Shown: one piece after another, positions 1 to 64,000 of the stretch
Layout: each line of letters opens with the position of its first letter
Position numbering within the stretch: position 1 is the stretch's first letter
From: Sphagnum magellanicum
Taxonomy: Eukaryota > Streptophyta > Sphagnopsida > Sphagnales > Sphagnaceae
Assembly: GCA_021904315.1 (NCBI GenBank)
Contig: CM038924.1
Span: 16,760,051-16,824,050 of the forward strand
Direction of reading: 5' to 3'
DNA length: 64,000 nt
Translations under genes and position numbers: made by a program
Notes under the pieces: generated by a model
The model's input: only the letters and a program-made list of their open reading frames with translations
What the model was told of the DNA's origin: nothing
Databases searched by the model: none

Positions 1-266
1 GACCTCTAAGTTCCGAAAGCTTTCCAATGATATAAGGAACTTTTCAATCCAATGAGTTTTGACTCTTGTAATCATCTTCTGAAAATTCAAAAATCCATTG
101 GGACTCCAACTCCCAAAATGGGAACTCAGTTGGGGGTGTGGGGGTTCATTCCCTCAACTTTCTTGCACTCCTGGGAGCATGAAATGTGTCTCTCGGGTTC
201 ACTCTTGGCCCGCACGTTCACAAGCCTTTGCCTTGATTACGAGCCCAAGGCTAAAGTTGCGACAAC
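1..266 (-). repeat. Dispersed repeat copy, inverted relative to 8556-8895
   Basis: Read on the minus strand, this stretch resembles 8556-8895 on the plus strand. Both run from a 'gcaac..tag.ctttggg' start, through a 'gcgggccaagag' block and several 'ggagt' words, to a block with 'atatcattg.aaagctttcgaac'. The resemblance is clear but well diverged. The copy is cut by the window edge, so its true end is unknown. No coding sequence is seen, and the element class is not established. Confidence 0.6.
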
Positions 267-366
267 CAAATTATAAAATGTAATGCACCTTAATCTTATC
301 CAAAATGGTCCTTAAACCTTCATAAACCCTATAAGTTTCCATCGCATCCAAAATTCATTTGATTTT

Positions 367-1140
367 TCATTTGCTCCCTAATGATCTGAAAGTTTTCCGC
401 CTTTGGAGAAAATTTGTAAGTAAGGCAACATTATGAAACAAGTGGTTGGGTTTGGTATGGTTAAATGATTTCATTAACTTTTGCCAATTTGTTTTGAACC
501 CCCCAATGCCCCTCTCCACCTTAACCTTATATCCCACATGCATATTATTATATGCATTCATCGTGTTTGGGTGAGTATTTAGAGACAATTCACACCAACC
601 AATCTGTCACATAATGAACATGTATTCACCCATGTATCCTAGGTCCCCAAGCAAATATTCAAAGTACTCATATGTGTGGGCAAAATGTTTATACCAATTG
701 ACATACATATCAGAATGCCATAATATTGTTACATCATGGTGTGACCTTGAGCAAAATGTTGATGCAAATGAATAGACCTTGGTTATCAATAATGATTGCA
801 TTGTTCATCAAAAAAATCTTTTTTAAATTGTTGAACCAAGTTCAGTGTGCCAAATTATACCATGGCTTACAAATCTTCACAAGGTTTTCTTAATGAACTT
901 TATGCAACCTGAGAAATTTTGGATCCCCTTTGCCAAGATAACCTTCTATTCAATAGTCATCCATTGGATCTCATCCACAATAGCCTCATTAATGCATAAT
1001 GAAATGAATAGCACATCATTGCAAATAGAAGTCTTGGACCAATTCCCCATGAATGCATCATGCATGGTTACATTGTCATGCTTGAAATATAGTATGAAAC
1101 TGAAAAGGCGTTGTTCCAATGTCAGCTTACATGGTTGATC
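367..1140 (-). pseudogene. Decayed PIF/Harbinger-like transposase
   Basis: Read on the minus strand, the pieces follow the order of a plant Harbinger (HARBI1-like, DDE_Tnp_4) nuclease. Around 1060-840 is an INEAIVDEIQW-like stretch. At 801-607 is a block with SHHDVTILWHSDMYVNW and YFEYLLGDLGYMGEYMFIM, which holds a conserved acidic residue of the catalytic core. At 588-367 comes the C-terminal part (NAYNNMHVGYKVKVERGIGG, then HNVALLTNFLQRR). Several stops and frame changes separate the pieces, so no protein can be made. Terminal inverted repeats and the target-site duplication were not found. It is an old, immobile copy; the family call rests on remembered motif resemblance. Confidence 0.7.
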
Positions 1141-3741
1141 TCACATGGTTGATGAAAGTTGGCACCACAAGCACAACCAACTTTTTGAACTTAACTAAAA
1201 TGAAGTTTTTCAACGTTTGGAAAATCTAGGTGTTGTGTGTTAGGATGTCCCCAACTCTGACATTTGGATCCATTAATTGATTAGCACCTAGCACCATCTT
1301 GGTCATGGTGAAAAATTCTTCTAAACTAGCCTTGGCAACCAAGGTTACTTGAAATGACATGAAAGCTTCACATCCATGTCATTGATGAACTCAACATTAA
1401 ACCCATCAAAGTTTTAAAAAGTTGAAGGTGTTAGATAAATATGAAAAATCGAAAAAATTGACCATATTTTGCTTTTGCATGAGAAATGGTCCAAAGAAGG
1501 TCTATGCTCAAGCAAAAAATAAATCTAGAAAACCTCTTTTCTTCAAGCTTAAATTATTCTGGAGACTAACTTTTGTTCTATCCTAAAGATACCAACTTTT
1601 ACTAAACCCTCCCCAATGTTCCAAAAAAATGTTTTGTCAAATCTAGATAGACTCATTGCCTATTGCTCATGAGAGATGTGGAGAGGATTTTGAAAGGAGG
1701 GATTTTTAGTTTCAAGGCATTTCCAATGCAAGCTCTCCAAATCACCTTGTAAATGTCAAATTAAATGTGCTAACGATAGTGGCTCATACATGTGCCTAGC
1801 CCTAATGACAAAGTCACTTTTCACATGTATGTCATCTCTTCCATTTTACTTTCTCCTATAGTTTTTTTCATGTTTTCTCTTTTGAAAATGTTTTTCTTTA
1901 GCTTTTTTTTCCCCCTACTTTCTTTCTTTTTTCATTGAGAGTGTCTATAGTTCTAATTTTTTTCATGTTTCTTCTTTCTTTTTGTTGTGAGCATATTTTT
2001 TGTTTTGGTTATGGCAAATTTGTGGCATGCTAAGGTGTTGTTGCAATTGCACACAAACCTTGAAGACAACAAAAAAGATGAACAATTTTTACAACTTTGT
2101 TGCAACATGTAGTTGTAGATCAAATGATTTGTGGGCCACATGGCAGAAATAGGTTGGGCAAATGACTAAATGTTGTGTGAGATAAAGTGTTCGACAATGA
2201 ATGAATAATGTGAGATTATTTTTCACCAAACCATGTGTACAATGAAAGTAATTTTAGACATGGGTTTTGCATGAGGAAAATTCTTTTTCTTCATCTTGTT
2301 GTGGTAATTAATGTGCACAACCCTTATTTCATCTAGAGGTGAGATGCTTGTGGAGCCATGGGCCTATCAATAATCCAAAAATGTATTATTACAATTCAAA
2401 TGTTGTCCTACGGAATGGCAACTAATGCAATGGATGAATATGGTCGCATAAGAGAGAGCACAACCATGGAAAGTTTGAGGTGTTTTTGTTGAACCATTAC
2501 GGAAGATTTTAAACTTGTGTGCCTTCCTCAACCCACTAAAAATGGTTTTCAAAACTTGGGATTAATTCTAAGTGTGGGTTTCTAGGAATGTTTGTTTTTT
2601 TAGACTATATGCAATACAAATAGAAAAATTGCTCAATAATGTGCTCTTCTCAATTTTTTGACAAAGGCAAAAATTGTAGTATAATCTTTGAAACCATCAT
2701 AGATAAGAGACTTTGGGTTTGGCATGCTCAATTCTCTTGCCTTAAATTAATTTGAATTCCACCTCATTAGTCATAATTTCACCTACCCTATTCATATTGA
2801 ACCTATTATGTCTAGCTTGTCTAGAATAAACATCACATTCCTTCCTCCTTATCTTCATACATTCCTATGTACCTAATTACTACAACATAATTTTACCCTT
2901 AACATTTTCCTTTGGTTATTGATTTATTGAATGATGTAGGCAATGATCTTGGGTTTTAGCTAAATGCGAATCAATATTGTAAGGGCATATTCATAATCAA
3001 CGTACCCAAAAAGATAGTTTAACATAATTTTTCTTATAAAAAATTATTTTCAATTTTTATTAAATTTATTATTTCGTGATTATAAGGGATTAGTATATGA
3101 CTATAACTAGAATTATGTTATGTTAATCTATTAAAAATAAATTGGATAGAATATAAATGCCCTTTTGAGTCCTTTTAAATAATTTGAATCCTTGTTTTAA
3201 TTATAATTTTCATCTTAAAATAATAATAAATGTATTAAACAATGCAATTGACTTCAATTTTCTTTCATGGATAAATAATGTATACATATATGTTTGGCAA
3301 TGTTCATATAATGCATTTGATTAAATAATATACAATATAAAAATTTTGAAGGCTACAAAATCCATTTTGAAAAGGCAACAAGAAAAATGATTTTTTTTTT
3401 CCCATTTGGTTGAGTTTTTGTATTCATTAAGTTCTGAATTTGTGGCCCCAAGTGTTGAAAAAATGTGTAGGAAATTTTCATGCAAGAAAACATGTTAAAT
3501 TATATATAAAAGCTTATGTATTCATTTTTTGCATTTCTGTTTTTTTACCAAAATATTTATGCATAATTACATACACATGTGAAAAATCACCACCACCATG
3601 AAAATTATCATAATTTGAATTATCCAATATCTTTCGCTTAAATTTATTCCATTTAGATTCTATGTTTGGAAGATAGCCAAAAAAAAGTCCTTGAATCCTA
3701 TAGTCAAAAATTGATACCTTGATTGTGAATATGCCCCTAAG
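1141..3741. other. AT-rich intergenic DNA, no gene seen
   Basis: The stretch has no convincing coding exon, RNA gene or well-formed repeat. It carries long T and A runs (for example near 1860-1980 and 3385-3400) and short AT-rich words. Part of 1141-1430 may be the 5' remainder of the Harbinger copy at 367-1140, but I could not read further conserved motifs with confidence. Confidence 0.5.
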
Positions 3742-4005
3742 TACTATTTGTTGGTGGATGGCATCTACCATCATTGGCCAATATTCCAACAAATTATAAA
3801 TGAGCCTCAAGAAAGAAATGTAAGCATTATGTACAATGGCATGAAATGGTTCAAAAGGATGTTGAATGAAGTTTCAAGGTCTTACAAAATAGATTTGCAA
3901 TTGTGAAGAACCCTTATAGGTAGTGGGATAAGTCTATAGTTTTAGACATTCTTATTGCATGTGTCATCTTGCATAATATGACTATAAAGGATGATGAAAT
4001 CGAAA
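3742..4005 (+). pseudogene. Harbinger-like transposase 3' fragment
   Basis: The plus strand reads YYLLVDGIYHHWPIFQQII at the start. After a frame change it gives VQKDVE, KVLQNRFAIVKNPYR and ILIACVILHNMTIKDDE. This is the order seen at the C-terminus of plant HARBI1-like nucleases: the 'YYLADGIYP.W.TF' block, 'KDVERAFGVLQ.RFAIVR', then 'ACVILHNMI.EDE'. At least two in-frame stops and one frame change make it a fossil. It is a different piece of the protein from the one kept at 367-1140 and lies in the opposite orientation, so the two are probably separate insertions. Confidence 0.7.
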
Positions 4006-5709
4006 GTCTAAAGCCATGTTTTGATGTAACAAATATTCACATTAAACGAGGTTTTTAAAAAAAATATAAAGATGGCACTTAGGAAATAAAAAATGCAAAT
4101 ATGCATTTTACATTATGCAATGATTTTATTGATCATCTATGGACTTTGAAAGAAAATAATGAATATTATTTCAATAAACATTGAGCTTGCTTTTTAAAAA
4201 AATCTTCTTTTATATTTTTTGAACTACTTGAAATCCATACTAACATGCTTCAAAGTTCAAAGTTGCACAATTGTTTCTTCTATTAGTGCATCATTTGTCA
4301 AATCAATGGGTTTTGGTGAAAGGATTATAGAACTTGCAAATTGGGTAGGCGAAGTTAATGGAAGCATTAGATTTGGGCAAAGTACAACATTTGGGGCATC
4401 ATGCATTTGAATGCACAACTTTTTTAGCTCTTTAGACCTTTGAAGCTAGAAGTATTCTTGAACTTCTTTTTACACCAACAATGTTTATGGCATTGTGAAA
4501 AGAATCGTTAGGCTTTGATCCTCCATAATTGCAACCTTTTTTAATGTGGCAATTACCATGTTCATTGTGGGCTAAGCTTGGACCTTGGCAATGCATTCAA
4601 ACATGCATTGAATTTGTTGATGTTCTTTAATTGCCTTTGTGCCTTCTGGTTGTTTTGATGCAAACCAAAAAAATGTTTCAACATCCACATTCCCATTCAT
4701 CAACATCAAATGCAACATCTTGCATAAATGTAGTCTTGCATTTAATTATTGAAGTGCTTCTCTTGGACTTCAACCCAACATGACAAATCTTTCAACACCA
4801 ACTAACAATATATAAACGTGAAGTTCAAGTTTCATGGGTGCTCTGTTTTGTACAACTTTACCACCTTCTACAAAGTGTTTTGTGTTTGTTCCAAATTCAC
4901 ATAAAGTTTCCACATTACTAAAAGCCCCAAAAATTCAAATAATGAGCAAAAAAGTTGCCTCAATGCATTTTATTTTTCGTCTCCTCTTTCCCTTTTTTAG
5001 TTGTTTTGAATGAACCTTATTGAAGAAAGAACAAAAAGCAAACTTGTTGATGTCATGTTTGATAATCCCCCATTTTGTTTTTAGGGACCTTGTATCCTTT
5101 TTTGCGCAACTAAATGGTCGACTATTGTTGTAGTGTGTGCAAACCTTGTCCTATAATGTCGAGTTATTTTAACCATTCCCTATTACTAGATCTTGAGATA
5201 TGTGTAAGAATGAACAAAATTGTTGTCTCTCTTCTTCCAAGATATATTTTTTTCCCTTCTTCTTTGTAACAACTATGGTTGCATAAACAAAAACAACCCA
5301 AGCACAAATGACATCATATGTGTTACATCAAGAAGTTGGCAACATCAACAAAAGCAATTGAGAATGTTGATTGTCGGCATGATATGCCATTGCAAAATAT
5401 GGAGATGAGGAGAAACATTGGTAGGCCTTGGTTGGGCTTTTGAAGTAGTGCACGAATAGTGGGGTTCCATAAACAAGCATGACAACAATCGGCCTTGGAA
5501 ACTGCCATTAAAAAGCTATTTCATATGAACATTGGAGATGGCATTATAGGTTATTTTGGATCCCTTGTTGAAATATTATGAAATATTCAGAATTGTGATT
5601 TCATTAATTAAATTTTTGCTTACAATATGCAAAATGGTCCCATGGGTTCTAGGCATAATGTTGCAAGCTACCAAACCTATGTATGTAATTAGGTAGTCTA
5701 TCTAACCTA

Positions 5710-5791
5710 AAGGTATAAATGAGATAACACAAGCCACAGTCACCTACTTTAAGGTACAAACGAGATAACACAAGCCACAACTGCCTACTTT
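5710..5791. repeat. 41-bp tandem duplication
   Basis: Two adjacent copies share 'aaggta.aaa.gagataaca' followed by 'caagccaca', with a few substitutions between them. The start-to-start distance is 41 bp. No coding role is apparent. Confidence 0.8.
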
Positions 5792-7794
5792 ATGACTCCT
5801 TTTGTGGCTATTTTTGGGGAAATATTCCTAAAGTATTATTGGTATATTCTTGAAAAGTCTTTGAAAAAATCTTCAAAAGTTTAAAAAAAATTGTTCATAT
5901 TATTTCATTAAGGTTTATGTTAAAAATTTGGCAAAAAATGTCATTTTCAAAAAAATTCAAATCCATTTACAAGTAATTTTATTTCTTAAAAAAAACGTTA
6001 TAGTGTTTCATAATTTTTTTTGTTAATTTTTTATTCATTGGATTAATTTCAAATTAATTCACATGTTCCCATGATATATTAAAAACACAAAAATATACAT
6101 AAATCATACAATTTCAACATCAAATTAAATTATGATTTTAAAACATGAAAAAACCAAGCAAATGTTACACTTGTTATGGTACATGTTATTGTGACCACAC
6201 CCCTATGTAGTTTTTTTTTTTGTAAGTGATTCCTTGTGTCAATGCAAAAATACAATGAAAATTTCCAAAAATTGAAACATGTTTCCAAGGTGAAAATTTA
6301 GAATGTAGAAATAAAATGGATATCTCCATAAATTAAGACAAATAAGTACACCCCCTAGAGAAGGGTAGGTAGGTTGACAAAAAAAGGTAGGTGTTAAAGG
6401 TAGAATTTTTTTTTAACACTATGGGTGTTAAAAGACGGTAGTACTGTCAATATAGTGAACTACCTTCATAGGGCAAAATAATCAACAATTAATTTTGGAA
6501 CAAATTTTAATAAAAATAATAAAAATAATGTCTTAGTCTAGTTAGAAAGGCAACCTAGTAATTATTAGGTACTAGTGATGAATATCCTATTTATCATATT
6601 CTATTTAATAGGGGGTGAAACATCTAGGTTAATTAGTTTAAATGGATACGGGATGGATGAATTTCCCTTAACTAGGATTTGTGGAGGGATTAGGATAAGG
6701 GGATCTAGAAGGATTTTCTTTTTTTTAAGAAGATAAGGATTCAACCCTTGTGTGCTAAATATCTTTTTTGGGTTCCTTATTTATCTTTTGATGAAGAGGA
6801 TTGTGCATCATTCCTTTGTATGATTCTATATTTGATGTGGTTACAAGAGTTCTCTTAGGGAAAAAGTGTGCATATATATGAAAAGAAGAGAAAAACATGG
6901 AATAATATTGTACTTAGTGTTATGTAATGGAAAATGGTTGAAGGTTGTCAAATGCATTATTTCATTTTGTTTATATTGACCTTTAGGTAGGTAGGGAAAG
7001 TAATTCTTTCTTAATTGATGTAGACTATTAGTTTTTTAGTTTGGTTTTTCTTTTCTTTGACAATGAAAGTACTCTATGTATTTGCTATTGGAGTATGAAA
7101 GTAGACTTGTTGTAGGAGGGTAGTTGCCATTAGAATGTAATAATAAAGTGATACTTATTGTGTTTGAAGTTGTAAAAGGTAAATAGTTGTTACAAACAAT
7201 AGGTAACAACAATAAAAGGTTTGTAGGTGCTACAGACGATAGGTAGTAGTTATAGAAGGTTTGTAGATGGTAGGTAGTAGCTACATGAGGTTTATAGGCA
7301 CATTGGTTTTCCTTTCAAGTTTGCAAAAAAAGGTAGTTGCAACATGATGGTAAGTGTTATAGGACGGTAACTACTACATGACGATAATTACTACTACATG
7401 ATAAATGTTGTAAGACAGTAAGCAAACGTAAAACATGCCTTACCTTCATATGTTTTCATGTTATTTCTCATCCTTTCCTTATTCAACAACCTTTTTCCTT
7501 GATGGTAACTAGGTTGTTGAATTCCATGGTTTAACAATAGGTAAGTTGACCTTTGTAAAAAGAGCTTTTAATGGGGGTCTAGAAGAATTTAATTCCCTAT
7601 TCATGCATTATTGGAAGTTTGGGTCTCACTTTGTTGCACTTTTAAGGAAAAATATAAACTGAGGGCCAAGTGACAAAGTCACACGGTGAAAAGAGGCACA
7701 CGACACTGGGTGACTTTTAAGATATCTCTAAGTGACTTGATATAGTTTTTCACTTTACATGGACACATTATCATTAATAGCAATCACAATGTTT

Positions 7795-8030
7795 GTTTTA
7801 TTGGAAACTTTTTGCCAAAATTTTACTTTAAAAATATGATTTAAATCTATACAAAGAATTTTTCATGGAAAAAATTATTTAAATTTGCTAAATTTTGAAG
7901 ATTTGTTTTTCAAATCGCCTTATTATTATGATAAGTTTTAGGAGGTAGCCAAGAATATAAAAAAATATATTTTTTTCCACTTTCATATTTCGTGAGTAGC
8001 CAAATTTGGCTACATCACAAAATATTTAGA
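7795..8030 (+). repeat. Dispersed repeat with palindromic GTAGCCAAATTTGGCTAC core
   Basis: This copy aligns by eye over about 230 bp with 40727-40980. Both have a 'gccaaaatttt/gccaaatttcg' opening, a 'ttttccatg.a.aaaatt' block, 'attatgataagttttaggaggtagccaagaat' or its variant, a 'ctttcatattt' block and a near-palindromic end. The perfect 18-bp palindrome lies near 7997-8014. A partial copy lies at 29010-29150, and related ends lie at 20020-20095, 20340-20400 and 23665-23725. It has no coding capacity; a SINE- or MITE-like origin is possible but undetermined. Confidence 0.6.
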
Positions 8031-8539
8031 AGAAACCTTGAGCATTCATACTTGCATTGAATGCAAAACATTTTAAAAATGCATTATAATTATTTTTTCT
8101 CGTGAAACTCACTTGATATTATAGGATAAACAAATAAATATGTGCATTAATTATTACTAGTGTGGGGCTAATATTTGATTTTTTTCATAATAGTTAAGTT
8201 TAGGTTTTAAAATGTTTGTTTATTAAAGAATCGGGCAAGTCTGTTATTTAATTTTTAATTTATTTAAACAAATGGGTGGGTTTAATTTTTAAAAATCTAG
8301 CAAATGGTGGTTATGAGGTGGGGGTGGGGGTTTCATTAATTGATTGATTGGGTATAAGGCCCAAGTCTTTAATAAAAATCCATATAGGTATAACCAAGTT
8401 CTTTAAATAGGGTATAATCATGTGTTTTAAAATATGCACCTAGGTCTTGGCTTTTGAAAAATACCCGAATGGGTTCATATTTTGTATCTACCATGGTATG
8501 TATATTTAAAAACCCTTGAAAAACAACAAAAATATGTTT

Positions 8540-9550
8540 TTAACAAGGGTAAAGGTAATGTCGCAACCCTAGCTTTGGGTTCGCGACCAAGGCAAAGGGG
8601 TTACAAGGTGTGGGTGAAAAGGAGGGAAGCCCGGGAGTCAAAGCAAAGGCATTGCAAGGTTGCGGGCCAAGAGGAAGTCGGGAAGTCACATCACATACTC
8701 TTGGGAGTGTAAGAAAGTGTGAAGGAATGTGAGGGAGTGAACACTCACATTCCCGAGACAACTCTCACTTTGGGAGATGGACTCCCGATGGACTCCCGAA
8801 ACTTTAGAGAACGATTTGAAGGGTCAAAACTCAATGGCTTGTGGCGTTCTTTATATCATTGAAAAGCTTTTGAAACTTAAATGTCTAAAATGGGCTCACA
8901 TTGCTCATTCGGACATCTGAAACACAAGTTATGGCCAAAAGAAGGGCCGGGAGTCAAACTGCCAATTTGACTCCCGACCAAAAAAAGTTGGGAATCGACC
9001 CGACTTATTTTTTTTTAGATGACGTGCGACATACCATTGGAAAGCTATCGATGAGAGCTACAACTTTGCTTTAGACCAAACCTCAATCGGAGGTCTGCTC
9101 GCAAAGTTATGGGGCTCCAAAGTCGCAGGAGTCCCAGCTGGCAAGATTTCGAGACTCCCACTTGGGAGTCCCAGGAAAGAAAAGCCATTTGGATCTAGGC
9201 TCCATGGCCAACCATAGAGTATACTATGAGGGGGAAGGTGGTGGCTTCCCCCAAGTCCGGGCCGTGGTGAGTCTTGTGTGTCCGTGTTGCCCGTGGCTCG
9301 TCCTAGCACCAAGGGTGCTCCAACTATGCACTAACCACTTTGTGTGGGTTGTGTGCAGGCCTGTGTGAGTGAATGAAACTTGTTAACTCTTCCTAGTCCC
9401 ATCCTAGAGTTCTAACACGCCCCTCTACCCCTCAAAGTGTTGTGAGCTAGGGAGCGTGCTGCGACTCCTCCCTCTTCCGCTGTTTTTTACTTGGGCTCAC
9501 ATTTGAGTCCTTTAAAGAGTTGGGAGTACGTCAGGTAAGGGTTGTGTTTT
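8540..9550 (+). repeat. GC-richer dispersed repeat block
   Basis: This block is clearly less AT-rich than its flanks and is dense in 'ggagtc'/'gactcccga' words. Its first 340 bp match the minus strand of 1-266. The rest, through 'cgtcaggtaagg' near 9540, has no second copy in the window. No open frame with recognisable protein similarity is present. It could be the non-coding part of a larger old transposable element; its class and ends are not visible. Confidence 0.5.
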
Positions 9551-9921
9551 TTGCATTTACACAAAGCAAAACACAATTACATGTTTCATGTTTTCAAGTT
9601 TCAAATTACAATTTATCTACTATCTATTAAGGTCTCAAAAATTAACAAGTGAATCACATTTAAATCTTTCATGTCATGATTATGTTTTAAACAATTCTTC
9701 CATCATTCTACCATTTAATTTTTAAACTTCAAACTTCGAACAAACTATACAACCTACCTAGACACAAATAGACAAAAATCACAATGACACAAATATACAT
9801 TAGACATAAACACAAATTTTGGATTTTCAAAAGACACAAACTAAAAATCAAACATAAATTGATTTAGATTCAAACTTAAACACACATATACACATGCTTA
9901 AAGTACAACTAACCACAAGGA
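9551..9921. other. AT-rich spacer before hAT remnant
   Basis: The stretch holds repeated 'aaacacaaat'-like words and no gene. It may include the 3' flank of the adjacent hAT element, but no terminal inverted repeat was recognised. Confidence 0.4.
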
Positions 9922-12319
9922 CTAAATTTTCTTGTCATCATTTTCAATGTAGCGCCTAACACCTCCACACACGAGAAATTTAATAAATTTTGACAAGTCT
10001 GGAAAACCTTCAATTTCATTTTCAAATTTTGCCTCCAACTTTGCCATCAATTCTGATTCCACTTCATAAGATATTGCAAAGTCCGTGGGTTTCAAATAAT
10101 GAACTCGAGGATTAGATGAATAATTCTTAGGGACAAATATTAGTTTGTCCATGTTGTTAGTTTAGAAATGACATTGTTGAAGTGTGGTCAAAATGCCAAC
10201 AATATAAAAAATACGCTATGTTTCAATTTGTTTGGTTGGGATGCCAAGAATGTGTTGTGCTACTAATGCAATAGTTGGAAACTTATTCTATTCACCAAGA
10301 TAGTGCACACTTGTAATTATCTGCATCAACAAAATATTGGTGGTAACTAATAAATTCTTTTGAAACCAAATCCTTGTAAGTATATGCATTCGTTGCTATG
10401 GTGGAAAATAAATCTTTAGAATTCACTTGAGTTTCAAGATTTTCAAATTTTGCACCACTTGAAAGCATCAACAACTTGGCAACCTTTGTTAGTAGAGGTA
10501 GGAACAATTCAACATCATATTTAGTAACAATAACAATAACATTTTCTCGACCTAGATACATGGTAGCCAATCACATGCTTTTAAAACACGAATCAAGCAT
10601 CAAAGCTAACATATCATGTCATCGTGTCCTACCAAATGCATGCAAGAATGAAAGAAAAAGAGGAAAAACCTCCAGAACTTATTGTTTCATGTGGATCACG
10701 AGTTCTTTCAATTCATGATAAAAAAAACTCCTCCTTGCCAAAGTATTTGGAATAGTTTGGAATGTGAACAATTTTTGAACATTCGACAAGTTGAAATTAT
10801 GAATTGTAATGCATCAGAAAGCAGCCAATGTCCACAACTTTGATTCATAATGTAACCACTCACAATTGAAGACAACACTTGTACCACAACTTCACAAACA
10901 ACCCAAATTTGCGAAGATGGTACATTAGACTACAACGCCATAAACTCTTAACTATAGCATATCGTAATGGCAATTTGAAATGTGAGGGCATCTTGGAACA
11001 ACAACACACAAGTAGTAAATCTATGATGAAACTATCGAATATTAAACATGAAATTCCTAAACCTAGAATCAGAGAAATTTATAAAAAACAAAAAGTAAAC
11101 AGAAAGGGATTATAATTTGTACCTTGTTTTCATGGGTGTGTTGAGTATTATGGGCCTTAATCCAGATTCGATGGAAGTTTTTTCCCATGATTACTTGCCC
11201 TTACTAGAATTTTTTGCCCAAATAATACATTTTAAAATTGCAGATTGAACAACTTTTATAGATGCAAAAGACAAACCGATAACAACTTTTCATCTATAAT
11301 GACATATTGACATACCTTCAAAAGGGCATGCCCTAAATGTGAACCATCAAATGGCTTAAGCAATGCCAAAAAATCACATGATATGACAGAAGTGGGGGCA
11401 TTTGCACAAGCTTACAAGTTAAACCCTTTGCCTTTGACATAAGCAAGAATTTTTGTAAAAACAAAAAGCTTATATAGTAACTCTTGGAGCTTAGAAACCA
11501 TAGCTACACCACTAGTGTCTATCACCTCAAATAATCTGATTGTCACATGTCTTGCCTCCCAATTATTTAAGATGAAGTTGACAACAACAATAAAGATATC
11601 ATGTGCTCCTTTAAACATCAAAAGGTCAAATGTACAAGTGGCTAATAAGTAATCAACTAATGCATGAACCACATATGTATTCATCATCTTTTCGACCAAA
11701 TTTAACAAGATTTCCTCAACAAATGTTTTATTAGATGGGAAAACAACCTGTGGACACAACATGTAAGCCATCTGCTACAGCCAAATGGACTCCATAGTCC
11801 TCATAGGCAACAACCCCTTAACAACATACATGAGATCTTCCACAAAACTTGATTATGTCAAGTCATCTTTCTTAAACTTAAAGCTATTTGAAAAAAAACC
11901 CAAAAATATTAGAAGGAAAAACATTAACCCTTTTTTTACTAAGCTCACAATAAAGTGGGGATTTTGGAAACTCAAAAGTTGCATCTTAAAAGTATTTTCA
12001 ACAAAGCAATATGATCATATTCAACATGATTTTTCATTGCCATTATTCCATTAGATTTATGGTAAACAATTCAACCTTTTCTACATTTAGTGCGCATGGC
12101 CAAAATTTTAGGCAAAACCCTACCACGATGACAAATAATGTAGCACATAGTTTGATTTTGAAAAAGGTCCACATGTTGGTTATCATTTACCTTGAAAACG
12201 GCCCAAGTGGGTGAATTACGATAGTGTGGCTTCCATGTTGCTATTTGTTTCCGCAAGCTTTCCAAGTGCATTGCAACAACAGTTTGTTCATCAATAGTAA
12301 CATAATCTAGATTTCTCAA
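9922..12319 (-). pseudogene. Decayed hAT-type transposase
   Basis: Minus-strand pieces lie in the order of a plant hAT transposase (DUF4371/RNase H-like core, then dimerisation domain). At 11771-11412 is a core piece with TCTFDLLMFKGAHDIFIVVV, NFILNNWEARHVTIRLFE and KLQELLYKLF. At 10570-10292 is a piece ending FVDADNYKCALSW, the lead-in to the hAT dimerisation domain. At 10152-9922 is the tail with MDKLIFVPKNYSSNPRV followed by an acidic stretch. An open piece at 12319-12071 lies where the N-terminal region should be but has no clear BED finger. Stops, frame changes and a missing middle make it inactive. Terminal repeats were not found. Confidence 0.72.
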
Positions 12320-12708
12320 CCCCCACCTTCATGTAGAGGTTGTAAATTATCAACACTGGGATTGTTGTAATAGCTTACACACACTAGAAGGGGATTGTTA
12401 GTGTTGGAGCTCACATTTGGATTTGGAGAACAAGCCATCACCCCCAACCCTTCAACAAAACTCGCAACATAACTTAACAAAGGTTTAAATTTAAAGGGTT
12501 GAGGTTAGAAGAAAAAAATTGTAGCTCGATGATGTTCGCTCAATATTTCTCCCAACGTGTGTAACTATTTTGTGGTGAGAAGGTGAAAAACTCCAAATCT
12601 CCGATGATAGACCTCCACACAAAACAAAAATTGCAAATATTTTGTAGAGCTTAGAACAAAATGAATTGACACAATGTGCACACACATACACATGCATAGA
12701 CACAATGT

Positions 12709-12962
12709 AGAATGTAGCTAAAAGAATTAAGAATAATATATCTACATAGGTAGAAAGTGCAAAGACAAAAAGTGCATACATAATGCACAAATAGAAAATG
12801 TAATTTGGAGACTTGAGAGGTAGATGCGAAACATAAAGTGCACAGATACAATGTAGTTAAGAGAATTAGAAAAATAAATTTGGAGAGACAAAAAATGCAT
12901 ACATAGTGCACAAACACAAAGTGTAGAATGTAAAATGTAACTTGGAGCTTTGAGAGACACAT
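12709..12962. repeat. Imperfect tandem repeat, about 142 bp
   Basis: Two diverged copies start near 12709 and 12851. Shared landmarks are 'aatgtag.taa.agaatta', 'gacaaaaa.tgcatacata.tgcacaaa' and 'aaaatgtaa.ttggag.ttgaga'. The similarity gives repeated Cys/Phe/His patterns in all minus-strand frames, which explains the overlapping low-complexity open frames there. Confidence 0.6.
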
Positions 12963-15900
12963 ACCTCAAACCTCAAACATCCCTAATTCTCTTTGCACTC
13001 CAACAACGAGCATAGATGCACAAACATGGGATGCACAAGACTTGTGAATGAATATTTGACGAATGATGAAGAACACAAAAGTGCAAAATGCAAAGCTTTA
13101 GGTACAAAACATAAACAAACAAGCAAGAAACAAAACACACTTGGTTTCTAAATTGCTTTTGGATGCCAATGTGCATTTGATCCTCCTCACTCAATCCATC
13201 TCCACCTTCGAGGTTAGTTGTAGGTCGCATTGATAAGACATGATGGCAAAATTTGTTAGTTCAATCCGAATGTTGCAAAAGCTAAAATGTAGTAGAGGCA
13301 AAAAGTGAAGGAAAGGAGAGAGTGCATTGCGAGAAATGAGCACCTTGCCGGCATAGTTCATACTTTGTACAAAGTAAACCCTAACAAAGCCCTAAAGCCA
13401 TAACCTTGGCAAAGACCCATCTGGGTGTACGAAGGGTTTGAGTCTGGGGTTTTGACAAATACCCGATGCCAATATTTTGATTGTGTTTGGGTGTGGGTTT
13501 ATTTTTTGGAGAAATAAAATGCCGGGTATGAGGTGCGAGCGAGTAGAAGTTTTGGAAGAAGGTCCGGGTTTATGAGAAAGTAAGACCTGGCTACTATAGA
13601 TATATACCTCCTGTCTAAAAACCGACAAATACCCAGGGGAAAATTTTAATACCACCCCACACTGGTTATTACCTGATGGAAGACCCTGGGGGGGCGGCAT
13701 TACAAGAAGGGGGGCAACACTCAGCTCCACCTTGTGTGGCCCTCTTATTTTGATAACCCTAGGGCCATATTACTACAAAAAAGACCCATATCAATGGAAA
13801 TACTACCATGGTTAATTATTTGACTATGGTTAAATGTTTGATCGAACATGGGTTTGTTTGGTACTTGTTATCATAAAAGACATTTTTTCACACGCTGTGT
13901 GCCCCACACAAAGCCCACTTTGAGAGTTGAGACCAAAAAACTTGAAAACAAAAAGAAAATGGTGTCGGAATTGGTGTTTCACTTTTGTTTGGCATACCGA
14001 ACTTGAAATAATACCTCTCTCTCTATAAACAACCAGCCAGTTTAGGTGAGATCTGCATGCATTGTTTGAAATCAAATTGGACCAAAACTCAATTGTGCCA
14101 AAAAATAAAATAAAATAAAGGAAAGAAGGGACCAAGACAAGAAAAAGCCAACACAAACACAAAGCCAAGAATCAATTAATAATTATTTGACTTATTTGTT
14201 CTACAATCTTGGTCTAAGAGAGAGAGTGAGCCAGTAATTTTATTCTTTTTGTGAATCATTTGCATGGGCATCCCCTTTTTTTCTGTGAAACCCTGCCAAA
14301 CTTTGTAGAAAGCACCCAAGAAAGGGAGAGAGAGAAAAAGGAAACAAGGGGCAAGGACCAAAGTGCAGGCAAGCAAATAGGCAACTTTTTTTCAGTTCAA
14401 AGACCATCCTCAAAAATGCTCCAAAATTTGGGTGTCAAAGATGCAAGCATCCACCCCTTGGCTAGTGTGACCCGGGTGCCACCCATGAACGCACCATCCC
14501 GGTTTTCCCATTTTTGAGGCCATCCAATGAATGAATCTACCTCAAATTTTAGAACCATTTCATGCAACATCCATCCATTGTGGTGTGTTTGTGGGTGCCG
14601 GGCCCATCCCTTCGGCAAAGCGCTGATTGTTGGGCATTTCCAAACTGACCAAATCTCTCTGCAAGAATGTGGTAACATCATAGTTAGACAACGGTTTTTT
14701 TTTTGTTTTGGGGGGGGGGTGGGGGTGAATTTGTCTGCCACTTTGTGACAAAAAATTTGGGTATGACTCATACAAATGGTTCTTGTGAAAAAAAAAAGTG
14801 ACAAAGTGACCACATTTTGAGGGGGGAAAAAAGAAGAAGAAATCGCCTGTATTTTCAGAACAGGTTCCAATAGGTCTCCAAAATAAAAATATTCGAGGAT
14901 TCTTAATTTTTTATTTTCTACTTGCTACTCTGACCTCTACTGAAATTTGGCTAATTCCTCTTGTTGATGATGATGATTGCCAGTTTGACTACATGACAAA
15001 AATTGAGAGGAAAAAAAAAAAAAAAAAAAAAACCTCTGGCACAGTAGCACTATAAGTGAAGAAGTATGAACCAATCAATTGTGTCAGTTGGTAGTTTTAA
15101 AAAAATAATTTAAACATTAGTCCTTTTAGAAAACATAGCCAAACAAATGTCTCTCCCATCCTTTTGATGTTAATAATAAGCTCACCAAGCCACCATAGAT
15201 TGATTGGGGAGGAGGGTGACCCAAATATTTCATAAAATAGTGGGAAAAGGGCTCCTTCCTTCCGTATGGTGTGAATAGGTCATGCCTGGCACACACCTTA
15301 CACATTCAAAAGATGCCTCTTACACCTACTACTAGGTGTTGGAATCGTATTTTTATGTGTAAAGTGCCAGCGATTCCTCCCACCTCTCTCAATCTCCGTA
15401 GGTTTACAATCATCATAATGTTCACCTTGTGCTCTATTATGATGGGGTTCAGTACCCGAGTACCCCAAGTGACTGAAATTCTCAAAATGTGTAGTCGGCA
15501 ATTCCCCGGTCCAAAGCCTGGAAATGTTCTCGCAGCACCCTCAGGCCTTATGCTTTTACACTTTGAGGGTGGCAATCGTCAGCAGTCTAAAAGTTTTGGG
15601 CCAACTTTTTTTCCTTTTCCTTTGATTTTTTTTTTTTTTTTTTGTTGAAAATTTCCATCAGAACCTGCTCTCCACTTGAATATACGTCATAGTACCCGAG
15701 GGGGCGGCTTTAGCACATGTCCGTTGAATAATTAATTAAGTTTGAAAATTTTATTTCGAAAATAAAATATTCCCAAATATTTCAAAAAATATATTCTTCA
15801 TTTTCCTTCACAAAAAATGGGTTTTTTTTCTCTTTTTTTTTGTGTGATGGGAAGTGATTTTTGAAATTTTTTAACATTTTCAAAAGTAATATAATTTATG

Positions 15901-16610
15901 CCGAGGCTGCCCGGGTACTATGGTACTTTTGGTACTTGGCCTCTACGACCATACATACCTAAGCCTCTTCTTGGTTGTTTGTTTTTCACATTTGATCAGC
16001 TGGTCACCCAATCTATCCGGTTCAATAAATTTTGTGCTCATTTCCATAAGTCAGCCCCAACAATGCTTTTTTATCAATACATCGTCAAAATTCGATGAAT
16101 GTGATCATACTCGGCTTCAATGATTCTCTTTCGTTTTCATTTTTTGTACATGACACCCCACACCACCATCATCCCCTTCCCGTACGCCCTTTGCATTTGT
16201 TTCAAAGGCTCAAAATTCCATAGAGATGCTCTCTCCGGTTCAATAATTTTGATCTCCTTTCCGGTACATATATATGTATATATATATACACACCCCTTTG
16301 TTGTTTCCGGCATGGCATCAAAAATTGCAAGCTAGACATGCACACCCGGCCTCAATAATTTTTTGGTTCTCCATTTGCTTATGTTCCCCCCCCCCCCCCC
16401 CCCCCCCCCACCTTTGTTCTTTGGGGACCATGGGATCAAAATTCGATGCTAGATGTGGTCTCCAAATCAATAAAATTTTCCATTCTCTATTTCCGTTTGC
16501 CCTCGGATTGAAATTCCCAAACATCTGGGAATTGGAAAATCTCAATTATTTTGAGTGCATGAATGCCTCTTAGGGGCCTTTTAGCCCTTGTTTTTTTTTT
16601 TTTTTTTTCC

Positions 16611-16925
16611 CAGCCATCGGATCAAATCCAACCCTAAATCTAACGTCTACATTGTGTTCCTCATTCGCTGCACACAGCCTTGTGGGCAGCCCTGTACTGT
16701 TGTTCAATTAAAATTTTCCCAGCCGTGGGATCAAATCCAATCCTAACTCTAACGTGGATCGTTTTCTTTCTCCGTAGCTGCTGCGCACAGGCTTGTGTCC
16801 AGACCTGTGCTTTTTATTTAAAAACTAGTATTTTTCACAGCCGTGGGATCAGATCGAGCCCCAAATCTAACGTCTATCATTCTCTTCCTCTCTCGCTGCG
16901 CACAGCATTTTGTCCGGACCTGTGC
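16611..16925. repeat. Three tandem copies of a ~110-118 bp unit
   Basis: Copies begin near 16611, 16720 and 16838. Each starts 'cagcc.t.ggatca.atc', continues with 'taa.tctaacgt', then a 'tctcgctgc.cacagc' block and a 'cctgtgc' end. Identity is partial. The array lies 1.4-1.7 kb upstream of the GT47 start codon. Confidence 0.7.
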
Positions 16926-17802
16926 TTCTGTCTTCGTGGACCTGCTTCCGTTGCTGCTGGTGTTGGTGCTGTTTTTTCAGCGCTGTTGCTTGGATTTTAC
17001 AGCAGCGCTGGTTGTTGGAGAAAGATAGCACCAGTAGTGAGGGAAGAAAAACAAGGAGCGGAAAACGCCCAAAAAAGGGAAAAAAGAAGAACAAGATGAA
17101 GAACAAGAGAGAAGAAGAAAAGAGGTAGGAGGGTAGGAGGAAGGGATTCAATGGGGCAGTTGCTTTGCTGTCGCGCAAAAAAAATAAAATGGGGTCAATG
17201 TGAGGAAGGGATCCAATGGATCAGTTGCTTTGATGTCGCACAAAAAAAAATTGGTCAGATTATGAGTAAGGGACGTACTGGGGAAGCTGCTTTCCTGTCG
17301 TGCACCGGGAGTACCTACGGGAATCATCAGCTCGAGGAGTCGCGACAGAAAAACTGGCATCATCATAGGGCGTGGTGTTCGCTGGAGACAAAGAGAACAA
17401 AAAAAGGGTCGATGCACGACACGCGGGAGTCAGAAAGAGAATCGATGTTTCCTTACAGTGAGGAAGTGCGGAAAAGGATTGTGGAGGACAAACGGAGGGA
17501 CGGTTGGGTGTCAGTGGGTGATGAATAGAAAGCACTATAGATAGCTTGTTGCACCTCGATCGGGCCCCAACAAATGATTTACAGGACTTCCGCTAGGAGC
17601 TCTCGGGCAGGCAGGTGGCAATGCCCCATCTTCACAGTTGCAGCACCAATGGCAACAAAAGCTCTGCAAGAACTAACAGGAGTCGAGAACCTGCAGCTGC
17701 CCCGGCTTTCTTCTTCACCCTCGGTCATGATGGGTTCTTTCTCTGAGTCAACTTTGCAGAAGATTCGCACATGCGCGAGAGGATCAACAACCCAGTGGAG
17801 CC

Positions 17803-17814
<12 letters not shown>

Positions 17815-17842
<28 letters not shown>
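17815..17842. repeat. (CT)n microsatellite
   Basis: A pure CT run follows a C-rich tract. Such pyrimidine tracts are common in plant core promoters and 5' leaders, and this one lies about 500 bp upstream of the GT47 start codon. Confidence 0.85.
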
Positions 17843-17845
<3 letters not shown>

Positions 17846-18347
17846 CGGCCGCCCCCACTAAAATCATACGCAGCTGTGCCTTAAAGGCTGAGATAGTACA
17901 ACGTCCCCACATGAGGATTCTGTTTTGATTATGAGGTCCCTTCTTCTTCTTCTTCTTCATCGAGTTGATCTGCTTCTGGTTGCAAAGCAATATTAAAGGA
18001 TCCTGCAAATGTGTAGTCTGCAGATGCATGGATGAGCTTCACAGTTTGTCGTAGAGCAGGCGCAGCTCCAGCTGCTGTTGGGACCTGTGATGAAGCTCTA
18101 GGAAGAAGATGCTTGGCCTGAATCTTATCCAGCAGCTGCAGATGTGTACTAGCTCCGTGCAGGGGGATTCAGCTGTAGTAGGAAGATGATGATCAGAAGA
18201 GTGTAGATGAAGTTCCGAGATCAGGCGGAAGCGATTAGCTCTGGATTTTGGGTTGGGATTGAAGGCTCAGGCCACCAGCAGCTGGTGGTAGCTCGAGTTT
18301 GTGGTAGATTCAGATAAGAAGTGGCCGCTGGAGCTGGGAACTGCACG

Positions 18348-21216
18348 ATGACAGGATCTAAAGGAGCATCACCAAGTAGCGTATTCTCATGTTGCGACTG
18401 GAGTGGGAGGAATGGGTCTAGTTCGAAAAGGAATTACGCTCAACTGCGAGCAGCAGCAACTGGGTCTTCCAAGATATTCAATTGGAAAGCGTGCACCAAG
18501 CAGTTTGTGCTCGGGTTGCTGGCTGTGACGAGTCTACTAGTGCTGAGCGCGCGATTAGTCTTGTACATCACGTTCTTTAGCTCCAGACATGCGGCGTTGC
18601 TGGCAGAGCAGTCGCAAGGGTCTGAGCTGCTCATCAAGACAGAAGAGTACGCGGGCTTCAATGCAGGGGGAGCCGCCAGGATGAAAGTCGAGATCGAGTC
18701 GACGCCCCATCTGCTCATGAGGGATCGCGACGACGACGATGTTGTCGCGGGTCGGTTCACTGATCAAGTGCAGCAGCAGCAGCAGCAGCAGTTGCTGCAG
18801 GGGGAGACTCGTACCAAAGCAGCTCTCGTCGTCGGCAGCACGTCGTCGTCCCCCGGTGTCGCGTTTCTGGATGAGCTCACTGTTAACCTAACTGCCGCAG
18901 CAGGTACACTTGGAGCTTCAGAATCTCTAATCCCAGTGCAAATCCCCCTATTCGCTAAGACACCCAAATGAAGAGATGGTAGAAAGTTCTCCGCGATCTC
19001 GATCCGAGAAGTTGTCAAGTTGCAGCTGCGAATTGATGGCTGCTTGCAGAAGCTGTTACAGCAGAAAGTTCTCTCGGGAGCTTAAGAGAAGTCCCACAGA
19101 TTGCTGCAGAAGCTGCTGCTGCATTATTACAGTTCTCTAGGAGGAGACTGCAAGAAATCTTTTGTTCTCGCAATCTTCTTTTTGTTCTCGCAATTTTCTT
19201 TTTCTTTTTCTTTTGTGCTGCGAGAGTAAAGAAGATTTGGGTGTTCGTTTGTTGTTGCGAGCTACAAGCAGATGAAACAGAGGAGCTTGTGGACAACGGG
19301 CCTTACCATTCACGCCGAGTATTCGAGGCGAATTACGAGGAGATGAAGCGCAAGGTGAAGGTATTCGTATACCCACACGACGACAACGATACATACCGCG
19401 ACATCTACAGGGCATGGGACAAGACACCGAGTGGAAACTACGCGAGCGAGGCATACTTCAAGCAAGCACTGATGAAAAGCTCATTCGTGACAAGCAATGC
19501 AGCGGAAGCCGACTTCTTCTTCATGCCGGTATCGATCACAAGAGCACGCATCGACAAGCGAGTGGGAACAGAGGGAGTGAAGGAATTCTGCAAACAACAT
19601 GTAAGCGCAGTGCAAAGGGAGTGGAGCTTCTGGAATCGCAGTGGCGGCGTCGACCATTTCTACCTCTCTTGCCATTCCATCGCGCGCACTGCGATGGAAC
19701 TCGTTCCCCAAGTGCGTCACAACGCTATCCAACTTGTGTGCCCCGCTAGTTACCATCTCTATTACTACATCAGCCATAAAGACGCCTCTGTTCCCCAAAT
19801 CTGGCCTCGCGAAGGTGGCACTCCTGATGGTGTCAAACACACGGCCCAAAGGTATAAGCAACTAACTTAACTTGAGGCAAATTCACAAACACAAAACCTC
19901 AACCAGCTCCACCTCCTTTACTAGACATTAACAACAATCTTTTGCTCCAAGTTGAATTGTGTGCGTGTGTGCGTGTCCAATTTTATGAAGGTAAGTGGAC
20001 CAGTGTTCCTTTTTGGCTTCAATTTTGTCATGTAGCCACAATTAGGACCTTCATTAGGAGGATTTAGTCAAGTTTGGCTACAGGACAGATATGAAGCTCA
20101 AAGTTTTTAAGAATCCTGCAAGTTTTTAACTACCTGTCCTAGGACCACAGAGTCTAGATATGGTGAACTCAGTTTTGTTTTGTTTTTTTTTTTTCCCTCC
20201 TTTCGTTCCTACTTTTCTGGCAAAAAAATTGAAAAAACTTTCGTGGAAAACCCTTTGAGAGAGTCCCAGAAAACCCTTTGAGAGAGTCATAGCTCATTTT
20301 CAGATTTTGCAACAGTGAAACTTTGCACAAATTTTTTTTGACTGAAGTGGACTGGCAATCATCCACGAGAGGATTTAGCCAAATTAATTTGGCTACAGAT
20401 GAGTGAGAGAGAGAGAAAAAAAACTAGAATGTTGAAACCCAGCTAGACATGCCAGAACTTATGGTCTAAATATTGCAATTTTCAATTGTTTTTGGTTCTT
20501 TCCCTGGAAATCTGGCAACAACTTTGTGCCATTTTTTCCCCCAGAAAATTCATTTATAGAATTTACAGCCCTTAGTTTTGTTTTTTTAAATTTTTTTTGG
20601 GGTTACCAAGTGGCAAAATTTCACTAGAAGAAAAAAGATAGAAATGCTGCAGGCTGTAACAACAAGAAGTAGAAGAACAAACACAAAATCCTCATCACAG
20701 TGGGGTGGGAATGAAATTTGCAGGACAAGACTAGCATTCTTCGCTGGAGCTATAAACTCAGAAGTGCGCTTTCAGCTACATGATGAATGGGGAGACGATG
20801 ATGAGATCATGGTGCACAAAGGGAAGGTACCATTCCCGTACTCAGAAGCATTGCTAACAAGCAAGTTCTGTCTACATGTGAAAGGCTATGAGGTGAACAC
20901 AGCAAGACTGGGTGACGCCATGTTCTATGGATGTGTACCCGTAGTGATTGCCAATTACTATGATCTTCCATTTGCGGATATTCTCAACTGGCACAAGTTT
21001 GCCATTGTCATTCCCACTCTCGACATCCCATTGCTGAAGAAAACGTTGAAAGCTGTCACTCCCGCTCAGTACTCCCAAATGCATCAATATGTTGTCCAAG
21101 TTCGGAAACACTTCCAATGGCATTCTCCTGCTCGTGAGTTTGATGCTTTCTACATGGTTATGTATGAGCTTTGGATTCGAAGACATAGTCTACGAAATTC
21201 TTTACAAGACTTATAA
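18348..21216 (+). CDS. GT47 exostosin-like glycosyltransferase (3 exons)
   Basis: This is a Golgi-type type II membrane glycosyltransferase of family GT47 (exostosin domain); plant members build cell-wall glycans, but the donor and acceptor cannot be told from sequence. Proposed exons are 18348-18903, 19272-19851 and 20724-21216, giving 542 residues with consistent phases. The N-terminus is basic, with a signal anchor at about residues 52-77. A stem region follows with a Gln run (about 142-148, pure CAG). The exostosin domain begins near residue 200 (KVKVFVYPHDDNDTYRDIY, then ASEAYFKQALMKSSFVTSNA and EADFFFMPV). The last exon has LAFFAGAINSEVR and KFCLHVKGYEVNTARLGDA, the nucleotide-sugar-binding signature, then VPVVIANYYDLPFADILNW. 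The start is the first ATG in frame (a GTG lies upstream). The exon 1-2 junction is the least certain: acceptors at 19268 and 19271 are both in frame. Intron 2 holds dispersed repeats. Confidence 0.85.
20020..20400 (-). repeat. Dispersed-repeat pieces inside GT47 intron 2
   Basis: Two stretches (20020-20095 and about 20165-20400) end in 'ggatttagtcaagtttggctacag' and 'ggatttagccaaattaatttggctacag' variants. These match the end of the 7795 and 40727 repeat family in reverse orientation. A 20-bp word, 'gaaaaccctttgagagagtc', is also duplicated at 20246 and 20269. None of it interrupts the coding exons. Confidence 0.5.
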
Positions 21217-24200
21217 CATCAAGCATCATTCTCCCTCCCCAATTCACTAAGACTAATGGTGGGGGGCTTTGACTTGAGGGTATTGCTAACCACAGCTTGA
21301 CTTCTCAGTTGGGGTTTTGGGTACTGCCAAATAGCTTGTTAGTTGAGTCTCTGCTATTGTGTTTGAAAAAAAAGAAAAGGGAAAAAAAAAAGAGAAGATG
21401 ATGGTGAAAGGGAGATTGATGAAGGGAAGATTGCAGTTTAGCTGAGCTGAGTTGAGCTGAGAAGCTTCTCCTGTGTGTACATAAAAAAGAGCTGATCTAG
21501 AGTTGAAGAGTGAAATTTTCTTCACTATTTGCAAGCGACACAGTCATAAGTTTTTGTGAGCATTTCTCACAATTGGACAAGCTTCTTTGGAGCCAAGTTG
21601 TGTACAAACCAAAAATATGTAGAGATTCTTGAGCAATGGGAGAATTTCTGCGAGCATTCTCGCAATAATAGGCAAGCAAATCTGCTTGTACTTTCTAGAA
21701 AACTTTTGCAAAGGCTGTATACCTAATCTATATGGACACTTTTGTTGAAGAAATTAAAATATTTCTGCAATTTATGCCAATTGTGAATTGTGGGTATGGT
21801 ATCAATTTGGAGGGTTCAAATTGTCTTCGTAGAATTAAGCAAGCACTACATGCCATTGGCTAGTGATAGATGAGCCAATGATCACAATTTCAAGGTATGA
21901 ATATAATTTCAGTTGGGTACAGCTTTTGCATATTTTGTGCATAGTTTGGATATGTATAAGCCAATTACAACATAGTGTACCTATAATATCCTTTGTGCCT
22001 ATTGGCAATTCTTGTGTTTATTGTAGTTTCATCCATCTTTTGATTTGTTGATCTTTTTAGATAGTTAGCATCTTTTAAATTACTCATTGGCCCGATGGCT
22101 ATTTTAATGCACACACAACAATGATAGTGCAAGGACACATCGTGATGTGGCCGATGCACTTGTTTCTATGTAGAATTTCATACCTACTATTGATAATTGG
22201 CACTTCTTTGTCAAATATTTGTTTGTTTTCTCATCTTTTATCTTTGTAAGTGTAACTCTATAGTTGGGACAACAAATACTTCTTGATAAGTTGGGAGTTC
22301 AATTTTCAACAATTTTGACCAATATCAATACAACATTCTCTTTTTGTAACTAGAGCTTTGGAGAATTATTTTGTGTTGAACTTGAGTTGTAAGTATGGTA
22401 TCTTTTCATGTGGATTGGGAACAAAATGCAAGCATTTCCATTATTTGCATTTCCGTGTCTTTTTCAAGGATAGAGCTTTCACTTTGCAATTTTATAGATG
22501 CCATTATCCTCAATTCTACATGAGCATCAATTTTCACTTGAGAATTCATTAACTCAATAGTAACATAGGCAAAATAGTAATTTGGTACCAAATTTTATCC
22601 CCAAGGAATCAATTCTTCCCAAATTAGTAGAAATTTTTTGTGATCTCTATGTAAATGTCCCAAAGCTTTTTTTGTTTTTGTGTCAACAAATGTTGGGATA
22701 TTTATGATCTAGAAAGTTTCCTCTTCTTGTCATGCACACTTTTTATAAGTAGTGAATATCAATAGCTCTTCAAAAGATAAGTCATTTCCACTTTCAATCA
22801 AACAATAAAAATAGAGTCAGCTAATTTGCAACTTCCACCCATGTAAACTGATCTCCTTTTGATATTGTTATTATGTTGAAATCAATGATTTGTTTTTGTG
22901 GTGTCAAAGGTTTTTTTTGAAACTTTTGGGTTTTAAGTGCAACCCACAAAATTGAAAGGAAAAACATTGGTTGAAATGGACGAAATAACTCATGAATTCT
23001 CAACTCTTGATAATTAAACTAAATTATTAAAGTGGGATCATACTAGTTTTTTTTCCCCTTGAAATCCTTCACATTTCAAAAATTACAAGGCTTCATTCTC
23101 ATTTGGAGAATCACATTTTGCCCTTAACTTTCCAATGAATACATAACTTGATCATTGTGAATGTGATTACTACGTTATTTCAAATGTTATGTCAAATTTC
23201 ATTTTTTGGTAGCAATTGCCTTTGGCTACCTGAGCTCAACTTAGTTTTGTTATCTCATTGTACCTTGCTTGATCTTGACTGAAATTTTTATGAAACACTC
23301 TGGAATGTGTGAACTTTGAACCCAATGATTGGTTTTATAATCATAGTTATTAATAAATAGATTGAACTAGATTTTAAACTAAGGTTTCAAAATGTCATAA
23401 AATGTGTGTGAAAAATGCTTATGATGATCATCATAAAGGTTTACGAATGCAAGTCCCCAAAGTCCCATACTCCATAAAATATCTACCAAAATGAAAGATT
23501 TATCCATCAGCATGTGTTATCACAATGTCCAATAAAACAATCCTAGGAGATGTAAGAATGATGGAGTTCACATAGTTTTTCGTTGTAAGTCATACACTAC
23601 ATGTCTTTTTCCATTTTCAAATATTTTTAAAAAGAAAAATGACAACATGAAAACATGCAATTTTTTTTTCAATTTTGTCAAATAGATGGATTGGTAATCC
23701 TCCACAAGAGGAATGAGCCAAATTGGGCAAGAAAGTAATTTTTTCAAAATCCTACCTTGTACTGGTGACCTCCATGAATGTAACGTGTAAATGTGATGAC
23801 TTTAAAAAAATTTCTCTCAAAATATGGTGAATTTTACCCCAAAAAATCCAAAATATCACTTTATAGTAGTCACACCTGACTTTTTTTTTTTTTTTTTTTT
23901 TTTTTGTTGTGCTATGAAAGTTCACTAGGAAAATAACTTTGCATGATAGGTGTTGCAAAATTTAATAAAGCACTCCAAAATTTGTTTCACTATAAAATGG
24001 AGGTACATTTATTTGGTGCAATTTACCTCACAATTCAGAGTGTATGCTTCATTTCAAGGAGCATTTTTATAATTTGTAAAGTTCTGGTTACTTACCAGAC
24101 AAATTATTAAAATCATACAAGTTTATATTTTAGTCCTTGATTTTACATGTGTCATGTTTAATATCATCCATTTGCCTCTTTCTTTTCAATGTGTAAGGCC

Positions 24201-27200
24201 CTTGGATGAAGGCATTTGTGGAATGGGGTCTATTATCGACCATTGCATGTTTAAGCCTTTGTTAATGTCTCTTTCCATTAGGTTGTTGTGATCATAATTA
24301 CACACAACATGTTATGATCATAGCAGCCTTACAAAAAGCTACTAAACAAAAGGGTATTATTTTGTTTTTTTGTTACATGGGCATGCATCTTTCATTGGAT
24401 TGTTGCAATTGGAATGAAAGTTTGTAGGTAATGAATGTCCCAATGTTGAGAACATTTCAAATCGAACGAACTTTCTAAAGAATTAAAAAAGAACACAAAT
24501 TCCTATTTTGACATACATCGCCTTTGATTCATATCTCTCACACTTCTCCATTTGGTCAATGCTTGACTCGTAAAACTATGAGGTAATTGTGAGCACAACT
24601 AGATAGAACAAATGTAAATAGAAAGTTACCATTGGTGCATAATTTGTGATAAATGCGGCTTAATGTATAGAGGCCCTTTTATTTTCATAATGCCTTACTC
24701 GTAACATTGTGCCTAACCTAGAGCCCAACAACTTCTATTTTAAATATATATAATGTCCATTCCAATTTTAAAAGAAATCGTTTATATATTTTTACATGTA
24801 TGCCATCTAATTTGAGTTTGCAATCAATATCCCAATGGATGGAACATCCAAACCTTCATGTTAGTAATTTTTTTGAGGTTTTTCATTTGTATTGAATTAC
24901 TTTTTTTGCATGAACTTGTAGGTCCAATGTGTGGGAGTAGGTCCTTATGTGGATTTCAACATGACCAAGGGGACCAAGGTGAGATATTCCTTGTGCTTAT
25001 GGGTGTAAGGTGAAATAATTTTTTTTCCCTTACATCCATTCTTTTACTTGGGGTTTTGGATTTGTGGGGAGAATTAAATAATTAAGGAGTTTATAAAGCA
25101 TTATTTCATGGTTTCCTTTCACCCCCCCTTTTTTTTTATCAAGGACACAATTTGAATAAAAATTTAAAAAACAATTCAAAAGCAATGAAATGAATTTTGA
25201 TAAAAAGAACTTCAAACAATAAAAAAGTTTGCATCCTTGATTTAAGATTGACAAGAATGAAAAGTAGAGGTTTGAAAGCCTCATAATATATTATATTATA
25301 TGAAGATGCATTAAGAAGTTGCACTAGGACTTTCCCATGAGCCCATAATAATGCTTACCTTTTGCAAAAGATAATAATGAAGCTTTAGGTATGCCTTTGT
25401 GCTTCTTGGACTATGTCAAAAAGACACAACCAATTCATTTCTTGTATATGAATACTTGTAAAAGTTTAAAGATCCTAATGGACATTTATGTAAAAAGCAT
25501 ACAAGATATATATAAATTACAACCATGTTTATAAAATTATAAAATGAAGTTATGTTTTTGTATGTTTTGTGTACATCTCTTACATTTCATGTCCAATTAT
25601 TTTTAATAATTTATTTTGTAAAGTGTAGAAGTCCACAATAGATGAGTTGGCTAATTAACAGGCAACATTTTTGAGATGGCATACAACATTCCTATAACAA
25701 TTTGAGAACAAAGAATACAACATCTATGTGACAACTTGCAATGACTATGTTCAAGTGTTTACATAGTTGAACAATTACAAAAGGGTCCTTAGCAATGGGC
25801 AATTTCAAAAAAGGCATGACAAATTTGAATTTAAATTCAAAGTTGGTACAAGAAGTTATGACCTTCATAAAATTTCTTAATTATAGTATTTTTGAAAGGA
25901 TTGGTATGTCTTTAAAATTCAACACCTTGAAGGTGAGAGGTATTGCAAAAGGGGAGTAGACTTGTCATTGGGTTCATAGATGGACTCATATTTCCTAAAT
26001 AAAATGAAAATTTTAAATGCCTGAAGTTGGTGGTTGGGTAGTACAAGGCAAAACAAAAAAAAATTATGCATGAATGACTTTCATCAATAGATGAAAAAAC
26101 ATTGGTTCTATAGATGACCTTGCACATGAAACAAAAAACTAAATCAACAATATAAAGATTTAAATAACTCATCAAGGTTTTACAAATTATCATACCCATG
26201 TAAACAAATTCATTTGAAATATTATGAATATCATTTACACATTCATACTCAGGTCAAAATGAGATCAAAGGAGCCAGAAGTGTTACTTTATATTAGTCTT
26301 GCATGTTTTTTTCCCCCAAATTTTTTTTCAAACAAATTATTTTTTGAATGATTTCTCTTGCAACTTGTTACAAAACATTAAAAAATTCCCAATAAGTCAA
26401 AAAAAAATCATTTAAAAATAAATATCAATTTATAAATATCTTGAAAAATGATGATAATTTGAAATCATATCAAAAAATGTTAATATTTAAAAGTTGAATT
26501 TAATGTAATAAAAAATACAACTTTGTTTAATACATCAAGTACATTTTTACCCCATTTATATGTGTTAAAACACTTTTGAAGTTTGAAATTCTAAATTTTT
26601 AAATGTACATACTTTGAATTTTCAAAACTTTAGAATTTCACATTTATGAAATTATGAATGTTTTTTTAATGCGTCTAATAGGTTATTATCATCTCATTTT
26701 CTTACCATCAACTTATTTCTATTATATGAGTCCTTTGAAAGTCCTTTGTAAAAATGTCCTTTTCAATGACATAATTTTTTATTTTCAAAAATCCTAATTA
26801 AACCAAAAACTTAAGATTGGATCAAATGGATTTTTATTTTGAGTTTCTTGACATTCTTGTGTGTTAAAAAAATAATAATGTGCCATGATTACCATGGTTT
26901 CAAATGGTGGAAAAAAAAATTCTAGTTTTTATGAGAGGATCTAAATCTGACACCCTTTGTGGATCCTTTGACTTTGTTTTAACCCACTCATAAGAAAATA
27001 AATTGCAAATTATATCAATATCATGTACACCATCATAGTCATACACAAATTCAATTTAAGTAATTTCAAAAACCTATAATTAATTTCATTTAAAACATAA
27101 TCAATACCATATGTGCATTCATATTCATAAATAGATTTTTCAAAAGAGTTATGAATATTATGTACACATTCATATTGATAACAATATTTTTGTAAAACAT

Positions 27201-27756
27201 TTAAAACACCATGTACACTTTAAACTCACATAAACTTGACATTAAACACAAAATTTCATATGCAAACATCAACAACAAACTCATGTATGCATGAGATCAA
27301 ACATAAGGCCCTTGTGAAAAATCTATTGAACATTTCAATTTACGAGAACATAAATCATTTGATTAATTTTATTTTTTTCAAAAAAATAGAAAAATATTTA
27401 TTAATCCCCATGATTATGTTTTAATTGTCAAAGCAATTGATAAATTACAACCAACAGAAATTTAAAAATATTAATCTTATCACTAATATAAACGAAGAGT
27501 AAAAAAATCTTAACCTATTTACTTTCTGAAAATCTAACAACTCTTTTCCAATTCAATTTTTTTAAACCATAAGTTTTTTTGGGGGAATGAAATAATTTAA
27601 TCAAGCAATCAATTAGCCTTGATTTTTATTTGCACCTTGATTGGGTTGATTGATGATTTCAATAAAATCATTACCAATTTTTCTATAAATTTGCATGTTA
27701 TACACCAATTTCAAAATTACTAAACATATGTGATGTTATTAATAATTTTTTTTTAT

Positions 27757-27758
<2 letters not shown>

Positions 27759-27789
<31 letters not shown>
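27759..27789. repeat. (CA)n microsatellite
   Basis: About fifteen pure CA units, followed by AT-rich DNA. Confidence 0.95.
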
Positions 27790-27791
<2 letters not shown>

Positions 27792-29009
27792 ATATTTGTG
27801 TAAATCAAATTATTATAACAATAAAATTATTTTATAAATTATATGTTATCCAAAATATATATTTTGAATCTTCTAATGAAATTCATGATGGTCAATTTCA
27901 TTCATTTAAACAATAGTTGATAAATGACATAATAATAATTTAATACTCACATTCTACCTCAAGTTTTCTGAAATAATAATTTTTATTTCATTTGTTATGT
28001 ACATCAACATCAACATTTCAAAATTACACTAAAATCACATTGCACTAATCAATGCACATGAAATTGTAATTCATTTAAAATCAAAATGCTTTCTGAAATG
28101 AATGTACATTTTTTCATTCACACCTTTTTGTGTGGTTTGATTTTAATAATAAGCAAATTATGAATTATTTCATCATGAAATCAAGCATATAAAATCTTGG
28201 GTGGGCCAATATTAAAATGAATCATGAAATATGTAACCACAATTTAATTTTTCATGTTTTTAAACTACAAGTTGAATTAATGTTCAAAATATTTTGTAAC
28301 ATTTATATCATACTTTTTTAATGTACTATAAAAAAATTTAGATAAATTCTAAATAAACTTAATGAATGTAAAATATTTAAGAACATTTTGAAAGAACATA
28401 TTATTTGATTATTTAATGGACTTCTAAAAGGATTTCAAAATGACATATTTTATGGTTTTTTTGAATAATAACATCATGTAACATTTTTTTTGGGTTATAA
28501 ATTTCATATATCAGATTGTAAATTATGATTTTAAAACTATTTTCATGGAATAATCAATTCAATTTTATCAAGTCATCTTGATTGATTAACCCACTATTTT
28601 TCAACAAAATAAAAATAAAAATTTACAACATTTCATTTTTATTGTGGATTCACCAAATTAGATAGATTCTATTGACATTATTTTTAATCATTTAACTCTT
28701 AGGTTTAATATCATCAAACAATAACCCCTTGACTCATCCATCAACATAATGCAAAGTTCCCAAAGGATTCACACATATTTCTTGATGTCTTTAAAAAGAA
28801 TATCTCTCCTAGAAAAAAACATGGATCTCCCATTTACTCCTTAAAAGTGGGAGGTATATTACACCTAGTTCACAAATTATACCCATGTGTAAGCACTATC
28901 TTCCTCTTGCACCTTTTGGAATCTATCTATATTTAGGTTCATATAACATTCACCATAAAAATTTCAACTATTTTTTAACCCAAAATATTTATGAAAAATA
29001 AAATAAAAA

Positions 29010-29150
29010 CCTATAACATTTTCCAAATTCGTATATGTGGTTCAAATAGGTAGCAAAGAATATATAACAATATTTTAAATTTTCATTTCATATTTTTTAG
29101 TAGCCAACTTATGGATGATTGTTATGTTAGCTACATCACCAAAAATAAAA
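29010..29150 (+). repeat. Partial dispersed-repeat copy
   Basis: It shares 'aggtagc.aagaatat', a 'cattt.catatttt..agtagccaa' block and 'ttagctacatcac' with the copies at 7795-8030 and 40727-40980. It is more diverged than either, and its palindromic core is broken. Confidence 0.5.
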
Positions 29151-31255
29151 TAAAATAATGAAATACATTCCCAAAAATTGAAATTGGACTCGACTATCAC
29201 CTCGTCCTAGGCCCCCTTTATTTTGTTAATGCCTCCACCTTGGGGATTTTCCCTAGACATAAAAACTTGATCTAATTTAATTTCATAATATTTGCAACTA
29301 CATTGCAAAGCATACTCACACTCCTCCTAGCTTTTGAAGCACCTTACAAAATCTATTAGATGTCTCCAAGCTAGGTCACATTGGGGGTTACATTGCTTTC
29401 AAGCTTGGGAGCTCTAGATGCCACCCCCCATTGCCATGCCCTTAGATGAGGTAAAGCATTTAGAGAAAATTTCTAGTGTATTTGGAGGGACCTTTTATTT
29501 CTATGAGAATCCCTATTGCATCACATTCTCCCTTTACAGCCATCTCTCTATCCATTTAGAACAAGCAACTGAATTACTCAAGCAAAAGAAAGTATATGTG
29601 TTCTTTCAAAAGACTCATAAGATCCCAAAATGCTTAGATGGTGACTTACCTCTATTATCCTAGTTGGCCTTGCCTACCAAGGCAAGGATATTGTGTTTAG
29701 ATTCATTATAGAGTATATAGTAGCTTAAGGGATTTTGGCCCCTAGATAAATGGTCTTATTTTATATGAGGATTTTTGAAAGATGATATTTTGGCTTGTTC
29801 TTTGTTCAATTGGTAGGTGCCCTATAGTGGGGAATTAGGGTGCTACAATTTTTGTCTTCTAGTCTTGCAGCAAGTTATTCAACAATGTAGCATTTGGTGA
29901 TTTCAGGACCTACAAAGCATTGGGGGTCGGGAGGCTCATGGTTTTTCTTGAAGCACAATAGAGCACAATGGTGATCCCATGGCGTCAGGGCCATATATAC
30001 TGGTTTCCTTTCTCTTGGACCTCAATGTTTTGTAGTAGAAGATTGCAAAATATCATTCTGAATCAAATGTAAATATATCATCTTGGATGTGGAGCTTTTC
30101 AAAGCCCTCTTTGTTTGTTTCGTGTGTCAGTCTCCTCTTTTTCTTGTTTGCTGATATGCTGTCTGATCTAAAATCTCATAACCCGTATTAGCAGGTCATG
30201 TATCAACTCTTCAGTCCAAGACTTAAATCATAAGTATGGAGAAGTCCTCAATACTTGTGAAAAGATGAATCTAGATTCAGCCTCTATCAGCAAATTAAAC
30301 ATGCAGGGTCAAGACATTCTGTTTGAATTTGATTGTGTTTTTTTTTGGGTCAAAACTCAGCAAAGTAGTCATTGATGTTGCCTCATGTTGCTTCCAATTC
30401 CATATTTGTTTGTGCCCGACAAGTTTGTTCAACAATGAGAGTCATGACGTTGGCTCTGCAGTAGCATGCATACAACAACTCAGCTGCAATCCTGCAGAAG
30501 AGGTAATTAGCAACACAACCAGCCTTGTCAAGGGTTCAACACCACTTGAGGGAGAATTATGATTATGTCACTTGTCAACAGGAGCAACGGAGACAGATTA
30601 GAGATATGTTGAACGGTCCTTCCAAGACTACAAGAAACTTTCACATTTTTGTCTTCTAACAGCCATTGTTGTCATGCAAACCTACAAACAATAGATAAGC
30701 TCTCTCCTAGCAAAAGACATGTGCCACGAAATGTATATGAAAAACCAACAAGCTGCAATATGGCTGCAGAATGGTTCATCGCATCAAACTGCATCACTAT
30801 TTCTACAATTTGGCAATCCCAAGTCTGTATTGTGCCTCTCACACTTAGTTTTCATCAAATATCTATCCTTTACCAAGAATCCATTAGGCTAGACCTGCAT
30901 ATTTCAAAGACAAGGGATCAAACAAATATTGAGCTTGTGGTGTTCATAAGAAAAAAAGTGTAGATCTTCTTCTTGGTGCTTTTATCTTGCACCAGGCTTT
31001 AAGAATTGGTTGCAGATAGTGCCTTCAGATAACATAAGGTACAAATACCAAATGCTAACAAGGCACTACCTACTATAGATGACTCATTTGTTCCATAGAG
31101 TGCTGAATGCAGATGTGCCTCCCATTCCAAAATGTTCTAGAAATGCTATTGACATCCAGGAAAATTCCTCTACCTCTGAACTGGGTTGGATTTTGACACA
31201 ACTACAGAAGCTTGCCTTGCTGAGCAGATATGTAAATTGTCATCCTTTCAGGTTC

Positions 31256-31475
31256 AAATTCATTACCAACCTCTGCAATCAATCTTCAGAAATAGCCCAG
31301 GGATGCACACAAATTCATTACTGACCACTGCAATAAATCTTCAGAAACAGCCCAGAGATGCACACAAATTCATTACTGACCATTGCAATCAATCTTCAGA
31401 AATAGCCCAGAGATGCACACAACTTCATTACCAATGACTGCAATAAATCTTTAAAAACTGTGTAAAGATGCACAC
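31256..31475. repeat. 55-bp tandem repeat, four copies
   Basis: Units begin at 31256, 31311, 31366 and 31421, each 55 bp. Landmarks are 'ttcatta.c', 'ctgcaat.aatcttcagaaa' and 'agcccag.gatgcacacaa'. The first three copies are close to each other and the last has drifted. A fifth partial start is at 31476. There are no variable spacers, so it is not CRISPR-like. Confidence 0.85.
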
Positions 31476-31875
31476 AAATCCCCACCCAAGACTGTCTTGG
31501 GAAAATTCAAAGGTTTCTCACCTTTTACAACTTGGGCTAAGGTTGCTCAAGGTGTGCACTGCAAGCTTGGCTTGAGACTTGACCTCACACACACATCTGC
31601 TCTTTGCTACAGTTTGAATCTGAACATGTGGCTCAATGTTTCAGCTTCCAACATCAGAATGTCGTTTGTAAAGAAGCTGGAACTCTGCACTTGTTCAGGT
31701 GGAAGAGGAAAATGTCACAACCATCTTGCTCTTCATTGCTCCTCTCTATATATGATCTATGACCTGCATACATAGTACATGGCAAAATGTGATGAAACTG
31801 AAGGTTGAAAACTCTCTTTGACTCCTCAGTTGGTCATTAAGCCTTTTATGACAATCTCTCTAAAAAAAATGCAGA

Positions 31876-32030
31876 ATGGCAGAAAGTGCAACAGCTCCCA
31901 AACAGGAACCAACTGGAATAGAGCTGTGTTTCTGCAAGCTATTTCTCCATGAACAAAACAATGTCATGATAGTCAAGGTAAAAAAAGGGGATCAGAAGTT
32001 CAGTTTCTTGCCTGGAGGAAAAAAACACCA
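31876..32030 (+). pseudogene. Orphan Nudix-like first exon
   Basis: An ATG in good plant context (agaATGGC) opens 51 codons that end at a consensus donor (gtaaga at 32031). The peptide reads like the start of a Nudix fold: MAESATAPKQEPTGIEL, then LFLHEQNNVMIVKV and QKFSFLPGG. The 'LPGG' just before the expected Nudix helix is the family landmark. No following exon with the Nudix box (GX5EX7REUXEEXGU) was found downstream, where transposon debris begins within 700 bp. It is either the stranded 5' end of a broken gene or a captured fragment. Family membership is suggested only, since the catalytic helix is missing. Confidence 0.35.
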
Positions 32031-32675
32031 GTAAGAGTTTGGTTTGATTGCAGTTTCATCTTCTAATGTGTTTTGCAATTGAGAATTCAAAGCTTTCAAA
32101 AGCAAATGAATAAACCTCTTGCTTACTACAGTGAAAAGTTCCAAATCCATTTCATATGATCAGGAACCATAGAATAGATGCAAAAGTGCAACATTGAGTG
32201 CTAGCAAGCAAATCTTTGCTACTTAGGTACATAAGAAAATCTGCATTTTGCTTAGAAAGACTCAAGATATATATATATTTTTTAATCGAGCCAGTTCTCA
32301 GACAAGGTGATTTTCACAAATGTGATAACAATTGATTTTTCATAAACAATTTTCACAATCCGGATTTAAGTTTTATATTCTTTTTAAAAAAATAATTAAC
32401 AAATAATTGAAAATTAAAAACAAACTTGTGTAAATAATGATGAAAATGTTACACATTTTTTTAATAATAAGCTACATTTTCAATTTTTCATCCCTTTCAA
32501 ATGTTTTTTCAAATTCCTCTTCTAACTCTACATCAATTTCAATTAACTCCATGAAACTAAAAATTGGTTTATAACCAATCCTAGGGTTATTGCGTCAATT
32601 TTTATTCTCAAAAATTAATTTGGTTGAGTTATCTGATTACAAGCGACATCTCTTAAGATTAGTAAGTATTTCTTA
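32031..32675. other. AT-rich spacer
   Basis: No gene or clear repeat. A short (TA)n run lies near 32268-32282. The composition falls abruptly back to AT-rich after about 32.25 kb. Confidence 0.4.
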
Positions 32676-33095
32676 CTAAGGAAAAATAATAATAATCTCA
32701 ATTTGTGAACCAACAATTTTAAAAATCTGATATGCAAGGGATTCAACTATAGGAAACATAGATTCATGCTTCTCCCACCATTCAAAAGGACATATAATAT
32801 TTTTTGCATCCATTTGAAACCTCTTGAAAATCAAAAGTTCCAAGTTGACAACATCCTTCGTTGGTTCATTTGTGTTTGTTGTAATGTCAAAAATGTTTTG
32901 AATTGTATTCTTCATCAACACTTTAGTCAACAATAACATTTCAAACAAAGGGTGCAAATCATGATAACAATTTAACATGGGATACAAGGTTTTTCTATCA
33001 TATTCCTCAACAATGACCTTACCTTGTTCAAGAGCAATAAATGAGAACGTTAAATGTAAGTTTTTGAACTTAAGATTCAACATCAAAGACAACAT
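32676..33095 (-). pseudogene. hAT transposase C-terminal fragment
   Basis: The minus strand holds one open stretch of about 139 codons with the order typical of a plant hAT C-terminus: TLYPMLNCYHDLHPLFEML, later ICPFEWWEKHESMFPIVESL, then AYQIFKIVGSQIEI. The 'WWEKHE...ARQILGIVGSQIE' block is the conserved hAT dimerisation motif. The fragment stops shortly after it, and no N-terminal core was found next to it. It keeps a longer open frame than the copy at 9922-12319. There is no evidence of activity. Confidence 0.75.
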
Positions 33096-34455
33096 GTTAT
33101 GAGCCTTCTTTTTTTCAGATTTTATTAAAAAAAATCTAAAACATCACAAATGTATTTTTTAAAGATAAAGGCCAAAAAACTTAACTCAAAAACAACAATG
33201 GACTCATAAAGTTATCAAAGAAAGTTGAAATTCCTATTTCTTTTCTCAATTTCAAATAAATTTAGATGACAAAATTTAAAGCATCACTTGACAACCACTT
33301 ACATTTAAATGGTAGTAATTTTCATTATTATCTCCTTTAGAAGGTGATGCCCATTAATTAGTTAATATTTAGGTTGATAGATGAAAAGTCAACTAAAACC
33401 TTTCAAAAGGTGTTGGTTGATTAGTCTTTTACCTAGAAGCTAAGAAGAATTTTATGAATGAAAATGCCCCTAGCTAGGTTAGTGCAAGTTTTTTCAATTG
33501 CCATGTGGGGGATTTGGTAGTTACAGGTCAAATGAACCTCAAGAAAGGGTGAATAAGACAACCCCTATCCTCCGAGGTGTGGGACTTTTCTTTTGTGTTT
33601 TTTATATTTTTATATTTTCTCTTTTTCTTTGAAGTTTTGTGTCCCTTGTGTTTTTTATATTTTTCTATCTTTATTTTTTCTTTGAAGTTTTGTGTCCCTT
33701 TGGCCTTCCCTTTGCTATTTTTTTCTTCTCTTCTTTGGGTGGAGACTTTCTAGGTTGCACACTCTATTTTCTTTTTATTATTCCTTCTTCTACCCCTCCT
33801 AACCCATTCAATTTTCTTTTGTTGTTTTTATTAGTTTATTTTTTAATGTGTTGATCGAAAATGATGGGAAGATAGGGCGATATGAACTTTTCCATTGTGG
33901 TAATAAAAAGGTGCTCATATTTTTGGGACTCCCTTGTCTAATTTATTGTATATTTTCATTTTTAATAAAACACTAGATGTGTGATATAAATGGTAGGAGC
34001 ATGGGGCAAATGATAGGAGGCTTCGACAAAAGGTAGGAAAGTCCCATGAAAATCATATATCTTCTAAGATATTAGTTTTAAAAATATTTTATTTCTTGAA
34101 AAGAGGGGTACCATTTGCTACCCTATGGCGGTGATTCCATCGCAAAGTAAAATTATTCTCCCTACTCTTATATATATATATATAGTTAATATTATGCCTT
34201 CATACTAGGTTGTTGCATTTTTCACATACTACCCGGGGGTAATAATAGTGGTAAGGTTGAGTACTATCTAGTGGAAGATTTCTATTCACTTCATATAGAA
34301 TTTTATCACTCTTATGTGAATACATGTAGTAAAGTAAGGAAGTCACTTAGGTATTTAAGAATTATTGAACTTCCTTTCCCATGTATTAATGTCAATTTGG
34401 AAATAATTATCAATGCTTAACAATGAGACTATTTACATTTGGCATCACAAATTGA
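33096..34455. other. AT-rich spacer with T-rich tandem duplication
   Basis: It contains two copies of a roughly 60-bp T-rich unit at 33592-33705 ('tttgaagttttgtgtcccttt' end) and a (TA)n run near 34170-34185. No gene is supported. Confidence 0.5.
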
Positions 34456-35755
34456 ATGTATGTTGGGAAGGTTATTTTGATTTGGATGTTATTTTTCATG
34501 ACGTTGGGCAATATTTTGCTATGTAAATCACGAGTTAAAAAATCATTATATCAAAATGCATTGTCTTCAATGTCTGAGGTTGAACCAATTTTGTGTGTTT
34601 TGTCAAGAAAAAAAAGAAAAATTATCCTAAATGTTTTGGATAGAACCAAAATAAACAACTCCTTGAAAAGAGGTAAAAGCCATTGTATGGTACACAACAC
34701 CATAAATGAAAGACAAAAAATATTTGATGCATTATAAAATGTCTTATGATGTTTTAATAATTTGATTGAAGAATTGACACCATTCTTCAAATCTAAGTGC
34801 ATTAATCTAGTGAGGCCACAATTGGAAATTATGAAGATTGTTGTAATTGTGTTATATAGGTTGGTTCATGGGTTTAATCCTAAACATATGTCAAATAAAT
34901 TTGATGTGGGTGCATATACTATACTCTAATATGTGAATACAGTTTGTGATGTCCCTTGCGATAAAAAGTTTTTGGCAAGTACATTAGCACCCCTTGGAGA
35001 TCGCTTGTTGCACATCATATTACGATTTTAAGAGCTCACGGGTTTGTCAAACATATGTGGTGCCATTGATGGTATTCACATCCCATTAGCTAAAAGGCCA
35101 AACATAAGGTACACTCTTGTAACATTATATTATTACAATTGGAAAAAATCCCATAACATTGTTTCGCAAGTTGTATGTGATATGGAAAAGATGTTTTGTA
35201 ATGTTTGAGTTGGGCAACTTGGGGGAGTTCATGATGGGGGCCAATTCAAAAATCTAGTTTAAATCATGAATTGAAGACTCAACAAATTTTGCAAAAGTCA
35301 ATGATTATTATTCAATGTGCACAAATGACACCTTATTTGATTGGTGATTTTGCTTACCACATACGTATTACTTAAAAAAATTGGAAGTTTCATAATCTAG
35401 ATGATGTAGTTGAAAAGAGATATGATAATAACATGTATTTTGGAATGGTTATCATATAAAATGTTTTTGCATGTTTGAAGAATAGATGATAAATATTGAA
35501 AATTTTCAATTTTTGTGTTAATAGGGCCTTTGCAATTACCATAGCTTGCTATGTGCTACACAAATATTTTGAAATGTGGAAAATTCCAAAATTAGGTCAT
35601 TTGAGTGATGCAATAAATAGGGATAACTTTGCAAGATTTAGAGTTCATAAGTTGTCAACTTTGGAGGATGGAGAACAAGTAAAACAAATAGGAAAATTAA
35701 TAAAAATAACTTTGTTTGAACAACAGTTGGTAGACAACCTAATAGAGGTTTGATT
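34456..35755 (+). pseudogene. PIF/Harbinger-like transposase, nearly full length but broken
   Basis: This is the most complete Harbinger copy in the window. The first open piece (34456-34737) is an N-terminal region. Next come DVPCDKKFLASTLAPLGDRL and GLSNICGAIDGIHIPLAKRP (first catalytic Asp), then SHNIVSQVVCDMEKMFCNV and VGQLGGVHDGGQFK (second Asp). A block with PYLIGDFAYHIRIT and NVFACLKNR carries the third acidic position and the conserved turn. The last open piece (35496-35753) includes AFAITIACYVLHKYFEMW, then HLSDAINRDNFARFRVHKL. Several in-frame stops separate the blocks. Terminal inverted repeats and a three-base (TWA) target duplication were not located. Confidence 0.75.
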
Positions 35756-37949
35756 TTTCACATTGTATTTTAAACATGAATTGGAATTTTTTTAATTATT
35801 TCATTTGTTGTGCACATAAATGTTGCAACATTTCAATGAAATCACACACCATTCATCTCCAAAAATCATTACGATTCATGTAAGAAAGTTAGAAACAATG
35901 TCATAAAATGCTACCACTTCTAAAATTACTATGCCCCAAAGGATTTTTGGGGTTTAATATTTCAACAAAAAGAGTAGCCGTTTATAACTGTCCTTCCAAG
36001 AGCAATTTCCTCCTTGCTTGTTTATTTTCAAGTATTTGAATTGTGATTTCCCTTGTCATTTGCATTTCCAAAAGCTCCATTTCTTTTGCAGTTTGTGAAT
36101 ATTTTTTGATGGCTTTTACAATTGATGGACCCCTAAATAGGCATCTTTTTTATTTGTAATTTATTTGTTTGATTTTCCTTTAATACTAGGCAAATTACAA
36201 GCCCTTGTCCTAGGCGAGACTACATCAAATGCCTAGTTAAATGCTTGATTTGTGGTGACATCTTCATTTCACATTAGAATAGATTAGGGTTTGATGTTGT
36301 TGTGTTTTTGGAATAGTGTTGGGATGATCATCCAAGTTCACCATTTGAAGATGAAGTAAACAAAAACCTTGATCTACATCGTGATGACCAAGAAAAAAGA
36401 GGAGCACCTGTTACATTGCTTACTTCATGTTTTTTATGACTTTTTTTTCATTTATGTGATTTTGTTTCAACATTGCTTCCAAGTGTGTTACACCTCATTG
36501 GGGAATGTTGCATTGATTTTGTTTACTACTTCCTTCCAATCATTTGAGGCCATAGGTTGGCTATGACACTCCCAACACTTCTCCCAAAGATCAATAATCA
36601 TCTATAAATTTTCATGGGTCCATAACCTCTTATGAACCTACAGTCTTTGAACAACTTTAGGGACCCCTAAACTGACATTTGCATTCAAACCCAATCATTG
36701 AGAAGAAGGGGATCTCAAACTCAACCCTTGGGAATAAGGAAAACTAGGCGCTTCCAAAATATATCCCATGAAGGAGTTGAGCAACATTTCCTCCATTTTT
36801 TTTCCTCCTAAATCTACAATTTGTGGTTTTTGCATTCTTTAGACTTTATGATCATTTGAATTGTCTTTAGATTATCTTTGCATTGTGTTCAGTTTCTTCA
36901 TGTGTGTACAGTGTGGTGTTTTTTTTTGGGCAAACTACAATCGAATTTTGATTTTTTAAAAAATGTAACCACTACTACAAAGGGGGAAAAAAGGTTTGAG
37001 TTTTTTTTGGCCAAAAACATTGGATGTCGATTACAACCACCAAAAAAGTGACTATGGTGCCACCATGAGTCGCCATCTGAAACCGTGACATTTTTTATTG
37101 TGTTGCCAAAAAGTGGGTAAGGGAGCCATTAATCTTACAACAAAATAAGATTTGGACCATCCAATATTTAGCCTGGATGTGAAAAATAACAAATCTTAAT
37201 CACTAAGGCTTTGAGCAAGGTGTGAAGGAAATCGATAGAATTCTAGTTTTGTATGTTTACAAGCTCTTTGCCAAACACTTGTTTCTTGTAATGCAATGTC
37301 ATCACAAAGCTTTAAAGTTGTAGTTATACTCACTAGTGTATAATCTTCAATGCAAATTGTAGGGTGTGCATCATGGAGGCTTATGCACATGAATTTTTAC
37401 AATGTGAGGTGATGATTGATGGGAGTAGGTGATATTCCAGAAGATCTTTCCAACTTGGGAGTCAATATTCAATAATGGGGAAGTTTTGGACTACTTTATA
37501 TTGTTGTTTAAGGTGTTAAAGGCCTCAAGGTGCTTTGTGAATGATTTTGTTGAATCTTTTTGTGTGGTTCAATGGTGGTGGTTTTGCTAGTTTTAATGGT
37601 CATTAATTGGTGACCATTGTAACTTATATGTTTTTTGTGCAATGGAGTTGTTGTCATTAAACAAGTGTTGCAAGTTGCAACACTTTTGTGTAACGTGGAT
37701 TCTGTACCATTGTAGGGGCTTCATGAACTAGAATTTGGGAAATCATATTTGAAATTTTGGGAATTAGTAGGGGCTTGGTGAATCAGACGTGGGAAATCAT
37801 TGATCATAACTTGAAGGAAATATAGTTCATATTAAGAATTTTACACCCCTGAGTTTATTTCCATTTCTTTCTATTTCTCTACAAGGTAAGGAATCCTATT
37901 TTGATTTCCCTTGATTGTGTTTTGGAAGGATTTAAAAGTGACAATTTAA
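35756..37949. other. Spacer with possible Harbinger second ORF remnant (minus)
   Basis: On the minus strand around 36840-36400 the translation gives DLWEKCWECHSQPMASNDW, then EVVNKINATFPNE and TWKQCQNKI. This resembles the trihelix/Myb-like protein that Harbinger elements encode next to their transposase. It would lie tail-to-tail with the transposase at 34456-35755. The reading is broken and weak. The remainder of the stretch has no recognisable gene. Confidence 0.3.
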
Positions 37950-39533
37950 CAAACGTGATCATGGAGGCATTGACCATAGGAGGGGGTATGTGAAGAGATT
38001 AAATTGCTACCAAATTAATTGGAGTAAATGGTGCAAATGTGTTTCAAGGCACGAAGTCTAGTGTCATGAAACATATTCATGATGATTATGCACCCTACTC
38101 CATAGTAATGCATTATATGGCACATCGCACCAACTTGGTAGTGCAAACCTTATCAATGTTTCCTTTGGTGAAGCACATTGAGAATCTATTATAGACCTTG
38201 CATGCCTATTTTGTTTATTTCCTTAAAAGGCATCTAGAATTCACAAAATTGGCTTAGATGATGGAAACCAAGGGGAACAAAATTTTGCGTAATGTTAAGA
38301 TTTGATGGATTTCCATGTTAAGCCCTGCTAAAAGAATGATGGTAGAATACAGAACCTTGTTGGTGAAAATGGCTACAAATGAAAATACAAATCAATAAGC
38401 AAAGCCCAATTATGAGCATTTGTGTGACCTAAAAATTCTACTTGGGCTTGCATGCATTTTGCCCATGTTAGAATTAATGCATGTTCTTATTAAAATTTGC
38501 CCAAATGCAGGACATATTTGTATGTGACCTTGTGGCAACCATCAACGTTTGTTAGGGTGATTTTTATAACATGTATTGTGGTTAAACCTCGAAGTTTACT
38601 ACATATAACTTTTGGGCTTTCAAGTTTTTGCTTGATTGCAAGCATGAAATCATCCATATGCGGTGGGTGTCGGATGTTAATACCGAAGTTTGCCATTTGG
38701 CTTTTAAGGTCTTTAGCCAACACATTTGGCTAGTCCATCGACATTTGGAGACTATGGTTGTTTGCTTTGTGATAGAAGATGTCTTTTTGTTGTAGAGTCT
38801 CTAGTGAAAAACCAATGCACATGTGGTGCCTTCCTTCCTTGTTTTGGTGATTTTTTATTTCATTCCAACTTTAGGTTTATAGGATTTTTGTATTGACATT
38901 TCAACATCATGTGTGTGCTTTGGCAAGGGTTGCAAAAATGACATATTCAAGAGCTCAATACAATGTTCCCAGCTCATGCCATCATGGATGCACTTGGGAT
39001 TGTGTATCCTTAATATTGGTTGTAGCTAAATTGTGATGTGAATTTTGACAATCAATTGTAGGTTCTTAAAGCTACTTCATGCTATGGTAAGACATAGACC
39101 TTAGATGGGTAGGTGGTTCAAGTGCATGAACTCCAGAATGCAAGCGACCTTGAATGCCAACATGGCATGTTCAAATTGATAATGAAATCAAATGCAGCAA
39201 ATTGTTTGGCCCCCTCCTCCCCCCTTTGACATGAATCCTTTGACTAAGATGTGGCATTTGGTGACAACATCCCGCATTTTGGTTACTAGCTTTCCTAAGT
39301 ATGTCAAACTGGCTGAATTAGCTATGGTGCAAGTGATTGGTAGTGTGGAGGATAAAAAATGTTCCTCTATTCTAACATTTATGAATTCTAAGTTTTGTAA
39401 TAAGCTAACAACCCATTTGTCATTCATTGTGCAAATGTTTGTGCAACGCTTCTATACTATACATAATTTCCCATACAAAGAGTGCATTGAGCAATGGAGT
39501 GGTGCCCACAACCACTATGATTATGATGGCTAA
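37950..39533 (+). pseudogene. Decayed hAT-like transposase, plus strand
   Basis: The plus-strand order matches a plant DUF4371/hAT protein. It runs IATKLIGVNGANVFQGTKSS, then VMHYMAHRTNLVVQTLSMFP, HLEFTKLA and KGNKILRNVK, then ISMLSPAKRMMVEYRTLLVK. Next come LGLACILPMLELMHVLIKI and finally KLAELAMVQVIGSVEDKKCS with LTTHLSFIVQMFVQRFYTI. Several stops interrupt it, and the middle part (38520-39190) is hard to follow. It belongs to the same broad superfamily as the copies at 9922 and 32676 but ends with a different C-terminal sequence, so it is another subfamily. It is not a functional gene. Confidence 0.75.
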
Positions 39534-40726
39534 GGTGTAATGAACAAGTTGATTTGAGGGACCATAGAGGTTCTTGAAAGAGGAAGGCAGCTTCTCTACA
39601 TATGTTTATCTTAGCATGTGCACTAGCATTTTTTGTGCCAACAATAGTTTGCTAGTGATTTATGGTGAATCAATGGTTGGCTCCTGAGACAATCCTTTTG
39701 TTTCCATGGCTCTGGCATGTTCTGCATGCTTTCCTTTTGCATGGAATCTGTGGCAACGTTGATGTATATTCTAGGCCAACTTGATGTGATGCAGGTCAAT
39801 TGAGCTGGAAAAGCTAGTTGCAGGGGTTCAATTCCCCCTCAACTGCTTAGATTTGCTCTTGGTTGTGATAAACCATGGAGTTTGATATCTGTGCTTAGTG
39901 TTTTTGGTTTCACACATGAACTTTGCAGTGTTTGGGTTTGCAATAGGTACCAAATGTATGGCTTCGAGTTCTTTTATTTTTGGGTTTGCAATAGGTACCA
40001 AATGTATGGCTTCGAGTTCTTTTATTTTTGGGTTTGCAATAGGTACCAAATGTATGGCTTCAAGTTCTTTTATTTTGCTTGCCTGAAAAATGTATTAGAA
40101 GTCCACTGTAGGTGCCACATTTAGATAAGCAAAATCCATCCCTACCCCAAATCTACATATTGTGCAATCTCATAATCACCAAAAAAAACTATAATGACAT
40201 CAGCACGTTAGCCAAATACTTCCACCACCAAATTTGGAAGGGATGCCAGATATTTCACTCCACCAATTTAGCTAGTAGCCACAATTCGAATAAAAAACTA
40301 GAAGTGGAGCCAGAGAGCTGCAACTCTAGGCTACTAGCCATGCGAGCACCACAGAATGCGCAGAAGGGGCCACTAGGGCTAATTCCCAAAATTGAAAAAA
40401 GAAACATTGGTACAGAGTGTGCTGTGCTGGGCTTTGATGGTCTTTGTTGGAAGTTTTTTAATGTCTGGGTTGGAGTTTTGGGATTTCAGGGGAATAAGAA
40501 GAGAAGTCACCATGTTAGCTGACGTAATGATGGTGCGAAGCGAGTGCTCGCGGGCACGGTGTTGACACCAAACGCGAGGGCATACATGCCACTTTCTAAG
40601 GCGTATATACGCTCTCCGTTTGCCTCATGTGCGCGATGTAAAATAAGAGGAGAGCAAAGAAAGGGTGAGCTCCAAAGGTGTGAGACTGCAGAGCTCAAGC
40701 GCTTTGACAAGCAATGTTTTTTTTTT
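39534..40726. other. Spacer with 48-bp minisatellite
   Basis: No gene is supported. The 48-bp array (39933-40076) is the main feature. From about 40.25 kb the base composition becomes more balanced, marking the edge of the gene-dense half of the window. Confidence 0.45.
39933..40076. repeat. 48-bp tandem repeat, three near-identical copies
   Basis: Units begin near 39933, 39981 and 40029 and carry 'ggtttgcaataggtaccaaa' followed by 'tgtatggctt'. They are almost identical, with one c/a change, so the expansion is recent. Because 48 is a multiple of three, all six frames show 16-residue repeats; this is a by-product and not evidence of coding. Confidence 0.92.
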
Positions 40727-40980
40727 CGGCCAAATTTCGACCTGAAAAATATGATTTCGACCTACACAAAGGATTTTCCATGAACAAAATTGGCCCAAAT
40801 TCGCCAGATTTCGAAAAAAAAAGGTTTTCAGATTGCCAGATTTTTATCATAAGTTCCAGTAGGTAGCCAAGAATGTAGACGGATCTTTGTTTTGTTTCTA
40901 CTTTCATATTTAGTCTGTAGCCAAATCTGGCTAAATCATCTTATGGATCATCGCCACGTCAGCTACGTCACAAATTTGAA
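40727..40980 (+). repeat. Dispersed repeat copy (same family as 7795-8030)
   Basis: This is the best-preserved copy in the window and carries the same ordered landmarks as 7795-8030. Its end reads 'gtagccaaatctggctaaat', so the 18-bp palindrome is broken by two changes. It lies about 550 bp upstream of the PTH-IspD start codon. Confidence 0.6.
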
Positions 40981-41042
40981 AAAACAAAATCCTGCTGACA
41001 AGGGAGGTACCTCGTGGCAAATAGGATTTAGGGCACGCTTTT

Positions 41043-41190
41043 GGCGAAAGACGTCGGAGAGATAAAGAGACATTTGGGCTCATTCTTTACGTAGTTGAGA
41101 GACGTCGGAAAGATAAAGAAAAGATTGGGCTCATTCTTTACGTAGGGGAAAGATGTCGAAAAGATAAAGAAAAAATTTGGGCTTAGGTCA
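41043..41190. repeat. 51-bp tandem repeat, three copies, upstream of IspD
   Basis: Copies start near 41050, 41101 and 41152 with 'gacgtcggaaagataaaga', followed by 'ttgggctcattctttacgta'. The third copy is shortened. The array lies 350-490 bp before the start codon at 41534, so it falls in the likely promoter or 5' leader. Confidence 0.8.
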
Positions 41191-41479
41191 AGAGTCTGCA
41201 TACAGACCTTCTTCTTATATCGATCCACATGAGTACCCAACGAGTTTGGTTGTGTTTCCAATCCAAAGACATTGCTACCACCACCAAGGAAGAGATTTGC
41301 GACGTTGAAATGGCACAAGAGTCGAGAGATGCCGCTGTGTTGATTGCGTCCGGAAAGCCCACAATAATGCTGCAGTAAGCAAACTGCGAGAGAAACTGTG
41401 AAGCAACCCTGGAGAAGAAGAAGAAGAAGAAGAAGATAATAGGTTCAATCTCTTGGAAGGGAGTTTGGCAGACATACTT

Positions 41480-41480
41480 C

Positions 41481-41513
<33 letters not shown>
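41480..41513. repeat. (GA)n tract in 5' leader
   Basis: A pure GA run ends about 20 bp before the ATG at 41534. GA/CT tracts of this kind are frequent in plant 5' leaders. Confidence 0.9.
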
Positions 41514-41517
<4 letters not shown>

Positions 41518-41533
41518 TCTTCTTGTGTCGAAA

Positions 41534-42035
41534 ATGTTACAGGTGCAGCAGCCATGGGCGAGGCAGCAACAGATGTGCGCGCCATCGCTGTCGGGTTCAA
41601 CACCTCTTTTGCTTCACAACTTTCTGCAACAACGGCAGCAGCGGAGTCTTCTTCTTCACGGCGGCAGCGGCATAGCCGCTGCCGTCATCAGAAGTTGCGC
41701 TAGCTCTGCTCGTCCTTCTTCTCCCTGGTTGCTTGTAGATCTGGGAAATCCTGGTTCCAAGTATCAAGGCACTCGTCGCAACGTACTTCCCTCCCTCAAA
41801 ACCATTTCAATTCCATTGTTGCTCTTCTTCTTCTCGATCTCTGATTTTCTTCCTGAATGGGTGAGACAAAGAAGAATCTCTTCTCACAGGCAGGAATTGC
41901 AGTTCTCATAAAGGATGAAATATTTTCTGTGTTGTGTTGTGTTGGTTCAGGTAGGGTTTGAGATGATTGATGCGATTGCACAAGCAGAGAACATCGCTCT
42001 CACAACTATTCAACACAAGGCACTTCTTGGCAAAG
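41534..42035 (+). other. Peptidyl-tRNA hydrolase/CRS2 domain fragment (two exons)
   Basis: Exons 41534-41782 and 41951-42035 translate to a Ser/Arg/Gln-rich leader, then [19 protein letters not shown] and [18 protein letters not shown], ending [11 protein letters not shown]. This is the N-terminal ~50 residues of the bacterial-type peptidyl-tRNA hydrolase fold shared by chloroplast PTH and the splicing factor CRS2. The rest (MLAKPQTYMN, the Asp-containing DDLDL block, GGHGGHNG) is not found downstream. The catalytic His of the usual 'GTRHN' is Arg here, and the Gly of 'LVGLGNPG' is Asp. It cannot be a working hydrolase. It may serve as a plastid-targeting leader for IspD. Confidence 0.8.
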
Positions 42036-45000
42036 GTTAGAAGCTCACAAAACCCTGTGATAAACCACCTCCTCCTTCCTTCACAATCCTCAAAACCATT
42101 CTGCAACTTCTTCTGCAGCAGCAGAAATGGTTCCCTTAACAAATGCCTCTGAACATGGCTTTCACTGGATATTGCAACATAATTACACTGTTCTTCATTT
42201 CAAACTTTTGCCGTTTTCAGCTTGATGAAACTGTGTTTTGTCTGAGTTTTACATTCTCTTTGTCCGTTGTGCTTCTTTGCAAGGAGAATCTAAGAAATGA
42301 TCAAGAGCTGGAGTTTTAGAGAATTGATGTGAGTTGGAGTTGTTTCTCTCAGTGATAGAATTGCTAATTTCTTGCTGGAAATTATTAGCCTGTGTTGATT
42401 CTGTCACAAAGATTTGTCCTCGCTTTGCAGATCTGGGCTGATGACTGTATGCACCATTTGGGCCCTGAAGAGATAAAAATCAAAGCTTTACTGCAATTTG
42501 AGGAATGATTTCTCCTGCCTGCATGCAGGTCTACTTGCAAGGAGGCGCTATCAAACTCCTTGTTTTCTGCCTTGTGCTGCATTGAATGCTGGTGCTCTAG
42601 CTGATGACCAAAACACAGAAGAGGTTTGATTCACCCAGTCCTCTTTCACTCATGAAATTGGTCATGTGTGATTTTGCAAAATTGCAGTTCATTGAATTCC
42701 TCCACAATGATATTTCTTCTCTTTTGATTGTTACCTGCTTTCTCATTCTTCTATAAACTTTGAGGTTTTTTTGTTCTAGGGTTTTTCTATTTGAGATGCA
42801 CTCACTCCAGTTACTCCAGTTCTACCTTATTTACTACTTCTGATTTTGTGGGTAGTTTGCCAAACCCTGGTTCTCAGGTAAGCATTTTAGTTCCATAATT
42901 TTGTGTTGTCAACACTCTTGCCTTCAATAGTTGGCATCTCTGGTTGACAGAGTAAATGATTGTTCATGCAGACTGCATCTGGGCCAAGTGTTTCTGTCAT
43001 CCTGTTGGCTGGTGGCAAGGGCAAGAGGATGGGGGTAAGTCACTCTCAACACAACTTTGTACAGAGCTTAGAGATGCCTAATTTCTCTGCAATTTCATAG
43101 ATATATAAACCAGGTTAGAAATGGGCTGTAGGAGGCAGGCATGCCCTCTGTCAGAAGGCTGCATGCTTGATAACTGCAGTTGTCTTCTTTCACCTTGTAC
43201 ATGAACAAGTCACATAATCAGCTTTTAGTTTATTCATATACTTGGGTTTTCCTGTGATTTTTTGTGGGGTTTAGAGAAGGTTGCAGATACTATTGATCTG
43301 TAAGTTGCTGGCTGGTGCAGGCCAACATGCCAAAACAGTATCTCCCTTTGCTGGGTCAGCCAATTGCACTTCACAGGTACAATGAGCTCCTTTAGGTTTT
43401 TCTTTGCTTGATAGGATCATCATCTTGGATGCATGTCTGGAAAGCTAGATGCTGTCCTGTCTTAAAGCACATGGAGTAGTACTAGCCTTGGTTTTGAATG
43501 GCACCTCTGTCATAATATGGTTTAAGAATTTTTCTCTTGTGGAAGCTCTGATATGATGGTGGCGGGATGGAACTTCTTGAATGGCAGTTTTCACACATTT
43601 GCTAAGATGGAGGAAATTTTGGAGATTGTGGTAGTATGTGATCCATCTTACAGAGACATTTTTGAAGGTTTGCCTCTCCAATGCTCTGTGATGACCAAGC
43701 AAATATTGAGGTGAGGATAGTATGTGTCTTCAATGTTGAGAATCGAGTATATGTGAATTTGATATCAATGAATGTTTGGGTCTGTCTGCCTGCAGATGCT
43801 GCAAAAACTATTTCCATCCCTCTGAAGTTTGCTCTTCCAGGAAAGGAGAGGCAAGATTCTGTCTACAGTGGGCTCCAGGTACTAAGGGTTCATCATGTCT
43901 TCAGCTTCTGAAAATATTTGAAATAAAAAACTCAAACAGCTGTTATGTTCCTGAAGAAAAATATGTGGGATAATGATGCATAGTTCAGACTGCCAACTTT
44001 TTTAACAAGTCTTGGTCCAGAGTTCAACAATGAATTGTTTTACTCCAGAGACACAGTGTGGTGGCCATATTGTACACTGCTGATTATTGGCCAATTTTAG
44101 TCTCATCAGGCAGGCTAATTTGGTGTTGGGCTTTGATTCTTCCTCAATTGAAAACCATCTCTATCTGCTCACAAATGTGGGATTCTTCTTCAATGGAAAA
44201 TCAGTTTTATCTGCTCACAAAGATGGGAATTGTTCTTCAATTGAAAACCACTTCCATCTGCCGGCAAATGTGGATGCTTGAAGCTGCTTTTTCAGCCTGG
44301 AAATCTCAACAGTCTTGTGGTTGTCAAATTTTTTCTTTCACAGGAAATTAACAAACTGGCAAAGCTTGCATGTGTGCATGACTCTGCACGCCCTCTTGTT
44401 CTACCCAAGGACATTTCAAAGGTTGGTGCACACCTTTCCATTATGCCCCAAACAAATGAAGTTGTTAAAAAGTTCACATCTGATTCAGCAAATTCAAAGT
44501 TCTCTTTTGGCAAGTTTTATTTACAACTTGTTTTTATACATATTTTGGCACACTGATTTGTCGATGATATTTACACAGGTAATAAAGGATGCAACTGCCC
44601 ATGGTGCTGCAGTACTAGGAGTGCCTGTGAAGGCCACTATAAAAGAGGTGGGCACACTTTGCCAATTTCTTTCTATTTTCCTCCTGTCAATGTGTGTTGT
44701 TTTTGCAGCTCAATTCTATTCAGGTAGACTTAAATTTGGTAAGTATATGGAGATGGGTATTTATGTAAGCATCTCCACCACCAGCAGTAAAATGGCCTGT
44801 ACACACTATTTTGGATAAGTATGATACTTAAAAAAGTAAATGTGAAACTGGGTCTAGACCTGTAAATATGATCAAGATACATTGATCTCCACACATGCCA
44901 GTAAAAGGAAGTAACTTCTTTTGATTAGCCGACCATAATGATTGGCCCGGTTGGTGGCATTTAAACAGTCAGACAGGATATTGTTGAATTTATCATGTTT

Positions 45001-46172
45001 ATGGGTGGAGATGGGAGACCATAAAACTATGTTTGATGTGATAAAACATCGGTTGAGGTCCACGTAAGGGGTGTGGGTGGAAATCCTCTTCTGAAGACAA
45101 TTTTTTTTGGGTGGCTGAAAACTGCTGCTCCTACTGAAAAATTGGTTGCCAACCTGTTTGGCACAGCACTGATTATACTTTTCTTTCACAGGCAGGAGAT
45201 GATTTATTTGTCACAAGGACATTGGATCGGCGGCTTTTGTGGGAGATTCAAACTCCACAGGTAGAAAAAAATCCTTACATACACTGTGATCTGTTTCTAG
45301 ATGAAGATTTGTAAGCAGCTGCAATTATCACATGAAAATCAGAGCAAATGAAGATACTCACTATCCTACTGTAGCAAAGTGCATTGAATTAGGTGGCTAT
45401 GTTTTGTGACGGATTGGGGTGTTGCAGGTAATTGAGCCTGGTCTGCTAACAAGAGGGTTTGAGCTTGTTAAGCGGTAATTCACTACTCCCTTCTTTCCTT
45501 CCTCTTCCACATTCAGTCTCATAAGTAGACTTCCTTAAGCAGTGAGGGCTTTCTAATAACGCTCGTTAAATGTAGTCAATCTTTTAAGTAGACTTTCTTA
45601 AGCAGAATGAACTTTTAAAAATGCTCCTTTCAATGTAGGTGACTGTTGTGAATGTTGGAATGTAGGGAGGGTTTTGAGGTTACGGATGATGTATCGATTG
45701 TGGAGTATTTAAAGCACCCTGTCTTCATCACACATGGCTCATATGCTAACTTGAAGGTATTGTGAAACACTGCCTTATTAACTTGTTTAAGCCTTGCAAG
45801 AATGCAAGCCATTGCTGCATCCTTGAGTCCATGATCTCTCTCTCAATTGATACATGAAGCTTCTACCATGCTAGTAGTTTAGGTTGTTGCTATGAATTCA
45901 TGAAAGAAATGGAAATATGGTTGTGAACTTACCCCTTGATTGTCTTGATACTGCATTGGTTGTTCAATGCTGGTGTGGTCATTTGTAGCAGAGGTCAAAA
46001 CCAACTCATGCTTCTCTTATTTCCTGATGAGATCTAGATTGTCTCAGTAACAAAATCTGCCTTACCATTTACTTGACAGGTCACAACTCCTGATGATATG
46101 CTTGTGGCGGAAAGGATATTGTCGCAAACTGCAGCCACAGATGCTGAGAAGGCTGTTGCATCCACAATCTGA
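41534..46172 (+). CDS. ispD: IspD/MCT with captured PTH-type N-terminus
   Basis: 2-C-methyl-D-erythritol 4-phosphate cytidylyltransferase uses CTP and MEP to make CDP-ME in the plastid MEP isoprenoid pathway. IspD exons: 42972-43034, 43321-43376, 43588-43667, 43796-43878, 44344-44421, 44579-44647, 45192-45260, 45428-45474, 45666-45756, 46080-46172. They give [12 protein letters not shown] (nucleotide-binding loop), [100 protein letters not shown] and [14 protein letters not shown], a complete domain. The first IspD exon has no ATG. Three upstream exons (41534-41782, 41951-42035, 42529-42623) join in phase to give 385 residues. The first two encode a transit-like N-terminus plus the start of a peptidyl-tRNA hydrolase/CRS2 domain. 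The IspD part is sure; the fusion is inferred from phase and lack of another start. Confidence 0.88.
44141..44280. repeat. 46-47 bp tandem repeat in an IspD intron
   Basis: Three imperfect copies carry 'ttcaattgaaaacca', 'atctgct' and 'cacaaatgtggga' words. They lie inside the intron between the exons ending at 43878 and starting at 44344 and do not affect coding. Confidence 0.75.
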
Positions 46173-46793
46173 AACCAGAAACTGCACGGAGATAACAAAT
46201 TTTGAGAGCTGTAGCAATACTTTTTCACAACTCTACAAAAAAAATTGTTAACAGATTGGAGTTGCACCATGTCATAGTATTAACTTAACTCAATCCGACA
46301 AATAAGATGAATTCCAGAGACAAGCAGAACCTAGATTCTCTCTGGTCTTTTTGTAGGGTTGGAAATTGCAATTTCTTGAGCTATACAGATTTAGGTCCTG
46401 GGACTCTGCATTGTAAAATTTCATCCAATGAACTTGGAAGGGAGGATTTTTGTGATCAAACAGACTCCACAGTTTGATACAAGAGCAAATAACACTGTAA
46501 ATAACATTCACTTTCCCATTCAGAAGACATTGGAAGAAGATCAAGAAATACAAGAAGATGAAAAATGACACCAACTATTCATGCTTGAGACAGTGGCAAG
46601 GTTGTATGATTCCTTAATAGTTTCACAAATGAAAGTTTCCAAGCTCAAATCCTCATTACCACGGAACTAATAAGGCACCTCATTACAAATTAGGAGCAAA
46701 GAGACTGATGACAAAGATTGTTGGTGCTCAGTTTCATCAGAGCACAGACTAGAGAAAAAAGAGTTTAGCAACAAACAGGGGTAGATGTTGTTG
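46173..46793. other. Convergent 3' intergenic region
   Basis: 621 bp separate the stop codons of the plus-strand IspD gene and the minus-strand carboxypeptidase gene. No extra gene is seen, so it should hold both 3' untranslated regions and polyadenylation sites. Confidence 0.6.
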
Positions 46794-49700
46794 TCATGTT
46801 AGTGAGCCTCGCAAAACAAGGGCAGCCCGTTCAACTACGCGTGCAACCCGCCATATCTCATGCTGCACTGCTGCCCATTGTCTCATTTTTGCTGCATCAT
46901 CATGCTTGCTGCTTGCAGCCAGAGCTAGAGTGATGGAATTCTTGATGCCTGGAAATGATGAAGTTCCATATGCATTGCTGCTCACAGGCCCATATACCTG
47001 AAACACAGCACAGGAAGAAAAGGATGTGTTTGCAATAGTGAAACAACACCATTTGGTTCAGTTGTATTTAGTCCAAGACAAGCCCCACATTTTGTTCAAC
47101 ATATAAAGGAATTCTCAGATAGCCTACATAATACTGGCATTCAAGAAATTCCTTCCACCTTCTTGAGCACTTGTTCATTTGCCAATATAGTGAATTTCAT
47201 TAGACTGACATGTATAAGAATGATAGCAGTGTATACCAGATGCTTGTACCAAGACCGTCCAGTTCCAGTGAGCCCCCTGTCATCAAGGAATGCTCGCTCC
47301 ACCTGAAGCAAGCGGTCATTTATAAATCTCCTTCTCAGTAGCAATAAGACTGATGATGAGCCTTGAGCTTGCTGTGATTCTTCATCCTGGCCCTTTGATA
47401 TCCATTGCCCTCAACCCAGTCAAGCACAGACAGGGGAATGACAACTAATGACTTACAAGCCAGACATGTTGCTATTACATGAGCAACCAGTAAGGGTAGC
47501 CACTACCATAAAGTAACTTGAGGTGCAACCCAGGGGTGGTCCTGTGTACAGGAAAGAAGAAAGTTTGGAGGCAGAAAATTGCAAAATGTGCACTCAGTGT
47601 GTGCACCCACAGACATCATGTGCTTTGGTAATTACATGAAGATGAGTAACAATAAAGAAGAAATGGCAAAATGTCACCTTAGATTGTTGCTTTATTTGAA
47701 GGGCTGCTGATTTCAGATTCGAGATTGCTGATACAAGTGGGTTAGCTGACACATGAAGAGCATTGCATCCAGCCAGCTCCATCTGCACTCCCATGGCATA
47801 GGACTACACAGACCACAAATTAACACTAATGGAAACTCAGTCATGTTCACTTAGATACATTGAACTTGCATAAGGTACTGTGATATAAGCAACTCCAGAG
47901 ATTTTGTGCAGTCAGTTGTTGCACGTGATTGCACCAAAATTACCTCCAGCTCTTTTGCATATGTCACAAAGTCTAAAGGGAGCAGTGGATCGCTCGATAG
48001 CCTCATTGCCATAAGACCCAACAATGTTGTCACTGCATGCACAGGCAATATCACCTTGAGCTGAAAGTTAAACATCAAACAATCTAATCTTCTATCAGTC
48101 AGACAGGAGAAGACAACCATCCTATTATTCAAATTCAAAGCCATATCGGAGAGTTAGTAGCAGCAACTCCAAGTTCAGTAACTTCTACATTACCACATAA
48201 GAATGACACATCAGAGAAGGAAAACAAAATTAACATGAAATGCTGGATTACCTGCTACGTGGCGATGAAATAGTGGGTCTCCAAATTTCTCCATCCAGTG
48301 GAAGTTGTCATAGGCAGTGTGATACATTGGATAATCATCTACAGAAAATACACACAATCAACCCCCAATCAGAGAATGTTACAGGAGCCTTGCCATTACA
48401 AGAAGGTGCACTGTCTCCAGCCTCTGAACCTCCAGATGCTGACAATGTGATCTCCCTGCCCCAACTGAGCCTAATCAAAGAGCAAAAACTCTTGCCTTCT
48501 TGCAAATGGAACAAAGTCACTGTGTTCCAACCTCTTAACCTTAACCTCCCAGCCCTGCCGTAGCTCCAACAGACAGTGAGACTAGTGTCTCTTGGCCTTG
48601 GCATAGCTACCTCTGAACAACTAGGCTCATTCTAAAAATGAGTACCAGACCTTAGAATGATTGCATCCAACTCTTACCAACAATAATGTAACCGCTCCTC
48701 TTCTCACCAGAAACAATCACAAAATCTTCATCTGAAAGATTTGGCCCTTACCGTCACCAAATTGTAAATCAAGAGCTGGCACCCCTGCATGTTGCAAGAA
48801 GGCGACAAAATCTGAACCTCCCCCACCCAATCTGTGAATCTGCACCCAAATTCCTCATCAAGTTTTAAGCACTAACTATGACTAATGACTTATGCAGATG
48901 CTGCTCCCTTACCCCACCACCAATGCCATAGTTGAACATAAAAACAACAATAAAAAAGAAACAGATCATGCAGTTGAAATTGGTGTCGACACCATCAATT
49001 TCAGTAATGTTTCATTGTAAACCCCTAAAGCTTCAATGGAGGGTGAATTGAAGAGAAGTTCTGGATGCTGCAGAAAAGCAAAGCAAGGAGTATACCAAAG
49101 GTGTAGACCCCTTGTGAGAAGCTACCCATTGCTCAAACACACTGCGATCCACTGAATCAGGATCCTTCACCTGTTGTCCACAACCTCCCCCTTCCCTCAG
49201 TAACCAGCTATTACAAGTCAGTTGCAGCATGGGTTGTTGCTGCAAACATACTGTCCCAAGCGAACTGTTTCAATCATAGATCACTGGTAAAACTTGGAAC
49301 AGCAAGCAGTCCCTAAATCTGGAGTCTAATTAGAACAGTGAGCAGTAATAAATCTCTAAGTGAATTGGTAAAGCTGACCTGCTTGGTGACCTCCTGCAGA
49401 AGGTTATCAAGTTGTGGTGAAGCTCCAGCAGAGAAGCCAGGCCCACTCACACCACAGTCCACATTCAAATATGCAACTGCACTTGTGCCCAAAATGTCAA
49501 TATTCTGCTCCACCCACTCTGTAGACCCCACCTGCACCCACCCCACTTCATCACTTGCTCCTCTGCACAGCGTTCATGCACACTGATTCAGCCTTCACCA
49601 TTCTAACTCTTCAAGCATCCAATTGATTGCAAATACAAATGTGAAAAAGGTGAACTGATTGCATGCCCAGTTTAGCAAACTCTTAAGATCTGCTCAAATA

Positions 49701-52457
49701 GAAGACACATGAAGGAGAAGAACAGAGGACAGACCATGCCATACTCTTCAGCATCCCAACTGCACAACACAATACTTCTTCTGGGTTTCCAACCCTTCTG
49801 TACAAGCTCACCCAACTGCTGTCCAACCTGTGCTTACCCAAATTCCCACTGTCAGATCAGTACCCCTATGCCTGTAAGCTGAATGAGGGAGTGGCTCAGT
49901 GCAAAATCTGTAGTGCCTCCCTCTCTCATGGATTACCAGTGAGACATGAGTCCAGTCTTACTGGGACAAAGTGTAACAGAAAGATATAGTACTTGGGACC
50001 CCTCCAAGAACAGGCTCTCAGTTATTCTGGCTTAGCCAACCTCTCCTTTCCTGTGTCTGCATCTTGTCAGTTTCACATGCTGCTCAAAATGACCTTCATG
50101 AAATTGCCAGCACAAGCAAATGACATAGAACTATTATACCAGTAGTATCAATAATCAAACACACATGCTCAAATGAGCTACCCTCAGTGACATGCAAGAT
50201 GTCCAGAGAAGAGTTAGACCTCAAGAAGTGAGGCAGTGCCACTGTTGGGATCCACAGCACCAAAAACCCAAGCATCACGGTGATTTCCTAATATCACATA
50301 CCTGGTGCACAGATATCAAAAACATCAGCTCATGGGATGCAACATATGCTCAGTGTAGTATATTCCATATAATAGTTCTCATTCCAAATGAGTTTTACTC
50401 CCATGCTTTTGTGACTGTTCTCGACAGACACCCACCAAATTGTGCAATTCTTGTTTTTAACATTCCTAAGAGACAACTTACCTTTGTGCATTAGGAAGGA
50501 ATTCCAGCAATCCCCTGCATGCTCATCCTGCAGAAGCTCAATATGTTACCCAATGTAGGCCTTTTTATCAGTAGAAGTGCAGCAGAATACCTATCAGGTT
50601 CCTCTGATCCTTTTATGACAGCAATCACATTGCGGATTCGCGTCACAGTCTGATTGGCCTGCAAAACAAATCCCATCATTGTTCAATTCCTCCAAGTTTA
50701 TTGACGCTTTACTTGGTTAAAGCTCAGGCTACATACATGGTCTGGTCACTACTTCCATTGCCAGTACTCCTTGTAAGGAGAGTACAAAGAAGCCAGTAAA
50801 GACATATGTGCATGCTACACTACCAGCTTAAAAGAGGACAATTAAATCATAGACAGCTTGAGCAATCCATGATCCGTTCTCAGAAGCACAGAACATGATG
50901 AGAAGGAAATGACACCACTCTAAGTAAAGATCAAAAACCAGGCACTCCTCACACAGTGGCTCTCACAAACATTGGACCCAAGAGGAGCAAAGTGGAGGAG
51001 ACAAACTTACACTAAATGAGAGGTTGAGTACTCCAGGTCCTCGTCCAAGTCTATATTGAGGCAAATCCAGTGCACCATGCCACTCAGCTGGTGAGACAGG
51101 ACCACCTAATGATGCCAGTATAGGCTTTGCATCCTCAGCAGAAATGGGCAGTGATGGAATGGTAGGCAGCATTGCTTCAGGGTCTGAGGCTGAAATCCTT
51201 TCTGCTTTGGGAGTACTAGGCCATCCTGGAGTGAGAGGATCTCCCACTCCTCGAGACACAGTTCCCCTCTGAATGCCACTGGGAGGCAGCCATTGACTAT
51301 GTGGGTAAACTTCTTGAGTATAGTTTGCTGCATAATCTTGGGGATCTGAGTAGATTATAGCAGCAACTGCTCCTGCATTGGCTGCATTCTCAACAATGTC
51401 TCCTCGATAGATGGCATGATACCTTGCAAGGACAATGGTGCCTTTGACATCTATCCCCATTGCCGCCAGCTTCTGGAAATCTTCCAATCTCCCATAGTTG
51501 GCATACACTACCTCACCGGTCACATTACCAGAAGGAGCATACCCATGAAATGTTGGTATCACCTTTGGATTCTGACTGTAGAGATCTCCTTCCACAGGTT
51601 CCTCTTTCAGTGACAGCTCAAGGGGTGGCTCCTGTGTGGGGCTGGTCGTAAGGATAAGCGAGCGGTGCAATGGGTAAGAGAGAAGCACATCATAGTCTGT
51701 GTAATGGACTGCAAGGCCATACTCCTGGAATCTCTGGAAGACATAGTCAGCAGTCGCAAAATCTTCAGGAGTGCCTGCCACATGTGGCTCTTTGGTGAGC
51801 TCAAAGAGATGATTTCTTATGCTTGCATTGTTCACAGCTCCCATGAATGCCTTTTGCCATTGCTGCTGCTGCTGCTGAAGAAACAACCACCCAAAGAAAA
51901 ACCCATTTCTTAGCCAACCTCTGAAAACAAATCTGATCCAAGCAACGTGCACAAGCTATAAAAACGTCACTGACTGCAGAGCTGTGCAAACTTCGATCCG
52001 CAAAACTAACAATTTCCAGCTGAGATTTGACAAAGTAATAGCTGCCGACGAACTGACCCAACCAGAATTGCAAACTGGTGAGCCGCAAAAGGTGGTGCTA
52101 CAGTGGAATTGCGGCAGATTTTGTAAGATCTTAAGACACAAGGACGAAGAGGGGAAGGAGAAGAGGATGGGGGGACGGGAATACATTAGCTCCGTTAGCG
52201 CGAGCCCGGGCTGGCATGATGATGTTGAACAGTGTGACGAGCAGCGCCAGGAAGATCGCAGCCAGCAGCAGTAGAAGCCTCCAGTTCATGCGCTTCTTGG
52301 AGAGGGACGGAGGAGCAGGAGTATCGTTGAGCAGAGGTGGTAAGTCCCTTGCGTCGTCGAGCTGCTCTCGACGGTCCTTGCTACAAAACACACACGGTAC
52401 TGCGCGCAGGAACTGACAGTAGTGCGCCGCCGCCAGCCATCCTTTACCCTCCGGCAT
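46794..52457 (-). CDS. AMP1: AMP1-like glutamate carboxypeptidase II (M28 family)
   Basis: Plant GCPII-like proteins (AMP1, VP8, PLA3) are endoplasmic-reticulum membrane proteins that influence meristem size, leaf initiation and miRNA-directed translational repression; their substrate is not settled. Thirteen exons, read from the minus strand: 52457-52185, 51874-51011, 50658-50591, 50301-50220, 49827-49735, 49531-49379, 49170-49096, 48839-48752, 48338-48252, 48032-47944, 47803-47678, 47302-47237, 46997-46794. All phases agree, giving 755 residues. One signal anchor lies at 61-80. The PA domain is in exon 2 ([21 protein letters not shown]-like [19 protein letters not shown]). The M28 zinc ligands are all kept: H409 (GNHRDAW), D419 (VDPNSG), E457 with base E456 (WDAEEYG), D485 (NVDCGVSG), H572 (YHTAYD). 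Spacing of the first four equals human GCPII (H377, D387, E424/E425, D453). The C-terminal exons form the TFR-like dimerisation domain. Confidence 0.92.
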
Positions 52458-52787
52458 TGCTCTTTCTTTCTTTTGATTCTCCTTTGCACTCTCGTTTTGC
52501 ACTGTCGTTCGTTTGTTCTCAATGCTCAAAATTCAGTGCAACAAGCAGATATAAAGAAACGCTTCTTTGTCACTCTCTTCCGTTGACGACGACGCAGTCT
52601 TCGGAATTCCCTCAACAAGAAAGGAATCCACACTCACAGAAGAAATTTTTTTCTTTTGTCACAAAGAAATTGTGGGAGCAAATTACTCACTCACGATTGT
52701 AGCAGCAGAAATCCACCAAAGACAAAACGTCTTCAAGCAAATCCGTCATAAAAACTCTTCAAGCAAATCAACTATAGAAAGAAAGAA

Positions 52788-52790
<3 letters not shown>

Positions 52791-52822
<32 letters not shown>
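52791..52822. repeat. (GA)n microsatellite
   Basis: A pure GA run lies about 340 bp upstream of the carboxypeptidase start codon, in the likely 5' leader or core promoter. Confidence 0.9.
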
Positions 52823-52826
<4 letters not shown>

Positions 52827-53772
52827 ACAGGAAGGCCGGCAACGAGGGAGGGCTATCCTATCCCACAAGCAGTTTTGTTACAGAGAGAAACAGACGCGAC
52901 GAGAAAGCTGCGAGGCATGGGTAACCATCTGCCTGTATTTTTTTCTTTCTTTCTTTCTTTCGCCGATGAGAGAGAAGAGAGGATCGAGGCACACACAGCA
53001 CCAGCAGCAACAGGGGGGCGGGCAGCAGCGGCAACAGCCACCTCACGATTCTCCGATCTCCAAGTGTCCGCATATCAGCGTCATCATTCCCTCTTGCAAG
53101 CGCATCCCGAGATTTGCGTCATCCTCAAAAAATTCCCCTTTAAAGTGCGAACAATTCTCCTTTTTCTGCGAACGCGCAGGCGCAATCCAGGTTCGAATCC
53201 AATGGAAAAGAAGGAAAGGGCAAAGCAGCACCGTTATTACGCGTCCGGCGGCGGCGGCTATCAGAAGAATCGGATTGCTGCACAGTTCTGCAGAGATTCG
53301 TTCGTTGTTGTACTCCCATCAAAAGTGCTCCAGCAGCAGTACTGCAGCACAGCATCGTACACACGTACTTGGCGCTCTTTTTGTTTCCAGTTGCCTCATG
53401 CTTCTTGTGTGTTCTCTAGATATTGCGATCCGGCCAGCCGCAACAGGAGTGTCCTGCTCGTCCGAGGAAATCGCCTCCCTCGATCTGATCAGTCGAAGCA
53501 TGTCTGGCGTTAGGAACTTTCTCTCTGGATCTCGATCGATCGATCGATTCACAGACTTGCGCTATGTGTAACGCTCATCGGCTCTCCGTCACGGAACGAT
53601 AGGCGTGCCGCCAACAGAATCCTGTTCTCCAGAGCCAAGAATCCAGAAGAAGGAAGGCGACAGGACAGGAATGAGGAGAATCTGCTTCGCCGAGCAGCTC
53701 CTTTGGCTGCTGTTCATATTATTGCATCAGAACAAGTCGAGGTTCGTTTTTTTGGCAAGAAAAATGGAATGT

Positions 53773-53775
<3 letters not shown>

Positions 53776-53811
<36 letters not shown>
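53776..53811. repeat. (GA)n microsatellite
   Basis: A pure GA run in the spacer. It makes the overlapping open frames encode Arg-Glu repeats, which is an argument against those frames being genes. Confidence 0.9.
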
Positions 53812-53814
<3 letters not shown>

Positions 53815-54429
53815 CTGTAAATGAAGATTGTCCTGTGGCTGTGTGTCATGCTGTGATCGAGCAGCTACAGATTTCTCCTCAAGCAAAAAGAGGAGAAACA
53901 CTTAGGAGGAAGTGCATCTTTGTATCATCGCCTCAAGTTTGTTGTAAGCATTCTCTCGATCGTGGAGGAAACTGCGTACTTACAAATTTTCTTGCTTGTT
54001 TCGATCATCGTGTCTTTATGAAGAATTCTTCCCTGGCTGATGAAGCTTGGTTGTGGATCTCTCTGGTCACAGATGAAATTAAGGAATCCTGATTCGAAGC
54101 AGAAGAAGAAACACATAGCAGCGGACTCTGGCTTGATGCTTGGAGAGGAAAAACGCACGGAGAGACGCACAGCCATGCTGCAATTGAGATGTTTGCACTT
54201 GGAATGGGAAGACCAACAGGAGAATGAAGTTATGCTTGATAATCTGAGAATCGGCAAGAAAGCTTTTCCATCAACTGCACTGCGACAACAAGAATGCGAT
54301 GAGTCCGACCAAACAGGTACGATTTCTTAAGAGATCACCACTTTTGTCTCTTGAGTGCTTGCCAACTTAATGACCAATTCTCCTCGTCGCTTCGTCTGAA
54401 AATGTGACAGGAACTGAGAGGACACATAT

Positions 54430-54935
54430 TTCAGAGCTGTGTTTGTTGTAGAGATTTCTCATGGGAAATGGTTGTTTGTGGAGATCGCTTTGAGATTCCT
54501 CTGCAGTCTCTCTCTAAGTGTTGTTGTTGAGGAGATTTCTCTATGGTCTCAATGTTTATTTGTGGAGATTGCTTAGAGATTGCTCTGCAGTCTCCCCCAA
54601 CGTGTTGTTATTGTGGAGATCTTCTCTCTGCAGTCTCCTAGATAAAATTGTTGTGGATATCTCTTTGCAATCTCATAGATGTTTGCCGCGGAGATAATCC
54701 CTCAGATTTCTCTGCAGCCGGTAGACATGTTTGCCATGGCAATTCCTCTCCAATCTCATGGAAATGTTTGTTGTGAAGATCTTCTCTCTGCAGTCTCATA
54801 GATATCCTTGTTGTGGATCTAATTCTTTGCAATCTCATAGAAATGTTTGCTGTGGAGATTTAACTGTAGCCTCATAGGTATGTTCATTGTGGAGGTTTCT
54901 GTGCAATCTCATAGAAATATTTGTTTTGGAGAGAG
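54430..54935. repeat. Degenerate minisatellite, about 10 units of ~50 bp
   Basis: The unit is roughly 'tgttgtggagatttctctgc' followed by 'agtctcatagaaatgttt'. Copies vary in length and sequence ('gcagtctc', 'caatctcatag' and 'tgttgtgga' recur throughout). It ends about 240 bp beyond the receptor's stop codon, on its 3' side. Confidence 0.85.
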
Positions 54936-55177
54936 CTCACTCTTGGTGACTGTATCCTTTCTTATTTTTATTGTAGATTGTATCCTTTTGTTATTGGTGA
55001 ATATTACAATAATACAGAAAAGAAATCTGTGGAGTGAGATTGTGGTGTTGCAAAATGCCACATCCACAGAGACATATCTGCTAATAATGTACAAAAGTGT
55101 TTATCTCTTGACAATGATCATCATGCAACAGAGTGCAAAGCTTAAGTCTTTGTGTAAATTACAGGGAGGGGATCCAT

Positions 55178-58100
55178 TCACAAAGGAGTTGAAGGTTCGT
55201 GGTCTCTGTTGGAGTACAGTTGTGACTGCGGTTGCTGTAAAGATGGAGGAAGTTGCAGAGTGAATTCTATGCTGTTTGGTGTATCTGCTGAGGAGTTTGT
55301 CATGGTTTGTGTTGTTGAATCATAACCACCACATTTGTTTCTTTTGCCCATCTCCAGGAACTTTTTCATTTCAGTTTTCAGAAGACTCAAGTTGATGGGC
55401 TTCATGAGGACATAATCCATGCCTACTTCAAAGCATCGCTCCCGTGTTTTTGAGTCGGAGTTTGCTGTAAGTGCCGCAATGATGGGTCTTTCAAACTTGC
55501 TCCACTTCTCGACTATCTCCCTTGCAACAGCAAAGCCATCCATCTGCAAGAAGAAACACCTCAAAATTGTCACTCAGTCAAGTTGGTGAAGAGAACACTT
55601 CCTCCAAAAGAAATACCTCAGCATTCAAGATAGAACAAGTTATGTGACTGCTAGGTACAAATGGTGAGCTATATCAACGAACTTTGAACTCTTCAGCGTA
55701 CTTTGGAATGAGTGATATTGTTTGTCATCTTTTGCACTTAGAGAGAGAGAGAGAAAAAGAGAGAGCAAGTATTTGACAGTTCTATTGCTTACTGCAATCT
55801 GCTCCTTGTCTCTAAACAAAGACGCGCATACAAGAATGGTATAGTACAAAATTGTGACCTCAGAAATGCTAGACCTACCTCAGGCATGCAAAGGTCTAAG
55901 AGAATGATCTGAAATGCAGAAGCTCCATTCTCAATGAGAATATCCAAGCATTTTTGACCAGAGTCAACGACAGTTGGAATACATCCAATGCTGTCAAGCA
56001 GTCGCCTGGTTACAATACGATTTACAGAGTTGTCATCCACAACCATCACCTGTCCCATCCGATCATGACACAGTTATCCATATGCAGACGACACAAGCAA
56101 ATGGAAATCCTCTTTGAAGCCATGGTAGTAAACTACCAATGTAAACAAAAGCCAATCAGGACATGCCAGTTTTGTAAGGTTTGTTGAGATCCCCTCACCT
56201 GGATGTTCTTCATAGTGGATGGAGAGACAGCTCTTTTTGGCGTCACTGGAACGTCTGTGGGTTCACAGTAAATGCCAATGCACAGGTACAATTTGCAAGT
56301 GGTTCCTTTACCAAGCCCCTCACTCTCCAAACATATCCTTCCTCCCATTAGCTGTGTCATTAAACAACAGATTATCAGGCCTCCCATCAGGAGCAGGAAA
56401 AGCTTGGCGCTCTAGTCCTTATCTTCCAGTGAAATGTTGTCTTAATGCTGAAGAGTGTGATGGAGCCACAATGGGTGTAGGTAGTATGTTGTGGATTTAG
56501 TAGTACCTGTACAAACTTCTTGGAGATAGCAAGGCCCAAACCTGTGCCTCCAAAGTTACGAGTCGTGCTGCTATCAGCCTGAACAAATTTGTTGAATAAG
56601 CGAGGCATGTCCATGGGTTTAATGCCAATGCCAGTGTCTTGCACATCAATGTGTAGGTACCTGTACTCCAGCGTCATGTTTGGAACTGACTGGCACTTGG
56701 TATGTGCAGATCCTGCAGCTGCTCGAAAGTCAGTTGTCGTGCCCAGATACACTGACAGCTTCACTTCTCCTTCCAGTGTGAACTTGATTGCATTCCCAAT
56801 CTGTCCAAACCCCCAATCTATCCACACAATTCATGATATTGTACATGAGATCTCACTGCAACTTTCTGGAGCAACTTTGCAATTTCATTACTTGTGTTGC
56901 AAGAGAGACAAATCAGAGATACATGTGTGCAGATCAATATTCAGGCTCCCTTGCTGTGAATCAATTTGTGCAGAACCTCATCTCTCTTCCGTTCTTTTAT
57001 GTACCATTCTATTCTCAGCCCTGACCAGATCAGATGAACATTTATACCACATTGAGCAAAATTTGGACAATGCGATTCCTGTCACCAAAAGCATTGATTG
57101 GCAGTTCTGGTGGTATGGACATGGTGAATGCAAGCTGCTTGTTGATGGCCAGTGGTTGTATGATGCTTTCAACTTCTCGCAGCAAAGTATGGAGGTCAAA
57201 AGCTCGCACATCCAAAGAGAGGCCACCACTTTCAAGCCGAGAGAAGTCAAGGATATCGTTTATCAATGATGATAGTAGACTACTGCTTTTACCCATTGTT
57301 TCAACCATAGCCTTCTGGTCAGCTGTCAAGTTAGTTTGCAACAGAATGGAGGCAAGAGCTATGAGAGCATGCATTGGTGTCCGCATCTCATGGTTCATAA
57401 TCGCAAGGAAGTCATTGCGGGCTGCAACAGCTTCTTCAGCCTCCATTCTAGCAGTTTCAAGTGCACGGTTCTGAGACATTAGTTGGTCCTGTGCATGCAT
57501 CGACTCCTCCAACACTGTTGCATGTGACAGGGCCACTGCAACCTTCAAACGCACAAAATTCAGGTATCACACACAGTGATGAACTTGCACGTATGTCTCT
57601 TTACAACCCAGAAGGTGAAAGTTGTCAGAAGAAGGATGTCATGCCTGCCTACATGTATGATGAATCTCTTGCCTAAAACCATTGCAGCTAACTACCATTG
57701 CAATCACACTGCAGGCACTTCCAACAATGTTTGGTTTGATGAAACGAGAAGGGCGGAAGACACACCTGGTCAGCAACTGCAGTGACCAGATCAATTTCAT
57801 GACCATGCCATCTCTTTCCAGGATCATTTTGAAGTGCAAGAACTAGCAAGGCATATGAAGAACTAACAATAGCACTTTGGTTGTTACCGCTCCCAATCTC
57901 CACACCATTATCCTTGAAGTACGATGTCCTCATGTAGGGCAGCCGTACGGCAACAACTCGGTCCTTCTGAAAGCAATCTCCAAGATCTCTGTGGCAGCTG
58001 TGCTTTGTGAGGGTTGAGTCCATTGGAACAAGCATTGCTCCTTGGGTGTTGAAAATCTGCACAAGAGACATAACAGCTCTGTGCCTCAGGTTGTGAGTTC

Positions 58101-59785
58101 CTAATGCACATGCATGCATGTTGTAAAATCTGCAGACAGTGTGCTAGACTGCAACTACTTGATTCATTCGACGACGTAGATCGAGGAGGAGAAGAGGGGT
58201 TGTGGAACTGAGACAGCAAATCTTGGAATTTGGGTGAAGTGGATCATACTTTCTGAAGGTTTTCATCGGTGATTGGAATGGAGATTGGGACAGGATTATG
58301 ATTATCCTCAAGTGCATGAGTGAGCTCCATAGTCTCACCATCAGCACTGGGCATCCAGATGTTGCAGCTTTCCAGTGTAAGTGTATGTGCCAACTCCACG
58401 AGAGTGGTCTTCAAAATGGTATCTCGGTTGAGTGTGCTCCTGATCTCGTGTGTTAACATTCGCACATGACTTCCTGTTTCTTCCTTCTTTTTCATAACTA
58501 CTACCTCCTTATCGAGCTCTGCAGTCTAGGCAGACAGCACACACAATCAATGTTACAGCTCTTTAGAAAACAAAATCATTGGCATAAAAGATGCACCAGT
58601 TTTGGTGCAGTGCACAGATTCTGGAGAGAAAAAAGAGGAGGATTTGCAATCGTCATCAAAACTTACCTTGATAGCCAACAATATCTCCCGCTTCTTGACT
58701 GATAAAACTTCAGGAATGACCCAGCTGAGAGTGATTGCTGTTGCACATGATACAAAAGCAGTTGTCACTTTGAAGAATGTCATAGTTGCAAATGCCAAAG
58801 CTGAAGTAGAACCAAGAGTCCACAGACTGATAAGATGTGTCAGTCCACAGAGAACAATGAAGGCACCAAACTGTGCCACAATCCACTTGTAGGGAAACAC
58901 CTGCACCAATTAACTGCCATCAATTTTTTGTCTGCAACATCTCTCTGGTGTAGCAACATAGTTCTGATGCACTGTTGGCTCTACACGTAGGCTCCTACCT
59001 TAATCTGTTGAATGATTTGACTGTCAGCGAAATGCTCATTCTCTTGCTGTTTGCTGACATCATTGCCAAGCAAGGAGCTGCAATCCTAGTTTTCACAAGC
59101 TGCTTGGGAAAACTAGGATCACAGCTCATTACTTGCCTCACCTCAAGAAGCAGGCAATTGAAACATGGGATTTCTTCCATATGTTTTAGACAAAAGAAGA
59201 GTTAGCAATGGGCACCTGTGCCTTGTATATGAAAAAGAGGAGCTCGATTGGGATGGAGAAGTAGGCAAGAGCAATGAGCACATCAGAGGCAAGTTGCCAA
59301 TGTGCCATTTGCACATAATTGTGGATCTGAGGATGAGCTGCCAGGCAGTTGCGACAATTGTTTGAAATCTCGAACACAAGAGATGTGCAAGGCTCTGTGC
59401 AATATTTGGACATGCTCCTTGAAGACGGATCCACAAGCTGTTGCTTTGGATCAGACATCATCAAATCCTTGAGAAGAAGCATTTCTTCTTCTGGAAAGAA
59501 CTGCCTCCTCATCACTACTGCTGCCACACCAATTGTCTGTTGCGAGAAGAAGAAACAGATGCTGCTGTACAAGACAAATGTCCAAAGCTTGAGCAGCATT
59601 TTGTCCATTGCTGTTGCACAACCACAAAATGCTAGCTCCTCATCACATATTTGCAAACAAAAGAGATCGCTCAAAATCCTGTGTGCAATAACTCCTTTCT
59701 CCTCTGCAGCAATTCTTGGAAACACAAGCGTGCGAGGTCCAAATTTCAGATTCTCGAGCAAAAGACGAACACGTTGAAAAGACAT
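55178..59785 (-). CDS. ETR: Ethylene receptor, ETR type with receiver domain
   Basis: Ethylene receptors sit in the ER membrane, bind ethylene through copper and act through CTR1. Nine exons from the minus strand: 59785-59216, 58900-58667, 58525-58250, 58056-57766, 57542-57048, 56800-56507, 56351-56199, 56049-55879, 55543-55178. All phases agree, giving 949 residues. A second ATG at 59608 (residue 60, [20 protein letters not shown]) starts a signal-like segment and may be the true start (890 residues). Binding domain: disulfide pair C144/C147, D168 and Y175 ([20 protein letters not shown]), copper ligands C208 and H212 (VLCGLTHLI). A GAF domain spans about 250-457. The kinase is canonical: H508 in [20 protein letters not shown] box [40 protein letters not shown]. 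Receiver 772-925: DD776-777, D823 (LLDLCMPE), T854, K876 (MKPI). The extra N-terminal hydrophobic segment recalls subfamily II (ETR2/EIN4), the intact kinase subfamily I. Confidence 0.93.
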
Positions 59786-61354
59786 TGCACAGAGACAGAG
59801 AGAGAGATAGACAGGGACAGAGAAATTTGCATCTGCCTGTACTTCGATTCTTCATTTTCCAACACACGGCGGAAAGTGAGGTGCAACATGTGCGGAAGAA
59901 AATATCTCCCTTTCTCTTCTCGCATCCGCTCCATCTCCGCATCTCCCGCGCACGCTTCCGCGACTGTTTTTATTGTGAAACAGGTGAGAGGAAATCCGGC
60001 CTGCAGCACAACCGTTACAACACGCTGTTGTTGTTCTCGGCATTCCTACCCCCCATGACCGGATTCCACCTACCTACTAGCTACCGATTGTCATGAATCT
60101 TGCAATAGGAAACCAACAACACCAACAACAAAAAAACCAACACCCCTCTGCCGCTGTGCTGTGCTATGCTATGCTTGGGTTTGCTTGCAAACCCGCAATC
60201 CTAACCTCCAGATCTTCAAACCCTAAGCGCACGCAAAGGCACACAATCTCGCACAATTTGGGACAGAAAGAGACACGGGATTATGTCCGAAAGACGAAGC
60301 GTACCTCCTAATCTCCAATAACAACAGCATTTCACGAATTCGCGGAAATTCGAAATCCAATTGCTCTCGCCAAGAATCGATTGTCATTGTCGTCGCTTTG
60401 ATTCTGTTTTGCAACAGCAACAGGAACAGCAGCAGCAGCAGCAAGACCAGCCGCAGGCAGGAGCATCCTCATCATCTTTTCATGAAGCCGTGAGTGCAAA
60501 ACGCATGAAACTAGTGCAAATGAAGAGAAGGAGCAACGCATTTGCCTCCTCTTCCTCTGTTTTGCGCATTTGCGCTTCTTCCGTCATGTCTTATATCATG
60601 TCTCCTAGTTCTTGCAACACGACAACTGCATGTGGATGACAACTCTACAGCCTGTTGATGCATGCAAGCAAGCAAGCCCTAAGGAAGAAGAAGAAGGAAG
60701 GAAGGAGGAAGAAGAGCAGTGGAGGCGATGGATCGAGCAGCCAAGGAGCTTGCAAAACCTGGTACCAATACAACTACTGCCGGTGCATTGCAGCTGCATA
60801 TCATCCTCGTCTTCGTCCTCCATCGTCTTCATTGTTTGTGCACAAATGCAGCACCTCCTTGAGCTTCTTCTTCGTTCGTCTATTTGCAGGTGTGTTTTTT
60901 GTTGCTGCTTCCAAGTCTGTTGGCTGGTTGTAATAATAATGCTGCAAGAAAGCTCTCTCCATTTCATTTCGGGGCTGTGGACACGATGATGGTGATCAGG
61001 ATGAGGAGGAGGCTGTTGTAGATCGGCTTCTCCGGAACTCGGTTCACAAACAGAAAGAAAGAAAGAGGTCGGAGGATTCTTGGAGTTTCTTCCTGGAATT
61101 GTTGTTGCTTCCACACGGCAGTCTTGATGATCTTCTCTTCTTCTCCTTCTTCTTCCTCTTCTTGTTTTTGGTCGTTTCATTTGCCCTCTTCTTCTTCGCA
61201 TTCTTTCATCGCTTCTGTGTGGGGATGTAGACGATCGGATTGTTGCGTTGAAGCTTTGGAGTTTGGCAAGGGAATGGATAGGACGTAGAGCAACAGAATC
61301 ATCAGAAGAGAGTGTGTTTTTGGGGGATAGCAAGAAAGAAAGAGCAAAGAGAAA
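59786..61354. promoter_or_regulatory. Bidirectional intergenic promoter region
   Basis: The receptor gene (minus) and the Cys-rich gene (plus) diverge from this 1.57-kb stretch, so it should contain both promoters and 5' leaders. It has GA/CT-rich tracts next to the receptor start (59790-59830), CAG/CAA tracts near 60405-60445 and long GAA/CTT tracts at 60680-60720 and 61130-61200. The large minus-strand open frame at 60605-61708 overlaps the first exon of the Cys-rich gene antisense and is Ser/Arg-rich; I treat it as a shadow. Confidence 0.55.
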
Positions 61355-62389
61355 ATGGAGGATACGGGACACTCTTCTCTGTCGTTTATCATAGACGGAG
61401 AACTGTGGGAGAAATTCAACTTGGAACTGCGAGCTGCGTGCCATTGGTGCACGCACCATCACACAACGACACCAGCGGAGGCGGCCAAGCAACTGGAGCG
61501 AGGCGAAGGCTGGCCGCGAGATTGGATCTCTCGCAAGGTCAAGAACTCGACGCGGCAGTTCGGAGGCCTTTTCATCTGCCCCGCTTCCGATTGTCCTGGT
61601 CACTCCAATCCCAAGGGCGAGCGCCGTCGTCGCTGGTTCTGTCGCTTCTGCATCAACCGCCATCTTGGTGTGGATCTCAAAAACTTCTTCCAGTTTGATG
61701 AAGCTCAAGGGAAATGGTTTCAGGTAAAACCCACCCTTTTCAGAAAGCCTTGAAACCCTAGGTCACCCCCTCCCCTCACAACACAGCAAGCAAGCTCACC
61801 AGAGAGAGAGAGACAGAGAGAAGAGAAAGAGATAGAGACAGAGACAGAGAGAGGAAGCTTGATTCAATGTGTTCTTAAAGCTTCACAGCTCATGGACTTG
61901 AGCTTGTTTGTCAGTTTTTTTTTCCCTTGATGGGTGCAGATACCAGGTCTTATATGCTGGCATTGCCAAGCCCGTCATGGAGATGCAGAGTGCGTGAATT
62001 GTCCTCAGAAGCATACAAAGAAGGCCAAGAGGCCAAGAGATGTGCTTCCTCTTGCCATACGATCGCCAGGTATCAGTTTGCCAGCAGCTGCCAGTTTGTT
62101 GGTAACAGGAGGAGTTGCAGATGGTGATTACGCAGACGGGGCTTCAAGCGAGGGCAGAGGTGGTGGTCCAGGAGGTATTGATAACACCCATCTTGATGAT
62201 AACATGCTAACCACTGCAGCAGTTGCAGGAGAAAACCATGTACGACTTGTCCTTCCAATGAACGCAACCTCTGTATCAAACATCCATTTTCTTGCTGCAA
62301 ATGCTCCACTGATGCCACCACCACCACACCAACAACAGCCACCTCCTTCACGACCATTCTTCTCAGAAAAGGCAATTCACCAAGCTTAA
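61355..62389 (+). CDS. Unrecognised Cys-rich (putative zinc-binding) protein
   Basis: I do not recognise this family. Two exons (61355-61723 and 61940-62389) join in phase to give 272 residues; the ATG context is good (aaaATGGAG) and the GT-AG intron is 216 bp. The N-terminal half has five close Cys pairs: C29/C32 (CHWC), C75/C80 (CPASDC), C96/C99 (CRFC), C129/C132 (CWHC) and C141/C144 (CVNC), with nearby His residues. This suggests at least two zinc sites. A basic run (GERRRRW, about 89-94) and KHTKKAKRPRD (about 147-157) could favour nuclear location or nucleic-acid binding. The last 110 residues are Gly/Ala-rich and end in a Pro/Gln/His tract, so probably disordered. It shares a divergent promoter region with the ethylene receptor. 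Confidence 0.75.
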
Positions 62390-63502
62390 ACTCATGACCC
62401 CCCTGTGCAATTCTCATGCCTCACAACATTATGTCTTCAAATTTTCCTTTTTGTCTCTCCATTCTGTTCATCTATTTGCTTGTTTTATTGTCATTTAGTT
62501 TTTCCTTCTCTTTGTTTTCCTTGGTGATCTGCATGTCTTTCATGTTTCTGTTGGTGCTGAGTCCTCCTGTTTCTCACTGTCTTATGACAGAAACTCCACA
62601 CATTTGGGTCCAGTCTAAACATGTATGTGACTGTCTCTTTATTCAAAATTGCTCCTCAGTGTTTTCAACTATTCATCATTGTTGCTGTCGGTGTTTCCAG
62701 TTTTTCCTGTTGACTGATGTACTATTAGATTCTGACATCTGTATAATCTTATTCCATCACCTCCCAATTTCAATTCATGTTGCATTATTTTGTAAAAGAT
62801 GGAAAAGTTGTGAATGCTTATGAAGAGATTCTCATGGCTGTGATGACGTGTGTGTGAAACACATGAAGCTTTCTCACACACACACACACACATGCATGCA
62901 TGAAAGTTTTTCTTTCTTTCTTGTGAACAAATGATTTACATTGCTGTGGAGGAACTACACCCAACACCGCATCTTTCTTTGCATGTACAAGAACAAAATC
63001 AATCTATAGTATTCTTTGCTGGAAGTTGTGGTGGTTAAGTCACTATCATACATACTACTGTTGATGGTCCCTGAACAGGTGTGAGATTGGCACTCTTTTT
63101 CATACTGGCATGTGTTTTTTGTTTTGTCTGTTCTGTGTCCCCTAGTTTTGGTTCTTTCTGTGGCTTCTTGAGAAACTGTTAACCTTGCTGTTTCTTCTTC
63201 ATTGTGAGAATGGAGATTTCTCTCTTCTTATCAAAGATATATAGTTTTCTTTGCTGCTGCAAAATTGTAATCTGACCCTCCCCACTGAATAAAAAAAGGA
63301 AGCCAGCTATGGATGTGCTGCTAATATCAACCTGGTCATGAAACAACACCATTCAAGACCCTGAAGGTAAAGTTGTCAGGTCATAATTCCAGTGTCATGT
63401 GGATTCTGGCTTGTGGACATGTTACGGTAACAAAGGAAACTCATTCGTTTCTAGCTCTTATGCTGACAATTGTATATTTGAACTTTTTTTCCTTTGCTGC
63501 AG
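62390..63502. other. Intergenic region; may hold first exon of M18 gene
   Basis: The left part is the 3' flank of the Cys-rich gene and includes a short (CA)n tract at 62877-62891. The first exon(s) of the aminopeptidase gene must lie here or further left, since the first recognisable exon (63503) has no ATG. One option is a 10-codon exon at 63397-63426 (MWILACGHVT) ending at a gtaaca donor in the right phase; it is short and unproven. Confidence 0.4.
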
Positions 63503-64000
63503 GGCCATATTCATCATGAATCTCCTGCATCAATTGTCCCCAGTTTACTTGAATTTGTCAACAACTCCTGCACACCATTCCATGCCACTGGTAAGCATGT
63601 GCAAAGTGTTCATACTCCTTGGGTATCTGGGGTTCTGAGAATATATGGATTTGGATCAAGCTTTTTAAGGAGGCTTGTTCCAGTTAAGTAACAATAATCT
63701 GTGATCCACAACCAAGAGCCAGGAAGGGTGTAGCTATGTATAATTCCTATTATCAATGGGTGGTTTCTTGGTTTGAATGTGAGAAAGGGAGGAAAGGGTG
63801 ATGAGAACTTGTGTGGGTATGGGATGACAGTGGAGGCAACAAGGCATCTTCTGAGTGCAAGTTTTCAGCAGTTAAGTGAGTGTGGGGAGTGGGCATTGCA
63901 CCCAGGAGGCCGTTACTTCTTCACACACAACATGTCTTCAGTTTTTGCTTTTGCTGTTGGGTCCAAGTAAGCTCAACACCTGGGGCCTGCAGCTCAAGTG
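63503..64000 (+). CDS. M18 aspartyl aminopeptidase, 5' part (runs off window)
   Basis: M18 aspartyl aminopeptidases (DAP/DNPEP) remove N-terminal Asp or Glu from peptides; they are zinc enzymes that form dodecamers. Two exons are visible. 63503-63590 encodes ESPASIVPSLLEFVNNSCT, then PFHAT. 63831 to about 63966 encodes EATRHLLSASFQQLSECGEW, then LHPGGRYFFTHNMSSVFAFA. These match the family N-terminus (SIV.DLLD.LN.S.T.FHA...EA...L...GF..LSE...W.L..G..YFFTRN.S...AFA.G). The 'FHAT' and 'PGGRYFFT.NMS' forms are closer to the plastid-type plant paralogue. The first exon is not identified. The metal-binding half (GAHTDSP and later) lies beyond the right edge. Confidence 0.8.

Follow-up and report, generated by a model that had tools for sequence, protein, structure and literature searches.

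Exon shuffling is a known way for genes that move from an organelle to the nucleus to gain targeting peptides. The presequence of plant cytochrome c1 derives from GAPDH exons, and those of rice mitochondrial rps11 were copied from other nuclear genes. The locus described here, an IspD gene of the moss Sphagnum magellanicum preceded by the 5' exons of a peptidyl-tRNA hydrolase (PTH/CRS2-family) gene, would resemble both cases in that whole exons of a coding 5' end are taken over to direct a protein to an organelle. It differs from them in that they are mitochondrial, whereas the organelle here would be the plastid, and in that donor, copy and breakpoint are found in one genome, with apparently two recipients. 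A plastid case is that of nuclear rpl32 in Populus and other Malpighiales, whose transit peptide comes from a duplicated Cu-Zn superoxide dismutase gene, SOD1 (PMC8018952). The likeness would be that the 5' exons of a duplicated gene for a plastid protein give another protein its targeting sequence by exon shuffling. The recipients differ, rpl32 having moved from the plastid genome without a transit peptide, whereas IspD is a resident nuclear enzyme of the MEP pathway that must already have had one. Also, unlike rpl32, the IspD fusion includes about 47 residues of the donor fold. Transit-peptide capture from a duplicated plastid gene is already established; what would be new is a resident enzyme as recipient and a donor used more than once. 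Our literature search, which covered open-licence papers and is weak evidence of novelty, returned nothing judged relevant on a PTH-IspD fusion, on IspD in moss, on chimeric genes with transit peptides in moss or on Sphagnum PTH, and nothing on duplicated targeting signals.

The stretch of DNA that we analysed (the window) is 64,000 nucleotides long and corresponds to bases 16760051-16824050 of contig 18. On its plus strand, a 13-exon model at 41534-46172 gives an open frame of 385 codons with all 12 introns, of 128-544 nt, bounded by GT-AG. Exon 1 (41534-41782; 249 nt, phase 0) is PTH-derived and encodes the initiating methionine, an N-terminus without acidic residues and the start of the PTH fold (a stretch of 19 residues), with the catalytic histidine changed to arginine. 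It is followed by the first intron of PTH (41783-41950), whose donor is weak in both copies (1.5 bits in the window, 2.5 bits in the intact gene on contig C1), and by PTH-derived exon 2 (41951-42035; 85 nt), which ends in phase 1 at GGCAAAG/gttag with a donor of 7.4 bits. Intron 2 (42036-42528) is PTH-derived up to 42508, and a 31-residue linker exon (42529-42623; 95 nt) restores phase 0. The catalytic part of IspD then extends over ten exons, at 42972-43034, 43321-43376, 43588-43667, 43796-43878, 44344-44421, 44579-44647, 45192-45260, 45428-45474, 45666-45756 and 46080-46172, the last of which holds the stop codon. The sequence-only reading had joined two PTH exons, the 95-nt linker and the first IspD exon in matching phases with GT-AG borders, and our coordinates agree with it, the frame being open throughout.

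The PTH exons supply the first 111-112 residues of the fusion protein. Its Pfam PTH match covers residues 66-114 (E 2.9e-11), the last two of them already encoded by the linker, and the closest solved structure to the N-terminal part is maize CRS2 (PDB 1RYB; E 6e-15, residues 63-114). Where a member of the PTH/CRS2 family has a complete domain with the catalytic histidine, the fusion covers profile positions 1-49 of 183 and has arginine at that position. The IspD domain is complete (residues 150-370, profile 1-220 of 221, 183.6 bits against a cut-off of 27, E 5.8e-54), and the closest solved structure to the C-terminal part is Arabidopsis IspD (MCT, 1W77; E 2e-103, residues 149-371). The catalytic domain is complete in both the Arabidopsis and the moss protein, the latter differing in its PTH-encoded beginning. 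The rest of PTH is missing from the window, as previously claimed: with the C1 paralogue as query and E up to 10, tblastn returned exons 1 and 2 (E 2e-37 and 8e-13) as well as two chance matches to the opposite strand (E 2.5 and 9.0).

The resemblance to PTH is not due to chance, since an intact PTH gene that shares 86-90% identity with the segment is present at another place in the genome (438,994,042 bases in 31 contigs). This gene lies on the minus strand of contig C1 at 8326282-8328990; it has eight exons and encodes 260 amino acids that match Pfam profile positions 1-182 of 183 with 216.5 bits, including TRHN, NLSG, YDDLDL and GGHNG, which we take to be its catalytic motifs. The PTH part of the window is a partial duplicate of it, with 86.0% DNA identity over 41219-42263 and 90.0% over 42369-42508. 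Differences amount to 21 of 243 bases in exon 1, 3 of 85 in exon 2 and 10-15% of sites in the non-coding blocks. Homology ends at 42508, 20 bp ahead of the linker, and the window 3' of this position gave no match above 100 bits in 100 kb of C1; the breakpoint thus lies between 42508 and the linker acceptor. We also considered that this acceptor might be the 3' end of PTH intron 2, for which the similarity is too short to decide. In the window copy TRHN has become TRRN, with loss of the catalytic histidine (presumably His20 in E. coli numbering), and GLGNPG has become DLGNPG; PTH catalysis is therefore not what is kept. As expected of transit-peptide capture by 5' exon shuffling, there is an intact donor elsewhere in the genome, and its 5' exons stand directly upstream of the recipient, matched in phase and with an open frame.

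Similarity to the C1 locus is also found farther upstream. Blocks of 72-86% identity at 27698-31790 (plus strand) are collinear with the C1 PTH locus, with two out-of-order repeat matches at 29663-29798. Between these blocks and the PTH exons lie 9.4 kb, mostly repeat. The region 32.3-40.6 kb resembles dispersed genomic copies (50 matches listed; the best 40 of 4493 candidates were scored). Synteny of the whole block with C1 was rejected, as collinearity upstream of the breakpoint extends over no more than some 4 kb of C1. Part of this upstream region (30844-31790) has more copies at C2:12.906 Mb and C15:17.030 Mb (73-77% identity), with no match to the PTH exons at either place.

The starting point of IspD itself bears on what the copied segment could do. 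A 242-residue IspD query found ten matches in the genome, all of them the ten exons described above and none at another locus; the Pfam IspD model also gave one match, at this locus, in an exon-wise search that is insensitive and could miss a very divergent copy. The first in-frame ATG of IspD falls within the conserved GKGKRM loop, and no ATG occurs in the unspliced frames that lead up to 42529 and to 42972, which bears out the claim that the IspD exon has no start codon of its own. We then enumerated first exons as single-exon ATG-to-donor candidates. Starting at 40.6 kb, there are 29 with 20 residues or more that can be joined to the linker; of their donors, the strongest three (8.8, 7.4 and 7.4 bits) sit inside the PTH copy, and the next three (5.4, 5.3 and 5.3 bits) at 40.7-41.0 kb. 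With a minimum of 35 residues, the interval 21.25-42.4 kb held 11 single-exon candidates that passed the donor filter. Three of these 11 have a loosely targeting-like composition, and each of the three lies over 7.8 kb away from the linker on its upstream side. IspD needs an upstream ATG, for which the PTH copy is the only source with homology behind it.

We consider it quite probable that a duplicated PTH 5' end was captured by IspD as promoter, start codon and targeting sequence. The 5' part of the gene (flank, exons 1 and 2, most of intron 2 and the phase-1 donor) would have been duplicated from C1 and have landed directly ahead of an IspD exon, in the one IspD gene detected, whose native promoter and first exon would have been displaced or lost. 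IspD would now be transcribed from a PTH-derived promoter, with PTH exons 1 and 2 giving the start codon and a targeting presequence, spliced in phase to an IspD exon that would still encode the last part of the transit peptide that IspD once had. Cleavage in the region of the linker (at a stretch of 12 residues) would, once the protein is imported, release a normal IspD. A resident and probably essential metabolic gene appears to have had its working front end replaced. The earlier proposal that exon shuffling gave IspD a PTH-derived 5' end is strengthened by the donor gene and the mapped breakpoint. More than a new N-terminus is involved, since the copied sequence includes 315 bp or more of 5' flank (41219-41533, plus strand). 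This flank, a putative promoter and 5' UTR, is part of the block of 86% identity (38 of 287 aligned sites differ), so that the copy probably brought promoter and start codon along.

As to targeting, residues 1-68 of the fusion protein contain no acidic residue and have a basic fraction of 0.07, which places PTH exon 1 just under the threshold of our composition filter, a crude one that we set ourselves. The PTH-derived part may serve as a plastid-targeting N-terminus. The presequence may also be composite, made of the PTH part and the tail of the former transit peptide of IspD. The linker is probably the remnant of that transit peptide, including its cleavage region, and contains a cleavage-like stretch of 16 residues, a motif judged by eye. 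Against the genome, both as DNA and as protein, the linker region matched only itself, and an exact 23-mer from it had no match in viral contigs.

PTH and IspD could also be joined by another path, with exon 2 spliced to an alternative linker at 42780-42877 (plus strand), exon 1 spliced in frame to IspD exon 4, or a mixture of these. We regard this as rather unlikely, its probability overlapping with that of the capture just described. Within 42100-42900 there are 27 phase-compatible open stretches, and the highest splice scores belong to 42780-42877 (16.7 bits) and 42529-42623 (14.8 bits), which have the same entry and exit phases and exclude each other by frame. The alternative linker has the higher splice score, and the direct junction is permitted by an exon 1 that ends, and an exon 4 that begins, in phase 0. 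First-order resampling of 42100-42900 yielded a candidate at least equal to the better one (16.7 bits) in 3 of 300 cases. Codon usage separates the two: 42529-42623 is coding-like (+0.161 per codon, a score that 9% of 481 non-coding open stretches also reach), whereas 42780-42877 is intron-like (-0.409 per codon, reached by 85% of them). As judged from these scores, 42780-42877 is less likely to be the linker than 42529-42623.

Another alternative is that the PTH copy is a dead 5' fragment in or beside IspD, spliced over by a gene whose native first exon is farther upstream (below 27.4 kb) or unrecognised. The pattern of change in the copied exons speaks for this idea. With three outgroup copies taken together (C3, C4 and the copy at C1:16.3 Mb), exon 1 shows 16 changes in 243 sites on the window branch against 4 on the C1 branch (one assigned to neither), and exon 2 shows 2 against 0 in 85 (one assigned to neither). 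The corresponding figures are 22 against 29 in 524 for the introns (12 assigned to neither) and 20 against 9 in 275 for the flank (four assigned to neither). The asymmetry in exon 1 is kept with C3 or C4 as single outgroup (15 against 2 of 239, or 13 against 2 of 231), whereas the C1:16.3 Mb copy as sole outgroup makes both branches equal (5 and 5 of 133). Exon 1 is near the neutral rate on the window branch, with no constraint visible, and the C1 branch is mostly constrained. Between the two PTH sequences, dN is 0.075 and dS 0.085 (NG86). Targeting peptides usually evolve fast. Two in-frame indels separate C1 from the window copy; they say little on the window branch because the simplest account of one is a deletion in C1, while the C1:16.3 Mb copy shares the other. 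In a neutral simulation, the start codon, frame and splice sites of exons 1 and 2 all remained intact in 11.6% of runs (P 0.116). Together with the near-neutral rate, this neither proves nor excludes a coding role.

A dead fragment would also fit with the three other copies of the same region that are dead, and with a block that could have inserted into the first intron of IspD. However, the intron would have to exceed 15 kb, with repeat making up much of it, against the 128-544 nt of the model, the search for first exons gave no convincing candidate, and a second in-phase case, described below, is left unexplained. We therefore hold it to be unlikely. Finally, an assembly error joining two loci at about 42.5 kb is highly improbable, as the junction is internal to a contig of 18.3 Mb, the copy differs from C1 at some 10-15% of non-coding sites and is thus not a misplaced C1 read, and frame and phase agree across the junction.

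The PTH 5' end has been copied elsewhere in the genome. Besides the window copy, we found four more ectopic pieces, at C3:17.561 Mb, C1:16.309 Mb, C4:12.890 Mb and C14:10.550 Mb, which makes at least five in searches that scored the best candidates only; weak matches to exon 1 were also seen at C13:8.665 Mb (E 0.11) and C14:15.718 Mb (E 0.15). Three of the five are broken. The C3 copy has a stop at codon 5, the C4 copy has a frameshift in exon 1 and stops ahead of intron 1, and the C14 copy lacks exons 1 and 2 and has exons 3 and 4. Each of the two open copies precedes a plastid-type gene, in sense orientation and matching phase. The copy at C1:16.309 Mb has lost intron 1 through a large deletion and no longer encodes the beginning of the PTH fold; what is left is a single exon of 208 nt, in which the PTH ATG and N-terminal part continue directly into the tail of exon 2. 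This exon ends at the same phase-1 donor as the window copy (GCAAAG/gttag) and is followed by an intron of 498 nt and a phase-1 acceptor that opens a gene with an S1 domain (Pfam E 1.1e-10). A nine-exon model of this gene, at C1:16.302-16.311 Mb on the minus strand, is open for 575 codons; its closest solved structure is chloroplast ribosomal protein S1 (5x8p; E 2.5e-23), a match that suggests a function in plastids. Immediately upstream of the acceptor there is an in-frame ATG (MKLPAAALAEI), which is a possible PTH-independent start.

Compared with C1, all five small indels of this copy in coding sequence are multiples of three, one of them shared with the window copy, against 6 of the 16 that fall in the flank and intron 2 (these counts leave out large deletions, including the one that removed intron 1). 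For the indels that are its own, the comparison is four of four in frame against 6 of 16 in non-coding sequence (Fisher p 0.043); for both copies together, it is six distinct coding indels, one of which is most simply a C1 change, against 10 of 27 (p 0.007). A rough calculation puts the chance that a PTH copy comes to stand in sense and in phase ahead of a gene at 0.0048 per copy and 2e-4 for at least two of five, on our own assumptions of 25,227 genes in 439 Mb, a reach of 500 bp, one strand and one third of phases. A fairer figure, by our own arithmetic, is about 0.02 for at least one of the other four copies, because the window copy itself drew attention. The capture of the PTH 5' end is probably not unique to IspD.

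Non-coding divergence is 10-15% for the window copy and 20-30% for the C1:16.309 Mb copy. The two junctions may be two stages of one process, the younger IspD case keeping a remnant of the PTH fold without its catalytic residue and the older S1 case having had it cut out. One could go further and see in the PTH 5' end a portable cassette for expression and targeting, repeatedly copied, that has taken over as front end in two or more plastid-type genes (among them IspD and the S1-domain gene), the leftover catalytic part of the donor being first disabled, as in IspD, and later trimmed, as in S1; we give this generalisation an even chance of being right. The value of the system is that donor, copy, breakpoint, dead siblings and a second, older junction are all present in one genome, which makes the frequency of targeting-signal swaps, and the existence of preferred donors, directly testable in mosses.

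Some observations on the remaining copies and on the surroundings of the fusion can be added. The C3:17.561 Mb copy looks AT-enriched by eye. The C14 copy was considered as the complement of the window copy in a reciprocal translocation, a possibility that we rejected since it carries a 64-bp upstream piece overlapping the window copy. It also continues into a fragment of MFS_5 that is interrupted by an in-frame stop, and was treated as a separate broken mosaic. Positions 1432-2430 of C14:10548622-10551738 combine a scrap from upstream of PTH, PTH exons 3 and 4 and a piece of an MFS_5 transporter, whose possible start codon sits in sequence from PTH intron 4. Within the window, an IspD intron holds three copies of a 46-bp tandem repeat (44135-44273). 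The upstream neighbour of the fusion consists of exons for an exostosin-type GT47 glycosyltransferase (18318-21216, plus strand). Downstream of IspD, on the opposite strand, lie an open frame with a PA domain (50966-51955; Pfam 9.4e-14), which we assume may belong to a gene of the glutamate carboxypeptidase II/AMP1 type, and a gene of the ethylene-receptor type (55181-58909), with ETR1_N, HisKA, HATPase_c and receiver domains in separate open frames.
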